Notes under the pieces: model-generated | Told to the model about the DNA's origin: nothing | What the model saw: only the letters and a program-made list of their open reading frames with translations | Databases searched by the model: none | Program-made: the position numbers and the translations under genes | Shown here: one piece after another, positions 1 through 64,000 of the stretch | How the letters are laid out: each line of letters begins with the position of its first letter | Numbering within the stretch: the first letter of the stretch is position 1 | Source of the DNA: Veillonella criceti | Lineage (GTDB): Bacteria; Bacillota; Negativicutes; Veillonellales; Veillonellaceae | DNA: 64,000 bases | Reading direction: 5' to 3' | Assembly: GCF_900460315.1 (NCBI RefSeq) | Contig: NZ_UHIO01000001.1 | Location: 899,501 to 963,500, forward strand

Positions 1-271
1 CTATCTTTTCTATTGCATGTAATAAATGAAGTCTTAAATTCTTATCCTGATAATATCGCATAAGAACTTCACTAAACTTTATTCCCTCATATGATACAAA
101 AACTTTATTCTGTATCTTTTGCGTTTTAGCAAAAGGATGCGCAAATTCTTTTAGTTTATAGTAATTTATATGTTTCAGCTTTTCAATATCTTTATCTAAA
201 ACTTCCATGCCTCGCTGTTTAAACAAGTCTGCCAACGCTTCAAATGTCAACGGTTTCGGATATTCCATCAT
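1..271 (-). CDS. Abi family (Abi_2, AbiD/AbiF-like) protein, N-terminal 90 residues, cut by window edge
   Basis: The frame is open from ATG at 271 (second ATG at 268) to base 1; the C-terminus lies outside. Visible features match the Abi_2 family: KPLTFEALADLFKQRGMEV near the start, IEKLKHINYYKLKEF where the family has its INYYRL-type motif, then FSEVLMRYYQDKNLRLHLLHAIEKI, the usual D-x-x-LR-x-x-x-x-x-AIE-x-IE region. Members act in abortive infection against phages. A TAGGAGA ribosome binding site lies 2-5 bases before the tandem ATGs. It sits past the holin end of the late operon with its own promoter candidate, a usual place for lysogen-expressed cargo. Family sure; activity inferred. Confidence 0.8.
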   Translation of the reverse strand, partial: MMEYPKPLTFEALADLFKQRGMEVLDKDIEKLKHINYYKLKEFAHPFAKTQKIQNKVFVSYEGIKFSEVLMRYYQDKNLRLHLLHAIEKI

Positions 272-281
272 TTTCTCCTAT

Positions 282-341
282 AAAAAAACCCCTACGCTCA
301 GAATAAATCTGCTCACTAGGAGAGGTAGGGGGATTGTCTTT
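282..341 (-). ncRNA. Candidate small RNA leader of the Abi gene
   Basis: On the minus strand a promoter-like pair (TTTACT at 376-371, 17 bp, TAGTAT at 353-348) would start an RNA near 341. It contains CCCCTAC (331-325) pairing with GTAGGGG (295-289), an inner CAGA/TCTG hairpin, and a run of seven T at 288-282, so it looks like a roughly 60-nt RNA ending in an intrinsic terminator just before the Abi start. The loop holds TCTCCTA (323-317), the exact complement of the TAGGAGA Shine-Dalgarno (280-274). I recall reports of small RNAs upstream of abiF-type genes, but this identification is inference. Confidence 0.5.
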
Positions 342-436
342 ATACATATACTATCATACTACAAATTAAAAGTAAAGTTTATTTAAATATAGGCGCACTT
401 TATTTAAATATAGTTTTACCTCCTTATCTAATAATT

Positions 437-466
437 AAGCCACTCTAGAAATTAGAGTGGCTTTTT
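437..466. terminator. Terminator hairpin at the end of the holin-like gene
   Basis: AAGCCACTCT (437-446) pairs with AGAGTGGCTT (454-463). On the plus strand it is followed by TTTTT; on the minus strand by the weaker TTAATTATT. It overlaps the stop codon of the 452-787 gene and closes the late operon before the Abi unit. Confidence 0.65.
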
Positions 467-787
467 GTCATTATCTTCTAATTTATCGGGTATTCCATTG
501 TGATTTTTATCAATCCAAAGAGCCAAAAATCCTACAATAGCGGTAAGTACCGTCGGGATAAAAAAGTGGTCAACTATTTTAATACCGACATCAATAACTC
601 GCCCTGTGTCATCACTAACAGTACCTTTATAAAACGCCATAACATAAGCCATAATGACTACTAAAATAGGCACTAGCAATAATCCTACTAGTGCCCTTGT
701 TGCTAACACCCCTGTCGGCTTAATATTAGCAATCCGTATGTTGTTGTATACCCTTTTTACTTTATCAATAAGTACCTGTTTATCCAT
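452..787 (-). CDS. Small two-TM holin-like phage protein, 111 aa
   Basis: Two hydrophobic segments (about residues 28-53 and 72-92), a basic N-terminus (DKVKRVYNN) and a hydrophilic tail with DKNHNGIPDKLED, which resembles an EF-hand-like loop. Start ATG follows AGGGGG. Its place after the tail genes and beside another one-TM protein suggests a holin or lysis accessory protein. I do not recognise a named holin family. No endolysin gene follows inside the window. Confidence 0.55.
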   Translation of the reverse strand: MDKQVLIDKVKRVYNNIRIANIKPTGVLATRALVGLLLVPILVVIMAYVMAFYKGTVSDDTGRVIDVGIKIVDHFFIPTVLTAIVGFLALWIDKNHNGIPDKLEDNDKKPL

Positions 788-798
788 ATTAGGTCCCC

Positions 799-1125
799 CT
801 ATTGATTTTTAAAAAATACATCTTCAATACGTGTAACACGATGCTCTACGCTATCAATGCGGTGATGCGCTGATTTAGCACTACTATTAATTGACTCCAT
901 AGCAATGCGGATTGATTTTACTTCATCGCTCACTTTTGTGACTTCGCTATCAATCTTTTCTAGTTTTTCACCTGTATTTTCAGCTTGAGAGTTTAGCGGA
1001 TTTACAATAAAATGTCTAATCCCAACCCCTACAATGCCTAACACCGTGACAAGCAATCCAAACATCGATGCATAATAATCGGGTCGTGTAAATACACTAG
1101 GTGGTCCAATTGTAATTGTTTCCAT
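799..1125 (-). CDS. One-TM coiled-coil phage protein (XhlA/holin-accessory-like), 108 aa
   Basis: Starts METITIGPP at 1125, preceded by AGGAG at a 6-nt distance; a TTG six bases upstream is less likely. One membrane segment (about residues 20-40) is followed by a long heptad-rich helix (KLEKIDSEVTKVSDEVKSI, RIDSVEHRVTRIEDVFF). The single TM plus coiled coil recalls hemolysin XhlA-type lysis partners, though there the order is reversed. Lies 11 nt upstream of the holin-like gene, so probably one lysis cassette. Function inferred from position. Confidence 0.5.
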   Translation of the reverse strand: METITIGPPSVFTRPDYYASMFGLLVTVLGIVGVGIRHFIVNPLNSQAENTGEKLEKIDSEVTKVSDEVKSIRIAMESINSSAKSAHHRIDSVEHRVTRIEDVFFKNQ

Positions 1126-1134
1126 AGGCAACTC

Positions 1135-1398
1135 CTATTCTTCGGTTTCAGTTGTTTCGCTTTCTTCTTTGTGTTCTGTGCCAATCGGTGCTACGACTGG
1201 TATAACCTGTGTTTTAGATAGTGGACTAACCTCGATAGTCACCTCTTGCCCGTAATCAATACTATTGGCTTCATTGTCATCATTCGTTGAAATGGTAAAC
1301 ATATCTCCTGTTTCACTGTTAATAAATGTAAATACTGTTAAAGCCTGCCCATTTTGTGGGTATGTAATTTTACCGTTAGTTACAAATGTTCGTTTCAT
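1135..1398 (-). CDS. Hypothetical phage protein, 87 aa
   Basis: Begins MKRTFVTNGK after a strong AAGGAGG. Predicted beta-rich (TYPQNGQALTVFTFINSETG) with an acidic tail (EHKEESETTETEE). No family recognised. It sits between tail-fibre-like genes and the lysis genes in the late operon, so it is a structural or lysis accessory candidate. Confidence 0.5.
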   Translation of the reverse strand: MKRTFVTNGKITYPQNGQALTVFTFINSETGDMFTISTNDDNEANSIDYGQEVTIEVSPLSKTQVIPVVAPIGTEHKEESETTETEE

Positions 1399-1408
1399 TT
1401 TTACCTCC

Positions 1409-2041
1409 TTAAAATAACTTTCCTACTATCACCGAAGCAGAGTTACTCATTTGTCCCCCAAAATATTCTACAGTTTTTATTGTAGAAATATTAATTTGAT
1501 TCCCATCAAAAGATATTTTTGGATGATGTGTTCCGTTGCCGTCAACAATCCATCCAGTAGGAATTACTATAATGTCACTACCATCATCTGGCACTTTATA
1601 GCTCCCTCCTAAAGAGTCATTATTAAACGCCTTTAATATTTTAAGGCGTTTCCCAATATAATTACTAGAATAAACAATTCGAGTCTCTTTATTATATACT
1701 TCTATACCAACGCCTGATTCAGATTTATACGGATACCCAAATACAACTAAGTTTTCTTTATACGATGAACACCCTCCAGTTATAATTTCATTTAACGAAA
1801 CTGCTCCAGTATAATAATTTCCATAATTAGCAAAACTCCCTTTTTTAGTTTTCTTATTAATTTTATAGCCACAAACCATAGGCAAATCAAAATCATTATG
1901 AGTTTTTATATCATGAAAAATTGTACTCCCGCCAATATTAACAGTTCTCCAAATATCAATATCTAGTAAATATAACCCTTGAGTCTCATCATTAATTAAA
2001 ACTTTATTGTCATCATTAATTATCTCGAAATAATTACTCAT
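1409..2041 (-). CDS. Putative tail-tip/fibre protein (DUF6453-like), 210 aa
   Basis: MSNYFEIINDDNKVLINDETQGLYLL resembles the N-terminus of small phage proteins (DUF6453 type) encoded just after tail fibre J. The rest is beta-rich with many Gly, Ser and Asn (KISFDGNQINISTIKTV), like receptor-contacting caps. Overlaps the preceding gene by 8 nt and has TAGGAGG before its ATG. The assignment is by resemblance and position only. Confidence 0.5.
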   Translation of the reverse strand: MSNYFEIINDDNKVLINDETQGLYLLDIDIWRTVNIGGSTIFHDIKTHNDFDLPMVCGYKINKKTKKGSFANYGNYYTGAVSLNEIITGGCSSYKENLVVFGYPYKSESGVGIEVYNKETRIVYSSNYIGKRLKILKAFNNDSLGGSYKVPDDGSDIIVIPTGWIVDGNGTHHPKISFDGNQINISTIKTVEYFGGQMSNSASVIVGKLF

Positions 2042-2423
2042 AATAGCCTCCTATCAATACGTTAAGTGGAGCTCCCTCATCATTATTAGATGGAGCATTC
2101 CACCACTTAAACACAAGACCATCGACACGACAATTTATAGACCGCCCTGCAAAACTAGAGTTTTTCCATTGACCAGAACTCATAACTAAATAAGTCAATC
2201 TATTAATCTTATATTTAGAATAAGAATAATCCTTTTGCCCGCTTCCGTAACAAGATAATGTTTCGAAGAAAAATACTTTATTTTCCTCTACTTCTGATTG
2301 CAAAACCCCTTGTTCATCAAACACCTGTAACCCCTGTGGCATATCCCGACCTCTCTTTCTTTGTTTTATAAAGTAAATCACAGCAATAATAATAGCGACA
2401 ATCAAACTAATTGTAATTACCAT
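2034..2423 (-). CDS. Small tail-associated protein, up to 129 aa; start uncertain
   Basis: Two starts are possible. The long form (2423) adds an N-terminal membrane segment (MVITISLIVAIIIAVIYFIKQ) ending in basic residues. The short form starts MPQGLQVFDEQGVL at 2342 behind AGAGAGG and looks like cytoplasmic or virion DUF6453-type proteins. The in-frame hydrophobic stretch is too regular to be chance, so a membrane-bound form is possible. Overlaps the 3' end of the J gene by 7 nt. Confidence 0.5.
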   Translation of the reverse strand: MVITISLIVAIIIAVIYFIKQRKRGRDMPQGLQVFDEQGVLQSEVEENKVFFFETLSCYGSGQKDYSYSKYKINRLTYLVMSSGQWKNSSFAGRSINCRVDGLVFKWWNAPSNNDEGAPLNVLIGGYYE

Positions 2424-5400
2424 ATGCCCATCCTCACTCTCAATCGATTGTTATCGTCAAATACTTGGATTAAATTATCACTAATCTCAACACGAGCCCC
2501 ACTAGTTTTAGTCCGTAAAAGACCAATCCTTGCTACAATGGCATCTAATGAGTTAATAGCCAATTTATCCGCTGTAATAGATTTAGCAGCGAGCATACGA
2601 CCTACAATTACACCATTGGTAAACTCGGTTGTGCCGTCGATTTTTATGTATTTACCTGCTATTTTAATAGTCTCTTGCGATAGATTTATTTGAGATAAGA
2701 TTTCATTTTTGCCGACTTTACTATCAATCCTAAAGTTAATACTATCACTTAGCTGAGTAAACCTCGATGCGATTTGAGCCACTTTATTAGTTACTGTAGT
2801 ATTGATTGTATTATCTAGCAATGTTATGCGAGAGTTTACATTAGCTATTTTGTTATCAACACTGGCAGTAATGGAATCTGCTGATTGAGTTACTCGTGTC
2901 TCAATCATACTCTTAACACCAAGGTCGTTCGAACTCTTAATCCAACCAGTCCATCCGTTTTCATTGTAATGCCTATGCCAAGAAGTGTTTCCGTGAAACT
3001 CCGTGATATCCTGTGCTTTATATACGCCACTATATACTTTTAAGTAAAACGCATTACCTAAATCATCAGGTCTATGCTGTACATTAGGCACTTGTATATT
3101 TTGATACACAACATACAATCCGTCATCCATATAATTATTTAAGTCAATCGGTTTAGTTGCATCAATTATTGTAGCTATAACTTGTTTTATTGCTGTGTCA
3201 ATCAGTCCTGCTTGTTGCGTGATTTGTGACTGTAATCCCTCTTTAGTATTTGCTACCGTAGCATTAATCGTATCATCTAACAACGTTATCCTAGAGTTAA
3301 CCTCATTGAGTTTATTATCAACACTCGCCGTAATAGAATCTGCTGATTGGGTTACTCGTGTCTCAATCATACTCTTAACACCAAGGTCGTTTGAACTCTT
3401 AATCCAATCAGTCCATCCATACTCATTGTAGTATCTGTGCCAGCTTGTATTGCCGTGAAACTCCGTGATATCCTGTGCTTTATATACGCCACTATATACT
3501 TTTAAGTAAAATGCATTACCTAAATCATCGGGCCTATGTTGTACATTAGGCACTTGTATATTTTGATACACAACATACAATCCGTCATCCATATAATTAT
3601 TTAAGTCAATCGGTTTAGTTGCATCAATTATTGTAGCTTTGACTTGTTTTATTGCTGTGTCAATCAGTCCTGCTTGTTGCGTGATTTGTGACTGTAATCC
3701 TGCTTTAGTATTTGCTACTGTAGCGTTAATCATATTATCCAACTGAGTTATGCGGGAATTTACATTAGCGATTTTGTTATCAATACGACTATCAACAGCA
3801 TTATCTAACTGAGTTATACGGGAATTAATTGCGCCTGCTTCAGAACTCACAATTTTTTTAGCGGAAGTTGCGATACGAGAGTCAAGACTATTTAATGCCT
3901 GCTCTGTTTCCAAGCTTACAAGACCAACTCTATTATCAATATTAGTAATACGATTATTTATAGCTTGATATTGATTACTACCAGTCTCACTCACTTGACT
4001 GACTTTATTATCAATGTCATTAATCGCTGTTTTGATTTTAACCAACCCTAATGCCTCTTGGTCAATATATTTGGCATCGATTTTAAGCTCAACTGTAACC
4101 AATTGCTCTACTGTTTGCTCGCCCTCGCCAAACATATCGACATAAGCAACTCTAACGCCATACACACCACCCTCTAAAGCGATAAAGGTGGAGTTAGCAG
4201 TAACAAAATGCACCTCATCATCAATATAGATATTAGCCCCCTTACAACTACTTGGTATGGCACTAAATGCAATGGATATACCATTTAATTTAGCCTTAGC
4301 TTGTACAAATTGAGGTTGTTGTGGTTTTGGCACATTATACTCAACAATAGCAGGAGCACTATACCCTTTAACCGGATTATGAGCGTATAAATAAATCTTA
4401 CCTTTACGGTTTGTTAAGGCATCTGTACTAAAGGTTGTATTATTACTACGACCAATTAATCCATCGACTTCGCCAGGATTCATATCGCTACGCACTTCAT
4501 AGTAATCTACATCAGCATTACGAACTTCTAGCCAATTAAAATATGCCCTGTCGCTGAAAGCCACGGAAAAGCCTTGCGGTGTATTAGGTTTTTCAGACTT
4601 CATGACCACTTGAATAGATTTAGTCACGCCTTGTGAGTAATTACCATGGATATCCTTTACCTGGATGCGTACATCATAAGTCTTACCTAGTTCACAACCG
4701 CTAATTACGACTTGCCCATTACCTGTGCCGCCATATTTCCAATCTCCGTTACCTTCTCGATACCAACCTTCCGCCGTATCGAAACTACTAATATTAGGCG
4801 GGGTATAAGTAGCAATTACATCATAACTCTTAATGCCACGCCCTAAATCGTAATATTTAGTATACAAAGTAAGATTGCTTACCTCTGGTATGTAATAGGA
4901 TCCAATAACATGCGTATAAACCTGTACATCAGCTAAATCTTGTTCTTGACCCCCAAAGATATTCATAGATGTACATTTAATATAAATCTTTTTACCTATA
5001 TCCTCTGAGCGATATGGAGCCCTGAATAACGCCTCATCAATTCGGACTATTTCAGCCCCTGCACTATGACTTAATGCTGATGTACCATATTGTCCTCTTA
5101 CTAAACCAGCTAATACATAAGTGCCATTGGACTGTAAGGTTGCCGTTTCGTATGATAAACATTCGCCATTAAGCCAACATACCGTGTTACCCCGTTCTGC
5201 ATCTAAATGGGTACCGCTTTTTAATTCGCCGTGCTCCATTTTCACAGTGCATGTCGTACCTGTACTGGTTAATACACTGACTAACTTACCCATGCGCGCT
5301 TTTTGATTAATCGTACCAACTTGTTTGTACGCATCACCACTGTCCGACACCCATACATTACAACCACCCCAACCATTAGGAGCCGTAACACCCAGTAAGA

Positions 5401-6772
5401 GCTCATCACCCGCAATATCTCCAGGCGCTTGGATAATACTCAAATTAATGATACTTGGTGCAGACTGATTATAATCAACAAACGGCCGTTCGTTTTCATG
5501 CACGTCATATTTAGCCGGTGCATACGTACCAGGTGGTTTACCCACCGCTGTAATCTCGAGCTGACCGTCATTAGCTTCATTCACCGCTGTAATGACTACA
5601 ACCTGCTTATTAAGCTGACAAATATCATCAGTAAGGGTAACTAAATCACCTGGTTCGAGTCTGCAAAAAGCCCAATCTAATCTAAAGGTATATTGATTCT
5701 TCGCATATAACTGCTTCATAGCTAGCTGTTCTGCTAGATACATAGCCCTTTTCTTAGTATACAAATAATGCGCCTGTTTTACACTAGCCGGACGTAAGCC
5801 ATTACGTTGTACATCAGCAACTACCTCAAAGGATACAACTTCCTTCTCGTAGCTATTTGCACGGTTGATAAACTCTACACTAGCCTGGTTATAGCACTCA
5901 CTGCTATCCTTACGGCTATATAAAACGAGTTGGCCATCGCTACCGGGTATCAAATCATCGTGAGTTAGATCATACTTAATTTGTTTATCTGGACTCCATC
6001 CACCGATAGCCTCATCAGCCAGTGGCTCAATTTTTAATTTATTATTAGACCAAAATAAATAGGCGTTGGTCATATCCGCAATGTCATTGATAATAGATTG
6101 TGCCTTTTCGGCTGACATGCTTGGGGGTGACGATATTAATAAATCGGCTGCTGCACAATATTTACGATAGTTATCCAAACCATCAATCTGCACATCACTC
6201 ATACCTGCACTTTTTAGCACATGCAAGATATAATCAGCTGGATTAACGTCTACACCATCGCCAGTATTGAGCAACTTACCTCGTACCTCAAAATTGTAAT
6301 TAGGCAAGCTCCCTCTATCACCTAAATCAACAACGCCGGCCATATAGGCCAGTCCTGAATAAGGTAATGCCTTTTCAGGGTGTTTACCTTGCACGTATGG
6401 CCAAGGGGCTTGCCCTGCAGTCCCTCTAAATAGACTCAACTGTATACTAGGATGAGGATAGTCATAGATTTCTTTATCTACCCATACTTTGCCCACCCCG
6501 CTAATAGGGCCCTCACATAATGCAAGGGCCGCTGCTACTGTATAGGTGTAAGTAATACTAGTATGCTTTGAGCCACCACCTTTACCAGTCCGTTGTGTTT
6601 GACGGTGCTCGTGTGCAGTAAAATCATCCCAGTAAATGACATTGCCTGATACACGGGTAGTCCCTAAAATATCAGGCACCACCTCGCCGTACGAGGCACT
6701 ATTAATTTGGAAATCACCAATTTTATCAGCTCTAGTAGTCGTACTCTTACCACCACCAAATATAAAGCCCAT
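2417..6772 (-). CDS. Tail tip/host specificity protein J-like, 1451 aa
   Basis: Central tail hub and receptor-binding protein. The N-terminus (MGFIFGGGKSTT, then GDFQINSASYGEVVPDILGT) is the usual start of J/gp15-type tail hubs. Residues about 150-450 form the hub, a fibronectin III-like segment lies near 725-815, then long helical repeats (NSRITQLDN, IDNRVGLVSLETEQ). Two pyocin-knob-like domains (IDLNNYMDDGLYVVYQNIQV...) sit in a 154-residue tandem duplication at about 1017-1324. The C-terminus (GKYIKIDGTTEFTNGVIVGRMLAA) is the usual fibre tip. Stop/start overlap TAATG couples it to the NlpC gene. Family sure; receptor unknown. Confidence 0.88.
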   Translation of the reverse strand: MGFIFGGGKSTTTRADKIGDFQINSASYGEVVPDILGTTRVSGNVIYWDDFTAHEHRQTQRTGKGGGSKHTSITYTYTVAAALALCEGPISGVGKVWVDKEIYDYPHPSIQLSLFRGTAGQAPWPYVQGKHPEKALPYSGLAYMAGVVDLGDRGSLPNYNFEVRGKLLNTGDGVDVNPADYILHVLKSAGMSDVQIDGLDNYRKYCAAADLLISSPPSMSAEKAQSIINDIADMTNAYLFWSNNKLKIEPLADEAIGGWSPDKQIKYDLTHDDLIPGSDGQLVLYSRKDSSECYNQASVEFINRANSYEKEVVSFEVVADVQRNGLRPASVKQAHYLYTKKRAMYLAEQLAMKQLYAKNQYTFRLDWAFCRLEPGDLVTLTDDICQLNKQVVVITAVNEANDGQLEITAVGKPPGTYAPAKYDVHENERPFVDYNQSAPSIINLSIIQAPGDIAGDELLLGVTAPNGWGGCNVWVSDSGDAYKQVGTINQKARMGKLVSVLTSTGTTCTVKMEHGELKSGTHLDAERGNTVCWLNGECLSYETATLQSNGTYVLAGLVRGQYGTSALSHSAGAEIVRIDEALFRAPYRSEDIGKKIYIKCTSMNIFGGQEQDLADVQVYTHVIGSYYIPEVSNLTLYTKYYDLGRGIKSYDVIATYTPPNISSFDTAEGWYREGNGDWKYGGTGNGQVVISGCELGKTYDVRIQVKDIHGNYSQGVTKSIQVVMKSEKPNTPQGFSVAFSDRAYFNWLEVRNADVDYYEVRSDMNPGEVDGLIGRSNNTTFSTDALTNRKGKIYLYAHNPVKGYSAPAIVEYNVPKPQQPQFVQAKAKLNGISIAFSAIPSSCKGANIYIDDEVHFVTANSTFIALEGGVYGVRVAYVDMFGEGEQTVEQLVTVELKIDAKYIDQEALGLVKIKTAINDIDNKVSQVSETGSNQYQAINNRITNIDNRVGLVSLETEQALNSLDSRIATSAKKIVSSEAGAINSRITQLDNAVDSRIDNKIANVNSRITQLDNMINATVANTKAGLQSQITQQAGLIDTAIKQVKATIIDATKPIDLNNYMDDGLYVVYQNIQVPNVQHRPDDLGNAFYLKVYSGVYKAQDITEFHGNTSWHRYYNEYGWTDWIKSSNDLGVKSMIETRVTQSADSITASVDNKLNEVNSRITLLDDTINATVANTKEGLQSQITQQAGLIDTAIKQVIATIIDATKPIDLNNYMDDGLYVVYQNIQVPNVQHRPDDLGNAFYLKVYSGVYKAQDITEFHGNTSWHRHYNENGWTGWIKSSNDLGVKSMIETRVTQSADSITASVDNKIANVNSRITLLDNTINTTVTNKVAQIASRFTQLSDSINFRIDSKVGKNEILSQINLSQETIKIAGKYIKIDGTTEFTNGVIVGRMLAAKSITADKLAINSLDAIVARIGLLRTKTSGARVEISDNLIQVFDDNNRLRVRMGIW
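2800..3722. repeat. Tandem 462-bp duplication inside the J gene
   Basis: Two near-identical copies with a 462-bp (154-codon) period, for example cttgttttattgctgtgtc at 3181 and again at 3643. Each copy carries one pyocin-knob-like domain plus a coiled linker. Copies differ by few substitutions, some in the knob (HRYYNEYGWTDW versus HRHYNENGWTGW), so the duplication looks recent and in frame. Confidence 0.88.
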
Positions 6773-7221
6773 TAGGGTTCCCCCTTTCCGTTAAATCTAT
6801 AAATCTTTCGTAATCGGCTCTTACATGCATTATCATAAAACAGCACATCATCAAGTTTAGATAAAATAACACCTTGGTCAACAAAGGCATGTGCTACTAC
6901 ATTAGGACCAACTAAAATAGCACCATGACTTATACATCGCCCATATTGATATAGCAAAAAATCGCCAATCTGAGGTTCAGTTACCTCATAGGCGATTTTC
7001 TTAATATGCTTTATAAACTTTTCCTCTGAGCGATGTAAATGCCATTCGTTCGAGTAAGCTTCTATACGCAAATCCCCTTCGTGCAATAGCTTAGCTTCTA
7101 GTAACACACCTAAAATAAGATGAGCACAGTCGACACCTCGTCCTTTTACCATCGCATAATTCATGTAAGGGGTCCCAACCCAAGTTAACGCTGTTTTAGC
7201 GATTAATTCTCCTTGTCCCAT
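6772..7221 (-). CDS. NlpC/P60-type tail peptidase (gpK/gp14-like), 149 aa
   Basis: Tail-tip cell-wall hydrolase that helps DNA entry. The predicted Cys nucleophile is in GRGVDCAHLILGV (about residue 32) and the His in CISHGAILVGP (about residue 98), in NlpC/P60 order. It lies between the DUF2163 protein and J, the same order as in lambda-like and gene-transfer-agent tails. Starts with a TAATG overlap. Confidence 0.82.
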   Translation of the reverse strand: MGQGELIAKTALTWVGTPYMNYAMVKGRGVDCAHLILGVLLEAKLLHEGDLRIEAYSNEWHLHRSEEKFIKHIKKIAYEVTEPQIGDFLLYQYGRCISHGAILVGPNVVAHAFVDQGVILSKLDDVLFYDNACKSRLRKIYRFNGKGEP

Positions 7222-8072
7222 TAGCGTATCGACTCCTTAAGTGGCACGTACGGTGTAGCCCTGTTGCGACTAAAATTGTTAAATTTGCTTTTGCATGTTG
7301 CTGGCGTTTTATCGCATCCAGGATAGATATATGCCTCATTATTAACTTGCGGCATAGCATCTGCTGCACTCATGAATATAATCTGATTATTTTGACTCCG
7401 CATAATTTGAGTAGATTGGCCAACTAATGGACCGTCAAGCCACTCAATGCCACCTGCATTATAGTATCCATCGGCAAATGTCGTATCAAAACGCACCTCA
7501 TGAGCGCTAATAACCGTTGTTACCTTAACACGCTTGCGATACCGTTTAATATCTACCCCACAATCGCTGTCATAAATACAATATGGACATTGTGGATAAT
7601 ATCGACGTACTGGATACTCTACATTAAGCTTTTGCACTGTAGATTTAACATCGAGTTGTAAGGTAAGACCTCCACCTTTTTTAACCTCAACAAGCCCCTC
7701 AAATAAATCAATCGCATCAATGACTTGGCCATTATCCTCGAAAAAAGCCCTCCTAAGCTTTAATGTAGCCCCGTCAAAACCACCGTTATGAGCCACAGCC
7801 ATAATTGGCACACCACCAATACGGTCCTCTTGATTACAATTAATCGTGACTGTCAATTTATCTACACTCACAGTAGAGCTTGTTTTAATCTGATTACGAG
7901 TAATGATTGGCCCATCAGCACGATACGTCCTACCACCTAGTTTTACGTCTACATCTGTAATTGCCCAATAATATGCTACTCCACTTTTGAGTACCAATTC
8001 GTACAAATCGCAACTCAAAAATGATTTTTCTTGATTCAAATGCACTTCTAATGCTTCACTCACTTGTTTCAT
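7221..8072 (-). CDS. DUF2163/BR0599-type distal tail protein, 283 aa
   Basis: The family hallmarks are the Cys-rich YPQCPYCIYDSDCGVD segment (about residue 165) and a C-terminal GCDKTPATCKSKFNNFSRN. In gene transfer agents and related siphophages this protein is part of the tail hub, sometimes binding an iron-sulphur cluster through such cysteines. Overlaps its upstream neighbour by ATGA and the next gene by one base, showing translational coupling. Confidence 0.82.
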   Translation of the reverse strand: MKQVSEALEVHLNQEKSFLSCDLYELVLKSGVAYYWAITDVDVKLGGRTYRADGPIITRNQIKTSSTVSVDKLTVTINCNQEDRIGGVPIMAVAHNGGFDGATLKLRRAFFEDNGQVIDAIDLFEGLVEVKKGGGLTLQLDVKSTVQKLNVEYPVRRYYPQCPYCIYDSDCGVDIKRYRKRVKVTTVISAHEVRFDTTFADGYYNAGGIEWLDGPLVGQSTQIMRSQNNQIIFMSAADAMPQVNNEAYIYPGCDKTPATCKSKFNNFSRNRATPYVPLKESIR

Positions 8073-8635
8073 CGTACCGTCACCAACTTCATTGATTTAG
8101 ATTTATAAATGTTCTTATATTGCAACTCAGCCGTAAACTCATCACCACTTAACCTAACTTTCCAGTAGTACTTATAATCTGCCGTGATAATAGCGGTAGG
8201 TGATACGGTAGCCGTTGTAGTGATTAACCCTTTATCAACCCTTACACTGCCTACTTTTTGCCCATCAGCATATAAAACTACATTTTCAATGTATTCTACT
8301 GGTTCTAGGTAATCGCCCATCCTGCGCATGGCTTGCCACCTACCATCACTGCCTACACCAAGCCTAATGCCCTTTTCCTCATAATCTTCTGGATCTAACC
8401 ATAAAAAGGGTTGATGTCCACCTTTTATACTAGCAAAAAAGCCCATGAGCGTTTTATATTGTGCCGGGGTCAGATAAGCAAAAGCTGTAGTAATTGTATA
8501 TTGTGGACGTTGCCAGGTTGTTAAGGTGCGGACTTTACCCGCACCGGATGTCTTTACTACCGTATTCCACTTTTGAGATTTGCTACTCTTCCATTCGAGG
8601 GTATTAATGTTTGGAAATTTCTTCAATTGTGCCAT
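8069..8635 (-). CDS. DUF2460-type distal tail protein, 188 aa
   Basis: The first domain adapts tail tube to hub in this family. Seen here: the repeated aromatic pattern YTITTAFAYLTPAQYKTLMGFF, then GGHQPFLWLDPEDY and, later, YADGQKVGSVRVDKGLITTT, as in TIGR02217/DUF2460 proteins. Start MAQLKKFPNI at 8635 is chosen over 8641 because the GGGGGT ribosome site is then 7 nt away and the ATG overlaps the tape-measure stop (TAATG). Confidence 0.78.
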   Translation of the reverse strand: MAQLKKFPNINTLEWKSSKSQKWNTVVKTSGAGKVRTLTTWQRPQYTITTAFAYLTPAQYKTLMGFFASIKGGHQPFLWLDPEDYEEKGIRLGVGSDGRWQAMRRMGDYLEPVEYIENVVLYADGQKVGSVRVDKGLITTTATVSPTAIITADYKYYWKVRLSGDEFTAELQYKNIYKSKSMKLVTVR

Positions 8636-11600
8636 TACCATACCCCCGTTTCTGCTGTAAACTCTCGATTATTGTCATATAAATATTGTTTAATAGCTTG
8701 CCCACCTTTCGAGCCTAACCAAGACATAAAAGATTCAGCATCTATAGCAGATACATTAAATGTAACAGGAGCTTGAGTTGCAATACTACTATCAAAACTA
8801 CTCGACCGATTAATATCGCCTCCATCTGAAAAAGTAGGGATAACTCCTTGATTAAGCATATTAAGCGTTGGTTGTCCTAACTCTTGTGCTGCTCGAGCAT
8901 TAATTACATATTCACCATTGGATAGCATAGCAGGAATGCTATCTGATGTACTAGTGCCAGTTCCTTTAACAGCTCCACCACTAGCAAACGCACTAGCTGC
9001 GAACAATTTAGCCATTGAAAGCTGTCCTGCAACTAATGCACCTGCACCAGGCGCTGCCCAAGGATTTGATTCAATCACCGCCGCCGTAGCATTAGCTGCC
9101 ATAGCTCCCGTTTTAGCTGCTTCTGCACTTGCCTCTTGTCTAGCATTTTGAATTGATTGTTGACTTGTTGCTTTATTTAATGCCTGAATTATGCCTAGAT
9201 TCGCAATCCATTTTTGCAATACACCTTTAATTAATGTAGTCATTAACGACGATGCTAAACTTTTAAAGGTTTCTGACAAACTTTGGCCTTTAATAATACA
9301 ATCAGTAAGTCCTGCAGCTAAACCATCTTGCAACTGAATGGCCATCTCAGTATATAAGGCTTTCATATAATCGCCCCATTCAACAGCTTGTAACATTAAC
9401 TGATCATGCCAAATTTGTCGCTGTTGACTTAATAATTCTTCGTTGGCGAGAATGGATGCATAACTTTCACCAGTTACCTCATCTTTTTCAGCCATCATAC
9501 TCATATAACTAGACAATTCTGTTTTTTGATTTGCAAGCTTCTCTTGTAAATGCGCCTGCTCCAAAACAGTTGCACGGCTGTAATATGTTTTTAACGCGTC
9601 ACTTTGAATTTGAGCAATTGCAGTTTGTGCAGCTTGTTCAACAGCTACTTTATTATCAGCTACCGATTTAGCTATTGCTAACGCTTCTGCTTTATTTTCC
9701 TCATAATTAACTTTAATATTAATAGATTCCTGAGTAAGGCGTTCAATCTTAGCTTGTTTATCTGCTTCAGATAGTTGTGGCTTACCGTATGATTTTCCTG
9801 ATTCAGGAGCCTGTAATTTAGCAATCTCCTGTTTAATGCTTGTTAACTTTTCTTTCATGGCTATAGTTTTTTCGCCAGTTTTTGCATATTTCTCTGCTTC
9901 TTCTGTCGCTTTTTTAGCGTAAGATTGATACTTAGCTAATTCATTCCCTACATCTTCCGCTTGTTGCTTTGCTTTTTCTAATACTTTTGCATACGCACTA
10001 ATTTCGGATGTATTAGCTTTTGACTTAATTTCAAAAATAATTTTCTGGACTTTATCTTCTTTGCCAGCTTTTGCAACGTTAAAAGCATGTGTAATTTCAC
10101 TAAATCCACCAGCCGAAAAAGTAGGAACCTGACCTGAGTTAATAGCATTTAACGCTGGAATTCCAATAGTATTAACTGCCTTAGCATTAATTACATATTC
10201 ACCATTGGATAACATAGCAGGAATGCTATCTGAGCGCCCTGTTCCGTGTCCATTAACACGCCCACCACTCGCAAAACCGACAATTCCGCCATTTTTACGC
10301 TTAACAGCACTCGTACTAGCAGAATTACTTTCAATTTTATTAATTATGAAATCAATAGGATGTGCTAATGCTTGTTTTAATGAATTGAATTTATCTGATA
10401 CCCAATCAATAGCTCCGCCAACTGCATTTCTAATATTTTTAGAAGTATTATCTATCCAGCTATTTATACTGTCCCAACAGCGAATTGCAACTTCCTTCAC
10501 TTCATCCCAGTGCATATATAACATCACTAATGCTGCTACAATAAGACTTACTGCTAATAATATAGGATTAGCAACTACCGCAGCTTTAAATGCTAACGCG
10601 GCCATTTTTGCTGCAATAAAGCCATTCTTTACCGCATTAATTACCGTAACTGTAGTTGCAATACTTGCAATAACTGCAATTAAATCTTTCACAGCCGTCT
10701 TATTTTCTTCAACAAATTGCTTTATTTCAACAAAGACTGCAACTACAGTATTAGCCATAGATCCTGCTGCCGGGCTAACAAGAGAAATTTCATTAAGAAT
10801 GGCATCTCCAATATTAGCATTCGTTGCATTTGCTTTAATATTTTCAATATGCCCCTTAGCTTTTTCTGCTAAATCTGAAAATTCTGCTAAAATACCGGGG
10901 ACATCAAAAGCCTTACTAATAATATCACCAACACCAGCCATGCTATTAGTAATCGTTTCTTGCAGATTAGAAAATCTACCCATCAAAGAATCACTCAACG
11001 AAGCAGCCGCTCCCTCTGTTTTTTCCTTCATTGCATCGAATAAAGTACTCATGGCCTCTCGCGTTAAATCTCCACCTCTAGCCATATCCTGCAAGTCAGC
11101 TACTGACACACCCATTTTTTGACTCAATAAATCCCAAGCAGGTAGTCCCGCTTCTGTCAATTGCATCATTTCTTCTGCAGAAATTTTGCCTTTCATTTGC
11201 ATTTGTGTGAGTGCTGTATTTACCCGGCCTATTTGTTCGGATGTTAACCCCCACGCAGAGCCAGCATCAACTATAGTTTGCATTTTAGCTGCTGCACTCT
11301 GTGCAGAATCACCGATATTTACCCAAGCGCGCGCCATTGGCATCAACTCATTAGTATCATAGGCTGATGCCTCTCCAATCGCTTTTATATCGTTAATAAG
11401 CTGTTCGGCCCCCGCACTACCAAGATTAAATGCAAGTCCCTTTTTTAATATTTCAAGGTTAGCACTAGCTTGCAGTGCTTCTTTAGCAAATCCAGTAATA
11501 GCGCTAACTGCAAAAGCACTCACCACTGCATTTCTAACACTACTTAACACGCTCTTAAGTCCTGACACCTCATATGTAGCATTTTTAGCCTCAGTTGCAA

Positions 11601-11901
11601 TAGGCTTTACAGTATCATTAAGTTTTATCGATTTTAAGGCCTTAATATTCGCTTTTAATTGATCTATTTCACTATTGGCTTTTCCTGCCTCAAGCGTCAT
11701 TGTTATATTATTGCTTTTGAGATTCTTAATCTCACTTTCCAGATGTTTTATCTTAGTATTGGCCTCTTTAACATCAGCATCAACACGTGGTTTAGATACT
11801 TTAGAATCTAGTTTATCTAAGCCTTTTTGCAATCGACTAAGCTCATTATTTATGTTGTTAGCATCTGCAGTTATTTTTACATTTATTTCATGCTTAGCCA
11901 T
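8635..11901 (-). CDS. Tape measure protein, 1088 aa
   Basis: Sets tail length and is carried inside the tail tube. N-terminal coiled coils (INNELSRLQKGLDKLDS), then the tape-measure core SAEEMMQLTEAGLPAWDLLS, hydrophobic segments near residues 400-465, a second long coiled coil (residues 630-860) and a hydrophobic C-terminal part. The motif SDSIPAMLSNGEYVINA occurs twice (about residues 555 and 985). By length alone a tail of roughly 160 nm is suggested, using the common rule of 1.5 Å per residue. Confidence 0.88.
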   Translation of the reverse strand: MAKHEINVKITADANNINNELSRLQKGLDKLDSKVSKPRVDADVKEANTKIKHLESEIKNLKSNNITMTLEAGKANSEIDQLKANIKALKSIKLNDTVKPIATEAKNATYEVSGLKSVLSSVRNAVVSAFAVSAITGFAKEALQASANLEILKKGLAFNLGSAGAEQLINDIKAIGEASAYDTNELMPMARAWVNIGDSAQSAAAKMQTIVDAGSAWGLTSEQIGRVNTALTQMQMKGKISAEEMMQLTEAGLPAWDLLSQKMGVSVADLQDMARGGDLTREAMSTLFDAMKEKTEGAAASLSDSLMGRFSNLQETITNSMAGVGDIISKAFDVPGILAEFSDLAEKAKGHIENIKANATNANIGDAILNEISLVSPAAGSMANTVVAVFVEIKQFVEENKTAVKDLIAVIASIATTVTVINAVKNGFIAAKMAALAFKAAVVANPILLAVSLIVAALVMLYMHWDEVKEVAIRCWDSINSWIDNTSKNIRNAVGGAIDWVSDKFNSLKQALAHPIDFIINKIESNSASTSAVKRKNGGIVGFASGGRVNGHGTGRSDSIPAMLSNGEYVINAKAVNTIGIPALNAINSGQVPTFSAGGFSEITHAFNVAKAGKEDKVQKIIFEIKSKANTSEISAYAKVLEKAKQQAEDVGNELAKYQSYAKKATEEAEKYAKTGEKTIAMKEKLTSIKQEIAKLQAPESGKSYGKPQLSEADKQAKIERLTQESINIKVNYEENKAEALAIAKSVADNKVAVEQAAQTAIAQIQSDALKTYYSRATVLEQAHLQEKLANQKTELSSYMSMMAEKDEVTGESYASILANEELLSQQRQIWHDQLMLQAVEWGDYMKALYTEMAIQLQDGLAAGLTDCIIKGQSLSETFKSLASSLMTTLIKGVLQKWIANLGIIQALNKATSQQSIQNARQEASAEAAKTGAMAANATAAVIESNPWAAPGAGALVAGQLSMAKLFAASAFASGGAVKGTGTSTSDSIPAMLSNGEYVINARAAQELGQPTLNMLNQGVIPTFSDGGDINRSSSFDSSIATQAPVTFNVSAIDAESFMSWLGSKGGQAIKQYLYDNNREFTAETGVW

Positions 11902-12226
11902 GTCTTTTCCTTTCTGCTACTTCAGCAAATCTTCTTAATGATTCTTTTTTAGTATCTGATACTTCGACAGTAAAATCATCAGGCAATAATTTCTTAACAG
12001 ATACTGCTTGTTTAGGCGCACGGTACGATGTATTAATTAAAGGAGTGGTAATAAACGAACCAATAAAAATACGTTGATTTTTCATGCGTCTAGCATATCC
12101 TTCTATTCGCCTATTAATCTCATAAGGAGTTAATTCTAATATTTCACTACCGCTAAGCTGTAATTCTCCGTAACAAATAGGTAAAACAGTGTGAATATAA
12201 TCGACGATACTTCTAATTACTTTTTC
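11894..12226 (-). CDS. gpT-like tail assembly chaperone part, reached by -1 frameshift
   Basis: The -1 frame is open from the end of the upstream chaperone gene to the stop at 11894, giving about 110 residues after the shift (EKVIRSIVDYIHTVLP..., LTPYEINRRIEGYARR, then MKNQRIFIGSF, and RRFAEVAERKRHG at the end). No good start with a ribosome site exists in this frame, and the tape measure starts right behind it. This is the G/GT arrangement of siphophage tails, so the product is a fusion of 12675-12220 with this segment (about 260 aa). Reading only from the internal ATG at 12085 would give a false 63-aa gene. Confidence 0.78.
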   Translation of the reverse strand, partial: EKVIRSIVDYIHTVLPICYGELQLSGSEILELTPYEINRRIEGYARRMKNQRIFIGSFITTPLINTSYRAPKQAVSVKKLLPDDFTVEVSDTKKESLRRFAEVAERKRHG

Positions 12227-12675
12227 TTCTGCTTTACCTGTACTTCGTTTTTTACAGACGACTCCTTTGGATCTAACACAGAAAGGCCGATTTTATTTAG
12301 AAGTTCATTAGAACCTTTAGGACCTAACAATCCACTTGTACCAATAAGTGCAAAAAATAAATTAATTAAACCTGGAATTCCATATCGCTTCAAAAATCCT
12401 GCACAAATACTTGAAGCTACACTTTCTTCAATGGCATTTCCGCCTTTTGCCCCATTTAACCCAATACAAAATGCTTTTGTCAAAATCGTTAAATTAGGAG
12501 TCTGCCCAGCTCCTGCTAACTCAATAATATTTAACCCAGTAAAGGCTTCTAATTCTAACATGCCTTGCAATGTAAAAAGGAGAGCGTGTTCGCTCCCCCC
12601 TATCTGTACAAAAACTTTACGAGATATTACATCATATCGTTTTATAAAATCTATATTTGTTTCATTTTTATGCAT
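12217..12675 (-). CDS. gpG-like tail assembly chaperone, 152 aa
   Basis: Short chaperone product that stops just after the slippery run, ending VKQKKK. The mostly helical sequence (MLELEAFTGLNIIELAG, FLKRYGIPGLINLFFALIG) and its place between major tail protein and tape measure fit gpG of siphophages. Start ATG follows AAGGGG and overlaps the major tail gene by 8 nt. The longer frameshifted form is described separately. Confidence 0.72.
   Translation of the reverse strand: MHKNETNIDFIKRYDVISRKVFVQIGGSEHALLFTLQGMLELEAFTGLNIIELAGAGQTPNLTILTKAFCIGLNGAKGGNAIEESVASSICAGFLKRYGIPGLINLFFALIGTSGLLGPKGSNELLNKIGLSVLDPKESSVKNEVQVKQKKK
12220..12226 (-). other. Probable -1 frameshift site G AAA AAG
   Basis: Read in the zero frame, AAG AAA AAG is followed at once by TAA. 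A one-base slip back on AAAAAG gives GAA AAA GTA ATT and enters the open -1 frame of the chaperone extension. The same A-rich slip with a stop directly after it is used in other tail chaperone pairs. The exact slip codon is inferred. Confidence 0.7.
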
Positions 12676-13180
12676 TAGCTGTCCCCTTTACATCATCTAC
12701 AGTCGTTTTACCACTATAAAACTTAGGTTCTCCAATTCCTTTTAATGTGATAGAAAATGTAGCCATATCATCATGTGGAGTCTTATCACTAAATTCTGTA
12801 ATATTATACCAATTGCGGTCTGCAGTCCCATCAATTGCATACCGGCAAATATCAACTGATTCGCCTTTCAAAAACGCCTCTTTTACTGCCTTAATGCCAT
12901 CATCAGACTTACAAAGAATACCTTCTAAAGCAAGTTCGGTTGATTTGATACCTGCATATGATTCTCCCCAGCCATTACTAGCTTTATTATTCGCATCAAT
13001 TTCGTCAGCACTCATAGAAAAATCTGCTGTAGTTTGACCACCGATTAAAGTCCATTTAGGCGAATCCTCAGTTGCACCAACACCAAAATTAATGTATAAC
13101 AGTACCTCTTTGCCTAACAATTTATCGGCTGTTGCGGTTCGTTTAGCACGTACTTTATTTCCTACTACTGGTTCTGCCAT
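12668..13180 (-). CDS. Major tail tube protein (TP901-1 family), 170 aa
   Basis: Forms the tail tube. Recognised from GKEVLLYINFG near the start, the GGQTTADFSMSADEIDANNKASNGW segment (the usual strand with 'sad.id.t.k...gw') and DMATFSITLKGIGEP. Start MAEPVVGNK at 13180 has AGGAG in front; a GTG nine bases upstream is less likely. Length is typical for the family. Confidence 0.8.
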   Translation of the reverse strand: MAEPVVGNKVRAKRTATADKLLGKEVLLYINFGVGATEDSPKWTLIGGQTTADFSMSADEIDANNKASNGWGESYAGIKSTELALEGILCKSDDGIKAVKEAFLKGESVDICRYAIDGTADRNWYNITEFSDKTPHDDMATFSITLKGIGEPKFYSGKTTVDDVKGTANA

Positions 13181-13191
13181 ATTAATCACTC

Positions 13192-13590
13192 CTATTCATC
13201 ATAATATTCAACTTCTAACGTAATTACAGCTACACCGATAGTAGAAATGCCCGCTGGTGTAGCAAATATTACCTTTTTTACATGGCTATCCATAGCCCAA
13301 TCATCTAATGTATATTCATTACGTAAAACTTCACACACATCCATAGCATAACCTTCGATTTCATTTGTTATACCTTTTGGGTTTGGACAAATAATTTGAA
13401 TCGTGTATGTTGCCATGCCTATTTCACAGCCTTTATTTTGTTTCTCATATGAAATAGTGTCACAACAAATGTATGCGGTTAATTCTTTTGGATATGTTGG
13501 TCCCAATACCTCTTGTTTAAATGGTATATGAGGTAGTTTTTCTGATAAAATAGCATCTATTGCATCAGAAATGCGCGATATCGGAATCAT
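13192..13590 (-). CDS. Tail terminator/minor tail protein (gpU-like position), 132 aa
   Basis: The pattern of helix, strands and a long middle helix (EGYAMDVCEVLRNEYTL) with a final VAVITLEVEYYDE strand fits tail terminator proteins that cap the tail tube. It lies directly before the major tail gene and overlaps the connector gene by 4 nt. Family placed by size, fold pattern and order rather than by motif. Confidence 0.6.
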   Translation of the reverse strand: MIPISRISDAIDAILSEKLPHIPFKQEVLGPTYPKELTAYICCDTISYEKQNKGCEIGMATYTIQIICPNPKGITNEIEGYAMDVCEVLRNEYTLDDWAMDSHVKKVIFATPAGISTIGVAVITLEVEYYDE

Positions 13591-13973
13591 GCTCTAGTCA
13601 GGGATATAACCCCTACACCCCCCTTACCTTGTTGGTTAACACCGTCAATAGCAAAGTCCGTATAACTTAATCGCTTCTCGATGGTTGTTACCATATCAGC
13701 ATATAATTTATACTTCTGCAAATAGATATCATCTTGACGATGTCCATCTACCATAACAGTCGTATCACTACCAACCATAGCTAATGCTCTTTCTCGACAT
13801 GCAATCGCAGCCCCTAATCGCACAACAGTAGTTTTAGCTGGTAACATAATTTCATCATCAGATAAACCATATGTTTTTGCTAACCTGTGTAAATATTCAT
13901 TGGCAAACAGGATATCACTAGGCTCACATACTAAGATATTATCTGTAATATCTGAAAAATCAATGTAATCCAT
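13587..13973 (-). CDS. Head-tail connector (gp6-like), 128 aa
   Basis: Mostly helical small protein right after the coat and HK97-gp10-like genes in leftward order, where head-completion adaptors are found. Helices around ANEYLHRLAKTYGLSDDEI and AAIACRERALAMVGSD. The exact family is not recognised; assignment is by position and size. Confidence 0.5.
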   Translation of the reverse strand: MDYIDFSDITDNILVCEPSDILFANEYLHRLAKTYGLSDDEIMLPAKTTVVRLGAAIACRERALAMVGSDTTVMVDGHRQDDIYLQKYKLYADMVTTIEKRLSYTDFAIDGVNQQGKGGVGVISLTRA

Positions 13974-13982
13974 AAGACCCTC

Positions 13983-14402
13983 CTATACTTTAAAGGCTAC
14001 ACTTACAGATTTATCAAAGCGATTAATAATATCTTCTTTCTTTTCCTGCAATGCATTAGTAATAAAACGGTCTGCAAGGGTGCCTGGATGATTCACACGT
14101 TTAGCAAATATAAAACGACCTCCTGCGGTCCACCGTAAGGCCATTTTATGAGTAGGGGTGATAATTCGTTCTTTTGTACCTTCGTGCAAATAAACAGTAA
14201 TTTCTCTATTAGTGCCAACGATACCCTCCCAATGTCCTCCGCTACCACTTACACTAGAGGTAATAGAACGCTCAGCCTCTCCAGTCCTTGTTTTGAAGTT
14301 ATGGTTCTGCCGAGCGTATTCTTGTACCTCTTTTACGGATATCTGCATGGCCGATTGCAAGCGACTTTCTAAATTTGACTGAATTCGCTCTAAAAATTCC
14401 AC
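13983..14402 (-). CDS. HK97 gp10-like tail completion protein, 139 aa
   Basis: Typical features: N-terminal helix, then TRTGEAERSITSSV (the 'TG.L..si' motif), a strand with VGTNREITVYLHEGTKER and a Pro/His-rich FAKRVNHPGTLADRFITNAL near the end. These match HK97-gp10/gpZ-like proteins joining tail tube to connector. GTG start behind AGAGGTGA. Confidence 0.75.
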   Translation of the reverse strand: MEFLERIQSNLESRLQSAMQISVKEVQEYARQNHNFKTRTGEAERSITSSVSGSGGHWEGIVGTNREITVYLHEGTKERIITPTHKMALRWTAGGRFIFAKRVNHPGTLADRFITNALQEKKEDIINRFDKSVSVAFKV

Positions 14403-14420
14403 CTGATATCACCTCTATGA

Positions 14421-15257
14421 CTATTTATTATTAGCGGTTAAACATGCTAAAGCTTTTGGTTGTACTACTTTAGCCCCAAACACCAATAAGCCACGGATTA
14501 AGTCTGCAAATCGCTTTTCTTGTCGTAATGCTTCTGTTTCTACTAATTGCTGTGCAAAAGAGATAGCCGAAGAATTACCTGCCAAGATTTTATATTTACC
14601 TCCAGCCGTAGATACAATGTTATTAGAGGTATACAAATCAAACCCTGCTGCTTTACCAATAAAACCATTAGCCAACTTATCATCTGTTGCAGTAGTACCT
14701 GCTGCAACAAAACGTGCATCTTTTAACATCATACCTTCAAACCAGGATGGTACTACAGCAAAACGACCAGTACGAGGTACATTTTCATCATCAAGTGCAG
14801 TTTTTAAGTCAACTAAATTTTCATAGGCGGATTCTGGAGTAATAACAATTGGTGTTGTATCATCCCCTACTTTGATTTTTGCTTCTTTATGCATGCTTGC
14901 AATAAAACGGTCAACAGTATCAGCTAATGCATAAGCTGCACGTTCCATTGCACGATCAACTAATTCAACATTAGCTTGTGCTTTATCAATATCCTCTACA
15001 CCAAATGCATAATATTTAGATTGGTCAATAATTAATTCAATTTGTTCGCCATCAATTGCTTCTACTGCGATATCCGTATTTTTTTTATAATCTTTTACTG
15101 TAATATCGCCAATTTGATTAATTTTAACGCGATCACCCTGTGATGTAATATCGCCTTCATAATCACGATTACACAGGTTAGCGAATACTAGGTTTTTATC
15201 TAAGTGTGCTAATAAACGTCCTTCCCATAATGTAGGGATAAAATTAGAAATTGCCAT
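14421..15257 (-). CDS. Major capsid protein, P22 coat (gp5)-like, 278 aa
   Basis: Shell subunit. MAISNFIPTLWEGRLLAHLDKNLVF matches the start of P22-type coat proteins, followed by GDRVKINQIGDITVKDY and the long spine helix AMERAAYALADTVDRFIASM; RFAVVPSWFEGMMLKD is also typical of this group. The scaffold gene immediately precedes it (one-base overlap), as expected for capsids without a fused delta domain. AAAGGAG ribosome site. Confidence 0.85.
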   Translation of the reverse strand: MAISNFIPTLWEGRLLAHLDKNLVFANLCNRDYEGDITSQGDRVKINQIGDITVKDYKKNTDIAVEAIDGEQIELIIDQSKYYAFGVEDIDKAQANVELVDRAMERAAYALADTVDRFIASMHKEAKIKVGDDTTPIVITPESAYENLVDLKTALDDENVPRTGRFAVVPSWFEGMMLKDARFVAAGTTATDDKLANGFIGKAAGFDLYTSNNIVSTAGGKYKILAGNSSAISFAQQLVETEALRQEKRFADLIRGLLVFGAKVVQPKALACLTANNK

Positions 15258-15937
15258 TATTCAGTCACTCCTTTTTTAATAGTCTCCCAATTTGCATTAA
15301 TTTCAGCTGGAGACATATTTTTTAAATCTTCCATAGAATACATTTTCTTTTGATTAGAACTGCTAGTACTACCAGCGCCCGGCTGAGATGTATTTTTAAC
15401 AGCCCATAAATTTTCTTTTAACCACGCATTTACACCGTCTTTTACATCGATTTCAGAGTCGCCTTGTTTAAATGCGATACTTTCATCATCTTTTACCACA
15501 ACATTAGGAATTAATAGACTCGCAAATGTATCTGGTTTTATGGCATGTCCTTCATTAAGTGCAGAAATAAGTTGAGATTTAATCGTTGTTTGGATACGTT
15601 TATCTCGTTCCTGTTTAGCTTTTTCTTCCGCTTGGGTCATTTTATCAGTTAACTCTTTAACTTGCTTAGATAACGCCTCAAACTGAGCGCCCATTGTTTC
15701 AGGCTTTTGCCCGGCTGCTTTTAATGCAGTTAATGTTTCATTAATCCCCTTAATTGTTTCGGGTGCTTTTGCAGGGTCATCAATCCCTAATAAGCCCAAC
15801 AATTCTTTTTCTTTATTTCTACGAGCAGCACTTTCAGTTCGTAAATTACCAATCTCCTGCTGTAAATCAGCTACCATTTCAGCACCATTTTCTGTAGCGG
15901 CTAACGCTGCAAAAATTTCTTTCAATTGATATGCCAT
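15257..15937 (-). CDS. Capsid scaffolding protein (DUF4355-like), 226 aa
   Basis: Internal scaffold for coat assembly. Long charged coiled coil (residues about 15-130: MVADLQQEIGNLRTESAARR, KQVKELTDKMTQAEEKAKQE), then a small folded segment and a C-terminal helix (YSMEDLKNMSPAEINANWE) where scaffolds bind coat. Start MAYQLKE at 15937; a GTG three bases earlier is possible. Confidence 0.78.
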   Translation of the reverse strand: MAYQLKEIFAALAATENGAEMVADLQQEIGNLRTESAARRNKEKELLGLLGIDDPAKAPETIKGINETLTALKAAGQKPETMGAQFEALSKQVKELTDKMTQAEEKAKQERDKRIQTTIKSQLISALNEGHAIKPDTFASLLIPNVVVKDDESIAFKQGDSEIDVKDGVNAWLKENLWAVKNTSQPGAGSTSSSNQKKMYSMEDLKNMSPAEINANWETIKKGVTE

Positions 15938-15967
15938 CACATACCTTCCTTTCTGCCATCCTGGGCA

Positions 15968-15993
15968 TAAAAAAAGACCGTTCTTTAACGTCT
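15968..15993 (-). terminator. Terminator-like hairpin before the scaffold gene
   Basis: On the minus strand AGACGTT pairs with AACGGTCT (one bulged G, loop AAAG) and is followed by seven T. It lies about 30 nt upstream of the scaffold start and just downstream of a second terminator, so transcription from the terminase side would have to pass both. Confidence 0.55.
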
Positions 15994-16035
15994 AACGGCA
16001 AGCGTCTAGCTCTAAAGACTATTATTTTGTGTACT

Positions 16036-16063
16036 AAAAAACCGCCTACATACGTAAGCGGTT
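16036..16063 (-). terminator. Intrinsic terminator after the toxin-immunity pair
   Basis: On the minus strand AACCGC and GCGGTT enclose a short inner TAC/GTA stem and are followed by TTTTT. It overlaps the stop codon of the small acidic gene, closing the terminase-portal-MuF-immunity segment. Confidence 0.65.
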
Positions 16064-16346
16064 ATACCATAATGGTTTCATATATTAATTTAATTTTTTC
16101 TATAAACTCTTTTTTTAATACTTCACGTTCTAAATCAGTCTTAGCATCGTCCCAATCATCTTCAAAATTAAAGCATAAATCTTCAAAATCAGATTCCCAT
16201 AGTTGCTTATATTGATAAGGCGTCATAATAGGGTCTTCTTCGCTTTCGTAAGCTAAAACCCCTGGACCATCAAAACAATATTCATATGGATCATATTCAC
16301 CGGTTAATAAATGCTTAGTCATCACTCTTAAGCCAACTGTCTCCAT
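16062..16346 (-). CDS. Small acidic protein, probable immunity partner of the MuF toxin, 94 aa
   Basis: Starts METVGLRVMTK at 16346; the ATG overlaps the stop of the MuF gene (TAATG) and a GGGAGGTGA site lies inside that gene, so the two are translationally coupled. Very acidic (ESDFEDLCFNFEDDWDDAKTD), as immunity proteins to basic RNases often are. No family recognised. The placement right after a head protein with a toxin-like C-terminus, and before a terminator, suggests it protects the lysogen. Function inferred. Confidence 0.55.
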   Translation of the reverse strand: METVGLRVMTKHLLTGEYDPYEYCFDGPGVLAYESEEDPIMTPYQYKQLWESDFEDLCFNFEDDWDDAKTDLEREVLKKEFIEKIKLIYETIMV

Positions 16347-17812
16347 TAAATCACCTCCCAAGTTTTCTTAACACCTTTTCTTACAACGATAGAAATGACC
16401 ACTTTATCAGATGCGTTATAAATAATCGCTATATCCTCATAATATTTAACCAATCTATTTTTAGACTCTTTATAATTAGGTTGTCTATTCCAAATAGATA
16501 CCAATTCTTTTTCAGAGAAATGTCGTTTCCCTTTACCACTTTTTTGACTAATAAATCTAATCACTGCATGGTCTGATAATATTATATCATGCTTTTTACT
16601 AAAATGTTTTACAGTAGATATGCATTTTACTTTAAATTCTTTCTTCCAGTCTAATTTATTTTGTATATCCGAATAAATTTCTTTAAGTATTGATCCTTTT
16701 AATTTACCCTTGGACAATCTACTCTCTAACTTTACATTGCTATAATTTCTAGCTCTAGCAGTCCACGATACCCCCGATTTTACTTCTCTAGACCCATATA
16801 CGCCTAATAAACGCTCCTTTTGTTTTTGGGTAAGTGTTGCTATGAATTCTCGTCCACCTTGTTCTACATTATCTTTTTCCTTTTTCCCCTCTAATTCTTC
16901 TTTATACATTGGTTCTAAATGACAAAGACAATGTGGATGAGCTGGCAACATGGGTATTTTATCCTTAGGAAATATACCTTTACCCAGTCCGTACAAATCA
17001 GCACCTGCATACAAATCACAAATATCATGAATAGGATGTCCACTAGATAAACGCCACCTAAAAGCAACTACACTTTCATCATCAGCATATTGAGCCATAA
17101 ATCCATCATGATACGCTCTAGCACTCTCAGTTCGCGCAATACGTTCTGCTACATAACGACTCTTTTCTTGCACTGCTACCCACGTTGCATTTTGTATATG
17201 CTTATTTTGCCCTTTTTCCAAAGCCTCTATAAGTTGATTATAACTAGCACGTAACGGCGTATCAGGTTTGTTATCTTTAACCCTACGTAATGCATTTCGT
17301 TCTAATCGTAATAACTCTATCTTTTCTTTATCTTCTAAATCAAGTTTTCTGGATAATTTAATTAATTCTGAAAGATAATTAGGTAATTTTTGCTTTCTAA
17401 TAACAGCGTTGCCACTATGATATCCATCATACAACGCCATTTTAATCTTAGACACAGACTCATTAACCTTAAAAGCTTTTTGTAAAGCATCTACAATTCG
17501 CTTTCGCATCTCTATATCAGCACCATGTAACTTTGTAGACAAATGCATAGCAGATGCATCCCAAGGTTCCTTTATTTCGTTAGGCAAATACGTAATACTA
17601 GCACCTATCCCAAGCTCTATCCCCGTTTTAATACTATTTACAATTTGCTCTTGAATTATGTTAAAAAAATCTGTATCTTTTATCGCTTGAGTTACAGCCA
17701 TATCAATAGTAAGCCCCTGATTAAATAGTTCAATAATCCGCTCAGATAAAACCTTACCTGCTTTACCATACTCTTTGACAAATTTATTTATAATTTCATT
17801 CAGCGATTCCAT
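16346..17812 (-). CDS. MuF/SPP1 gp7-type head protein with toxin-like C-terminal domain, 488 aa
   Basis: Minor capsid protein ejected with DNA or helping portal assembly. Residues about 1-305 form the MuF part: helical region, then ERIARTESARAYHDGFMAQY, WRLSSGHPIHDICDLYAG and MLPAHPHCLCHLEPMY, the conserved Cys/His core. Residues about 385-488 are unrelated to a plain MuF: IILSDHAVIRFISQKSGKG and later NRLVKYYEDIAIIYN, resembling RelE/BrnT-like (BECR-fold, DUF4258-type) RNases that carry a conserved SDHA-x-x-R. This matches MuF polymorphic toxins of temperate phages. Toxin activity is inferred. Confidence 0.78.
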   Translation of the reverse strand: MESLNEIINKFVKEYGKAGKVLSERIIELFNQGLTIDMAVTQAIKDTDFFNIIQEQIVNSIKTGIELGIGASITYLPNEIKEPWDASAMHLSTKLHGADIEMRKRIVDALQKAFKVNESVSKIKMALYDGYHSGNAVIRKQKLPNYLSELIKLSRKLDLEDKEKIELLRLERNALRRVKDNKPDTPLRASYNQLIEALEKGQNKHIQNATWVAVQEKSRYVAERIARTESARAYHDGFMAQYADDESVVAFRWRLSSGHPIHDICDLYAGADLYGLGKGIFPKDKIPMLPAHPHCLCHLEPMYKEELEGKKEKDNVEQGGREFIATLTQKQKERLLGVYGSREVKSGVSWTARARNYSNVKLESRLSKGKLKGSILKEIYSDIQNKLDWKKEFKVKCISTVKHFSKKHDIILSDHAVIRFISQKSGKGKRHFSEKELVSIWNRQPNYKESKNRLVKYYEDIAIIYNASDKVVISIVVRKGVKKTWEVI

Positions 17813-17815
17813 TTA

Positions 17816-19156
17816 TCAATCGCTCCCCGAATTATTAATTACTATAGGTGGTTCGTTATAAGCGATATCACTTTGGCTATTCTCTACCGATTCAACTAAT
17901 TCATCAAATCGTTCCGTAGTAATGTCCGGGAATACAGCTGCCAATAAACGTTTAAGCACATCTACTTTTAACTCATCTGTAATATTTAAATCTAAAATAG
18001 CCTGTGATTGTGCAATTTTTTCAGTCACATCAACAATACCAAAGTCATTGTCATAAGAAACTGAGTATTCTAGTTCAATACCTTGCCACCGACAAAACAA
18101 ATCTATTATATCTCGCTCCGCTTTAGCACACTGCGTTGCAAAAGAAGCTAACTGCTGATTTGTTCGTTCGAATTCCCACTGCCTTGCAATGCCAGAACTT
18201 GTATTAGTTGATGTACTAATAATAAACGATAAATTAGCTGTCCTATACATGTCCTGAATAATATTAGCAATATGTGTCATATGAATGTTGGCCGGGTCTG
18301 AAGGCGGAGCAATAAAAGAAGGAACATGCATTCCATTACCATCATACCCTAATGCATTGTTAGTCCCAATCACGATATCATTTACATCAAGAGATGGTAT
18401 TGTTAAAACAGGAAATGTTTGATTTCTTAACACCTCTTTTAATTCAGAGCAACTATTATATATTTCCTGTGCCATTCCTGCCAATGATGTAAACTCTGGT
18501 GTAGGTAATGCCGTCCTCTGTTCTAATAATCTACTAAACAAAGGGATTACAGGTATTTTTCCAATTGTGTATGTTCCACTTGATACGCCTGCTTCCTCAT
18601 CATTTATTTCCCAACCATCTAGAGTAAATGTTGTAGTCCTAAAAAGTATTTTATCTTTTTTAATAATTGAAGGTTCTTTGAAAGCAAACGATATTAATTT
18701 GCCATTTTTATCAATAGTACAATCTTCAACTATATCTGGGCTTACAATATATGCATATGGCAGCACTCGCTCATCTTTTAAACCTTTTACAGATAAGGCA
18801 ACTTCATTAGCATTTGAATAATTATCAACAACGATAAACGATACCCCAAAAACTTTAGCTTGAATCGCAGCCTTTTTCATGAACACATCAATATTAGTAC
18901 CGCTACCATCAACATCACGCAAAAACTCATCTAATAACGCAGCTTGAATTCCTTCATAATCTCTCAAAGGTGCTTTTTTAAAGATTGGATCTACCAAAGC
19001 ATTTATAATAGGAGCAAAATAGTTGAGATAAAATGCTTGCTTCTTCCGTGCATTAAACGCCTCTCCAGTTTCTCGTTTATGCTTATGCAGATATCCCCCA
19101 TCATCAAAACCACCAGACCCATAATAAGCATCTTTCAATAACTGATATTTATTCAT
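17816..19156 (-). CDS. Portal protein, 446 aa
   Basis: Dodecameric ring for DNA passage at one capsid vertex. Begins MNKYQLLKDAYYGSGGF at 19156 (AAAGGTGG before it). Long helical body with QEIYNSCSELKEVLRNQTFP and SSGIARQWEFERTNQQLASFA, a motif seen in the stem/wing helices of Firmicute phage portals. It sits between large terminase and MuF, the standard order. Family assigned by context and overall pattern. Confidence 0.78.
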   Translation of the reverse strand: MNKYQLLKDAYYGSGGFDDGGYLHKHKRETGEAFNARKKQAFYLNYFAPIINALVDPIFKKAPLRDYEGIQAALLDEFLRDVDGSGTNIDVFMKKAAIQAKVFGVSFIVVDNYSNANEVALSVKGLKDERVLPYAYIVSPDIVEDCTIDKNGKLISFAFKEPSIIKKDKILFRTTTFTLDGWEINDEEAGVSSGTYTIGKIPVIPLFSRLLEQRTALPTPEFTSLAGMAQEIYNSCSELKEVLRNQTFPVLTIPSLDVNDIVIGTNNALGYDGNGMHVPSFIAPPSDPANIHMTHIANIIQDMYRTANLSFIISTSTNTSSGIARQWEFERTNQQLASFATQCAKAERDIIDLFCRWQGIELEYSVSYDNDFGIVDVTEKIAQSQAILDLNITDELKVDVLKRLLAAVFPDITTERFDELVESVENSQSDIAYNEPPIVINNSGSD

Positions 19157-19167
19157 TCTTACCACCT

Positions 19168-20412
19168 TTAATAATTAACTCGTTTAGCAACAATACCACT
19201 TTCACCTAGCGCATAACGGACAGCGTCAATTGTATGATTATCCTTGTCCGGAAACTCTGATTTAAAATTACCATGCCTATCTTTCTCTAATTCATAGCCA
19301 GTGAATTCTCTATAAGCATTTGGACATCTATTAGGGTCAATATATATTGTATTTATATCATCTACTAACATGCGCATAGTGCGAGCAACTGAACCTTTGC
19401 CTTTTACACACCCTTGTATTCTAACGCCTTGACTTGCTAAATCTGTTATTGATTTACCTTCTGCGTTATCCGCCTTGACTACTCCATCAATATTGCGAGA
19501 TAGAATATATCGTGCTATTGCATCATTTGATATCTTCAATCCCACTTTTTCATGATAAATATGAATAACTTTCTTTTTAGCATCATAATTAAATTCAACG
19601 TATGCCAATGGGTCAATAGACCATCCCCAGTCAAGACCATAGCGTCTATGGTCAAATTGCTCTATCATTTTGTCATCCATATGTAGTGCTTCTACATTAG
19701 TAAATATTTCACCGCCAGTTCCCGTAGGCTTCCCCAAATATTGCCACTCATACTTTAATGGCCGTAAAGCTTTCATAATTTCTGCTTCAATTACAAATGC
19801 TTCACCTAACCAATCTTGAGGGACTTCCAAATATGTCGAATGATATAATGCTTTATCTGGTCGTTCAACCACCGATTCCTGATTAACCCATGAGCGAATA
19901 GACTCAGGAGGATTATATGAATAAAAACACCAGAACTTTTCACCGCCACGCATAACAGACTGCAAAATTGTATTTATATCATCCATATTAGTAAACTCTG
20001 CGAGTTCTTCGAACCAAATATAAGCTATATAGCCTTTCGCAACTTTTATAGATTTAGACTTTAAGGGATCATCTGCTCCACGAAATAAAATTGTATTGCC
20101 ATTAGGCTTATAAGTAAGCTTTAATGGCGTACGTTTAATATCCCAATAAGCACTTACGCCTAATGTTTCTATAGCCCATATTAATTGTGCATAAACACTA
20201 TCTGTTAAAGTGTCTTTCACTCGTCTAAATGCAACTGCATGTCGATTAGCTTCGCTCATCAAACCTTTTATAATTTCTATACTTATGAATGAAGATTTAG
20301 TGCTACCACGTCCACCTTTAAACCAATAATGAGTATATTTATGATTACGAATATCATTGTGTGCTTTATAAAAACTAGTAGCAATTATAGAAGATAAATT
20401 AACTCTACTCAT
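19168..20412 (-). CDS. Terminase large subunit (PBSX family), 414 aa
   Basis: DNA packaging motor. ATPase: Walker A KGGRGSTKSSF (about residues 32-42), Walker B YIWFEELAEF (about 130). Nuclease: GLDWGWSIDPLAY (about 243), VKADNAEGKS and the closing DKDNHTIDAVRYAL (about 392), giving the RNase H-like acidic set. Overlaps the small subunit gene by 8 nt. Confidence 0.92.
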   Translation of the reverse strand: MSRVNLSSIIATSFYKAHNDIRNHKYTHYWFKGGRGSTKSSFISIEIIKGLMSEANRHAVAFRRVKDTLTDSVYAQLIWAIETLGVSAYWDIKRTPLKLTYKPNGNTILFRGADDPLKSKSIKVAKGYIAYIWFEELAEFTNMDDINTILQSVMRGGEKFWCFYSYNPPESIRSWVNQESVVERPDKALYHSTYLEVPQDWLGEAFVIEAEIMKALRPLKYEWQYLGKPTGTGGEIFTNVEALHMDDKMIEQFDHRRYGLDWGWSIDPLAYVEFNYDAKKKVIHIYHEKVGLKISNDAIARYILSRNIDGVVKADNAEGKSITDLASQGVRIQGCVKGKGSVARTMRMLVDDINTIYIDPNRCPNAYREFTGYELEKDRHGNFKSEFPDKDNHTIDAVRYALGESGIVAKRVNY

Positions 20413-20833
20413 CGTCTATATCATCCACTATAACAGGGATGTCCTCCATAGCTACTTGCAATTTATCTGTAAAGAGTTGATGACGCTTACCCATTAATTC
20501 TGCAGCCTTAAGTCTATCTTTAGCTGATATCTGCTTTCGCACTTTTTTAGCTGTACTAATTCCAAGACTACTTTCTACTACAACAACTTCCTCTTCAAGT
20601 TCGCCACGCATTGCTGCAGACAACATAGCTTCCACTTCTTCGGCAGTAGCAATGGACGATTTAAACTCTTTTTGCCTTAATTCCTTAATGCGATTTTGAA
20701 TCTCAAGTTTTCTCAAGTTCTGATTAGCAATTCTATCCGCCGTTTTAGGACTGTACCCAGCCCTAATCGCTGCTTGTGTTCCATTTAAATCAATCAAATA
20801 TTCTACACAAAACTTATCCTGCTTCGGTGTCAC
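20405..20833 (-). CDS. Terminase small subunit, 142 aa
   Basis: DNA recognition partner of the large subunit. MTPKQDKFCVEYLIDLNGTQAAIRAGYSPKTADRIANQNL is cut here to its recognisable core: NGTQAAIRAGYS forms the helix-turn-helix of the Terminase_2 family, followed by a helical oligomerisation part and an acidic tail (VIVDDIDDE). GTG start behind AGGAGGTGA. Confidence 0.9.
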   Translation of the reverse strand: MTPKQDKFCVEYLIDLNGTQAAIRAGYSPKTADRIANQNLRKLEIQNRIKELRQKEFKSSIATAEEVEAMLSAAMRGELEEEVVVVESSLGISTAKKVRKQISAKDRLKAAELMGKRHQLFTDKLQVAMEDIPVIVDDIDDE

Positions 20834-20864
20834 GTCATCACCTCCTTTCTCTCGATAATTTTTA

Positions 20865-20952
20865 TGGCGGAACGTACAGGATTCGAACCTGTGTGCGCGT
20901 TAACGCATAATGGTTAGCAACCACTCGCAATAAACCTCTCTGCCAACGTTCC
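20865..20952 (-). tRNA. tRNA-Ser(GCU), phage-borne, CCA encoded
   Basis: Full cloverleaf on the minus strand: acceptor GGAACGT/ACGTTCC with discriminator G and CCA, anticodon stem AGTGG/CCATT with loop TTGCTAA (anticodon GCU, reads AGC/AGU), a class II long variable arm with GCGT/CGC stem, and T arm ACAGG-TTCGAAT-CCTGT. It lies between a terminator and the small terminase gene, so it is probably transcribed with the late genes. Confidence 0.93.
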
Positions 20953-20960
20953 ATGTATCA

Positions 20961-20987
20961 AAAAAGCACCCACTATTGTGAGTGCTT
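20961..20987 (-). terminator. Intrinsic terminator after the 285-aa gene
   Basis: Minus-strand AAGCACTCAC and GTGGGTGCTT around an AATA loop, followed by TTTTTT. It separates the two-gene cassette from the tRNA and late genes. Confidence 0.8.
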
Positions 20988-20998
20988 AACTTAGCTAT

Positions 20999-21856
20999 TT
21001 ATTTAATCCATATAGCATATTCTATACCAAACCCCATATTGCGTAGATATGTAATCGCAATCACTTTACCAACACTAGTTAATTTATAATGGGTTAAAGG
21101 TGACTGATCCCAAAAATTTCTTAAAGCCTTAAATGTAGGTACTTCCTCTATTAACTGCATAATAGATTCATAATCATCTAATTCCCTATCAGGAAATAAA
21201 TTTCTGTTTATTTCCAAAAAATCCTTTATTATAATGCTAAAACCAAGTGTATCAATAACGCATTTAGCGTACGATAAATGGTCAAATATCAACTCATCAG
21301 AAAAATCATCATATTTATCCAAAATATTTACCATAAAATTACAAAATACCAAAAAAGTATTATAATCTTGATATCTTACATATCTAACCAGAAAGATTAC
21401 AGATAAAATAGACAAATGTTTCTCTGTTAACATTCTCATGGTATCCAAAGCTTCATTAAAAATTATTTTACCCTGTTCACTATCATTAGCTAATAATCTT
21501 TGAACCATTACATCTGCTAACATCGCCTTTAGTTGTTCATCATTTCTTAGAACATATGATTTTTGCATTTGATATAAACCATATTGTACATCAGGTGCAA
21601 CAAAAAGATTATAGAGGTGCGGAAACCTTCCTTTTATCTTATTTAATAACAATTCTGTAATTTCATCAGCTCTCTTATCAGCCTCTAATCGCGCTTCATC
21701 TTTCATCAATAAAAAGTTGTAACGAAAGACATCTTCAGCTATTTGTTTAACATCCAAATAAGTCATACCATTATTAACTGTACACGAGCCATTAATTTGA
21801 ACATTGCTAAATCCGTCTCCAGCCTCAATCTTTTGTGTGTTTTTGTCCCCTATCAT
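20999..21856 (-). CDS. Hypothetical protein of the two-gene cassette (Vpar_1526-like), 285 aa
   Basis: Start MIGDKNTQKIEAGDG at 21856 behind GGAGG (an upstream in-frame start at 21880 has no site). An N-terminal beta-like segment (TQKIEAGDGFSNVQINGS) precedes a long all-helical region (VKQIAEDVFRYNFLLMKDEA, ...LRNDEQLKAMLADVMVQRL). It resembles what I remember as the LPO_1073/Vpar_1526 protein family, named partly after a Veillonella locus; not verified. Overlaps the small membrane gene by 32 nt, ends in its own terminator, and is not a standard packaging gene. A defence or superinfection role is possible but unproven. Confidence 0.6.
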   Translation of the reverse strand: MIGDKNTQKIEAGDGFSNVQINGSCTVNNGMTYLDVKQIAEDVFRYNFLLMKDEARLEADKRADEITELLLNKIKGRFPHLYNLFVAPDVQYGLYQMQKSYVLRNDEQLKAMLADVMVQRLLANDSEQGKIIFNEALDTMRMLTEKHLSILSVIFLVRYVRYQDYNTFLVFCNFMVNILDKYDDFSDELIFDHLSYAKCVIDTLGFSIIIKDFLEINRNLFPDRELDDYESIMQLIEEVPTFKALRNFWDQSPLTHYKLTSVGKVIAITYLRNMGFGIEYAIWIK

Positions 21857-22076
21857 TATTTCCTCCAATATTAACATCACCGTTAATCTGGAGAAATTTG
21901 GAGCCTTTCCCGGCTTTTATATTTTGAGTAGCATGAACCTTAGCATTATTTATTTCGCTCGATTGCGGTTTAAAAAAGAAGGCTTTTATGATCTTATACA
22001 CAATACCAACCACGCTTCCACCAAAAATCCACGACCAATTATCTTTTAACCAGTCAAAAATACTTAACCAATCCAT
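21825..22076 (-). CDS. Small membrane protein of the two-gene cassette, 83 aa
   Basis: One TM segment (about residues 14-33, SWIFGGSVVGIVYKIIKAFFF) then a soluble tail with TQNIKAGKGSKFLQINGDVN. That tail matches the N-terminus of the next protein (TQKIEAGDGFSNVQINGS), so the two probably pair or share a fold. ATG behind GGGGAGG. Function unknown. Confidence 0.6.
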   Translation of the reverse strand: MDWLSIFDWLKDNWSWIFGGSVVGIVYKIIKAFFFKPQSSEINNAKVHATQNIKAGKGSKFLQINGDVNIGGNNDRGQKHTKD

Positions 22077-22137
22077 TGCTCCATCCTCCCCAGAATGAAA
22101 AATTATTATCTTAATTATACCCTAATTAAATTCAAAA

Positions 22138-22171
22138 TAAAATAGGAACCCATTATCAAATGAGTTCCTAT
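22138..22171 (-). terminator. Intrinsic terminator after the late regulator gene
   Basis: Minus-strand TAGGAACTCATT pairs with AATGGGTTCCTA (one mismatch) and is followed by TTTTATTTT. A separate inverted repeat AAGTGTA/TACACTT lies at 22198-22237. Confidence 0.7.
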
Positions 22172-22267
22172 AACCTTTTCCTTGGGGAGGAAAGTGCAAG
22201 TGTAAAACTATCAGCCTTTCAGCTTCTTTCTACACTTTAAATTATACCAATTAAAAAGAATGCCATT

Positions 22268-22717
22268 CTATGACATCTTTTCTCTTTGAAATTGTTCTAA
22301 TGCCAATTCTTTAATTCGCATAATATGTCTCCATGAATAATTACATTCCTGTGCAATTTGTTTCCATGTTTTGCAATTAATGTAGTACGCATGTAATAGA
22401 TACGAAAACTCTGGATTCTCCATGCTATCAATTTCAGCAAGTATATCTTTATATTCATGTAAGACTTCTTTTAATTTAATTAAAAGTTTATCAGTAAGTT
22501 TCTGATATTTTACAATCGTATCACCAATGTCTTTCCCCTTAGAACCTCCCCTAGGCTCTGCACTTAACATAGCAGTTAACCTTTGAGGATTATCATTAAA
22601 ATCATCAACAGTAAGTTGTAATTCTTTAGCTAAACAGCCTAACCCTCTTACTCGAATAAGACGTTCTTTAGCTCTATCGTTTTCATATCCAATAAATTTA
22701 TCCAAATAAACCTCCAT
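22268..22717 (-). CDS. Sigma-4-like late transcription regulator (RinA/ArpU/DUF1492-type), 149 aa
   Basis: Two parts: an N-terminal helical region with RGGSKGKDIGDTIVKYQKL, then a region-4-like helix-turn-helix (NPEFSYLLHAYYINCKTWKQIA, then ECNYSWRHIMRIKELAL). Such proteins close the early region of Firmicute prophages and switch on late transcription. Start at 22717 overlaps the stop of the small upstream gene (TGATG). It ends with a terminator and the late genes begin beyond the cassette. Confidence 0.78.
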   Translation of the reverse strand: MEVYLDKFIGYENDRAKERLIRVRGLGCLAKELQLTVDDFNDNPQRLTAMLSAEPRGGSKGKDIGDTIVKYQKLTDKLLIKLKEVLHEYKDILAEIDSMENPEFSYLLHAYYINCKTWKQIAQECNYSWRHIMRIKELALEQFQREKMS

Positions 22718-22893
22718 CAATCATAACGCCTACCACTCTTTTTATCCTCTAAGCTAATCCGTTGTATTATCTTAAACCCACCAAGCTTACACACTAGCTT
22801 AATTATGCTAATGACTAGTTCTAGCCTAGATTCTTCTTTACAAATTTTCCCTACAGCTTCGTCGGCTGTTGGATCCTTATAGGCTCTCGTCAT
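22717..22893 (-). CDS. Small phage protein, 58 aa
   Basis: MTRAYKDPTADEAVGKICKEE... ending KKSGRRYD. Its ATG overlaps the stop of the DUF3310 gene (ATGA) and its stop overlaps the next start (TGATG), tight coupling that argues for a real gene. The N-terminus resembles the short 'Y.DpTAd.Aig' proteins common in Firmicute prophages before the late regulator. Function unknown. Confidence 0.65.
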   Translation of the reverse strand: MTRAYKDPTADEAVGKICKEESRLELVISIIKLVCKLGGFKIIQRISLEDKKSGRRYD

Positions 22894-23342
22894 CTAACCC
22901 CCTCCATAGCCTTAATCGCCCAGTTTACATACACATCACATTTACGAAGGTCTTGTAACTCGTCATCTTTTTTACCTGCCCTAAATAAGTACTTTAAAGC
23001 GTTGCCTTTGCACCAACCACGATATTCCTCGTCACTTAATACGGATTCAATCACATCTACGCTCTCAATGTCTAAACCTCTTAATTTGTAATGACTAGGA
23101 TTATGTACCATATCCTCATTAGCCTTATTTTGTGCTATAGCATGGTTATTACAGTTTAAGTAATACTGGTAATAATCTTTAACAGCCTTACTAAGAGTCT
23201 CTTTATGGTCTTTAAGTCCCAAAGTAATATCATCACTCAAACTCCTAATAGCCCGTCTTAACTTTAGTGTTTGGCCATTATTAGGCAACTTATCACAATC
23301 AATTATCATATCAATAATATCTAATACATCATACTCATACAT
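22890..23342 (-). CDS. DUF3310 domain protein, 150 aa
   Basis: The C-terminal half carries the family pattern NPSHYKLRGLDIESVDVI, WCKGNALKYLFRAGKKDD and LRKCDVYVNWAIKAM. Phage DUF3310 proteins are annotated as nucleotide kinase-like but the activity is not established. The N-terminal 75 residues are an extra helical segment. Ribosome site GGAGG. Confidence 0.82.
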   Translation of the reverse strand: MYEYDVLDIIDMIIDCDKLPNNGQTLKLRRAIRSLSDDITLGLKDHKETLSKAVKDYYQYYLNCNNHAIAQNKANEDMVHNPSHYKLRGLDIESVDVIESVLSDEEYRGWCKGNALKYLFRAGKKDDELQDLRKCDVYVNWAIKAMEGVR

Positions 23343-23357
23343 TAATCATACCTCCGC

Positions 23358-23493
23358 TCACATTAATGTACTCTGATAAACCATTTTATATACATCCAAA
23401 GTAATATCGTCATAATCTCTATCATACTCAATATCTAGGCAATAATATTGCCCTTTGTTGTATAAGCTCTATAATACGTTGCTCTTTATCCAT
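23358..23493 (-). pseudogene. Small phage ORF with a one-base frameshift
   Basis: ATG at 23493 behind AGAAAGG opens MDKEQRIIELIQQ but hits TGA after 21 codons. One base shifted, the frame continues KGQYYCLDIEYDRDYDDITL to the stop at 23358, immediately before the GCGGAGG site of the DUF3310 gene. The span is 136 nt, one more than 45 codons, so a single-base insertion near CAAAGGG fits. It could also be a sequencing error. Confidence 0.5.
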
Positions 23494-23511
23494 TATTATT
23501 ACCTTTCTACC

Positions 23512-23533
23512 ATTTTGTTGACGTCAACAAAAT
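23512..23533. promoter_or_regulatory. 22-bp perfect palindrome with TTGACGTCAA core
   Basis: The 20 central bases are TTTTGTTGACGTCAACAAAA, flanked by A and T to give 22 bp of perfect symmetry. It lies between the 96-aa gene and the broken ORF, about 20 bp upstream of the latter's ATG. No T run follows the stem, so a protein-binding site is more likely than a terminator. Confidence 0.6.
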
Positions 23534-23542
23534 CGCAAAACA

Positions 23543-23833
23543 TTAAAATCTACTTGCCACTACCTTATTACTCTCAGGCCACCAAGCAACGCTAAAATAG
23601 TAGTAATGATTATAATTATTTAGTGCTGTAACAAAGCCTTTATCGTCTAGCTTATTGCGTATCCGTTGCATATAGCTATCACCAACATCACGTCTTACAG
23701 TCATGTCAACAAAATCATGACCAAGATTAGCCTCATCTTTGATACGCTTTAAAATCTTGCGATACTCCATCCATGCTGCCTTGTATTTATATCTAGCTGT
23801 AACCTCTTGCATATTGCTAGCATTAATTGTCAT
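23543..23833 (-). CDS. Hypothetical phage protein, 96 aa
   Basis: Starts MTINASNMQEVTARYKY at 23833 behind GGGAG. Mixed helix and strand, basic, with a closing aromatic strand (NNYNHYYYFSVAWWPE). No family recognised. Part of the early/middle operon between dUTPase and the late regulator. Confidence 0.55.
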   Translation of the reverse strand: MTINASNMQEVTARYKYKAAWMEYRKILKRIKDEANLGHDFVDMTVRRDVGDSYMQRIRNKLDDKGFVTALNNYNHYYYFSVAWWPESNKVVASRF

Positions 23834-23850
23834 CACTATCGCTCCCTTTA

Positions 23851-24270
23851 CTAATTACCCGTACTCCCTAGACCACCTGTACGCTCTACCGTGACATCAT
23901 CGTCATCAGCGAGTAGATACTCGCAAAATATCCCCTGCATTACACGGTCTCCCTTATCAATTAATACAGGCTCCTCTCCGTTGTTAATCAACATCATCTT
24001 GATAGTATTACCAGTATCAAAGTAATCACTATCAATAATCCCTGTGCAGTTAGTAAGTGTAATACCTCGACTGCCTAGGCTCGACCTAATGTGACAAGCA
24101 AGATACTCATTTTTGTTGCAATACACTCTTACGCAACTATCAATCATAACCTTATCCCCTGGCTTGATTAGCACCTCGACTGGTGATACAAAATCATAAC
24201 CTGCACTCCGAGATGTGCTACGTTTAGGTTTACTTACGCTATCATTGGTTACTATAAATCCTCGTTTCAC
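23851..24270 (-). CDS. dut: dUTP diphosphatase, 139 aa
   Basis: Hydrolyses dUTP to dUMP and keeps uracil out of phage DNA. All five trimeric dUTPase motifs are visible: SAGYDF, HIRSSLGSRG, TNCTGIIDSDYFD, GDRVMQGIF and ERTGGLGSTGN. Start is GTG at 24270, seven bases after AGGAGG; the frame extends upstream without a site. Confidence 0.92.
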   Translation of the reverse strand: MKRGFIVTNDSVSKPKRSTSRSAGYDFVSPVEVLIKPGDKVMIDSCVRVYCNKNEYLACHIRSSLGSRGITLTNCTGIIDSDYFDTGNTIKMMLINNGEEPVLIDKGDRVMQGIFCEYLLADDDDVTVERTGGLGSTGN

Positions 24271-24280
24271 GATATACCTC

Positions 24281-24451
24281 CTATAACTCAACCATTGCCA
24301 TAAAAACATCCCGCTCTAACTCTTTTAGGTCTCTATCTAACTGACCACCATTATCTCGGTACTCGTCAATTAAATCACTAGCTAACTTTAACTCTGCATA
24401 GGCTTTATCCATATGCCCTCTAACTTTAGCTTTAGTCTCATTTAACGTCAT
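24281..24451 (-). CDS. Small coiled-coil phage protein, 56 aa
   Basis: MTLNETKAKVRGHMDKAYAE... ending RDVFMAMVEL, almost entirely helical and charged. Overlaps the RusA gene by 14 nt at its start and ends just before the AGGAGG of the dUTPase gene, so it fits the operon without gaps. Function unknown. Confidence 0.55.
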   Translation of the reverse strand: MTLNETKAKVRGHMDKAYAELKLASDLIDEYRDNGGQLDRDLKELERDVFMAMVEL

Positions 24452-24806
24452 AGCCTTGCTCCTTTATCATCACTATTACATATCCTTGCTTATCCTTAAC
24501 AACCTCGCTCGATAGTCTGCCTATATACGCTTGATTATCATCAATCAGTACACCTGCTCGTACCAATCCATCAAGTATAAATTTACGGGCAAAATCTAAA
24601 TTATCTGGGTCAACACGTCTTGATGTGTGCCACTCAAAATGGATATCAGCCTTACTTTTAACCGCCCCCCTATACCGTGCAACCATTAGCTGTGTTGCCT
24701 CGGTATAATCCTTTTTAAGTTTAGCGCCCTTATAGCGATTGCTCCGCTCTGCCTGTATGTACTCATTTAAGCTTGGGTATTCTAAATCAAGCTTAATCTT
24801 AATCAT
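24438..24806 (-). CDS. rusA: RusA-family Holliday junction endonuclease, 122 aa
   Basis: Resolves four-way junctions formed in phage recombination. Typical motifs: SLNEYIQAERSNRYKGAKLK near the start, RRVDPDNLDFARKFILDGL with the metal-binding DPDN and D, and GVLIDDNQAYI with the second DD. GAGGAG before the ATG. Confidence 0.88.
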   Translation of the reverse strand: MIKIKLDLEYPSLNEYIQAERSNRYKGAKLKKDYTEATQLMVARYRGAVKSKADIHFEWHTSRRVDPDNLDFARKFILDGLVRAGVLIDDNQAYIGRLSSEVVKDKQGYVIVMIKEQGYDVK

Positions 24807-24981
24807 GCTTAAACTCCTCGCACCGCTCTACACGCCAACTTACAGGCGTTGCACTGCCTCTAAAATTAATGCGTGTGTTAGGTACCTCTTTGCGTTTGCC
24901 ATCTTTAGTCTGATAGCACTTGTAATCGTCCTTTTTGCGATAACATTTAGTAGGACGTAGCCAATCTGGAAATTTACTCAT
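24799..24981 (-). CDS. Hypothetical small basic protein, 60 aa
   Basis: MSKFPDWLRPTKCYRKKDDYKCY..., rich in Lys, Arg and Cys. Overlaps the RusA start by 8 nt. ATG at 24981 has GAGGTG before it; a GTG two codons upstream is possible. A nucleic-acid-binding role is possible from composition only. Confidence 0.5.
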   Translation of the reverse strand: MSKFPDWLRPTKCYRKKDDYKCYQTKDGKRKEVPNTRINFRGSATPVSWRVERCEEFKHD

Positions 24982-24990
24982 AGGCACCTC

Positions 24991-25371
24991 TTAAAACGGC
25001 AGATTTTGCTCATCATTACCAAAACTATCAAAATTAGATGGCTCATTTGTCTGAGCCTGCAATGACTGACCTACAAAGTCGGCAATGACTTCTGTAATAT
25101 AGCGCTTTTGCCCGTCCTTTTCATAAGAACGGGTATTTAAACGACCTTCAACGAAACAACGGCTCCCTTTGCGAAGGTTACCAGCTGCTTCCCCTAACTT
25201 ACCCCACGCCACACAATTAATGAAGGCTGTTTGTTCCTTCTGTTCATTGGTTGTAGAGTCAAAATACGTGTTTGTCGCAGCCACTGTAAATGTTGCTACG
25301 GCTCTACCAGTTTTAGTAAAACGCACTTCAGGGTCACGCGCTAAGTTACCTAAGATTTGTACTGAATTCAT
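24991..25371 (-). CDS. ssb: Single-stranded DNA-binding protein, 126 aa
   Basis: OB-fold protein coating single-stranded DNA in replication and in RecT recombination. MNSVQILGNLARDPEVRFTK, TAFINCVAWGKLGEAAGNLRKG and the short acidic C-terminal tip (FGNDEQNLPF, equivalent to the DDDIPF tail). Start at 25371 is fixed by ATGA overlap with the loader gene; the tail is shorter than in host SSB. Confidence 0.93.
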   Translation of the reverse strand: MNSVQILGNLARDPEVRFTKTGRAVATFTVAATNTYFDSTTNEQKEQTAFINCVAWGKLGEAAGNLRKGSRCFVEGRLNTRSYEKDGQKRYITEVIADFVGQSLQAQTNEPSNFDSFGNDEQNLPF

Positions 25372-26003
25372 AGCTCCCTCCATTCTTCTCTACGTAAACT
25401 AGGACCTGATAGCGTAATAATCTGATTAGTACTACCTAATCTATCAATCACACGCTCATCATAACGCTCCTTCAATTCTTTGATTTTTAAATTAGTTGTT
25501 ATGATAGTCGACTTAGATCGTTGATTTCGTTCAGCAATAATTGACATGATTCGTTTTAACATAAAACTTTCATCCTTGTCCTTACCAATATACTCGCCAC
25601 CCAAATCATCTAAAACCAACAATGAACAGTTCTTAATCCGTTGTTCAAACTCATACCGTTCTTCTTGGTCGCGTAAACTCATAAGCTTATCTAGTAACGA
25701 AATCATCGAAATAAAGTATGGGCTTCGTTTATTCTGAATTGCCTCTTTCATAATGGCTACAGCAGCTGTTGTTTTACCGGTTCCTACAGGTCCCTTAATG
25801 ATCAAGCCTAAGCCTACATCTAATTTATGTACTACATGTTCTGCATATTCCTTAATAACATCAAACGCCTCTTTATTAACATCTAATACCGTCATATCTT
25901 CTAAAGTAACTTTTTGATACCGCTTATAGATGCCGTAATATTCCCAATTAATAGGTTTAAAAATGGTCGGGGTCATTGGCCCAATCAACATATCCCGTTC
26001 CAT
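25368..26003 (-). CDS. DnaC/IstB-like helicase loader ATPase, 211 aa; start uncertain
   Basis: Loads replicative helicase at the phage origin. Walker A GPVGTGKTTA, Walker B LLVLDDLGGEY, sensor I TIITTNLKI, then RYDERVIDRL with the arginine finger. The frame stays open to a GTG at 26111, which would overlap the initiator gene by 155 nt and has no ribosome site; Met at 26003, 25991 or 25976 is more likely. ATGA overlap with ssb. Confidence 0.85.
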   Translation of the reverse strand: MERDMLIGPMTPTIFKPINWEYYGIYKRYQKVTLEDMTVLDVNKEAFDVIKEYAEHVVHKLDVGLGLIIKGPVGTGKTTAAVAIMKEAIQNKRSPYFISMISLLDKLMSLRDQEERYEFEQRIKNCSLLVLDDLGGEYIGKDKDESFMLKRIMSIIAERNQRSKSTIITTNLKIKELKERYDERVIDRLGSTNQIITLSGPSLRREEWREL

Positions 26004-26859
26004 CGCTGTTTGACGATACTGCTCGAGTCGCTGTTTTAAATATCCTAATACTTTGCCTGTGTGTTCCAACGGCTTCCACCTCCCACGGCTTATCTGATAA
26101 ATTATATTCACTCTGCCAACGTTTCAATATGCCTCTTACATATGACCACGAACGCTTATTTCGAGTAATAGCCACTTCCATAGCAGCTTTACACCATTCA
26201 ATGCAATATGTATCTACATCATCTAATATCATCTCTTTAGACAATCCTGATACTGTACCAAATCCATTTTCTACATATGCATTAAATAAGTAACTTAGTT
26301 CATCCTTAGATGTAGTAGTATATACTTTACTTTCCTTTACTTTCCTTTGTGTACTTTCTCCGGAGTTTATTAGGTTTTCTCCAGAGTTAACTAAGTTTTC
26401 TCCGGAGTTAATTATTTTTTCATACGGTTTCATAGAAATGAGCAGAAATCTTGCGTCGTAACATACCTCACTTCTTTTTGACCGTTTACACGTATCAAAA
26501 TATTGTTCTTGAATAGCTACTGAAGTAAGTATGCCGTCGTAATCTCCTTTAGCCTGACCTTCATCAGTACCAAATAGATTCGCCATATTCGCATTGAAGA
26601 ACCCCACTTGAATCGCCTTTACGACAATCTCTCGCACAGTGCCAACTTTTAGACAGAGTTCATCCGCCACGAAAGCCAGCGTATCATCATCCCACCGCAT
26701 GTAATACCCTTTATCCTTGTAGATAGTACATAGCAGGTTGACTAGTACGGAGGTAGCTGTTGCTCCAAATGCTCTAGTAAGTCGCCTTACCTTTTTATTT
26801 TCAAAGAAATCCGTATCCAAAGGAAAATAACTAATTCCTGCCTTTCTCGGCCTACTCAT
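25957..26859 (-). CDS. Replication initiator, DUF4373 plus DnaD-like domain, 300 aa
   Basis: Residues 1-100 match the Lin1244/Lin1753 (DUF4373) N-terminus: SRPRKAGISYFPLDTDFFEN, YKDKGYYMRWDDD, DELCLKVGTVREIV, a winged helix. A linker (residues about 148-170) repeats INSGEN/VNSGEN. Residues about 185-260 are DnaD/DnaB_2-like (YVENGFGTVSGLSKEMILDD, ...SWSYVRGILKRWQ). Such proteins bind the origin and recruit the loader, encoded next. The linker DNA holds 21-bp iterons. Confidence 0.85.
   Translation of the reverse strand: MSRPRKAGISYFPLDTDFFENKKVRRLTRAFGATATSVLVNLLCTIYKDKGYYMRWDDDTLAFVADELCLKVGTVREIVVKAIQVGFFNANMANLFGTDEGQAKGDYDGILTSVAIQEQYFDTCKRSKRSEVCYDARFLLISMKPYEKIINSGENLVNSGENLINSGESTQRKVKESKVYTTTSKDELSYLFNAYVENGFGTVSGLSKEMILDDVDTYCIEWCKAAMEVAITRNKRSWSYVRGILKRWQSEYNLSDKPWEVEAVGTHRQSIRIFKTATRAVSSNSDGTGYVDWANDPDHF
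26355..26417. repeat. Three 21-bp iterons, candidate replication origin
   Basis: CTCCGGAG, CTCCAGAG and CTCCGGAG start at 26358, 26379 and 26400, exactly 21 bp apart, each followed by TTnAnTAnnTTTT. They code for the NSGEN repeats in the linker of the initiator, the same placement as the lambda origin inside gene O. A pyrimidine-rich tract with a tandem CTTTACTTTC lies next to them. Iteron role inferred. Confidence 0.6.
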
Positions 26860-26877
26860 AGATACTCCTTATGGATA

Positions 26878-26906
26878 CCAGCAAGTCACCTATAGCAACT
26901 CGCTGG
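26878..26906. repeat. Intergenic inverted repeat CCAGC-AGT / ACT-GCTGG
   Basis: CCAGCAAGT (26878-26886) pairs with ACTCGCTGG (26898-26906) with one mismatch. Between recT and the initiator gene; no T run follows, so an RNA processing or mRNA-stability hairpin is more likely than a terminator. Confidence 0.5.
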
Positions 26907-26929
26907 TTCATCTAAATTACAAAATTACA

Positions 26930-27805
26930 CTACTGTTCGAGTTGCTCAGCAGCTAAGATTGCTGCCTTTTCCTCTTCGGTTAATTCATTAGTATTGCCTA
27001 CTTCATCGACAACTTCCCCCGTTTCTGCATTAATATATGTGCCGTCTACTTCGATTGTTTCAAAGTCGGCTTCCAATGTGCCATCATGATCCTTAATAAT
27101 ACCGCCATCTGTTTCAATGGCTTTAGTAAGACCCGCCCGCATTTCAATAGATAAAATCCCATATTTACTAATTAAACGCTTAAGCACCGTTTTAATAGCC
27201 ATGCTGTGAAAATCAGCAATGCCCCATTTATCAGTACCGCCTTTATACGTTTTGCTATACTTACGGGCATGGGCTTGCATTTCAGCCATAGTCATATAGA
27301 TATACTTTTCAAAGCCGTTAATAAGTTTGAAATACGCCATATAACCCACAATCTCATCACCAGTTCGTTCTCCAAATTCAAACTCACCAGTAAATCGATT
27401 AGTGTTTCTAATTTCACCTTCATATACTTCACAAGCATTAATCGTCTTGTATTGCCCAGTTCTCATAGCAAGCTGAATATATCCCTTATACCCCATCTGA
27501 AACTGAGCTTCGTTGCCATAAGGAACAATATAGGCATATCCTAAATTTTGGTTAACAGGTAAATCTAACGCAGCTGCCATAGCCCCTGCTGCAATTACAG
27601 TTTTAGGGTCTGCCTTAGCAAGTAGCTTGTTATTATTAGCTACCGACAATAAGCTACTAATAAAACCAGGGGCTTTATTGCCTAATAATTCATTAAATCG
27701 TTTTTTTACATCATCCGATGCCAACATCCCGTTTAATGTAGTTGGAGCCTTAGTAGCGGGTTTAAGATGATTATTTTTTAATGCAATACCATTTGTTGTT
27801 GCCAT
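26930..27805 (-). CDS. recT: RecT-family single-strand annealing protein, 291 aa
   Basis: Anneals complementary strands made by the partner exonuclease. Core motifs: DPKTVIAAGAMAAALDLPVNQNLGYAYIVPYG, shown here by its AAALDLPVNQ segment, AQFQMGYKGYIQLAMRTG and KWGIADFHSMAIKTVLKRL. The acidic tail (NELTEEEKAAILAAEQ) is typical. Directly downstream of the YqaJ exonuclease gene, the usual pairing. Confidence 0.93.
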   Translation of the reverse strand: MATTNGIALKNNHLKPATKAPTTLNGMLASDDVKKRFNELLGNKAPGFISSLLSVANNNKLLAKADPKTVIAAGAMAAALDLPVNQNLGYAYIVPYGNEAQFQMGYKGYIQLAMRTGQYKTINACEVYEGEIRNTNRFTGEFEFGERTGDEIVGYMAYFKLINGFEKYIYMTMAEMQAHARKYSKTYKGGTDKWGIADFHSMAIKTVLKRLISKYGILSIEMRAGLTKAIETDGGIIKDHDGTLEADFETIEVDGTYINAETGEVVDEVGNTNELTEEEKAAILAAEQLEQ

Positions 27806-27808
27806 AAG

Positions 27809-28750
27809 TTACATCTCTCCTTTAATATCAAAACGACGACTCGGTTTTCCTTGTACAGTATATGCAGCAGCTAGCTGTGGATGGTCATTTTCAAATCGCT
27901 TTGTATCAAACTTTTTACGTCCGGCTACTGGTGACCATATGACTGTATATTGGTCAATAATACCTTTTTCATTAGCACCTAATAAATCAAATAAATGACT
28001 TTGTGCTTCCGTTTTACGTGCTTTAGCGGTTACTTCATCAGCTTTAGCTTTGTTATATTGTTCGATATAAATTTTAGCTGTATCAGGCAACTCTATTGAT
28101 TTACCATTGCTTTTATTATGTAATTCTTTCAATAGCATATTACACCGTTCAGAATCATCAACAGCAGGCATAACTTTTTGCTCTACCATCTTCCAAAACT
28201 CATGACCGGCCTCAATAATAGCAACAATGACTTCTTCGTTACGAGGTATTTCCTTATAAAAGAACTCATTACCACCACATAAACAAGCAATCCACCAAGA
28301 TGAATAACCTGTAACCGCCATATAGTGCTGGCATTGGATATAATATTCATCAGGCACTTGATCACCTTCCCATTCAGCACGTTTAAATGCATTAGCAGTT
28401 TTACACTCAAGTCCTGCATCAATTCCAACAATATCACGGTCAATATTGGCCAAAAGAAACGGATATTCAATAGATTGTAAGGTATAGTTATTATTCCGCA
28501 CACTATATCCGGTCTGAATAGAAAACTCTTCAGCTACTAAAGCTTCCAACTTCGTCCCCCAATATGTGAAACGAGATTCTTGTACATCAACCTCATCACT
28601 AGTTTTCTCTAACCATACATCTAATGGCGACTTCCATTTACTAAGCCCCATAATAGCTGCCATATCACTACCACCAATGCCAGTTTTTCTAAAAGCTAAC
28701 CAATCTTCATGTGTAGCCGTCTTAGCATCAAATACTTTTTTATATATCAT
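27809..28750 (-). CDS. YqaJ-type (lambda exonuclease-like) recombinase nuclease, 313 aa
   Basis: Resects double-strand ends for RecT. PD-(D/E)XK pattern: FRKTGIGGSDMAAIMGLS, YWGTKLEALVAEEF, the D of LLANIDRDIV, then GLECKTANAF and YIQCQHYMAVTG. The C-terminal region has a helical extension ending SRRFDIKGEM. Start ATG follows TGAGGTG. Confidence 0.92.
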   Translation of the reverse strand: MIYKKVFDAKTATHEDWLAFRKTGIGGSDMAAIMGLSKWKSPLDVWLEKTSDEVDVQESRFTYWGTKLEALVAEEFSIQTGYSVRNNNYTLQSIEYPFLLANIDRDIVGIDAGLECKTANAFKRAEWEGDQVPDEYYIQCQHYMAVTGYSSWWIACLCGGNEFFYKEIPRNEEVIVAIIEAGHEFWKMVEQKVMPAVDDSERCNMLLKELHNKSNGKSIELPDTAKIYIEQYNKAKADEVTAKARKTEAQSHLFDLLGANEKGIIDQYTVIWSPVAGRKKFDTKRFENDHPQLAAAYTVQGKPSRRFDIKGEM

Positions 28751-28793
28751 TTCTACACCTCATGTGTTATACTAAAAATAGATAATTTTATTG

Positions 28794-28825
28794 TGCCCCT
28801 TTTACCGTGCCAGCGGTTAAGGGGC
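28794..28825. terminator. Strong GC hairpin between early genes
   Basis: GCCCCTTTTACCG pairs with CGGTTAAGGGGC. On the plus strand it is followed by TTTTAATTTTA, on the minus strand by no clear T run, though all annotated neighbours are on the minus strand. It may be a plus-strand terminator or a partial leftward terminator between the small membrane gene and the recombination genes. Confidence 0.5.
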
Positions 28826-28833
28826 TTTTAATT

Positions 28834-29013
28834 TTATACATGACGTTTACCTAGTAGCTCCGCCGCAAAGTAACACGCCGCCGATGTTGCTACTACCGCC
28901 CAAATTGTTGCTCCGTCTGCTTGACCTACGTCAACAGTGCCGACTGTAGCTACTAAGCCAAAGCCTGTTACGCTGTACAAGATAGGGCGTACAATATCAT
29001 CAATGATTCGCAT
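28834..29013 (-). CDS. Small hydrophobic phage protein, 59 aa
   Basis: MRIIDDIVRPILYSVTGFGL... with two hydrophobic stretches (residues about 10-27 and 36-52). GAGGAG lies 8 nt before the ATG. No family recognised; likely a small inner-membrane protein of the early operon. Confidence 0.6.
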   Translation of the reverse strand: MRIIDDIVRPILYSVTGFGLVATVGTVDVGQADGATIWAVVATSAACYFAAELLGKRHV

Positions 29014-29017
29014 AGTG

Positions 29018-29320
29018 TCACTCCTCTACTAATCCACTACTCATCAAAAGTAATTCCGCTGTTGCTTTTTTGATGAGTTCTTTTAATTTTTGATTTTCTT
29101 TTTTAAGTTTTTCGTTATCCGCTTTAATCGCTCGGTAATTCCAAACATTAAACTCATCTTTAATCCCACATAGAGCATCAATTTCTTTTTGGTTAAATTT
29201 AACTTTTGGTACATGTGGTAGACGATGGATTATCTGTTCGTCAGCCATCTTGTACACTGATTTTTGCGATATACCTAAAATTTGTGCTACTTCTGGTACG
29301 CCATAAGTTCTACATTCCAT
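29018..29320 (-). CDS. Helix-turn-helix (MerR/excisionase-like) protein with coiled-coil tail, 100 aa
   Basis: MECRTYGVPEVAQILGISQKSVYKMADEQ is the HTH_17-type fold of excisionases; key part YGVPEVAQILGISQKSVY. Residues about 65-95 are a charged coiled coil (DNEKLKKENQKLKELIKKA), likely for dimers. Start at 29320 is behind AGGTGA. Could be an excisionase or an early regulator; the TGAATTCAA pair just upstream may be its site. Confidence 0.7.
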   Translation of the reverse strand: MECRTYGVPEVAQILGISQKSVYKMADEQIIHRLPHVPKVKFNQKEIDALCGIKDEFNVWNYRAIKADNEKLKKENQKLKELIKKATAELLLMSSGLVEE

Positions 29321-29362
29321 AATTTCACCTCTATTCCTATACATTCCACATTTTTTCCATGC

Positions 29363-29405
29363 TATAATTGAATTCAAAAATTGTAATTATATGAATTCAA
29401 TTTTT
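29363..29405 (+). promoter_or_regulatory. Plus-strand extended -10 promoter with paired TGAATTCAA sites
   Basis: TGCTATAAT (29360-29368) is a perfect extended -10. TGAATTCAA occurs at 29369-29377 and again at 29392-29400, 23 bp apart, and AAAAATTG/CAATTTTT form an inverted repeat over the expected start. The -35 is weak. It faces the 71-aa gene from the opposite strand. Confidence 0.5.
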
Positions 29406-29631
29406 AGTAGCCTACATTGCGACTAAATTATTCTAAATAATTTTCTTTTTTACGTATTTGATAAAATATAGTAAGCTGTAAGTAAGTATGAACTAGTGCT
29501 AAGAATAATAATCGCTTTCCTTCTGTTTCTATAAACACAAGACCAAACATAAATGCTATTACTTCTAATTGACCTACTATTCTCCACACATCAACTACTG
29601 TTAAGGGCCTCGCAATTCGAGGCTCTTTTTT
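29375..29631 (+). ncRNA. Candidate antisense RNA to the 71-aa membrane protein gene
   Basis: The extended -10 promoter at 29363 would start an RNA near 29375. At 29607-29623 the plus strand has GCCTCG-CAATT-CGAGGC followed by TCTTTTTTATTT, a good intrinsic terminator. The RNA of about 255 nt would cover nearly the whole 29428-29643 gene on the other strand. No reading frame is needed to explain promoter and terminator. Inferred from signals only. Confidence 0.45.
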
Positions 29632-29643
29632 ATTTGGTGGCAT
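29428..29643 (-). CDS. Small basic membrane protein, 71 aa
   Basis: MPPNKKEPRIARPLTVVDVW then a hydrophobic region (LEVIAFMFGLVFIE, LLFLALVHTYLQLTIFYQI) and a basic end. ATG at 29643 with GGGTGAGGA upstream; a GTG three codons earlier is possible. It is the leftmost gene of the small early group, opposite a plus-strand promoter and terminator. Function unknown. Confidence 0.55.
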   Translation of the reverse strand: MPPNKKEPRIARPLTVVDVWRIVGQLEVIAFMFGLVFIETEGKRLLFLALVHTYLQLTIFYQIRKKENYLE

Positions 29644-29703
29644 TTTCCTCACCCTCTCTTCGTTTTAAGAGCCCTTGATTGGGCGTATGAAGGAGGTGGC
29701 TTC

Positions 29704-29754
29704 ATGTTTTTGGGCCAGTTTTTGAATACGCCTTGTTCCTATCAATTTAAATAA
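29704..29754 (+). CDS. Possible 16-residue peptide inside the structured RNA
   Basis: AAGGAGGTGG, a perfect Shine-Dalgarno, lies 6 nt before ATG at 29704, which opens MFLGQFLNTPCSYQFK and TAA. Site and start codon sit in the loop and stem of the ATGAAG/CTTCAT hairpin, so translation could be controlled by folding. A short frame like this can occur by chance; the ribosome site is the only argument for it. Confidence 0.3.
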   Translation: MFLGQFLNTPCSYQFK

Positions 29755-29995
29755 TTAATAGTTTTACTAACTATCAATGTTTTTATTGGCTAATGCGGAA
29801 AGGCGTCTCGTAAGTTTTGGCTGTCCAAACAGCCCTAAGTGATGCGACTCATGAAGAAATAGTTGCTGATAACATCTATGCGTTTAAATTTAGTCGACGG
29901 AGGTCAAAAGTTTTGTCGAGAAGCTATACTTCGAAGCTCGACACAAACTTGCTAAGTTTAAACGATGCAATGAGTTATAGGTAAAAAAGTTGGAT

Positions 29996-30030
29996 AAAAA
30001 ACTCTCGTATTATCAGTGCGAGAGTTTTTT
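29996..30030. terminator. Bidirectional terminator AAAAAACTCTCG / CGAGAGTTTTTT
   Basis: ACTCTCG (30001-30007) pairs with CGAGAGT (30019-30025), flanked by A5 and T6, so both strands get a T run. It ends the structured RNA on the plus strand, or would end a leftward transcript. Confidence 0.8.
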
Positions 30031-30114
30031 ATTTTATGTCCCCCTTAACTTCACCATTTTTTGGCATCATATTCTCCTCTCATTTTTTTATTTGGTGGCA
30101 TGAACTTATCTCCT

Positions 30115-30143
30115 TTCATTCCTCATTTCTTAAATGCTATAAT
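30115..30143 (+). promoter_or_regulatory. Promoter of the DUF2513 gene
   Basis: TGCTATAAT (30135-30143) is an extended -10, with a weak -35 TTCATT 17 bp upstream. The start codon at 30168 follows AAAGGAGGTG. Confidence 0.6.
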
Positions 30144-30167
30144 CAAATCAAGAAAGGAGGTGTAATT

Positions 30168-30533
30168 ATGAAACGTGATTTAGACTTACTTAGAAACATA
30201 TTAATCACGATAGAGGGTAGTGATACCGATTTAGATACTAACAGTTTTCTTCATTTATGTGATGATATCGAAACTATCGATTATCATATCTATCTACTTG
30301 CAGATGCCGGCTATATCGACTATTATGATATTTCCTGCTGTAATGGTTCTAGATACCCTCAATATTTAGTAAAATACCTTACTAGCGATGGATGTGATTA
30401 CTTAAGTAGTATAAAAGACGATAATGTATGGTCTCACGTAAAGAAGAAAATAAATAAAGTCGGAGATTCTGTTACACTAGAAACCATTAAAATAATTGGT
30501 TCTAAATTCATTCTTCAGTACCTAGGGCTTTAG
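30168..30533 (+). CDS. DUF2513 family phage protein, 121 aa
   Basis: Starts MKRDLDLLRNILITIEGSD at 30168 behind AAAGGAGGTG; the frame is open further upstream to 30036 but has no site there and crosses the promoter. Family features: IDYHIYLLADAGYIDYYD and LTSDGCDYLSSIKDDNVW, then VKKKINKVGDSVTLETIK. Role in Firmicute prophages unknown; winged-helix-like pattern. One of few rightward early genes and it overlaps the convergent 59-aa gene by 26 nt. Confidence 0.82.
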   Translation: MKRDLDLLRNILITIEGSDTDLDTNSFLHLCDDIETIDYHIYLLADAGYIDYYDISCCNGSRYPQYLVKYLTSDGCDYLSSIKDDNVWSHVKKKINKVGDSVTLETIKIIGSKFILQYLGL

Positions 30534-30687
30534 CCTCTTTTATAATCAACTTATTAATAGCACTTAGAAGCTCTTTATATTGTTCATCAAAAGGAGCTTC
30601 TTTTTTATTAAATTCAAATAAATCTGCCTGAAGATTTAAAAGTTTTCTCAACCGTTTAGCAATAATTACTTTTCTTGTATTATCCAT
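30508..30687 (-). CDS. Small helical phage protein, 59 aa
   Basis: MDNTRKVIIAKRLRKLLNLQ... ending KEAKALGTEE, with a basic N-terminal helix. GGGGGTGATGAG precedes the ATG. It is the first leftward gene after the Cro-like gene, with an operator copy at 30738 upstream, so it probably falls under repressor control. Confidence 0.55.
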   Translation of the reverse strand: MDNTRKVIIAKRLRKLLNLQADLFEFNKKEAPFDEQYKELLSAINKLIIKEAKALGTEE

Positions 30688-30737
30688 CTCATCACCCCCT
30701 TTTTTATTTGGTGCATATAATTACCTACTCTTTTAAT

Positions 30738-30754
30738 CTAGAATTATTTTCTAG
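30738..30754. promoter_or_regulatory. Operator copy O4, CTAGAA-TTATT-TTCTAG
   Basis: Perfect 6-5-6 dyad of the same type as the operators between the divergent repressor genes. It touches the stop codon of the Cro-like gene and lies 50 bp upstream of the 59-aa gene. Confidence 0.6.
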
Positions 30755-30952
30755 TTATATTCCAAAAAAAATACAATCAATAGGAATTCTATATGCTTCT
30801 GAAATCTTCTTTTGATAAATAGGATTTACATATCCAGGATTTCGTTCCCATTTCATCAATGTATCTTTTCCGATACCTAATGATTTCGCAGCTTCAATCA
30901 ATGTTAGATTCGCATTAACTCGCGCAGCTTTTAATGAAATCTGAAAGTCCAT
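30755..30952 (-). CDS. Cro-like XRE-family regulator, 65 aa
   Basis: Single helix-turn-helix: LKAARVNANLTLIEAAKSLG then KDTLMKWERNPGYVNP, typical of small prophage XRE proteins that repress the CI gene and start the lytic programme. It is divergent from the CI-like gene, with TTGACA-17-TAAAAT promoter and operators between them. TGAGGAGG before the ATG. Confidence 0.82.
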   Translation of the reverse strand: MDFQISLKAARVNANLTLIEAAKSLGIGKDTLMKWERNPGYVNPIYQKKISEAYRIPIDCIFFGI

Positions 30953-30981
30953 GTTCTATCACCTCCTCATTTCTTAATGTT

Positions 30982-31069
30982 ATTTTACTAGAATTTACTT
31001 CTAGTGTCAAGAATTTTTTTCTAGATTTAAAATATTTATATTGCTTTTATTAGAATTTTATTCTAAAAT
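30982..31069. promoter_or_regulatory. Divergent lysogeny promoters with three 17-bp operators
   Basis: Leftward: TTGACA (31010-31005) and TAAAAT (30987-30982), whose 17-bp spacer is exactly the dyad CTAGAAGTAAATTCTAG. Rightward: TTGCTT (31041-31046), 17 bp, TAAAAT (31064-31069), with the dyad TTAGAA-TTTTA-TTCTAA at 31050-31066 across spacer and -10. A third, imperfect site CAAGAA-TTTTT-TTCTAG is at 31008-31024. Centres are 20 and 42 bp apart, so the sites lie on about the same helix face. Binding by the CI-like and Cro-like proteins is inferred. Confidence 0.75.
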
Positions 31070-31097
31070 ATAAGTAAAAGAAAAGGTGGTGAAAATA

Positions 31098-31496
31098 ATG
31101 CCAACAGAACAAGAAGTGAAAACCTTATTTAGTAAAAGACTTACGGAAATAATGGAAAAACATAATATCAATCAAGTTGAACTTTCAAAAGTTCTTAATG
31201 TCAGTGAATCTACTGTAGGCAAATGGCTCTTAATGAAAGCTATGCCTAGAATGGGAGTAATTCAAAAATTGGCTGATTATTTTAATGTTGGAAAAAGTTA
31301 TTTTCTAGAAGAAACAAATGGCTATTACGAAGATCCCGAGGTAGCCGCCCTTGCAGAAGAAGCTAGGACTAATCCTGACATTCGTATCCTATTTTCCGCT
31401 GCTAAAGATATATCTAAAGAGAATATGCAGAAAACCATAGATTTTGTAAAATTTTTAAAGTCACAAGAACGCAGTGACAATGATTTTTCGGAGTGA
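31098..31496 (+). CDS. CI-like (ImmR-type) repressor, 132 aa
   Basis: Starts MPTEQEVKTLFSKRL at 31098 behind AAAGGTGG. HTH: NINQVELSKVLNVSESTVGKW (about residues 27-47), then a helical C-terminal part without an S24 peptidase domain, as in ImmR of ICEBs1, which is removed by the ImmA protease instead of self-cleavage. The ImmA-like gene follows 11 nt later. Confidence 0.85.
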   Translation: MPTEQEVKTLFSKRLTEIMEKHNINQVELSKVLNVSESTVGKWLLMKAMPRMGVIQKLADYFNVGKSYFLEETNGYYEDPEVAALAEEARTNPDIRILFSAAKDISKENMQKTIDFVKFLKSQERSDNDFSE

Positions 31497-31507
31497 TTTA
31501 ACTATAT

Positions 31508-31774
31508 ATGAATATTAATATTTTAATTGCCCCACTAGAAAGAGGCGTAAATGCATTAACAAAAGAAAACTGTGATGGTTCTTATACTATCCTAGTCAAT
31601 AATAATCTTTGTGAGGAGAAAGCGCACAAAGCAATATTACACGAGGTATTCCATATCAAGAATGATGATTTTTCTAAATTCGAGCATGTATCATTACTCG
31701 AAAAAATGCTTCACGAGTCTAACTATCTCGAGGAAGAATTAGAAGGAATTAACTTTTATTATCATGTTGTATAA
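31508..31774 (+). CDS. Mini ImmA/IrrE-family metallopeptidase, 88 aa
   Basis: KAILHEVFHIKNDD holds the HExxH zinc motif (about residue 45), with acidic residues further on. At 88 aa it is about half the length of ImmA of ICEBs1. In such pairs ImmA cleaves the repressor after DNA damage. No strong ribosome site is seen before the ATG, so coupling with the repressor gene is possible. Activity of this short form is inferred. Confidence 0.75.
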   Translation: MNINILIAPLERGVNALTKENCDGSYTILVNNNLCEEKAHKAILHEVFHIKNDDFSKFEHVSLLEKMLHESNYLEEELEGINFYYHVV

Positions 31775-31800
31775 AAATTTTTATTTATAAGGAGATTATT

Positions 31801-32430
31801 ATGGGTATGTTTTTAAGTTTTTTAGTGCTTATTATAATTATTTGGTGTATTATCGGAATGTTTATTCCGAAAAAAGTAGCACCATTTTTCAAATTCAACA
31901 ATAGAAAATGGATAATTTTAACATCATTTATATTAGTTATCATCTGCGTAATATTATTGCCAACTCCAAATACTAGTACTCCCCCAAAGAATACCAATTC
32001 AACTACTAAAACAACGCAAGTAGCACAATCTATTCAAGAATCATCAAAGATAAGTTCCTCAGCAGGAATTGGCGCTACTATTTCAGAGTTCAAAGACGAT
32101 TATGGTGCACCAAATCGTGACAATCATGAAATGAAAAGCTATGACAAAGATAATATTCTTGTAATTTTCTTAAACGATAGAGCTATAAATGTTACACTTC
32201 AAAAAAATATAGAATCTAAATTACCATCAATGATTCCTTCTGATGCCAAAGAATTATCAACACAAGAAAAAAGTGACGACTTAGTAAAAACAATAAGCAC
32301 CCTATACTCAAGTGAACAATTAAAGAAAGTTACACAAAAATTTGAGAAATTTGAAGTAATTAAACAATATGATATTAAGAAAAATGAATTAATAAGTATT
32401 ATTATTGGAATTGAACTGCCAAAACCATAA
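31801..32430 (+). CDS. Membrane-anchored lysogen-expressed protein of unknown function, 209 aa
   Basis: Two TM segments (about residues 5-22 and 37-54), then a Thr/Ser/Asn-rich linker (PNTSTPPKNTNSTTKTTQ) and a soluble domain of about 130 residues outside the membrane (ISEFKDDYGAPNRDNHEM, EKFEVIKQYDIKKNELISI). AAGGAG before the ATG. It follows the repressor and ImmA genes, so it should be made in the lysogen; superinfection exclusion is one possibility. Confidence 0.6.
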   Translation: MGMFLSFLVLIIIIWCIIGMFIPKKVAPFFKFNNRKWIILTSFILVIICVILLPTPNTSTPPKNTNSTTKTTQVAQSIQESSKISSSAGIGATISEFKDDYGAPNRDNHEMKSYDKDNILVIFLNDRAINVTLQKNIESKLPSMIPSDAKELSTQEKSDDLVKTISTLYSSEQLKKVTQKFEKFEVIKQYDIKKNELISIIIGIELPKP

Positions 32431-32500
32431 GCAGAATCTAATCTCTACTATCGTAACTTATCAAACTAAGAAAACCACAACTACCTTAAGGGGGGTTATT

Positions 32501-32620
32501 ATGGATTACAAAGAAGAAAAAGAACTGTTGAAAGATTTTAGCTGAATTAGTGAAACAAACTATTGATATAAAATTTATTAGAAATTAGAAAAAGACCTTT
32601 ACGATATCGCAAAGGTATAG
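32501..32620 (+). pseudogene. Broken small ORF with two compensating frameshifts
   Basis: ATG at 32501 behind AAGGGGGG gives MDYKEEKELLKDFS and stop. One base shifted, the frame continues ILAELVKQTIDIKFIRN; shifting back, KLEKDLYDIAKV ends at 32620. Together they read as one helical peptide of about 39 residues. The strong ribosome site and coherent charged sequence argue that an intact gene was here. Confidence 0.4.
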
Positions 32621-32641
32621 GGAGTTTAGAAGGGCAAGTTC

Positions 32642-33628
32642 ATGGATAATATAATTATATATAACACAGAAGACGGAGAAACTAATGTAAAGCTGTATGC
32701 CAATGATGGAACTGTATGGATGACACAAAAAAGTATGTCACAATTATTCGAATGTTCTACAGATAATATTTCGCTCCACCTTAAGAATATTTTTTCAGAT
32801 AATGAACTAGACAAAAAAGCAGTTACCGAGAATTCCTCGGTAACTGCAACTGACGGAAAAACCTATCAAGTAACACTCTACAATCTTAATGCCGTTCTAG
32901 CAGTAGGTTTTCGAGTCCGTTCTAAAAGAGGTGTTCAATTTAGAAAATGGGCTAATACCACATTAAAAGAATACATGCAAAAAGGATTTGTTATTGATTC
33001 CGAACGCCTTAAAAATCCCGATGGTCGCCCTGATTACTTTGATGAGTTATTAGAACAAATCAGAGATATTAGGGCAAGTGAAAAACGTTTTTACCAAAAA
33101 TTAAAAGATTTATTCGCCCTATCGTCAGACTACGATAAAACAGATATTGAAACCACAAAATTTTTCACTGAAACACAAAATAAGCTTATTTATGGTGTAA
33201 CAGGAAAAACAGCTGCTGAACTTATCGTATCACGAGCCGATGCAAACAAACCCAATATGGCATTAACCTCTTGGAAAGGTAAAATTGTACGAAAACAAGA
33301 TATTACTATCGCCAAAAATTACTTAACTCATAATGAGGTTGATTCCTTAAATAGATTAGTATCCATCTTTTTAGAAAGTGCCGAACTAAGGGTAAAGTTA
33401 AAAAAAGACCTGACTCTTACTTATTGGCGAAACAGTGTAAATAAACTGCTAATAGATCATGATATTCCCTTATTAAACACACCTGGTCAAGTATCACATG
33501 CCTCTATGGTCAAATTAGTAAATAATACCTATACCGACTTTGATACACGAAGAAAAAAAGAAGATGCTAAACTAGCTGATTTAGAAGACTTAAAAGAACT
33601 TGAAGAATTAATATCTAAACATCAATAA
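32642..33628 (+). CDS. RhuM family protein, 328 aa
   Basis: Begins MDNIIIYNTEDGETNVKLY; family hallmarks are DGTVWMTQKSMSQLFECST (about residues 23-41), VLAVGFRVRSKRGVQFRKWAN and the C-terminal helical part with HASMVKLVNNTYTDFD. RhuM/Virulence_RhuM proteins occur on mobile elements, often next to restriction or toxin systems; their molecular function is not settled, though the N-terminal half resembles a DNA-binding KilA-like region. GAAGGG lies 11 bases upstream. Confidence 0.88.
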   Translation: MDNIIIYNTEDGETNVKLYANDGTVWMTQKSMSQLFECSTDNISLHLKNIFSDNELDKKAVTENSSVTATDGKTYQVTLYNLNAVLAVGFRVRSKRGVQFRKWANTTLKEYMQKGFVIDSERLKNPDGRPDYFDELLEQIRDIRASEKRFYQKLKDLFALSSDYDKTDIETTKFFTETQNKLIYGVTGKTAAELIVSRADANKPNMALTSWKGKIVRKQDITIAKNYLTHNEVDSLNRLVSIFLESAELRVKLKKDLTLTYWRNSVNKLLIDHDIPLLNTPGQVSHASMVKLVNNTYTDFDTRRKKEDAKLADLEDLKELEELISKHQ

Positions 33629-33672
33629 AAAATCCCCCACCTGCGCCAACAGATGAGGGACACCAATACAGC

Positions 33673-33720
33673 ACTTAGAGCGCTATATCTACAGTAATTA
33701 AATTATAACACGCTCTAAGT
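33673..33720. promoter_or_regulatory. Inverted repeat ACTTAGAGCG / CGCTCTAAGT before the integrase
   Basis: Perfect 10-bp arms (33673-33682 and 33711-33720) around 28 bp that contain a -10-like TTATAA. It lies 43 bp upstream of the integrase start. Could be a regulator site or a long hairpin in the leader. Confidence 0.55.
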
Positions 33721-33762
33721 CTATTAACCATACCTATTTTTAGACAGGAGCGTGATTTTTTT

Positions 33763-34845
33763 ATGTCGACAAAATATAATACAACCTTACGCAAAAAGGA
33801 CAACGGTTGGCAAGTTATTGTTAGTTATAAAACGTCATCAGGCAAATGGAGACAAAAATCTAAACAAGGGTTTGACGAAAAATGGAAAGCTAAAAACTAC
33901 GGCAATGATTTAATTGAGCAAATAAAAAAAGAGCCAGACCTTAATACTGACTACAAAGGGATTACTTTAGAAGAATTTACAGAGATATATAAAGCCGATA
34001 ATAAAGATAGATTAACCTATAATACACTACAAGCAACAAAATATGCAGTAAAAGCTTTAGGTAATGTAAGATTTAAGTCTATTGAAGAAATAACCCTATT
34101 AGATATAAACAAGAAATTTAGAGAATCTAAACTATCAACATCTACTAAAAATTTATATATTCGCTTATTAAAAATAATTTTCAAGCACGCCATATCCCCA
34201 TATAAAATCATAGCCCACAGTCCACTTAGTGAAGTTAAAGAGCATAAAGAGAAAAAAAATATCACTCAGCACATATCATCTAAGGTTTACACGGCAAATG
34301 AGATAGAATCATTATTTACTGGGCTAAAAAATAAAAAGAAAAAGGAATACTATTACCAATGTTGCTTAGCTTATTACTGTGGCCTACGATATGGCGAAAT
34401 AGTAGGGTTATCTTGGTTCGATATTGATTTTAATGAAAAAACTCTTTCTGTGTCTAGGCAAGTTGCTCGAACAAGTACCAAAAAATATAGCTTAACAGCC
34501 CCTAAAACAGCGGGAAGCATTCGAACCATACCGATGCCTCCGAAGTTAATTGAAACGCTCTTAGAGTACAAAAAAATAGCCCCACAGAATGATAAACAAC
34601 TATTATTTCTCAGAAATTCCAGTACAAACTTTGTAAATGCCTATATCCATACTATCATCAAAGATAAAAATTTTCACGATTTACGGCATACATACGCAAC
34701 AACACTCTTAGCGAATGGTGTTGATATAAAAACGGTTGCAGCCCTGTTAGGCGATACTGTACAGACTGTAATTAACAACTATATACACTACACCGAAGAG
34801 ATGAGAAAAAAGGCAGCTATAGATGTTGCTAATATTTTTAAGTAG
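33763..34845 (+). CDS. int: Tyrosine integrase, 360 aa
   Basis: Catalyses prophage insertion and excision. N-terminal arm-binding domain (TLRKKDNGWQVIVSYKTSSG), SAM-like core-binding domain (residues about 70-165) and catalytic domain with R209 in YCGLRYGEI, H305-R308 in HDLRHTYAT and Y340 in NNYIHY. AGGAGCG before the ATG. It sits at the prophage edge, pointing to the host gene lpxA. Confidence 0.95.
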   Translation: MSTKYNTTLRKKDNGWQVIVSYKTSSGKWRQKSKQGFDEKWKAKNYGNDLIEQIKKEPDLNTDYKGITLEEFTEIYKADNKDRLTYNTLQATKYAVKALGNVRFKSIEEITLLDINKKFRESKLSTSTKNLYIRLLKIIFKHAISPYKIIAHSPLSEVKEHKEKKNITQHISSKVYTANEIESLFTGLKNKKKKEYYYQCCLAYYCGLRYGEIVGLSWFDIDFNEKTLSVSRQVARTSTKKYSLTAPKTAGSIRTIPMPPKLIETLLEYKKIAPQNDKQLLFLRNSSTNFVNAYIHTIIKDKNFHDLRHTYATTLLANGVDIKTVAALLGDTVQTVINNYIHYTEEMRKKAAIDVANIFK

Positions 34846-34853
34846 TTTTTTGA

Positions 34854-34875
34854 CGATTATTTGCCGATTACTTGC
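34854..34875. repeat. Tandem 11-bp integrase arm-type sites
   Basis: CGATTATTTGC (34854-34864) and CGATTACTTGC (34865-34875) are adjacent direct repeats beginning 9 bases after the integrase stop, where arm sites are expected. The core attachment site should lie between here and the lpxA terminator; without the other prophage end it cannot be fixed. Confidence 0.6.
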
Positions 34876-34955
34876 AAAACGCCTGTATCTAAGCCTTTTA
34901 TAAGTTTTATTACACTACACTATATTATATCAAATTTCGCCCTTTTTTTGAATAA

Positions 34956-35011
34956 AAAGAGCCTTCCCTTTCAGGGTCAAACACATTTTGACCCGTTAAG
35001 GCAAGACTCTT
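34956..35011 (-). terminator. Branched terminator after lpxA
   Basis: On the minus strand GCCTT pairs with AAGGC, continued by AGAG/CTCT, and encloses a second hairpin (GGGTCAAA/TTTGACCC); TTTTTATT follows. It ends the bam-lpx transcription unit. Confidence 0.75.
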
Positions 35012-35016
35012 ACATG

Positions 35017-35829
35017 TTAATCACGGCGAGTTCGCATAATGCCACGGTCTGCATTGCGTAAGAAGCGCAATAAGTTTTCAATTTCTACTGAGGAATTCAA
35101 TTGTAATTCCATTTCTTCAATAGCCCGTGATAAGCTATAGCCAGACCGGTAAATAATACGAAATGCTTGTTTTAAATCATGGCGCACATCTTCTGAAATG
35201 CCTGCACGAGATAAACCTACTGAATTTAGACCAATAACACGAGCTGGTTGACCATCAGCAATAACATATGGTGGAATATCTTGTACCACCTTAGCCATAC
35301 CGCCTACCATTGCATTGCGCCCGATTTTAACAAATTGGTGTACACCCGCAATACCACCAATAACTACACGATCTTCCACAACCACATGACCAGCAAGACC
35401 AGCGCAATTACTCATGATTACATTATTGCCTACAATACAATTATGAGCAATATGCGTACATGCTTGGAATAGGCAATTATTGCCAACTCGAGTTTCTTCC
35501 CCTTCGCCAGTGGCACGACTAATGGTAACACACTCACGAATTACTGTTTCATCACCAATATTACAAAAACTTTTTTCCCCTTTGAACTTTAAGTCCTGTG
35601 GTTCTAAGCCTACGGCTGCACCAGGGTAAATTTCACAACGCTGTCCAATGGTAGTCCAACCACCAACTACTACATTAGCGCCAATTTGAGTACCGTCACC
35701 AATGGTTACGTTTTCCCCAATTACAGCGCCTGGACCAATAACAACACCTTCACCAATTTTGGCATCTGGATGTACAACAGCTGTGCTATGTATATTGGAG
35801 GTAGCATTTTCCATGCCTACTACTATCAT
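35017..35829 (-). CDS. lpxA: UDP-N-acetylglucosamine acyltransferase, 270 aa
   Basis: First step of lipid A synthesis: 3-hydroxyacyl from ACP to UDP-GlcNAc O-3. Left-handed beta helix of hexapeptide repeats (AKIGEGVVIGPGAVIGENVTIG), catalytic His in IAHNCIVGNN, GGIAGVHQFVKIGR, and C-terminal helices (DLKQAFRIIYRSGYSLSRAI). AAGGAG sits 8 nt before the ATG. A TATAAT lies upstream at 35891-35896, so a separate promoter is possible. Confidence 0.95.
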   Translation of the reverse strand: MIVVGMENATSNIHSTAVVHPDAKIGEGVVIGPGAVIGENVTIGDGTQIGANVVVGGWTTIGQRCEIYPGAAVGLEPQDLKFKGEKSFCNIGDETVIRECVTISRATGEGEETRVGNNCLFQACTHIAHNCIVGNNVIMSNCAGLAGHVVVEDRVVIGGIAGVHQFVKIGRNAMVGGMAKVVQDIPPYVIADGQPARVIGLNSVGLSRAGISEDVRHDLKQAFRIIYRSGYSLSRAIEEMELQLNSSVEIENLLRFLRNADRGIMRTRRD

Positions 35830-36026
35830 CTATGTCACTCCTTGCTCTGTTGAGATTGCGACTTTTGTTTCCCATACTTTCTTTATTAATATTATAATCG
35901 TAGCAAAACAAAAATACTGAACTATTATTTTACAGTTTTTTAATCTTTAAACAGAGAATTTTATCTAATAACATGGAGAAAATATACGTTTAACACACTT
36001 TCTCTTAATATTTTAACACTTTTCTA

Positions 36027-36452
36027 TCAAACAAGCGCAAACATGTATTCGCCAGTAACGGCTAATTTGTCACCTACATAGGCTTTACCTTCTACTTTGC
36101 CCATTTTGCCCTTAATTTTTACTACTTCCACTTCCATACGCACTTGATCGCCTGGTTTTACAGGATGACGGAAACGAACTTTATCAATACCTGTAAACAT
36201 AGGTGTAAGACCACGATTTTCTTCTGGATATAAAAGCGCAATCCCCCCTACTTGAGCCATTGCTTCAGTCAGCAAAACACCTGGCATTACAGGATTCCCT
36301 GGGAAGTGACCTTGGAAGAATAGTTCATTCATAGTCGCATTTTTAATGCCCACAGCTCGTTTCATTGGTTCCAATTCAATAATACGATCTACTAATAAAA
36401 ATGGATACCGATGTGGTAAAATCTCCATAATGTCTTCAATATTAAGAATCAT
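36027..36452 (-). CDS. fabZ: 3-hydroxyacyl-ACP dehydratase FabZ, 141 aa
   Basis: Dehydrates 3-hydroxyacyl-ACP in fatty acid synthesis and competes with LpxA/LpxD for hydroxyacyl-ACP. Motifs: [13 protein letters not shown], the catalytic His in [13 protein letters not shown] and Glu in [11 protein letters not shown]. Hot-dog fold, usual length. One base from the lpxC stop. AAGGAGG before the ATG. Confidence 0.96.
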
Positions 36453-36453
36453 G

Positions 36454-37290
36454 TTAATCCTCCTTCATTTCTTGCAAAATTTCACGGGCTAAGCGCGAAT
36501 TTAATTCATGACTCGATTTTAACGCAATAATATGCCCTTTAATAGGACCAAGGAGAAATAAGTCCCCTAAAATATCAAGTATTTTATGACGCACTAATTC
36601 ATCGTCATACCGTGGTACAGATAAGCAGGAGGTATCGTCATACACCAATACATTATCAATATTGCCACCTTTAGCAAGTCCCATAGCTTGTAACTGTTCT
36701 AATTCTTTCATAAAGCCAATGGTACGGGCTGGTGAAATTTCACGTTCAAATACATCTTCAGAATCTAAATGAATATCCAACTGTTGAGTCCCTAATAAAG
36801 AATGATCATTAACCGATGTAAAAGTTACACGCAAGCCATCATAAGGAAGAATCAAAATATAACGATCTCCATCATAAATAGCATGTGATTGCTTCACTGC
36901 ATATACCGTACGGTCAGCATCCAATTCCTGAATGCCTGCTTGTTTCATTAAATCAACAAATACAGCCGCACTGCCATCACCTACAGGTGGTTCTGGCGAA
37001 TTAACTTCTACATAACAATTATCAATCCCTAGGCCATAAAAGGCGGCTAATAAATGTTCTACAGTAAATACCTTAGCCTCCCCTGCTTCCAACGTGGTCG
37101 CCCGATTAGTATTGGTTACATTGGCAGGACTTGCTTTTACTGAAGGATGTCCTGGTAAGTCAGTACGTACAAATATAATGCCTGTATTAGCTGTTGCAGG
37201 ACGTAATGTCATGGTAACAGGCAAGCCACTATGTAGTCCTGTCCCTTCATACGTAATGTCTTTAACAAGCGTTTTTTGCTTTAATACCAT
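36454..37290 (-). CDS. lpxC: UDP-3-O-acyl-GlcNAc deacetylase, 278 aa
   Basis: Committed zinc-dependent step of lipid A synthesis. [18 protein letters not shown] at the start; zinc ligands in [11 protein letters not shown] and [24 protein letters not shown] and AARTIGF-like [12 protein letters not shown]. Length typical. GAAAGGAGG before the ATG. Confidence 0.95.
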
Positions 37291-37424
37291 GAGACTCCTC
37301 CTTTCCTCTATTGACGATACAAATACTTATACTACGAAATACACTCACCCTGATTGTTTGCATTCTAAAACGACACTAATATTCATTATATACCATGGAG
37401 TAAAGACAAGGCAAGCAAACAGAC

Positions 37425-38330
37425 TTAATCCTTCATAGGATCTGGTGGTACTTCTATTTTGCCACCATAATAACGACGCGTCCATTTCCAACGATTATGA
37501 AGCCAGAACCAATCTTCTGGATAACGACGAATATAATCTTCAATCCATTCATTAAGTTGAGTTAAGGTAACTGCCGTATCCCGTTTCTTATCATCCGTGT
37601 GCTCTGCATAAAATGGCTTATAAGCGCTAACAATGTATTTTTCTTTGTATTCATCAAAGCGAATGGTCACCGGAACAATTGGCACATCCCGCATACGTCC
37701 CATAACAGCAGGCCCTACGGGGGTCAATGTTTCATAGCCAAAGAAAGGTACTAACTGACCTTTATCTCCTGGATCTTGGTCCATAATTAAACCAATCATA
37801 GCACCACCATGAAGTTCTTTAATCATTTCACGAACCCCTGTTTTATAGGTCACATGTTGGTGCATAATCGCACGATATTCATTAATAAATTTATCGGCAT
37901 CGCCATTTTGCTTCATGGCAACTGAAATGAGTGGATACCCTTCGGACGCTAAGATACCGCCTAACAACTCCCAGTTACTACTATGAATCGCCATTAAAAC
38001 GGCACCTTTCCCACCTTCTTGAGCATCATCCAAATACTCACGGTCTACCCATTCAAACATCTCTTTATATTTGCCATCTTTAATTTCAGGATAGCGCAAC
38101 ACATCAATAATCATCCGCCCAAAACGGGTTGTACTTTTTTTAGCAATTTGCCGTGCTTCCTTCGGGTCATCTGTAATATGACAAAATAAAATCTGTCCAA
38201 TAGCCAACTTACGGCGCTTAGGTGGTAAAAACAACCAGCACAATTCCCCCAGTACTCGGCCAATGGCATATTGTAAACTATGAGGTAGCGCGCATATTAA
38301 GGCGCTAAACAGTTTCATAAATCTATACAT
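37425..38330 (-). CDS. Lipid A biosynthesis late acyltransferase (LpxL/HtrB-like), 301 aa
   Basis: Adds secondary acyl chains to Kdo-lipid A at the inner membrane. HxxxxE motif in AIHSSNWELLG (about residue 118), then GLIMDQDPGDKGQLVPFFG and a C-terminal WFWLHNRWKW typical of the LABLAT family. N-terminal hydrophobic segment anchors it. It lies between lpxD and lpxC. LpxL versus LpxM cannot be told from sequence alone. Confidence 0.88.
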   Translation of the reverse strand: MYRFMKLFSALICALPHSLQYAIGRVLGELCWLFLPPKRRKLAIGQILFCHITDDPKEARQIAKKSTTRFGRMIIDVLRYPEIKDGKYKEMFEWVDREYLDDAQEGGKGAVLMAIHSSNWELLGGILASEGYPLISVAMKQNGDADKFINEYRAIMHQHVTYKTGVREMIKELHGGAMIGLIMDQDPGDKGQLVPFFGYETLTPVGPAVMGRMRDVPIVPVTIRFDEYKEKYIVSAYKPFYAEHTDDKKRDTAVTLTQLNEWIEDYIRRYPEDWFWLHNRWKWTRRYYGGKIEVPPDPMKD

Positions 38331-38338
38331 AGACGCTC

Positions 38339-39370
38339 CTACTTAGCTGCTAATTGCTCTTTTAAAGCAGCTAACTCTTTTTCTAATTGCTTAATTGTTT
38401 TAGCCATTTCAGGCAATCGATTTTCATAGACCGATTGTTTAAGCCATTCCCTATGAGGCCGTTGCGGGAACCCAGCATAAGTTCCATTAGAAGGAACACT
38501 ACCAATTATCCCTGTTTTAGCCGCAAAGGTAACATTATCACCAATTGTAATATGGCCGGTACAACCGGTTTGACCTGCAAAAATTACATGGTTACCGCAT
38601 TTTGTACTTCCTGCAATGCCAACTTGAGCAATAAGGAAACAATCTTCACCAATTTCTACATTATGGCCTAAATGTACTAAATTATCAATTTTAGTACCAC
38701 GGCGCACTAGCGTAGACCCCATCGTAGCATTATCCACACAGGAACAGGATCCCACTTCTACATCATCCTCCAAAATAACATTGCCTACTTGAGGAATGTG
38801 CGTATGCACGCCATTTTCTGTAGCAAATCCGAACCCTTCGCCACCAATAACAGCTTTGGCTCGTAACACAACACGTTTGCCTAAAATACAGTTTTCATGA
38901 ACAATAGCACCACTATAAATAACTGTATCTTCACCAATCTTAGCGTTGTGTCCAATATATACATAAGGGTGTAGTATAACATTATCACCAATAACTGCAT
39001 TATCATAAATAACACAGTAAGGGCCTACAGTTACATTCTTACCAATAGTTACATCCTTACCAATAATCGCGGTTTCATGCACACCAGTAGGAAACACTAC
39101 AGGGGGATGGAATTTTTGTAAAATTTGTGCAAATGCAACTTTCGCATTCGATACTACAATTTGAGGAATGCGCACATCTTTCAGGGGTGCCTCTACAATA
39201 ACAGCGCCTGCTTTGCTTTGTCCCACATATTCACAATACTCGCCCACTGCAAAGGAAATTGCTTGTGGAGCGGCTTGATCAAGACTCCGTGTTTCAGCAA
39301 TCTCAATCGATCCATCACCTACTACTTTACCCTGTACACTATTCGCCAGTTCCTCAACTGTATACGTCAC
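38339..39370 (-). CDS. lpxD: UDP-3-O-acylglucosamine N-acyltransferase, 343 aa
   Basis: Third lipid A step. N-terminal uridine-binding domain (YTVEELANSVQGKVVGDG), hexapeptide beta helix (VTIGKNVTVGPYCVIYDNAVIG), catalytic His in LVHLGHNVEIGEDC, C-terminal coiled coil (AKTIKQLEKELAALKEQLAAK). GTG start behind GAGGAG. Confidence 0.94.
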   Translation of the reverse strand: MTYTVEELANSVQGKVVGDGSIEIAETRSLDQAAPQAISFAVGEYCEYVGQSKAGAVIVEAPLKDVRIPQIVVSNAKVAFAQILQKFHPPVVFPTGVHETAIIGKDVTIGKNVTVGPYCVIYDNAVIGDNVILHPYVYIGHNAKIGEDTVIYSGAIVHENCILGKRVVLRAKAVIGGEGFGFATENGVHTHIPQVGNVILEDDVEVGSCSCVDNATMGSTLVRRGTKIDNLVHLGHNVEIGEDCFLIAQVGIAGSTKCGNHVIFAGQTGCTGHITIGDNVTFAAKTGIIGSVPSNGTYAGFPQRPHREWLKQSVYENRLPEMAKTIKQLEKELAALKEQLAAK

Positions 39371-39407
39371 TGTGAAAGTCTCCTCTCAATCTATCAATAA
39401 TAGTTAA

Positions 39408-39905
39408 TTATTTGTTTTCAGTCTGTTGTTCACCATTCGTAGCCTTAGCATCACCAGCTGCAGCTTGGTCTTTATTTTCAACTTTGCCCATCTTAGTTAA
39501 TACTTCTTCGGTTAAATCAACACCACCGCTAATCAATGCATTTTTTTCTACAACAGCAGTAATATTTTTTTCTTTAGCAATGGCTTGTACATTCGTATCA
39601 ACTGAATTGCGGAAATCATTGATCATGGCTTGTTGGTAAACTTGCATTTCCTGTTCTGCTTTTTGTTTGCTTTGCATCATAGCATTAGCATCTTGACCAG
39701 CACTTTGTTCCTGAGCCAAACGAGTATTAATTTCATTATATTTAGCTTCTAATTTAGAACGTGTATCTTGACCTTTTTGACTATCTGTCATAATTTTTTG
39801 CATATCTACATAACCCACTTGTTCAGAGCTGCCACAACCAGCCACTAAACCAACGGATACCATCATAGTTAAGCCTGCTAATACACGTTTTACATTCTTA
39901 TTCAT
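39408..39905 (-). CDS. OmpH/Skp-like lipoprotein, 165 aa
   Basis: Lipobox LVAGC (cleavage before Cys24), then the OmpH pattern GYVDMQKIM, a coiled coil of about 70 residues (KLEAKYNEINTRLAQEQS) and TAVVEKNALISGGVDLTEEV. Skp-like proteins chaperone outer-membrane barrels; a lipid-anchored form is unusual. First of three paralogues between lpxD and bamA. Confidence 0.85.
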   Translation of the reverse strand: MNKNVKRVLAGLTMMVSVGLVAGCGSSEQVGYVDMQKIMTDSQKGQDTRSKLEAKYNEINTRLAQEQSAGQDANAMMQSKQKAEQEMQVYQQAMINDFRNSVDTNVQAIAKEKNITAVVEKNALISGGVDLTEEVLTKMGKVENKDQAAAGDAKATNGEQQTENK

Positions 39906-39920
39906 TACTGAAAACTCCTT

Positions 39921-40907
39921 TTATTGCGCTGTACTATACGATGCTATAATAGCATCGGTTACATCAACAGCATTTACATTTGAAACTTCATTAATTACGA
40001 TTAAATCCAAATTTTGTTCTTTAGCAACAACCATGGCGCGCATACGAACATCTTCTAAAATAGCATCATGTAACGCATCCACTTCACTTTGCTTAGCCTT
40101 TAAACGACTATCCCAAGCTGTATTCCAATCTGCCGGATTAGGTAAATTATTAGTAGCCAAAATAGAATCAGCTTTTGCTTTCATCATTTCATCGCGACGT
40201 GCTAATAGTTCTTTTTGTAAATTAGCTGCATAATCATCTAATTCCTTTTGTCCCGAAGCACGTAAAGCAGCTAATTCACCATCTACTTTTTGTTCTAATT
40301 CCTGAATTTCATTTCCTGCAATAGATTGGCTACGTTGCGCTAACAATGTTTTTAATTCTTCTTCCTTAGCGGTCTGTTCAGCTGCAATGGCTGCTTTTTG
40401 TTCTTCTGTAATCGCCAACGGTTGCGTTTTACTACTCAATTCTAACTGTAAATTAACAATTCTCAAGTCTGCATCAGTCATATCAGTTTTTAACTCACTG
40501 CGATATTTATTGATTAAAGCAATACGCTGTTTCTGATAAGCAATATTTAATTCTTGCTCTTTTGCTTTCACTTTACTCATCAATTCCGTATTAAGTAAAT
40601 CTGTAATTTCTTTATCAGATCCGAGTGACTGTAATGCTAAAGACTGTTCTTGCGATTTCAAGGTTAACGACTGTTGCTCACTTTTATAGTTAGCTTGCAA
40701 ATCTTCTAATTCTTTTTTAGCTTTTGTGTATTCTTCATAAGAAGGATTAAAGGAAATAACCTTATCCATTTTTACAAGGCCTACTTTAGGTAAATTAGAA
40801 GTGGCAGTCGGTTTCGTCGAATCTAAACGATTATGAATAAATACACCGAGTATTAAGGCGACGATAACAACGGCAGCTACTAAAATCCAACGATAGGTTA
40901 GCTTCAT
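39921..40907 (-). CDS. OmpH/Skp-like protein with N-terminal TM anchor, 328 aa
   Basis: One TM (residues about 8-26), then KVGLVKMDKVISFNP, an extended coiled-coil region (residues about 60-270) twice the length of Skp, and a closing NLDLIVINEVSNVNAVDVTDAII that matches the end of OmpH. Likely a membrane-tethered periplasmic chaperone. Coupled to its neighbours by short gaps. Confidence 0.8.
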   Translation of the reverse strand: MKLTYRWILVAAVVIVALILGVFIHNRLDSTKPTATSNLPKVGLVKMDKVISFNPSYEEYTKAKKELEDLQANYKSEQQSLTLKSQEQSLALQSLGSDKEITDLLNTELMSKVKAKEQELNIAYQKQRIALINKYRSELKTDMTDADLRIVNLQLELSSKTQPLAITEEQKAAIAAEQTAKEEELKTLLAQRSQSIAGNEIQELEQKVDGELAALRASGQKELDDYAANLQKELLARRDEMMKAKADSILATNNLPNPADWNTAWDSRLKAKQSEVDALHDAILEDVRMRAMVVAKEQNLDLIVINEVSNVNAVDVTDAIIASYSTAQ

Positions 40908-40958
40908 TGTAACGCCTCCTTTTCACCTATCAATCCATACATATTAGTCAACACTGTA

Positions 40959-41468
40959 TTATTTTTGAGTATTTGCATCCGTTGTGTCTGCACCACTATT
41001 TAATTTCTTCTGTACTTGATCTGTAATATCAACACCACCATATAAAACAGTTCGTTTATCCATAACAATGGATAAGCCCTTAGCATCAGCCACTGCTTTG
41101 GATGCTTCCCCTACTTGATCTTGAATTTTCTTCTGAATTTCCATCATTTTGTCTTGTACTTTACTTTGATACTGTGAAGCTAATTCAGCTTTTTGATTAT
41201 CATCCATATTAGCTGATTTACTATTAAATTCATCACTTAGCTGTTTTTTATACTCATCTAATTCTTTATTAGCAGCTACTACAGCTGGTGAAGCAGCACT
41301 CAAAACCTTAGTCGTATCAATAACACCAATATTGCTATTCGTATCAGAAGCCATACTTGGTGTTGCCATCTGTGTATAAGCGATAGCCCCAATCCCTAAC
41401 AAGAAAATAACAGCAACAAAAAGAGAAACAAATTTTTTATTTTTTTGGTTATTAATTAACCGCATCAT
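40959..41468 (-). CDS. OmpH/Skp-like periplasmic protein, 169 aa
   Basis: N-terminal TM or uncleaved signal (FVSLFVAVIFLLGIGAIAY), then NIGVIDTTKVLSAASPAVV, a coiled coil (YKKQLSDEFNSKSANMDD) and LSIVMDKRTVLYGGVDITDQV, the standard OmpH end. Start at 41468 preferred over the TTG at 41474. Closest to classical Skp in length among the three paralogues. Confidence 0.83.
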   Translation of the reverse strand: MMRLINNQKNKKFVSLFVAVIFLLGIGAIAYTQMATPSMASDTNSNIGVIDTTKVLSAASPAVVAANKELDEYKKQLSDEFNSKSANMDDNQKAELASQYQSKVQDKMMEIQKKIQDQVGEASKAVADAKGLSIVMDKRTVLYGGVDITDQVQKKLNSGADTTDANTQK

Positions 41469-41526
41469 AGGCAATATACCTTCTTTCTTACAAATTTCTA
41501 ATTATATTATAACCTATATTTTTATT

Positions 41527-42801
41527 TTAAATATAGCCGATTAAACGCAACCATTTATTATCTTCGGTCACTACATACTCTAAGGTTAAATAATTATTTA
41601 AGTCATAACCTAAACCAAATTCATTACGATGAACCTCAAAATCTCGTTGCGCTCGCATATGCCAACGTTCGCCAACGGTTTGACGAATCCAAGCACGACT
41701 ATATTTATCTGAGAGATTATACTGATAGGCAATTGTAGTATCTGGTGTTATATGATATGCATAAGATGGATAAAAGGCCCACTTATACGAATCAGGGAAA
41801 AAATTAGTCTCTAAGTACCAATCACCACGACCTTGTTTAACCCCAGTAAATAATTTGAACCCTACATTATGTTCAGTATCTGTCCCCATATCCAAATAGG
41901 CTTCACCGCGCACTATATACCGTGATGAGTCAACTTGAATTTTCAAGAGCAAATCTGTACCTAGTTGTAAACTAGGCACCATAGATATGCCGAACCGCTC
42001 ACTCGCCCGACTTGTATTCAACTCCTCTTGTACTCGACCTAAAATATCGCCTTCATGACGAGCAATAAAAGCCACCGGTACTCCTTCATAACCGACTAAA
42101 TAATTATCATAATAACGTTTAGTCGTAAAAAAAATACTGGACGGCAATGTATTGGAGGATATTTCAGTACTACTGTGCCTTACTACAGCGCCTTGTGGAA
42201 TTAAATACACCCGCACTTTGGTACTAGTGCCAGGTGTAATTTCTACTTGAGGAATGAATTCTGGTAAAGCCCCCTCCAATTCATTACGTACTAATTGACT
42301 CGTAACAGCCGAAGCCCAATCTAATGAATCTAAAGGTGCACCTAACAAAATTTGCTCAATACGAGGTTCTACAAAGGCTACATCTTGAGCTACTAATTGC
42401 TGTGCTACTGAACTTAAGTTACCATATTCGACCGTAACATCAACCGACTGAATGGTTTGTCCATACGGACGTAAACGAACAGCCAATTGACTTGTTTGTC
42501 CCGGTATAATTTCCAAGGATTCTACTGTATAACCATATAAAATACGATCAATAATATCACTGGTTACTTTATGATAAGTAGCTTCACCGGCTAGCACAGT
42601 ATCGGTATCAACTCCAATATACAATTTGTCAGCCGCAGTTTGTACGGCCGCGGTCATACGCTTGGCCAATACGGCGGGTAACGGTTGTCTGGCCCCTTCT
42701 AGGTGTACCGTTACAGCCTCAATCGGTGCCGCGTGAGTAATTGATGTGGTAGTAGCGGCCATACAAATGGCCGCCCCCACGCGTAAGCCCCAGCGTTTCA
42801 T
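41527..42801 (-). CDS. Exported protein of the Bam region, beta-barrel-like C-terminus, 424 aa
   Basis: Signal peptide to about residue 25 (ATTTSITHAAP). A middle region with two repeats of helix-strand type (residues about 30-230), then amphipathic strands (YLETNFFPDSYKWAFYPSYAY, TIAYQYNLSDKYSRAW) ending in ...LRLIGYI. It starts 3 nt after the bamA stop. No named family recognised; an outer-membrane accessory of BamA is possible. Confidence 0.65.
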   Translation of the reverse strand: MKRWGLRVGAAICMAATTTSITHAAPIEAVTVHLEGARQPLPAVLAKRMTAAVQTAADKLYIGVDTDTVLAGEATYHKVTSDIIDRILYGYTVESLEIIPGQTSQLAVRLRPYGQTIQSVDVTVEYGNLSSVAQQLVAQDVAFVEPRIEQILLGAPLDSLDWASAVTSQLVRNELEGALPEFIPQVEITPGTSTKVRVYLIPQGAVVRHSSTEISSNTLPSSIFFTTKRYYDNYLVGYEGVPVAFIARHEGDILGRVQEELNTSRASERFGISMVPSLQLGTDLLLKIQVDSSRYIVRGEAYLDMGTDTEHNVGFKLFTGVKQGRGDWYLETNFFPDSYKWAFYPSYAYHITPDTTIAYQYNLSDKYSRAWIRQTVGERWHMRAQRDFEVHRNEFGLGYDLNNYLTLEYVVTEDNKWLRLIGYI

Positions 42802-42803
42802 AA

Positions 42804-44945
42804 TTAGAACTGTCCACCAAAGCTGAAGTGGAATTTCTTATCATCTTTACTTACACCATAATCAAGACGAATTGGTCCAATTGGCGTAGTAATACGAACA
42901 CCAGCACCAACAGAGATGTTAAAGGATTTATCATCATCATACCAAGTCGAACTAATTGTTGGTGCATCCCAAGCATCACCCATATCAGTAAAGAGCACGC
43001 CTGTTACTTTATTAAAGATTGGTACGCGGTATTCTAACGTAGCATTGTACATTTTCTTACCACGGAACTGATCATCTTCAAAACCACGAAGTGTATCAGC
43101 GCCACCTAATGTATAAAGAGCACTAAATGGTACATCCCCTTGAGCCCAGCCAATACGGCCTCGGAAAGCTAATACTTGATTTTTACCGATTTGTTTATAA
43201 CTACGATATTCACCAGTGAATTTATAGTAATCAAAGTCACCGCCTAAACCATGACCAGCCCATTGCACCGTCCCAGATAAACGTTGACCACGTTTTGGAT
43301 CGTAAATATTATCACGGGAATCATAAACTTTCTGCCAAGTTACGCTGTTGGTACGACCGAAGTTATTATCAATGTAATTTTTACCGGCAAAATCTAGTTC
43401 TTCTCGCTGTCCATCAGAATTAATTTTTGCATTATCCCATTGATACGAACCATCATGGCCTGGACCGCCACCAGCACTATAGTTATAACCGCTCATTTCA
43501 TCTTCGTCGAACTTCCAGCCATCTTTACGTGTTTCAAGTGTTACATAGTCACGCGTATATTCACCAGTCTGACGACCTAAGGAAATACTAATCCCTTTTT
43601 GTGTTTTAACGTATTCAGAAATATCTTCCCCGTCAGAGTTGTAGTCTGTATAGGTATCTTCACGGTCGAATACAGTTAAGCCAAGGGATGTCCCTTTGTC
43701 ATCAATCCAAGGGCGTAAGTAAGATACGGAGTAGTTTTTATAACCAGCAGTACCACCGAATTCCCAGTGAACTTTAACTTTATCACCAGTACCACGTAAG
43801 TTATCTTCCCCAACTTCTACGATACCTACGAAACCATCGGAATCAGAATAACCAGCCCCTAAGGTAATGGTCCCTGTTTTATGTTCTAGTACATCAATTT
43901 CAAGGACTACTTTATCTGGTGTAGACCCTTCTAATAAACGAACATTAACATCATCAAAATAACCTAGGTTATATACTTTTTCAACGGAACGACGAACTAA
44001 GAATTTATTAAAAGGCTGACCTTTTTTCTGATTAAATTCACGAAGAATGACATAATCCTTCGTCTTTTTATTACCATGCGGTACAATATCTTCTACAATA
44101 CCTTCTGTAATAGAGATATGAAGTACCCCATTTTCATCAACCGCTAAATCGTTAACACGTGCTAAGATATAGCCGTCACGGTTATAAGCCGCATTAATCC
44201 CTTGAATACGTTCACCTACTTGTACGGTATTAAGTACTGTATCTGGCTGTACATTGAGGTAATTAACAAGCATTTCATTACTATACACGGTATTACCTTC
44301 AAATTGTACCGATTTAACCACCGGATTAACCGTCACTTTATAAGCTACTTTAACCCCCTCTGGTACTACTGTAATAACAGGATTAATTTCAGATAAATAA
44401 CCAGTAGCCCCTAAAGCTGCAATGTCTGCTTTGATAGCTTCAATAGTTAATGTATCGCCAATATGACTCTTTAATAAAGCCACATATTCACCTTGTACTT
44501 CAGCGGGCAAACCATCAACGGAGAAACCTGTCATCACTTTGCCTACATAAGGCTGTAAGGCTTCATCAGTTACGCTAGAGAAGTAACGGGCATCTGGTGT
44601 AGTAATTTCAGTTTGTACCCCAGCTGCTTGCTGTTCTTCCAATTTTGCCCCTTCCCCTTTAGCTACAGTTAATACGCCTTTATCTTGAGTAGCCAATGAT
44701 GAGTTATCTAACTCTTGTCGTTTTGCTTCCTTTTCATCAGATTTTTGGGCTTCTTCGATGCCTCCACGAGCCGCACTAATAGCATCTTGTGCTGCGGCAT
44801 CACTAGCATCCATTGTGCTAGCTACCGTTGCTGTATTCTGCGTGTTTGTAGCAGTTGTTTCATCCGCCGCCCACACCGTAGTGCCACTTAATGCTGCCAC
44901 TACAGCTACAGCCAACATGTTTTTATAGGCTCTCTTATTCATCAT
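42804..44945 (-). CDS. bamA: Outer membrane protein assembly factor BamA, 713 aa
   Basis: Inserts barrels into the outer membrane. Signal peptide (VAALSGTTVWAAD), a charged helical linker of about 90 residues (AARGGIEEAQKSDEKEAKRQ), POTRA repeats (GNTVYSNEMLVNYLNVQPD, GNKKTKDYVILREF), then the Omp85 barrel with the lid-loop DTLRGFEDDQFRG and terminal FHFSFGGQF. Fewer POTRAs than E. coli's five fit in this length. TAGGAGG before the ATG. Confidence 0.95.
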   Translation of the reverse strand: MMNKRAYKNMLAVAVVAALSGTTVWAADETTATNTQNTATVASTMDASDAAAQDAISAARGGIEEAQKSDEKEAKRQELDNSSLATQDKGVLTVAKGEGAKLEEQQAAGVQTEITTPDARYFSSVTDEALQPYVGKVMTGFSVDGLPAEVQGEYVALLKSHIGDTLTIEAIKADIAALGATGYLSEINPVITVVPEGVKVAYKVTVNPVVKSVQFEGNTVYSNEMLVNYLNVQPDTVLNTVQVGERIQGINAAYNRDGYILARVNDLAVDENGVLHISITEGIVEDIVPHGNKKTKDYVILREFNQKKGQPFNKFLVRRSVEKVYNLGYFDDVNVRLLEGSTPDKVVLEIDVLEHKTGTITLGAGYSDSDGFVGIVEVGEDNLRGTGDKVKVHWEFGGTAGYKNYSVSYLRPWIDDKGTSLGLTVFDREDTYTDYNSDGEDISEYVKTQKGISISLGRQTGEYTRDYVTLETRKDGWKFDEDEMSGYNYSAGGGPGHDGSYQWDNAKINSDGQREELDFAGKNYIDNNFGRTNSVTWQKVYDSRDNIYDPKRGQRLSGTVQWAGHGLGGDFDYYKFTGEYRSYKQIGKNQVLAFRGRIGWAQGDVPFSALYTLGGADTLRGFEDDQFRGKKMYNATLEYRVPIFNKVTGVLFTDMGDAWDAPTISSTWYDDDKSFNISVGAGVRITTPIGPIRLDYGVSKDDKKFHFSFGGQF

Positions 44946-45031
44946 TTACTACATCCTCCTAAAAAATAATGCCTTCATAGTAATAAACATATTGTTCATT
45001 TGTGTATTATTAAATATTCTATAAAACCTTG

Positions 45032-45709
45032 TTATTCTTGTCCTCTCAGACTTCGTCCCCCTTCACGTACAGCCTCTTGAATCTGAGTTGTACTTATAAC
45101 TGGTGTTGTAACGGTTTCGTTTGTTTGTGTATTAACAGTAGCCGTTGATGCAGAAGCTTCATAAGTACTATTCGCAACCGTTGACGGCGAGTCAACTTGA
45201 TTTGACTCTATCACTGGCTGTGAAGACTCTACCTCTGATGTAACAATTGGATGAGTCACATTGTCTGAATCTACCGTAGGTATTGCTTTTACTGTAGTTG
45301 TAGTATTAGCAGAACTGTTAGTCACACTATCATTTGTAATGTCCTTATCAGAATCACTAGGGGATCCTATAGTTGTTACTGTGTTAGACGTATCACTAAA
45401 CGCAGGCTCTAACTCCTGTTTTCTTTCCACCGAAGTAGTATTCGGTAACACAGATGCACCAGTACCTTGCCAAGCGAAGTATGTACCGCCTAGCACGATA
45501 AGAACGCCCATGACTAATGGCCAATAACCAATGCGCTGCCACCAAGTCACCGTTTGCTTCTCATCAAGATGTTGCATTTCTGCCTTAGCTAGCATTAATT
45601 GCAACTGCCCTTTAGTGGTAGAATCATCAGCATATGCCTGTTCTGCCTTGTCAAGCCAAGTCTTCACTGAACGGATGCGTTTCTCCATATTGTCACTTGT
45701 CTTATTCAT
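45032..45709 (-). CDS. Single-TM protein with Ser/Thr-rich periplasmic tail, 225 aa
   Basis: Cytoplasmic helical N-terminus (EKRIRSVKTWLDKAEQAYAD), TM at about residues 64-84, then about 140 residues of Thr, Ser, Val and Asn repeats without predicted fold. First gene of the bam-lpx unit, behind an extended -10 promoter. Function unknown; could be a wall-spanning linker. Confidence 0.6.
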   Translation of the reverse strand: MNKTSDNMEKRIRSVKTWLDKAEQAYADDSTTKGQLQLMLAKAEMQHLDEKQTVTWWQRIGYWPLVMGVLIVLGGTYFAWQGTGASVLPNTTSVERKQELEPAFSDTSNTVTTIGSPSDSDKDITNDSVTNSSANTTTTVKAIPTVDSDNVTHPIVTSEVESSQPVIESNQVDSPSTVANSTYEASASTATVNTQTNETVTTPVISTTQIQEAVREGGRSLRGQE

Positions 45710-45786
45710 AACGGCCTCCTTTCATACTTACATATTCGTAAGAAAGGATGATTTTGTGAACTACTTATATCACATTAATCTGTTTT

Positions 45787-45815
45787 ATTATAGCATATAT
45801 ATGACATTTTATTAA
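45787..45815 (-). promoter_or_regulatory. Promoter of the bam-lpx unit
   Basis: Minus strand TTAATA (45815-45810), 17 bp, TGCTATAAT with TATAAT at 45792-45787. It is the only clear promoter between the sigma-factor terminator and the 45709 gene. Confidence 0.65.
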
Positions 45816-45885
45816 TAATTCCTTGCAACTTCACGGTTAGTTTATAATAATTTTTTAAAAAGTTTAGTTTTTCAGTTATTTTTAA

Positions 45886-45931
45886 TAAAAAAACGAACTG
45901 CCGTTAAGACATTTGTCTTTTAACAGTTCGT
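45886..45931 (-). terminator. Terminator after the sigma factor gene
   Basis: Minus-strand CGAACTG and CAGTTCG enclose an AAGACAAATGTCTT hairpin; TTTTTTT follows. The 291-bp gap between genes here holds only this terminator and the next promoter. Confidence 0.85.
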
Positions 45932-46000
45932 TACCTATCCCCATATACTATTATATTAAAATGCCTAACACCATAGCACCTAACTTACTAAGCCTACCTG

Positions 46001-46633
46001 CTACTCATTCCATATCTTACGAGTGCGACTAAGCATGCCCCGTAACCGCTTAATGCCTTGACGGTGAAGTCGGTGTATATAGCTATTACTAGTCGATAAT
46101 TCGCCGGCTACGGATGCAATCGTACGATCGGCTAAATACACCTGTTCCATAACATGACGTTCCTTTCCTGGTAATCGTTCTAATGCATCAACGACTACCT
46201 GTTGAAAAGCTTTAGATTCAACGGCCATTTCAATGGAAGGTCCCTCGTCAGGCAATTGTTCCCACCAATATTCATCCTCTTCGTTAGGCGCGCTTAATAC
46301 AGTACCACCCTTGCCTTCTTTACGTAGATAGTCAAGAATACGCCCGCGCACGCGATGTACTGCATACAAGGAAAAAGCAACTCCTTTTGTATAATCAAAC
46401 CGTTCAACCGCTTCAATCAAACCAACTGTGCCTTCTTGTACACAATCCATAACGTCACCAACCATTTGACGATACGTCATGGCTTCGCGAAAGACCAAGG
46501 GCTGATAATGTTCAATGAGGGCCGTACGCGCCGTTTCATCATCTTGTTCACGATACGATTGCCAAAGAGCTAGTTCTTCTTCAGGAGATAACAATTTTAT
46601 TTTTTCTAATTCTACTAAATACGAACTAAACAC
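46001..46633 (-). CDS. Sigma-70 family RNA polymerase sigma factor, 210 aa
   Basis: Region 2: IEHYQPLVFREAMTYRQM, DVMDCVQEGTVGLIEAVERFD, FSLYAVHRVRGRILDYLRKEG. Region 4: LERLPGKERHVMEQVYL then TIASVAGELSTSNSYIHRLHRQGIKRL. Region 3 is short. Resembles FliA/SigB-like alternative sigma factors. Last gene of the mla-tolC-tamB unit, 19 nt after tamB. Its regulon is unknown; envelope control is suggested by place only. Confidence 0.85.
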   Translation of the reverse strand: MFSSYLVELEKIKLLSPEEELALWQSYREQDDETARTALIEHYQPLVFREAMTYRQMVGDVMDCVQEGTVGLIEAVERFDYTKGVAFSLYAVHRVRGRILDYLRKEGKGGTVLSAPNEEDEYWWEQLPDEGPSIEMAVESKAFQQVVVDALERLPGKERHVMEQVYLADRTIASVAGELSTSNSYIHRLHRQGIKRLRGMLSRTRKIWNE

Positions 46634-46652
46634 GACGCCCCTCCTTTCTTAA

Positions 46653-49600
46653 TTAAAACTCATAGGTCCACTGACCACCAATATACGAATGATCATTACT
46701 ATTCATCCAACCATTAATACTAAAATTGTTATTAATATCATACAAAATCCCATAAGACTGCAAATCATTATTAAGACCTTGACTATACGTTACCATTAAA
46801 TTTGGTAGTAAGTATTTACCAATTTCAATATTATAATAGCTATTTGTCTCACTATTAATCGGTTCATTAGGGTCAATAGAACCTGTTGTTATATTGATTA
46901 AATCAAGGCCAAACGCATCTTTCAACGGGCCTTCAATATATCCCATCAACGCAGAACGCACACCAGCGGCTAACAATGCATTAGCATCCTCAGAAGATAC
47001 ACTACTATCATTGCCAGAACTATAACCAAACGTAAGCAATGATACGATTTGTCGTTCTTCTAAATGAGGATCAGACGTTAACTTCAAATCCATCTGCTCC
47101 ACAGGACCATTTACATCCATATAAACGCGATAAGAGCGAACACGCGATTCTGCTTTTACATGTAATAATGGCAAGAAAGAGCCTTGCATAAAATCGGCTT
47201 TACCTTCCGTAATTTTAAACGTATTGTTTAAATACTTCAATGTACCTTCTTCTACATAAAAAGACCCTTCTACATGAGGGAATGCTGTTGTACCGCCAAT
47301 ATGGGCACCACCGCCAAGAATAAAGTCATATAAACCCCCACTATATAACCGAACTTTCTTACCTACATTAACAGTAAAGTCTAAACCTATAGGGTCGCCC
47401 CCTTCAGTCGTAGCAAAAGATAATGGTATTGTTAACGTATCTTTCTCTAAATCTAAATGGCCCACTACAGTTGGCAAGCCATCTTTTAACATAACACCAA
47501 TTTCACCATTCAATGGCCCAGTAAAGAATTCATGTTCGACTTCAAGATTATTCAATTGAACAACCCCAGCATAGTTAGTAAGGCTTGTGCCCTGCCAGCT
47601 TACTTCACCAGATAAACTAGCATTACCTTTCCCCATCGTAGCACCACCAATTAATTCCGCCTTTTGATTCTTAAAAATCATTTGAGCCGATACATCGGTC
47701 AAGTCCTTTTTCACGCCATCAAAATGGATCAAGCCATTTTCAACGCTAATCGTACCATTAACTAAAGGCTGATCATAATTGCCTGTAATATGGAGTGCCC
47801 CTTTTAATGGCCCCACGCCTTCTGTAACAGCGGGGAACATTAATGGCAATACCGCTAAATCGGCTTCATTCACATCTAAGGTTAAATCCATAGCAGACGT
47901 ATCACCAGGTGGCAAATACCCGGATGTATAAAAAGCAGCTAATGGCACAATACCACGGAGTTTTGCTTTATATTCACCGCGCTGACCTACTAATTGTTGC
48001 AAATGAATAACCTTATCTTCCATGGTCGCCATTGCATATACACGATCAAGACCTACACCATTATAACTAGCGCCGGTTAATTCAGTGGACAATTCAACGT
48101 GAGGATTTAATGTCTTACCCGTTACATTAGCAATTAAATGGAGATGACCAGATGCCGGTACTGGCGCTTTCATTAATGGCAGTAACGATTCAATATCTAC
48201 ATTATTCGCTGCAATTTGAATATCACTATCGCCATCTAAGTCCGCCGTTCCTACAGCCGCTAACATACCATCACCAATTGGCAATTGTCCTTTTTTTATC
48301 GTAATTTTTTTATCTTGCAAGGTCACATCTAAATTAGCTGTCCCCCACGGATTACCGCCTACTACAATATCATCAATAGTCCCCACTAAGGTCATATCAG
48401 GATTTTTAAAAGTCCCACCTAAGTCAAGTCGACCATTAATAAATCCACTAGTATTCGGTACATCTATATTGGCTACGCGTAAAAAGTTTGTTAATTCACC
48501 GTTTTCTATCGTAGCATAGCCAAATAGTCGTTGACTACCATCTAAAGACAATCCTCCATCAATCAGGAATTTACCTCGTTCCCCTTCTTCAAAGGATACC
48601 TTATCTAAATGTAATACCGTTGGATCTGCATAAATACCACCTGATACATTGTGTAAAAGCATACCGTTAATACCGATTTCACTAGACCCCAATGTACCTT
48701 GTACCACTGGTTTATCCAATGTACCCGTAACCGTACCTTCTATTGTCATATAGCCATCAACGGTAGCATAATCCTTAAGCCACGGACGTAAATAAATCGT
48801 ATCACCTAAGAAGTTAAAATTAAGTTGGCCTTCTTTATAATAACCATGGCCTTTAATCGTAGCACCATAAGCTTGTGCCACTAAATCACGAATACCAAAT
48901 GCATTATCTCCATAGCGGAAAGCAAAACGTACATCACTGAAAAGTTTACCTTTAACCGAACCATCCCAAGCATGTACAAAGCCACGTACTTGTGGGTTAG
49001 ACAACGTTCCTTTAATATCTGTACGAACATTTAACCACCCCGTTGCCTCTGCCTCAGGGGCTATGGACTGCGTCACATTTTCAATACGTACTGAATACGC
49101 ACTAGCCTGTAAATCTAAAGCCTGTGAAGCACCTAAATCAGCCGTACCAGCCAAGTTATAATATCCATGACCATCTTGAACAAATCCATTAGTAATCGTC
49201 ACTAATTTATTATTCATAGCCAAATCAGCATAGGCATTATCAAAACGTACACCCGCTATGTGACCACCATCAGAGGCCACTTTTGCCGTCACTGTCGGAT
49301 TACTAATAGCCCCTTCAACACGACCAGTGATGGTCGCCAACCCTTCCATAGGTTGATTTACATAGTCACTAAACATAGCCAATGGTATGTCCTTGGCATT
49401 AAAAGTTAAATCTAAACTATCTGTATTAGCTGTTCCATAGGCAGTAAACGTGCCTTCGCCAACCGTGCCATTTAAGTAGTTAATATGATACTGCCCATCA
49501 CGGCCATCAATCTGCCCGGACAAACTATCAGTCGTGATATTTTCATAGCCAATGCCTTGGCCTTCAAAAGTAGCCGATACCGTAGGTGCTAATGACCCCG

Positions 49601-50963
49601 TATTTCCTTTCACATAGGCTTTACCGCGCACTGTCCCATGAAGCGGTTCACCCAATGCTTGCCCTACCAGCCCAAGAGGAATCTCAGTTCCGTCTAATGA
49701 AAACTCATAATCTTGTGATTTCAAATTAAATTGTCCACGACCACTAGCTTGCCCACCATTTAAAGCTAATTCTACATCAGATATATCCAATATATCCTGA
49801 TTATAAGCTAGCGTCGCTAATCCCTTTTGCAACACATAGCCTTCATAATTTACATCATTAGCTTCAACGGTAGCATTCACAATAGGATCTGTAAACGTAC
49901 CATATACATGCGCTACGGCATTAATAGAACCTGTAACGCCCTTATCAATTAAGGATTCAATTTGAACCTCTTGTCCACGCAGCGTTAAGTTTAAGGCAGG
50001 ATTGTCCGTATCTACAATGTCTACATTTCCATGAGCAAAAAACTGTTGCCCATTAACGGCCACGCGTCCATCAGTAACCGTAATAGTAGTACCATTGAAG
50101 TTAACATGGCCGGTTCCTTGACGAAGTTCATATGGTAAAGGACCTATATCAGGATTGCTATAATCAACAGCCATATGTTTAATATCAACGCCACCTTCAT
50201 AGGTCAAAGCGCCCGCCTTACGATTTATGGTTAATGCAATATTTTCAACCGTACCACCTAAAATTTGAGCCGTTACCTCTTCAGGAATCAAGTCATTTAG
50301 ATAATCCAAGGTAAGCGATTGTGCTTTTACAAATAATGAAAAATCTGCTGATTCATCATTCGTATAGGAAGCTTTTACTGTAATTGGTTGTGCATCGACA
50401 TTAGCTGACAAAGCACCCTCAATAACAGGATATTCTCCTAATTTAACAGCCCCATTAATTGCTTCTACCGACGTTTGGCGACCATTTAGCCAAGCTAATT
50501 TAGCCACTCCATTGTTTAGAATGATATTCCCACGAAATTCCATAGGTTTATCACTATCACTTTGTTTAACTAATGAAGTAATATTCCATGTATTCTGAGA
50601 TGTTTCCACAGCATATACGGTAGGATCTGTCAAAGTCACAGAATGAATTAAGCGCAAAGCGGCTGACCCCGTAAATGGCATCTTGACCGCTTCCCATATA
50701 TCCAATGATACATCCGTGCGTGGTACATCAGCGACTAAAGCACCTCGTTCATCTTTGATTTGCAAGTCATCAATATGAACTGTACCGTCCCATCCAATCT
50801 CAAATCGATTGTATGAAGCTGTACCATTAATTGCTGTATTTAATTGTTCTTGTACGATAGGTCCTACTATATCTTCACCTACAGGGCGCAGTAATTGGGC
50901 GCCACCGAAGGCTACGGCTAATGCTACGGCTGTAGCTAACCATTTTCGCTGTCCCTTTTTCAT
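46653..50963 (-). CDS. tamB: TamB-like translocation/assembly or lipid-transport protein, 1436 aa
   Basis: N-terminal TM (WLATAVALAVAFGGAQLL), a long series of beta-rich repeats (AsmA-like, groove-forming) and the conserved DUF490/TamB C-terminus (FYVEEGTLKYLNNTFKITEG, VRSYRVYMDVNGPVEQMDLKL, MVTYSQGLNNDLQSYG). AsmA/TamB proteins bridge the periplasm and are thought to move phospholipids to the outer membrane. GAGGAG before the ATG; same unit as mlaEFD. Confidence 0.9.
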   Translation of the reverse strand: MKKGQRKWLATAVALAVAFGGAQLLRPVGEDIVGPIVQEQLNTAINGTASYNRFEIGWDGTVHIDDLQIKDERGALVADVPRTDVSLDIWEAVKMPFTGSAALRLIHSVTLTDPTVYAVETSQNTWNITSLVKQSDSDKPMEFRGNIILNNGVAKLAWLNGRQTSVEAINGAVKLGEYPVIEGALSANVDAQPITVKASYTNDESADFSLFVKAQSLTLDYLNDLIPEEVTAQILGGTVENIALTINRKAGALTYEGGVDIKHMAVDYSNPDIGPLPYELRQGTGHVNFNGTTITVTDGRVAVNGQQFFAHGNVDIVDTDNPALNLTLRGQEVQIESLIDKGVTGSINAVAHVYGTFTDPIVNATVEANDVNYEGYVLQKGLATLAYNQDILDISDVELALNGGQASGRGQFNLKSQDYEFSLDGTEIPLGLVGQALGEPLHGTVRGKAYVKGNTGSLAPTVSATFEGQGIGYENITTDSLSGQIDGRDGQYHINYLNGTVGEGTFTAYGTANTDSLDLTFNAKDIPLAMFSDYVNQPMEGLATITGRVEGAISNPTVTAKVASDGGHIAGVRFDNAYADLAMNNKLVTITNGFVQDGHGYYNLAGTADLGASQALDLQASAYSVRIENVTQSIAPEAEATGWLNVRTDIKGTLSNPQVRGFVHAWDGSVKGKLFSDVRFAFRYGDNAFGIRDLVAQAYGATIKGHGYYKEGQLNFNFLGDTIYLRPWLKDYATVDGYMTIEGTVTGTLDKPVVQGTLGSSEIGINGMLLHNVSGGIYADPTVLHLDKVSFEEGERGKFLIDGGLSLDGSQRLFGYATIENGELTNFLRVANIDVPNTSGFINGRLDLGGTFKNPDMTLVGTIDDIVVGGNPWGTANLDVTLQDKKITIKKGQLPIGDGMLAAVGTADLDGDSDIQIAANNVDIESLLPLMKAPVPASGHLHLIANVTGKTLNPHVELSTELTGASYNGVGLDRVYAMATMEDKVIHLQQLVGQRGEYKAKLRGIVPLAAFYTSGYLPPGDTSAMDLTLDVNEADLAVLPLMFPAVTEGVGPLKGALHITGNYDQPLVNGTISVENGLIHFDGVKKDLTDVSAQMIFKNQKAELIGGATMGKGNASLSGEVSWQGTSLTNYAGVVQLNNLEVEHEFFTGPLNGEIGVMLKDGLPTVVGHLDLEKDTLTIPLSFATTEGGDPIGLDFTVNVGKKVRLYSGGLYDFILGGGAHIGGTTAFPHVEGSFYVEEGTLKYLNNTFKITEGKADFMQGSFLPLLHVKAESRVRSYRVYMDVNGPVEQMDLKLTSDPHLEERQIVSLLTFGYSSGNDSSVSSEDANALLAAGVRSALMGYIEGPLKDAFGLDLINITTGSIDPNEPINSETNSYYNIEIGKYLLPNLMVTYSQGLNNDLQSYGILYDINNNFSINGWMNSNDHSYIGGQWTYEF

Positions 50964-51075
50964 TTAAAACTCCTCGCACATAGTTCACTCAGGCTAAACA
51001 ATAAACGTTTAAACGCTGTATGTATCGTGATTCTATACATGTATTATACAGCAATCCCCACACTAAAAATACATT

Positions 51076-52527
51076 TTATTTAGTAGCTGTAGCTACTAAA
51101 GTTGCCAAAGTTTGACTCGCATTAGCTTCATTAACTAATGGTGCTGCACCGCCAATTGGGGTATCCAATGGCACACCCATAGCGGTTTCTAAGGACGCTA
51201 CTGCAATATTATAATTGAATAGCGCATCTACATAATTATTACGCGCTGTTGTTAATTTTGTTTCTGCATCAAGAACATCCACATTGGTGCCTACCCCTGC
51301 ACGATAACGTAACGAAGCAATACGGAAGTTTTCTTGACCTTGTTCTACGGCTACACGAGTACTTTGAATCGTTTGTTCTGCCGCTTTCATATTTAAGTAG
51401 GCTTCACGCACTGATAAGTTAACACTATCTACTGCTTGATAATTAGCTTCTTTAGCTTGTTCTAAATCAGCTTCTGCTACCTTAATGCCTTCGCTAGTAG
51501 CACCACCATCCCATAAACTCCATGCTACGTTAGCACTAATAGTCCAGCTATTATTATCGGTTCCATCCCAATCACTACCTTTCCAATCTTGAGAGGCTTT
51601 CGCACTCAATTTAGGCATATAACCAGCTTTAGCCGATTTAATCTGTTCTTCAGCAGCTTTTACCGCCATAGTGCTCTGTACAAGCTCAGCTCGATGAAGC
51701 ATAGCATACGCTTGCGCTTCTTCAAGACTTACATTGTATGGAGTATAACCAAGCATAGCGTCAGCTGTTTCAACACTAGTATTCACAGGCAAGGCAATTA
51801 AATTATTCAATTTAGCTTCTGCTAAATTCGCTGAGTTCTGAGCTGTTACTAATTCAGTCTGAGCATTCGCTACAGCCGTTTGTGCCGCTAACACATCCGA
51901 CTTAGCAACTAACCCAACATTATATTGCTGATTAACATTCGTTAGCTGGCTATCATAATCTTTAATTGTTTGATTCGCTACATCCACCTTATTACGTGCT
52001 TGAATTAACCCAAAATAACCTTTAGCAGCATCTAATTTTGTCGTTTGACGTTGTACTTCTAAGGCTGCATTAAATCCTTCGCGAGAATAACGGGCTGCAT
52101 CAATAGCAGATTCTACTTTGCCACCTGTATAAATAGGCACTTCAATTGATATACCATGCCCCGCAGCTGTAACATGAGAAGAATCTGCGGTTGTCCGACT
52201 TCCAGAATATCCATACCCAATTGTCGGGTTTTTAGCAGCTGCAGCCACACTTACTTTTGCTTTAGCGGCTTCATAAGCCCAACCAGCTTGACGTACGTCA
52301 CGATTATTAATAAGTGCTAATTCTACTGTATGAGGCAATGTTAAGGATACTTTATCACCAATCACTTCATCAGTTGCAATTTTATTAGCCACTGTTTGTT
52401 GCGTTGTTACCAACGCAGCTTGTTGATATTTTGTTAATTTACTATCTGTCGTCGTATCAGCGGCCCATACGCTAGTAGCCGTTAAAGCCAATACAATGGC
52501 CAATGAGAGTGCTTTTTTATTTGCCAT
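51076..52527 (-). CDS. tolC: TolC-family outer membrane efflux protein, 483 aa
   Basis: Signal peptide (LALTATSVWAAD). Two OEP repeats: AAKAKVSVAAAAKNPTIGYG and the LGLVAKSDVLAAQTAV-type tunnel helices, then AEEQIKSAKAGYMPKLS and YRAGVGTNVDVLDAETKLT. Trimeric channel for export with inner-membrane pumps, here lying 17 nt downstream of mlaD. Confidence 0.92.
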   Translation of the reverse strand: MANKKALSLAIVLALTATSVWAADTTTDSKLTKYQQAALVTTQQTVANKIATDEVIGDKVSLTLPHTVELALINNRDVRQAGWAYEAAKAKVSVAAAAKNPTIGYGYSGSRTTADSSHVTAAGHGISIEVPIYTGGKVESAIDAARYSREGFNAALEVQRQTTKLDAAKGYFGLIQARNKVDVANQTIKDYDSQLTNVNQQYNVGLVAKSDVLAAQTAVANAQTELVTAQNSANLAEAKLNNLIALPVNTSVETADAMLGYTPYNVSLEEAQAYAMLHRAELVQSTMAVKAAEEQIKSAKAGYMPKLSAKASQDWKGSDWDGTDNNSWTISANVAWSLWDGGATSEGIKVAEADLEQAKEANYQAVDSVNLSVREAYLNMKAAEQTIQSTRVAVEQGQENFRIASLRYRAGVGTNVDVLDAETKLTTARNNYVDALFNYNIAVASLETAMGVPLDTPIGGAAPLVNEANASQTLATLVATATK

Positions 52528-52544
52528 GCTATTACCTCCAAAAA

Positions 52545-53849
52545 TTAAAAGACATGTCGAATACCATAGAAATTACCACCATTTTCAGCACTAAACGGTC
52601 GAATAAACTGAGCCACTGCATAAGTGTCTTCAAATAAACGAACTTCACTGCGAATACGATAGCGTGTATCATTAAAATCCATAACGGCAGCCGAAATAGA
52701 GAATGGACCATTCAAACCATAGTCAACCCCAATCCCTACATCGCCATCAAATAAACCACCACGGAGTAAGAAATCATTAGCTACATACTTACCATAAGTA
52801 AGTTCTAACTGACTATTATCACCAATATTTGTTGCCCCTAACGTGAACATACTCTTACCAAATTGCAAACGAAAATCTGCATTAGGATTGTATTTATCAC
52901 TCGTTGTGTTATATAAAAGCTCTATATTGGCGCTAGCCTTAAAAGGGTACTTTTTTCCGGAATCACTGCTTTCTACATCTCCTCCAGTCAGACGATTTAA
53001 CTTAGTTGTTAATTGAGCGGTATTATGCAATGTTTCCTTAATATCCTTACTGCTTTGTGGGTCAGTCACAACCCCTTCCATTGAGGAAGCCATATTATTC
53101 AAACTATTAGTAGTCGTTCTTAAATTACTCAAAATCGCACGCATATCACTAGCAGCTTGGCCATCACCATTTAATTCTTGAAGTGATGTATCTAACTGAT
53201 TCGTAATATTTGTCATATTACGTGTAATACCAGCCATATTAGTTGTAATTTCATTTAAATTACCTTCATTAGAGGCTACCATCTGATTCATACGTGCAGT
53301 CAGCTCAGCTGTATTATTGGCAATATCTTCAGTCGTACGCAAAGCATTTCGCAAGGCTGCTTGTGTCTGTGCATCACCAATAACATTATTAATAGAACCT
53401 AACGTTTTATTAGCTTCTTCCATCAATACTGTAGCTTGACGCATGGTTTTATCAATATCACTTTGACCATCACCATGAATAATATCACCATCTTTTAAAA
53501 AGGTTTTAGAATGACCTGGTGTAATTTGAATAAATTTATCACCTAAAATCCCGTCATTGGCTAAACTAAATTCAGAATCAACAGGAATCTCTGTATCATC
53601 CTTAATTTCCATTATTAAAGTAACCCCTTTAGATGTTACTTCCATATCTGTTACTCGACCAACAGCCACACCAGAATATTTAATTTGATTGCCCGTTTTA
53701 AGACCTGTTACCGATTGAAACTCACCAGTAATATGCATTTGCGGTGGCTGAAATAACTCCAGACGACCTAAAAAGATAACACATGCCGCAAATAAGCAAA
53801 GGCCAATAATGGTAAATAAGCCTACCTTAGCCTCTGTACTCCACTTCAT
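52545..53849 (-). CDS. mlaD: MlaD-type MCE protein with C-terminal beta-barrel domain, 434 aa
   Basis: TM at about residues 10-29, MCE domain about 38-115 (GEFQSVTGLKTGNQIKYSGVAV is cut here to its core GLKTGNQIKYSGVAVG), a long helical stalk (IANNTAELTARMNQMVASNE) and, from about residue 305, amphipathic strands (KASANIELLYNTTS, SFFNITYGKYVANDFLLRG-like) ending IRHVF with C-terminal Phe. E. coli MlaD is about 183 aa. The longer form fits the trans-envelope MlaD described in Veillonella, joining both membranes for phospholipid transport. Confidence 0.92.
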   Translation of the reverse strand: MKWSTEAKVGLFTIIGLCLFAACVIFLGRLELFQPPQMHITGEFQSVTGLKTGNQIKYSGVAVGRVTDMEVTSKGVTLIMEIKDDTEIPVDSEFSLANDGILGDKFIQITPGHSKTFLKDGDIIHGDGQSDIDKTMRQATVLMEEANKTLGSINNVIGDAQTQAALRNALRTTEDIANNTAELTARMNQMVASNEGNLNEITTNMAGITRNMTNITNQLDTSLQELNGDGQAASDMRAILSNLRTTTNSLNNMASSMEGVVTDPQSSKDIKETLHNTAQLTTKLNRLTGGDVESSDSGKKYPFKASANIELLYNTTSDKYNPNADFRLQFGKSMFTLGATNIGDNSQLELTYGKYVANDFLLRGGLFDGDVGIGVDYGLNGPFSISAAVMDFNDTRYRIRSEVRLFEDTYAVAQFIRPFSAENGGNFYGIRHVF

Positions 53850-54608
53850 TTATTCGTTCCCCCCATCTGCGGTATCTTCTAACATATCACCGCCATGTAT
53901 AAACTGTTGCACCAACGGATTTTTAGATTTTTTAAATACCGTTGGACTTGATACTTCAATAAACTTACCATTATCTAATAAAGCAATGCGGTCAGCTACA
54001 TAAAAAGCAGACTGCATATCATGAGTTACTACAATCGAAGTACAGTTAAAATGATGTTGCATACTTCGAATCAATTTACTAATTGTCCCTGACGTAATCG
54101 GATCTAACCCTGACGTAGGTTCATCATATAAAATAATGCTTGGATTTTGAGCAATAGCTCTAGCCAAACTAATTCGCTTTTTCATACCACCAGATAGCTC
54201 ATTTGGCATATAATCCGCCGTATCTGGCAAGCCGACTAGATCAAGCTTCTCCTGTACAATCTCTTTAATATCTGCATTTTTCAGTTCTGTATGTTGTCGT
54301 AGTCCAAAGGCTACATTTTCAGCTACTGTCATAGAGTCGAACAACGCCGAATATTGAAAGACCATGCCCATCTTCTCTCGAACTTTATTAAATTCATCAT
54401 CAGAGAGGCTGACTACATCAACACCATCGACTAAAATACGGCCACTATTAGGCCGCTGCAGTCCTATAACCAATCGCAAAATTGTACTTTTACCAGCGCC
54501 ACTGCCGCCAAGCACAACCAACGTTTCACCATCTTCTATTTTTAAATTCACATGATCTAGAATGACTCTATCTTCATAGGCCACTACAACGTCTTGCAGT
54601 TCAATCAT
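53850..54608 (-). CDS. mlaF: MlaF-type ABC transporter ATPase, 252 aa
   Basis: Powers phospholipid transport with MlaE. Walker A VLGGSGAGKSTILR, Q-loop MVFQYSALFD, signature ELSGGMKKRISLARA, Walker B IILYDEPTSGLDP, H-loop VVTHDM. It ends one base before mlaD begins. Confidence 0.95.
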   Translation of the reverse strand: MIELQDVVVAYEDRVILDHVNLKIEDGETLVVLGGSGAGKSTILRLVIGLQRPNSGRILVDGVDVVSLSDDEFNKVREKMGMVFQYSALFDSMTVAENVAFGLRQHTELKNADIKEIVQEKLDLVGLPDTADYMPNELSGGMKKRISLARAIAQNPSIILYDEPTSGLDPITSGTISKLIRSMQHHFNCTSIVVTHDMQSAFYVADRIALLDNGKFIEVSSPTVFKKSKNPLVQQFIHGGDMLEDTADGGNE

Positions 54609-54712
54609 GAAAGGATCCTCAAATCTTCTTTATTCTTTACTATCAAAATATTCTGTAAACACAGGCTACCTTATGGGCAAAAGCCTATTCAGCCTTTTAA
54701 AAATATCCTCTA

Positions 54713-55474
54713 TCAATATAATAATAAGGATAAAAAGTAATTCAATACAAATACTAGAATAATACTTGTCACAACTGAACTAGTAGTGGCATTACCCACA
54801 GCAGCCGCACCCATTTTAGTATACATACCTTTATAAGAACCTACCAAAGCGATAACGGCACCAAATACACTCGCTTTAATCAAGCCATACGTCAAGTCAC
54901 TGGTCACCGCAAATAGCTGGATGGAGTCAGTATATGTCATACCAGCCAAACCTTTAAAGGCCGTAGCCACTACATAACCACCACTGATACCGATAAGCAC
55001 ACCATAAAACGCCAAAATAGGTACCATAATCATACAAGCAATAACACGCGGTACAACTAAATAACCGATTGGATTAACAGCCATTACTTTAAGAGCGTCA
55101 ATCTGCTCTGTTACTTTCATGGTCCCTAACTCAGCCGTAATAGCAGCGCCTACACGGCCAGCTAATACAACCCCAACTAAAACAGGCCCTAACTCACGCC
55201 CCATCGCGATAGCCATAATACCGCCAACAGTGCCTTGTGCGCCATAACGAATTAAAATATCCGTAATTTGCAACGTCATAACGGCACCAGCAAAAAGCAG
55301 AGTTAAACTAATAATGGGCAATGAATCCACACCCAAATGAGCCATTTGAAAAATAACATGCCGCCAGTTAGCCTGTCGTAATTGTTTAATTGTTTGTCCA
55401 ATTAAAATGACCGCTTCACCACATCGGGCTAACCAAAGTAAGACTTCACGGCCAATTGATTCTAACCACTGCAA
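54713..55474 (-). CDS. mlaE: MlaE-type ABC permease, 253 aa, TTG start
   Basis: Five to six TM segments and the MlaE pattern: GAVMTLQITDILIRYGAQ, GRELGPVLVGVVLAGRVGAAITAELGTMKVTEQIDAL in its core ELGPVLVGVVLAGRVG, and MAVNPIGYLVVPRV. The frame runs to 55498, but AGGAGG lies 7 nt before the TTG at 55474, so the protein starts at QWLESIGREV. First gene of the mla-tolC-tamB unit. Confidence 0.92.
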   Translation of the reverse strand: MQWLESIGREVLLWLARCGEAVILIGQTIKQLRQANWRHVIFQMAHLGVDSLPIISLTLLFAGAVMTLQITDILIRYGAQGTVGGIMAIAMGRELGPVLVGVVLAGRVGAAITAELGTMKVTEQIDALKVMAVNPIGYLVVPRVIACMIMVPILAFYGVLIGISGGYVVATAFKGLAGMTYTDSIQLFAVTSDLTYGLIKASVFGAVIALVGSYKGMYTKMGAAAVGNATTSSVVTSIILVFVLNYFLSLLLY

Positions 55475-55561
55475 GGATGCTCCTCCTCTTACAAACAAGC
55501 TTAATCAGCTTTTACTTTTTTATGTTAGCAATAAAATTACTAAACATGATTACTACCCCTC

Positions 55562-55591
55562 ATTTTAGCACAAAACCAGAGATATTGTCAT
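55562..55591 (-). promoter_or_regulatory. Promoter of the mla-tolC-tamB unit
   Basis: Minus-strand ATGACA (55591-55586), 18 bp, extended -10 TGC TAAAAT (55567-55562). About 90 nt upstream of mlaE. Confidence 0.65.
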
Positions 55592-55704
55592 CAGTACCAA
55601 TAGCGAATCTGTCGATTTTTTTCGATTATTTTTAAAAATTTTCAATTATTTTACAATTTTAACCATACAGATTCCATAACAAGTAAATCATAATTCAAAA
55701 TTAA

Positions 55705-55747
55705 GAAAAAGCTGTATAACTAATCCCGTGAGATTAGTCATACAGCT
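55705..55747 (-). terminator. Terminator after the S55 peptidase gene
   Basis: Minus-strand AGCTGTATGACTAATC pairs with GATTAGTTATACAGCT (one mismatch) around TCACGG; TTTTTC follows. Confidence 0.85.
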
Positions 55748-55757
55748 ATCTAACTAC

Positions 55758-57722
55758 TTATTTAAGATCTTCATCAGACTTGGTAGCTTCGTCATCTGAA
55801 CCATTATCATCTGTACCACTAGACTTGCTAGCAACGTTACTGGTTTCAGATGCTTTGCCTTCCTGTTTAGCTTCTTCTTTTAACTTCTTCGCATGTTCCT
55901 TAGCTAATTTCGCTTTTGCTTTATCACGATCAGCCGGTGACATGATATTTAACACGAATTGTCCATCGCCCCGAATTACATATTCCGTATCAATTTTAGC
56001 TTTATATGGTTCCTTATCATTATTATCATCAATTCCTGGAATATTTTCCTTTGCCTTACTTTTTGGCACAGCACCTGGAATCTGAGTATCTTCTACACCA
56101 TCGATTTTAGCACTCTTACTCGATGAACCATCGCCATCTTCCACCATGCTAACACCATCTTCCAAAATTTCAACGACAATTTGATTATTCGTATCCGTAT
56201 TACGCAATTCTTTATAAAATTCATCAAAATCTTTATATGTTTTCAAACGACGAATAATTTCATCGGTTAAATTATATTTTTGCTTTTCTAATAAATAAGG
56301 TAACGGAATAACGCCACCGCCCCGTACTTCAAGGGTTACTTCCCCTAAAGGTTGCTCCTTAGGCACCGTAAAGAAAATTTCTTTAGTCACCGGTTCACCA
56401 CGGAACGGCTGCAATTTCACATTAATAACAATCGTATCACCAGGGGCCGCTACAGCAGGCGACAAAGTTGCATCAGCAATCATAGCGGTTTTCGTATCCT
56501 TCGTAACAGACGCATCCACTTGAATATCTGCAATTTCATAATTAATGAAACGATTATTCATAAGTACATCGAGAATATTATAAAATTCATCCACACTCTT
56601 CACGCCAATAGCTTCTGACGAATAAAACATATTAGTTCGTTCTAAAGCAGGAATTTTACTATCTCGTGGCTGAATTTTGACTGTCAAAGTTGAAGTCCCT
56701 TCACCACTGCGATCTAGCGTCTTACTTAAAAAGCTATATACCGCTGTAGCACCTAGTGTAGGCGTCAATTCATCAGCTTCTACAACTTTAACCCCCGCTT
56801 CCCGAGTGCGATTCATATCTAGATCACGAATTGTAATGGCCATCGGAATACCACTAATAATTTGTCCTGAATTACCAGCAATCCCTGCACCACGGTCTTC
56901 TGTGACAGCTCCCACTTCAGCCCCCATAGAACCTAATTTAAAACCAGATTCCACGCTTTTCACAACAGTGAAAATAGAAGCATTGTGCATAAAATAACCT
57001 ACGGATCCCCGTTTTAAAAATGGGTGCCCAAAAGCAACAACCTTATCTTGATCAACGTAGGTAACCGTACCAATAGCGCCTAGTTTCAAATCACCATCCA
57101 CTAATAAAGCAGCTACTGAACCACCAGCTTTAAGAGGCTTAGCCACATCATCACCATCAGCGGCTGCCGTATCATAGGTACTATATTGATAAGAAGGTAA
57201 TTTATCCTTCATGTATGCTAAAGCCTCTGGATCAAAGCCATAGGCCATAAGTGGTGTACCTAAGGGAATCAATTGGCTATCCCGCCATGGATTAGCTAAA
57301 TTCTTTTCATAGGGAATATTCCACAACTTAACCATATCTTCAATCGGTGTGATCATGCCAATAGTGCCATCAGCAAAGCCCCAACCATAGGCTACAGCCC
57401 CTACAAGCTTGCCATTAATATAAGCAGGACTACCACTCATACCATGAACGATGCCACCGGTTTGATCCATAACAGGGCCTGAAAATTTAGCTAAAATCAA
57501 ATCACCTGATGGGCCGCGGTCTTTCATAACACCTAATACTTTTAAATTAAAACTGGATATATCGTCACCAGTTACAACGGTATCAACATGCCCTTCCATT
57601 CCCGTACGCACGTCTGCTACAGGCAAGAAATCAACAGCCTGCGCCGAAGACGCTACTGTACAATAAAAGAAAAGCGCCAGTACACCTTTCATATACCGGC
57701 GTGATGAACGAATTAACTTCAT
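55758..57722 (-). CDS. Exported S55 (SpoIVB-type) serine peptidase-like protein, 654 aa
   Basis: Signal peptide (CTVASSAQAVD). The S55 core: VADVRTGMEGHVDTVVTGDD, GGIVHGMSGSPAYINGKLVG with Ser in GMSGSPAY, and VVAFGHPFLKRGSVGYFM. Residues about 420-520 add a beta-rich segment and the C-terminal 140 residues are charged and disordered (AKAKLAKEHAKKLKEEAKQE). SpoIVB acts in sporulation signalling; here no sporulation context is seen, so an envelope role is likely. Operon with the two genes upstream. Confidence 0.85.
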   Translation of the reverse strand: MKLIRSSRRYMKGVLALFFYCTVASSAQAVDFLPVADVRTGMEGHVDTVVTGDDISSFNLKVLGVMKDRGPSGDLILAKFSGPVMDQTGGIVHGMSGSPAYINGKLVGAVAYGWGFADGTIGMITPIEDMVKLWNIPYEKNLANPWRDSQLIPLGTPLMAYGFDPEALAYMKDKLPSYQYSTYDTAAADGDDVAKPLKAGGSVAALLVDGDLKLGAIGTVTYVDQDKVVAFGHPFLKRGSVGYFMHNASIFTVVKSVESGFKLGSMGAEVGAVTEDRGAGIAGNSGQIISGIPMAITIRDLDMNRTREAGVKVVEADELTPTLGATAVYSFLSKTLDRSGEGTSTLTVKIQPRDSKIPALERTNMFYSSEAIGVKSVDEFYNILDVLMNNRFINYEIADIQVDASVTKDTKTAMIADATLSPAVAAPGDTIVINVKLQPFRGEPVTKEIFFTVPKEQPLGEVTLEVRGGGVIPLPYLLEKQKYNLTDEIIRRLKTYKDFDEFYKELRNTDTNNQIVVEILEDGVSMVEDGDGSSSKSAKIDGVEDTQIPGAVPKSKAKENIPGIDDNNDKEPYKAKIDTEYVIRGDGQFVLNIMSPADRDKAKAKLAKEHAKKLKEEAKQEGKASETSNVASKSSGTDDNGSDDEATKSDEDLK

Positions 57723-57740
57723 TCATATCTCCTCTCTATA

Positions 57741-58043
57741 CTATTTACCATCAACCACGGCTACAACCTGAGCACGTGTTACTTGATCACCATTTTTTAC
57801 GGATACATTCGTAACGACCCCATTAACAGTGGAACGAGCAGCTGGCATAGGACCTGTTAAAGATTGAACCGTAACAAGTACGTCTCCTTCTTTAACGGCT
57901 GTACCGACTGGTACTACCGATACTACTTGACCTGTTAACACAGACTCTTGGTTGACATTGGCTGCGGAGGCATTGAACACAAAGCCGGTTGCTACACTTA
58001 GACCTATAGCAGCCATTACAAACAATTTCATATATTTTTTCAT
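57741..58043 (-). CDS. Secreted biotinyl/lipoyl-like single-domain protein, 100 aa
   Basis: Signal peptide to about residue 27 (GFVFNASAANV). The rest is one biotinyl-lipoyl barrel (VLTGQVVSVVPVGTAVKEGD, VNGVVTNVSVKNGDQVTRAQ). The turn that usually carries the modified Lys (MKM) reads GPMPAA, so it is probably not biotinylated. Similar domains occur in RND/HlyD adaptor proteins, but hairpin and other domains are missing. Confidence 0.75.
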   Translation of the reverse strand: MKKYMKLFVMAAIGLSVATGFVFNASAANVNQESVLTGQVVSVVPVGTAVKEGDVLVTVQSLTGPMPAARSTVNGVVTNVSVKNGDQVTRAQVVAVVDGK

Positions 58044-58100
58044 ATAAATTCCTCCTTTGACTAACGTCTATATATATTATAACACGAAATAGCAAATTAA

Positions 58101-59495
58101 TTAGGGAAAGATAATAGCTCGCTCATATAAAGCAGGACCGCTAGAGGTTACATCGCGATGAATGTAAACTCCATTCGCCCAAATATCATTATCTTGGTTA
58201 AAGCCCACATCAATCCCATTAATGGCACCAAATTGTTTTAACCTGGCACCACCTTGCGCTAAAGTAATCCCTGTATAAGCACGGTAATTGCCAGAAGCTA
58301 CTAATACAACTAAAGAACCATCTACTTTTACACCTAGCAGCGTCCGTCCTCGATAGCGCCCTTCATCATAACTAGTAGCAACAGAATCTCTCAATACAAT
58401 GTAATCATCAGAAGCAAGCATGGTGCCAACTTTACTAATCGTAGCCACTGGTTGAATAATTTGTAGGTCTACTACATCGCCAACTTGTAGCGCTTGTAAC
58501 ACGGGTATCATCGTGCCATGACCAGATAGTACAATATCGCCACTAGCTAGTAAAGAATTCGCTTGATTTTTAGCAACTACCTTATTTTTACGAATCGTCA
58601 CTTCTTGGCCATATATATTCGTCCCCGTCGAGGTGCCATAATATGTATTATAAGCAATCAGTTCATTCGCCCCTCTAGAGCGATTAATGCCATTCACTAC
58701 ATATGTTTTGTCGCCTTCTGTAAGCTGTAATTTTTTAGATTGTAAATCAAATACATACCCTTGGCTTGGCACATATCGAATCGATGCAGACGGTGTAATC
58801 TCACGACTATCAACAATAGGAATAATAGCGCCTGAAGCCGTTTTAATTGTCGACACGTCACTGTCTTTTTCCACACGAGGCTCTACGCTTCCCACTTTAT
58901 GAATCCCTACTGCGATCGCGCCCGCCGGTGCCAGCTCTTGTAAGTTTTGACCACCCTCATGTCCTGTTACAGCCTCTACCGGTTCTAAAGGACCAATTTC
59001 TAATACATCAACTTTTACTCGTCCCGTGTCCGTACTTGTATCCCATTGTGTATGCGTCACACCTGATTTTAACGACTTAGTCGTCCGCTGTTCATAATTA
59101 TTAAATAAATCAAGAACAACTCGATCAGGTTCTTCTAGTGTAAAAATATGATAGCGCACATCTTGATTAACAGCCAAGCTCATATCTAGGCCATCATTAG
59201 TCGCCACTAAAGATACCCCTTTAAGCACACCACTATTACGATTATTATACTGCACTGGCCCTGATGTTTTATTCGTCGTTGCCGGCAAATGCACTTTTAA
59301 TTGTTGGCCATTTTCATTATAAATAGAACTCCATCCATTAGGGAGACCCTGCATATCCAACACAACCCGGGTATGGCCAGTTTCATTAGTCGCTCGCACA
59401 GCCGTCAAATCAGCTGCCATATTATGAAACACAGTCCCAGAGCCTATAAGGCCTGCCAATATAGCCAATTTGAGTGTCTGCTTATATGCCTTCAT
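58101..59495 (-). CDS. AMIN domain plus NAGPA-like (phosphodiester glycosidase) protein, 464 aa
   Basis: Signal or anchor (LAILAGLIGSGTVF), AMIN domain about residues 28-135 (VRATNETGHTRVVLDMQGLP, YHIFTLEEPDRVVLDLFNNY), then from about 240 a NAGPA-type domain (KLQLTEGDKTYVVNGINRSR, YRGRTLLGVKVDGSLVVLVASG, YTGITLAQGGARLKQFG). Where active NAGPA proteins have LDGGGSTTM, this one has GIDVGFNQDNDIWANG, so activity may be lost or changed. AMIN domains bind cell wall or localise periplasmic proteins. Confidence 0.78.
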   Translation of the reverse strand: MKAYKQTLKLAILAGLIGSGTVFHNMAADLTAVRATNETGHTRVVLDMQGLPNGWSSIYNENGQQLKVHLPATTNKTSGPVQYNNRNSGVLKGVSLVATNDGLDMSLAVNQDVRYHIFTLEEPDRVVLDLFNNYEQRTTKSLKSGVTHTQWDTSTDTGRVKVDVLEIGPLEPVEAVTGHEGGQNLQELAPAGAIAVGIHKVGSVEPRVEKDSDVSTIKTASGAIIPIVDSREITPSASIRYVPSQGYVFDLQSKKLQLTEGDKTYVVNGINRSRGANELIAYNTYYGTSTGTNIYGQEVTIRKNKVVAKNQANSLLASGDIVLSGHGTMIPVLQALQVGDVVDLQIIQPVATISKVGTMLASDDYIVLRDSVATSYDEGRYRGRTLLGVKVDGSLVVLVASGNYRAYTGITLAQGGARLKQFGAINGIDVGFNQDNDIWANGVYIHRDVTSSGPALYERAIIFP

Positions 59496-59586
59496 AATCC
59501 CTCCTAAAGTTGTTAATTAATCAATTCGAATTCCTATTTTATTTATTATATCATATAACTCTTTTGAAAAGATGAAATAATATAGC

Positions 59587-59614
59587 AAAAAGTGAGCTCC
59601 TTTCAGAGCTCACT
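59587..59614 (-). terminator. Terminator after mreB
   Basis: Minus-strand AGTGAGCTC and GAGCTCACT with TGAAAG loop, then TTTTTG. The 205-bp gap between mreB and the next gene holds nothing else I recognise. Confidence 0.85.
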
Positions 59615-59700
59615 CAAATTACTATGCATTAATTACCTAATAAAATTAGTTAACTACCTAGCATTCACTATTAATATATTACTATATCACAATCACAGTC

Positions 59701-60879
59701 TTACTGTAATTCTTCTAAGCTATCTTGAAAACGATCCATTTCACGAAGGGCTCGTCCCGTACCTACGATGACCGAATAGCGTGGATTATCAACTAAATAT
59801 GCTGCTACACCAATAGCCCTCGTAATCAAGCGATCAAAACCGCTAATAAGAGCACCACCACCGGTTAAAATTATGCCATGGTCACAAATCTCGGCTACTA
59901 ATTCAGGTGGCGTTTTTTCTAAAATATCCTTTATCCCTTCTAAGATAATACTAACAGGTCTTTCAAGTGCTTTTTGCACTTCTTTTGACGTAACGGTAAT
60001 TGCTTTAGGTAAACCACTCACAATATCACGCCCACGAACGGTAATTTCTTCAATAGGCGCCTTGCGATCTACTGTCCCAATAGCAATTTTAACTTCTTCA
60101 GCCGTACGACGACCAATTAGTAATTTACGACGTCGCTTAATATAAGCGATAATAGCTTCATCAAATTTATCGCCCCCCATACGAAGGGATTTGCTCACAA
60201 CTACCCCAGTCGTACAAAGAACAGCTACATCCGTTGTACCACCGCCTACATCAACAACAATAGCCCCAGCGGAGGTGGCTTTATCGAGCCCTGTGCCTAA
60301 TGCAGCAGCCAAGGGTTCTTCAATCAAAACAGTCTTACGGGCCCCCGTTTGTAACACGGCTTCAATAACAGCGCGTTTTTCAACCGGTGTAATCCCCGAA
60401 GGTACGCATATAACAATGCGTGGTTTAAATAATGACGAAGCTGGAAGTACGCTTTTAATATAGTACCGAAGCATAAATTCCGTCATGTCATAATTATTAA
60501 TAACGCCATCCTGAAGTGGCCTAATGACTTCAATATCAGCTGGCGTTCGTCCTAACATGATTCGTGCATCTTCACCAACAGCGACTACTTCATGGGTGTT
60601 AATATTCCAAGCTACATAAGCTGGTTCATCAAGAACAACACCTTTCCCCTTAATGTAAATCAATACATTGGTCGTTCCTAAATCAATGCCAATATCATAA
60701 GCCCACCATAAAGCCAGTCGTTCAAAGGGCGAAATAGTTGTTCTTTCTTTACGACTCTGTATTTTAGGCGTTGTCGTCGCAATCGGTTGCGTGCTCTTCT
60801 TACGTCGCTCAGCTCTTTTTTGTAACACTTCAGCACGACTTACTTTTTTCTTACTCGTCCACCCGAACAATGTCAGCAC
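59701..60879 (-). CDS. mreB: MreB/Mbl-type cell shape protein with N-terminal extension, 392 aa
   Basis: Actin-like filament protein organising wall synthesis. ATP-binding motifs: [32 protein letters not shown], the hydrophobic [13 protein letters not shown], and [16 protein letters not shown]. MreB is usually about 340 aa; here a basic stretch of about 55 residues ([20 protein letters not shown]) precedes the fold. GTG start at 60879 lies inside murA (29-nt overlap) behind AAAAGGA, and no Met occurs before the fold, which supports the extension. Confidence 0.9.
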
Positions 60880-62116
60880 CTAGTCCTTTTAATTTGCCTA
60901 CTAAGTTATCATAACCGCGGTCAATGTGAGATAACTGTGTCACTTTAGTAACGCCTTCAGCCGCTAGGCCAGCACATACTAACGCTGCACCAGCTCGTAA
61001 ATCAGTAGCTCGTACTTCAGTTCCTTTTAATTTAGCTACCCCATCCACAATGGCACGACGCTCTTCAATGCGAATTTGAGCACCCATTTTCTTCAACTCA
61101 TCGACATGCATAAAGCGGTTTTCAAACACTGTTTCCATAACAGTACTTGTACCTTCAGCAATAGTAGTAAACGCCATAAACTGAGCTTGCATATCTGTAG
61201 GGAAGCCAGGATATGGCAGCGTTTTAATATCGACAGCTTTCACCTTGCCATCAGATACAACACGAATACCATCTACGTCTTCTTCTACACGTACACCCGC
61301 TTCTTTTAGTTTAGCTACTACTGGTTTTAAATGCTCCGATAACGCATTTTCTACATATACATCGCCACCAGCCATAGCTGCTGCAATTAAATACGTCCCC
61401 GCTTCAATCCGATCAGGTATAACCGTGTGCGTTGCCCCTTTTAATTCTTTTACACCTTGAATACGAATGACATTCGTACCAGCACCGCGAATATCGGCAC
61501 CCATACTATTCAAATAAGTTACTAAATCTACGATTTCAGGTTCTTCCGCAGCATTTTCAATAATCGTTTTACCATCAGCCATAGAGGCTGCCATAATTAC
61601 ATTCTCAGTAGCACCTACACTAGGAAAGTCTAAATAAATTTGATTTCCTTTTAACCCTTCTGGAGCCGTGGCTAGTACATAGCCATCCCCCATTTCAATA
61701 GTAGCTCCTAATGCTTCAAACGCTTTTAAATGTAAATCAATAGGGCGACTACCAATAGCGCAACCTCCAGGCAGGGAAATACGCGCTTCCCCACGACGAG
61801 CCAATAAAGGCCCCATCACTAAAAAGGACGCCCGCATGCGGCGTACTAATTCATAGGGAGCTTCCGTAGCCGTAATGTTAGCGGCATCAAATATAATTTC
61901 TTCCTTAGCTTCATCTCTAGTAACCTTTACCCCTAAAGAGGCAATTACTTCGCAAATTGTATGTACATCCTCTAAATGAGGAACCTCTACTAATCGACTT
62001 GGTGTCGATGCTAACATGGTGGCCGCTATAATCGGCAACACCGCATTTTTAGCGCTACTTACACGTACGCGACCATTCAACGGTTTACCACCGTTAATGA
62101 TGAGCTTTTCCAACAA
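60851..62116 (-). CDS. murA: UDP-N-acetylglucosamine 1-carboxyvinyltransferase, 421 aa
   Basis: First step of peptidoglycan synthesis, transfers enolpyruvate to UDP-GlcNAc. Starts [20 protein letters not shown] with TTG behind GGGAGG; catalytic Cys in [15 protein letters not shown] (fosfomycin target), later [15 protein letters not shown]. Same unit as mreB. Confidence 0.96.
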
Positions 62117-62184
62117 TACTTCCTCCCATAATGCAATCTATTCATCTATAGTCAAGATAGTTTTATCCATAAATTCTACCTTAT

Positions 62185-62213
62185 AGTATACTTTAAAACA
62201 GCTTGTTCAGCAA
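62185..62213 (-). promoter_or_regulatory. Promoter of murA-mreB
   Basis: Minus-strand TTGCTG (62213-62208), 17 bp, TATACT (62190-62185), between the glpX terminator and murA. A second TTGACT lies nearer the gene but lacks a good -10. Confidence 0.55.
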
Positions 62214-62228
62214 GTACCCTATAAACGT

Positions 62229-62260
62229 AAAAAGAGGAACCACCTCACGAAGGTTCCTCT
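62229..62260 (-). terminator. Terminator after glpX
   Basis: Minus-strand AGAGGAACC and GGTTCCTCT around TTCGTGAGGT, then TTTTTACG. Confidence 0.85.
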
Positions 62261-62284
62261 TATAATAGCTTGCTATTTTAATTA

Positions 62285-63250
62285 TTAACGAGCTTTCATA
62301 GATTTTAATTTACGGTCTAAGCGATGGATAGTATCTACGAAACGAACTGTACCTGTTTTATAACGCATAACGACAGACTCCGTACGAGCACCACCAGCAA
62401 AGTATTTAATACCTGCTAAAATATTACCTTCAGTGATAGCCGTAGCAGAGAAAATAACATCTTCCCCATGTACTAAATCATCAATCGTTAATACTTTATT
62501 CAAATCTGTAATCCCCATAGCATGACAACGACGAACTTCTTCATCATTTTCAGGTAACAAACGAGCTTGCATATCGCCACCAGTACATTTTAAAGCAGCC
62601 GCGGCCAATACGCCTTCTGGAGCTCCACCAGTACCGATAACCATATGAATGCCAGACCCTTCAAGGCCACATTCCATAGCTGGATTTACATCACCGTCAG
62701 TAATTAAACGAATACGAGCACCCGCTTCACGACATTCACGCATGATAGCTTCATGACGAGGACGATCAAGCATAACAACTGTTAAATCATCAATACCGCG
62801 TTCCATTTTTTCAGCAACACGACGCAAGTTTTCAGTAACACTAGCATTTAAATCGATAACACCTTTAGCACGAGGACCTACACACAATTTCTGCATGTAC
62901 ATATCTGGTGCATGGAGTAGGCCACCTTTAGGAGCAATCGCTAATACTGCAATCGCACCGTTTTGACCTTTAGCAATTAGATTAGTTCCTTCAATTGGAT
63001 CAACGGCAATATCTACCGCTTCACCACCAGCACCTACTTCTTCACCAATATATAGCATAGGTGCTTCATCGATTTCCCCTTCCCCGATAACAACAGTACC
63101 AGAAATAGGTACCGTATCAAAGGTTTGACGCATAGCATCAACAGCTAATTGATCGGCTCCGTCTTTTTCACCGCGACCTAACAAACGACCACTACGAAGC
63201 GCAGCTGCTTCCGTTACACGTACAAATTCCAAAGCTAATGTTCTATCCAC
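62285..63250 (-). CDS. glpX: Class II fructose-1,6-bisphosphatase, 321 aa
   Basis: Gluconeogenic enzyme removing the 1-phosphate of fructose-1,6-bisphosphate. Motifs: GEKDGADQLAVDAMR, VVIGEGEIDEAPMLYIGE with metal-binding acids, IAVDPIEGTNLIAKG, VIGTGGAPEGVLAAAAL. GTG start after GGAGG. Veillonella lives on lactate, so gluconeogenesis is essential; its partner aldolase is next to it. Confidence 0.95.
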   Translation of the reverse strand: MDRTLALEFVRVTEAAALRSGRLLGRGEKDGADQLAVDAMRQTFDTVPISGTVVIGEGEIDEAPMLYIGEEVGAGGEAVDIAVDPIEGTNLIAKGQNGAIAVLAIAPKGGLLHAPDMYMQKLCVGPRAKGVIDLNASVTENLRRVAEKMERGIDDLTVVMLDRPRHEAIMRECREAGARIRLITDGDVNPAMECGLEGSGIHMVIGTGGAPEGVLAAAALKCTGGDMQARLLPENDEEVRRCHAMGITDLNKVLTIDDLVHGEDVIFSATAITEGNILAGIKYFAGGARTESVVMRYKTGTVRFVDTIHRLDRKLKSMKAR

Positions 63251-63310
63251 AGTTCGTTACCTCCTTAAAATGCCCTCTTTTTAAATAGGCAGGGCTCTAC
63301 CTGTTCCCAT

Positions 63311-63955
63311 TTATTTGTTGGCTGCTTCCCAATCGGCTAAGAATCTAGCAAGGCCTGCATCCGTTAATGGATGTTTCATAGAGGCAGTTAACACCTTGTA
63401 TGGCACCGTAGCAATATGAGCACCGGCTTTAGCACATTGTGTCATATGCATTGGCGTACGTACACTAGCGGCAATAATTTCAGCTTTAATATCATGAACC
63501 ATAAATACTTCAGCAATATCTTCAATTAAGGTAATGCCATCCATGCTCATATCATCAATACGACCAACAAAAGGACTTACAAATGTTGCACCTGCACGAG
63601 CGGCTAATAAAGCTTGATTTACAGAGAAGATTAAGGTCACATTTGTTTTAATACCTTCTTTGCTAAGCACCGAAACTGCCTTTAACCCTTCTTCAGTCAT
63701 TGGTACTTTAATAACTACATTGCTGCCTAATTTTACAAGCTCATGCGCTTCTTTAATCATTTCAGGCGCTGTAGTAGCAATAACTTCTGCACTGACTGGA
63801 CCTTCTACTAATTCAGCAATTTGTTTAATTACTTCTTTTAAATCACGTTTTTCCTTAACAATTAAGGATGGATTGGTAGTTACCCCTGCAATAAAACCCA
63901 TTTCATAGGCTGCTTTAATTTCATCAAAGTTGGCCGTATCAATAAAGATTTTCAT
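63311..63955 (-). CDS. fsa: Transaldolase-like fructose-6-phosphate aldolase, 214 aa
   Basis: Starts [20 protein letters not shown] at 63955 behind AAAAGGAG. TIM barrel with [12 protein letters not shown], Schiff-base Lys in [39 protein letters not shown] (its FVSPFVGR part) and [10 protein letters not shown]. Short transaldolase subfamily (MipB/TalC/FSA), about 214 aa. TTAACA-16-TATAAT lies at 63996-63969 but so close to the ribosome site that the start point is unclear. Confidence 0.9.
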
Positions 63956-64000
63956 AAGAGCTCCTTTTATTATAATACACACTATACTAATGTTAAATTA

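Follow-up and report, generated by a model that had tools for sequence, protein, structure and literature searches.

Which RNA is encoded by the strongly folding segment at positions 29682–30031 of a Veillonella criceti prophage, on which strand is it made, and what could it do there? The 64,000-nt stretch of DNA analysed here (the window) was scanned against the Rfam families with cmscan, and only FuFi-1 (RF02986) and one tRNA exceeded the cut-off. The FuFi-1 match lies at 29794–30031 on the plus strand (82.6 bits against a gathering threshold of 59.6, E 5.1e-16) and spans the full model, positions 1–175. In the Rfam alignment, the window copy has the conserved motifs UAAGUG, AGAA, UGCAA and GGUAAA before the terminator. 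It is the single FuFi-1 match in the source genome. Infernal and Rfam thus gave a strong match to a known family for a segment that the sequence-only reading could not match to any RNA, and this match rules out a novel RNA class. RF02986 is an orphan family of the sRNA gene class in Rfam, and to our knowledge it is a family without a known function. A search of the literature by family name and by RF02986 (titles and abstract openings) found no function for it, and broader searches at the same level gave nothing on the FuFi-1 RNA among the matches listed.

The segment 29682–30031 has a minimum free energy (MFE) of −108 kcal/mol, against −77.7 (sd 5.77) for its shuffled versions (z −5.25; 0 of 100 shuffles as good), and the whole element described below folds at z −5.35. 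The reverse strand of the segment folds well too (z −4.97), so the fold energy alone gives no strand. The Rfam match, a Shine–Dalgarno sequence, a short ORF and the promoters of the homologues all lie on the plus strand, and the early genes lie on the opposite one. For this reason a cis leader of the early operon read leftward, one of the roles proposed from the letters alone, was rejected.

Judged by its homologues, the FuFi-1 element extends upstream of the Rfam model. The idea of a new RNA class fails as stated, and what survives of it is that the full element reaches well beyond RF02986 as catalogued.

29669–30032, plus strand: whole FuFi-1 element, about 364 nt, from the 5′ hairpin to the terminator (Rfam match for the 3′ part, 5′ domain, similarity to the sibling copy)
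29794–30031, plus strand: part under the Rfam model RF02986 (cmscan)

The 5′ end at about 29669 was inferred from the point where similarity to the sibling copy (G002) begins and from the presence of the 5′ domain in 33 of 35 sequences. The span 29682–30031 proposed earlier was therefore about right, with the RNA starting some 13 nt before it. By our anchors, the element measures 267–436 nt (median 349, n = 33). Hairpin 1, helices P2 and P3, the terminator and a putative P1 of the consensus structure are shared by RF02986 and the window copy. The 175-position model starts at P1 and covers neither the leader ORF nor strands 1–3 nor the hairpin at the 5′ end; its structure line pairs none of the strands of the pseudoknots PK1, PK2 and PK4 described below, and such lines do not show pseudoknots.

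Homologues were collected using DNA patterns in viral and genome contigs plus genome searches, with removal of duplicates (L129, L034, L092, L140, L119 and L173) and, by eye, of false pattern matches (L116, L118, L123, L125, L127, L131, L137 and L139). The final set comprised 36 sequences with the window, or 35 after leaving out the truncated L130. One sequence (L003b) was used in a test with n = 25 but had no assigned leader and was left out of the alignment A5 (MAFFT, 34 sequences), the structure of which was drawn after seeing the sequences; L134 is also without a leader. In one pattern search with 68 matches, most were without the core by a motif filter, and six were scanned with cmscan (L065, L019, L018, L029, L049 and L015). 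Another gave 37 matches, seven of them members known already or, like L097, recognised afterwards; cmscan of the remaining 30 showed two, identical to each other, to be real. The pattern match L115 gave no FuFi-1 match by Rfam scan.

The members include sequences from Lachnospiraceae, Peptococcaceae, Blautia, Eubacterium and other Clostridia. With the window genome counted, RF02986 matches were found in 4 of 150 relatives (two over the cut-off) and in 2 of 398 phylum-wide genomes, in scans whose filters lose weak matches. All 20 records with pattern matches, chosen because the motif was present, carried an RF02986 match, 19 of them over the cut-off. No blastn match was found for the window segment or the L169 segment in phages or plasmids, nor for the L122 segment in phages. 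In one prophage (L007, genome G046) a pair of FuFi-1 copies, diverged from each other, is separated by about 1 kb (9699–9923 and 10690–10930); both are opposite the early genes and below the Rfam cut-off, and the second has an atypical hairpin 1. Decayed copies were seen in Eisenbergiella (L130, without the 3′ half, with a second copy, L135, in the same genome) and in Blautia parvula (L134, with no leader domain and a strong core of 138.8 bits). A sub-threshold match in Bacillus subtilis, the control genome, could be chance.

The segment had been described as gene-free, and this does not hold: its 5′ part contains a 16-codon ORF preceded by a Shine–Dalgarno sequence. The features of this domain, with the partner strand in the core, are as follows.

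29671–29674, plus strand: strand 1 (GCCC), forming the 5′-terminal hairpin with strand 2, visible in the window and other homologues
29681–29688, plus strand: strand 2 (GGGCGTAT), partner of strand 1 or strand 3 (2:3 covariation)
29692–29696, plus strand: Shine–Dalgarno sequence GGAGG of the leader ORF
29704–29754, plus strand: leader ORF, MFLGQFLNTPCSYQFK, 16 codons in the window (conservation of M-T-K-L-L-x-L-P)
29726–29734, plus strand: strand 3 (ATACGCCTT), over the Thr-Pro codons, partner of strand 2 or strand 4 (covariation)
29738–29742, plus strand: 5′ strand of PK4 (CCTAT), inside the leader ORF, pairing with 29977–29981
29800–29806, plus strand: strand 4 (AAGGCGT), in the core, partner of strand 3 (3:4 covariation)

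A short ORF upstream of the Rfam start was found in 33 of 35 sequences. In L098 the leader frame is off, and L134 is without the 5′ domain. A Shine–Dalgarno-like motif precedes it, by pattern, in 32 of 33 leaders. The consensus peptide of the 33 leaders is M-T-K-L-L-x-L-P, with a median length of 13 codons and a length of exactly 12 in 11 of them. UUG, a weak start codon, opens 24 leaders, AUG eight and GUG one; the start codons were chosen by us in frame, so the agreement in frame is partly circular. Leu stands three codons ahead of Pro in 31 of the 32 in-frame leaders (TTG 27, TTA 2, CTG 2), and Pro itself is encoded by CCC (15), CCT (11), CCA (3) or CCG (1), with Ala in two. The residues after Pro are variable. 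The in-frame stop comes at a median of 5 codons and that of the +1 frame at 19 (p 0.006); compared with the +2 frame the distance is not significantly shorter (p 0.12). The codon pattern of the leaders supports the view that the putative peptide is made.

Two patterns built on the ORF only gave 14 matches in viral contigs, and all 14 were FuFi-1 (3 known, 11 others above the cut-off; L165 and L173 are the same sequence), which indicates that the leader ORF belongs to the element. Dual-function sRNAs such as RNAIII, SgrS and SR1 combine a small ORF with a regulatory RNA. FuFi-1 resembles them in this and differs in that its own codons are structural partners. In addition, a further insert between the leader and P1, with shared motifs such as GTGG.ACCAA.GCAC.TTAAACTGG, was seen by eye in L098, L138, L132, L065, L165, L166, L169, L172 and L019.

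Across the family, the Leu-Pro codons of the leader fall in strand 3, and two helices compete for this strand. Strand 2, which lies before the Shine–Dalgarno sequence (GGCGTAT in the window), pairs with it in the 2:3 helix, and strand 4 pairs with it in the 3:4 helix; each gave 0 of 20000 permutations (n = 33). These values were obtained with narrower blocks and weighted pairs, the first crude tests having given 96 and 224 of 20000 for 2:3 and 3:4, respectively. Since both helices use the same strand-3 bases, they are mutually exclusive. The 1:2 hairpin was not significant (2637 of 20000 permutations), though it is visible in a number of homologues. In an energy comparison that ignores pseudoknots and allows any downstream partner, 2:3 was favoured over the downstream pairing by a median of 2.6 kcal/mol, and the two were within 3 kcal/mol in 20 of 33 sequences. 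The fold of the window copy with the first strand included has 1:2 plus downstream pairing of strand 3; the 2:3 helix is chosen by the shorter segment (29682–30031) and by the fold of the sibling copy.

The core that follows includes these parts.

29819–29834, plus strand: hairpin 1, with loop 29824–29828 (TCCAA) as the 5′ strand of PK1 (covariation)
29847–29852, plus strand: 5′ strand of P3, pairing with 29970–29975 (92.8% of cells paired)
29859–29879, plus strand: P2 hairpin, with loop 29866–29872 (CTGATAA) as the 5′ strand of PK2 (covariation)
29880–29964, plus strand: nested long stems, a variable insertion (alignment)
29977–29981, plus strand: 3′ strand of PK4 (ATAGG) (covariation)
29990–29994, plus strand: 3′ strand of PK1 (TTGGA) (covariation)
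29994–30032, plus strand: intrinsic terminator, with loop 30010–30016 (TTATCAG), the 3′ strand of PK2, kissing the P2 loop (inverted repeat, PK2)

The consensus helices (hairpin 1, P2, P3 and the terminator) covary in the alignment that includes the window. For 36 pairs in six helices of 34 sequences, 89.2% of cells were paired, compared with 63.7% after shuffling and 33–43% in slid controls, and there were 355 double-change cells against 110 (0 of 500 shuffles). Together with the fold energy, this bears out the earlier claim of a structured RNA. The strong terminator seen at its end was also confirmed: its 14-nt arms (29994–30007 and 30019–30032) are perfectly complementary inverted repeats accompanied by runs of A and T. 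A simple terminator scan did not list this terminator because the loop exceeds the length allowed by that scan. In the window, two pairs of P1 are non-standard, and a duplex fold gives a weak helix. The core also has conserved unpaired stretches, and these suggest a protein or RNA partner.

Three pseudoknots tie these parts together. In PK1, the hairpin 1 loop pairs with the strand that immediately precedes the terminator (91.7% of cells paired, 72.3% shuffled, 0 of 500). PK2 is a kissing interaction between the loops of P2 and the terminator (82.5% of cells paired, 50.6% shuffled, 0 of 500). PK2 has 81 double-change cells against 23.0 (sd 4.1) in shuffles, and only two G-U cells; in two of its five measures the shuffles equalled the real alignment (double-change pairs in 253 of 500 and further pair types in 231 of 500). 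A column scan of the alignment ranked the PK2 register first, and the outer pairs of PK1 were in the first. By permutation, PK1 and PK2 gave 0 of 20000 each (n = 25). PK4 is formed by the bases after the Pro codon (GYUCYC..) and the conserved AUAGGGUAAAC upstream of PK1. It appeared with z 8.9 in a permutation scan of 253 block pairs in 32 sequences (L004 also being left out), which was made without knowledge of PK4, and narrower blocks gave z 9.5 and 0 of 20000 permutations (n = 33). Examples are CCCGAT/ATCGGG (L124), TCTTAAA/TTTAAGA (L082), TTTTCGCAG/TTGCGAAAA (L004) and CCTAT/ATAGG (window). As exceptions, L068 has only three pairs, and the best duplexes of L117, L132 and L170 are out of register. 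The top of the block scan was made up of PK2, the terminator, PK1, P3, PK4, P2 and P1 (z 5.6–15.2), followed by the second Rfam helix (4.7), 3:4 (4.7) and 2:3 (4.0). Two further signals, between block J and the tail that follows the terminator (z 3.6) and between strand 2 and the region of strand 4 (z 3.2), may have arisen by chance in a scan of 253 pairs.

The long stems that stood out in the segment proved to be partly as described. The outer stem (29881–29893/29952–29964) has the 13 nt claimed for it, with 92% complementarity; the nested one (29911–29920/29937–29946), also described as 13 bp, has 10 nt and 90% complementarity as a repeat and is longer, with a bulge, in the MFE structure. 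The nested-stem columns (101–240) hold at most 10 letters in 11 of 34 sequences, with a range from 0 to 113. Based on the alignment, the nested long stems are a variable insertion, around which the conserved core and the leader lie.

Members found after the model was fixed, by Rfam scans of unused pattern matches, were L019, a match of earlier pattern searches missed by the motif filter until the scan, and the identical L085/L103. By eye, they carry the leaders MLTKLLNLPAPLI and MTKLLILPCSFNEK, respectively, and show 2:3 and 3:4. PK4 reads CCCT/AGGG and CTTT/AAAG, PK1 has 4 of 5 pairs in L019 and reads CTATG/CATAG in L085/L103, and PK2 reads GGCTCTAT/ATAGAGCC and CTATGTC/GACATAG. Fusobacterium phage Funu2 (L175, 4001–4063) matches the 3′ end of the L126 RNA only, that is, the PK1 strand and the terminator, and no FuFi-1 was found by Rfam in the 2001 bases scanned. 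This stretch is a FuFi-1 remnant, which may serve as a plain terminator.

A sigma-70-like promoter scoring at least 9 (one point per match, up to 12, and 1 more for an extended −10) precedes the RNA in 30 of 33 sequences; stretches drawn at random from these loci reached that score in 120 of 990 cases. No recognisable promoter was found before the window copy (score 7). The sibling RNA, which is 97% identical to it over a 207-nt stretch, is preceded by TTGACT-18-TAAAAT, and the upstream flanks of the two differ from the 5′ end of the RNA on (window 29640–29668; sibling locus L009, 9600–9660). Recombination may have removed the promoter of the window copy, or another promoter may be in use. Lacking a recognisable promoter, unlike the sibling, the window copy may also be silent.

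The RNA of the window lies in a prophage, among genes for YqaJ, RecT, HTH proteins, DUF2513, RhuM and a tyrosine integrase, on the strand opposite the early lytic genes and the same as that of the repressor.

30168–30533, plus strand: DUF2513 gene (Pfam PF10711, 1.3e-20)
30755–30952, minus strand: small HTH (Cro-like) gene (PF01381, 1.6e-7)
31086–31496, plus strand: HTH repressor (PF01381, 1e-10; Phage_CI_repr, 1.3e-4)
33763–34845, plus strand: phage integrase (PF00589, 5.2e-22)

By mechanical ORF calls for 35 loci, the closest ORF upstream of the RNA runs against it in 25 and with it in 5, none being called in the other 5; the closest ORF downstream converges on the RNA in 24, shares its strand in 10 (window included) and was not called in one. 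The first minus-strand ORFs within 1.3 kb downstream (n = 31) include Cro/C1-type HTH_26 (14), HTH_3 (13) and DUF739 (6), in overlapping counts, with one Rha and one Bro antirepressor. The next co-oriented genes of at least 100 residues (n = 28) include HTH_3 (20) and S24 peptidase (6), and those of at least 290 residues (n = 21) tyrosine (10) and serine (2) recombinases. The placement beside cro is thus frequent, not universal. On the lambda map, OOP/pRE lies opposite the early genes, near cro and oriented like cI; FuFi-1 is placed likewise.

Based on the above results, we tentatively favour, at slightly less than even confidence, the reading that FuFi-1 is a regulatory RNA of the lysogeny region that stands alone and is gated by translation, the role being suggested by its location. 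A phage regulatory RNA was also the first candidate of the sequence-only reading, and this is borne out as the likeliest role for a structured, terminated RNA in the early/immunity region of a prophage. We suggest the following course of events. A transcript of about 364 nt would be made on its own, from the strand that carries the repressor gene and opposite the early lytic genes. As the comparison of homologues shows, its mature fold links the post-Pro codons with a strand ahead of the terminator (PK4), the first hairpin loop with the strand that comes next (PK1) and the loops of P2 and the terminator with each other (PK2). The leader ORF runs across strand 3 and through most, if not all, of the PK4 strand, which means that a ribosome translating the leader would have to open 3:4 and PK4. 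The RNA would consequently switch between two states, one translated and one compactly folded, and the switching might report the translation state of the cell, given the UUG starts in 24 of 33 leaders. The folded RNA would act in the lysis–lysogeny region, most simply by favouring the prophage state, as its location suggests.

A broader form of the proposal, held with more doubt, is possible. FuFi-1 would be a widespread phage translation sensor, the folded fraction of which rises as translation falters, biasing lysogeny or induction. The 12-codon leader would then be a structural strand, each ribosome untying pseudoknots built around a terminator, and the reading, if true, would cover temperate phages of Firmicutes and Fusobacteria. 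For FuFi-1, the analysis adds a more complete anatomy, a small conserved peptide and a place in the phage genome, and the anatomy makes the testable claim that the RNA is not translated and fully folded at once. If it is a lysogeny regulator, it would be an RNA-based switch of the cro/cI region linking phage fate to the translation state of the host, in anaerobic bacteria, where such decisions are little known.

It is possible, if somewhat unlikely, that FuFi-1 is instead prophage cargo that happens to lie in the immunity region and acts in trans (superinfection exclusion, counter-defence or host control), with the leader only tuning folding or stability. The homologues' own promoter and the terminator agree with this, as do the conserved unpaired stretches and the differing flanks around nearly identical RNAs in the window and its sibling, which mark a discrete module. 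Random cargo would not need the site at which FuFi-1 recurs in different phages, beside Cro-like, HTH and antirepressor genes.

A further case, quite unlikely in our view, is that of a cis attenuator of a lambda-pRE-like transcript, in which leader translation would set read-through antisense via cro into the repressor. Leader-peptide attenuators (trp, erm and cat) keep leader codons in a strand with alternative partners, with a terminator downstream. FuFi-1 is alike in its leader-strand logic, with a Shine–Dalgarno sequence, mutually exclusive helices, and a terminator whose loop and preceding strands are wired to upstream parts; in many loci a repressor-like gene follows in the same orientation. 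In some loci (L007, L065 and the window), however, other genes intervene. Moreover, the 253 block pairs held no strong covarying antiterminator, the best rivals for the 5′ arm of the terminator reaching z 2.4–2.6. The terminator therefore appears to be constitutive and to belong to the fold, and this speaks for a stand-alone RNA rather than an attenuator.

An antisense RNA like OOP, C4 or sar, pairing with an early or antirepressor mRNA, appears improbable. FuFi-1 does lie opposite early genes, and its convergent neighbours include the two antirepressors mentioned above, but the convergent downstream ORF usually ends beyond the terminator motif and not under the RNA. We found no cognate complementarity to the start regions of the cro-like, next early and repressor genes (z 0.69, 0.04 and 0.96), which makes a simple OOP-like role less likely, and such an RNA would not need the FuFi-1 fold. 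According to an excerpt of PMC12197685, lambda OOP is a 77-nt antisense RNA to cII, and P22 sar and P1/P7 C4 are small phage RNAs of immunity circuits with antisense mechanisms. FuFi-1 has in common with the latter two its kind and setting, and the mechanism described there is what sets them apart; from OOP it differs in its 267–436 nt, its knots, its leader ORF and the missing complementarity to neighbouring start regions. Finally, an arrest peptide, with Leu-Leu-x-Leu-Pro stalling ribosomes that the RNA sequesters or uses to sense a ligand, would account for the short leader and its amino acids conserved with synonymous codons, but it is very improbable given the varying residues after Pro.

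Several loci have a DUF2513 or DUF2513-like gene close to FuFi-1 and co-oriented with it: the window (by Pfam) and, judged by eye, L007 (11697–12065), L008 (8296–8679) and L122 (about −855 to −471 from the core). It should be noted that an identical 18-nt repeat, TTTTTTATTTGGTGGCAT, flanks the RNA at 29626–29643 and 30084–30101, and around 30700 there is a stretch resembling it. The minus-strand reading of the repeat opens with ATG CCA CCA AAT AAA AAA, and the repeat may be a repeated gene start.
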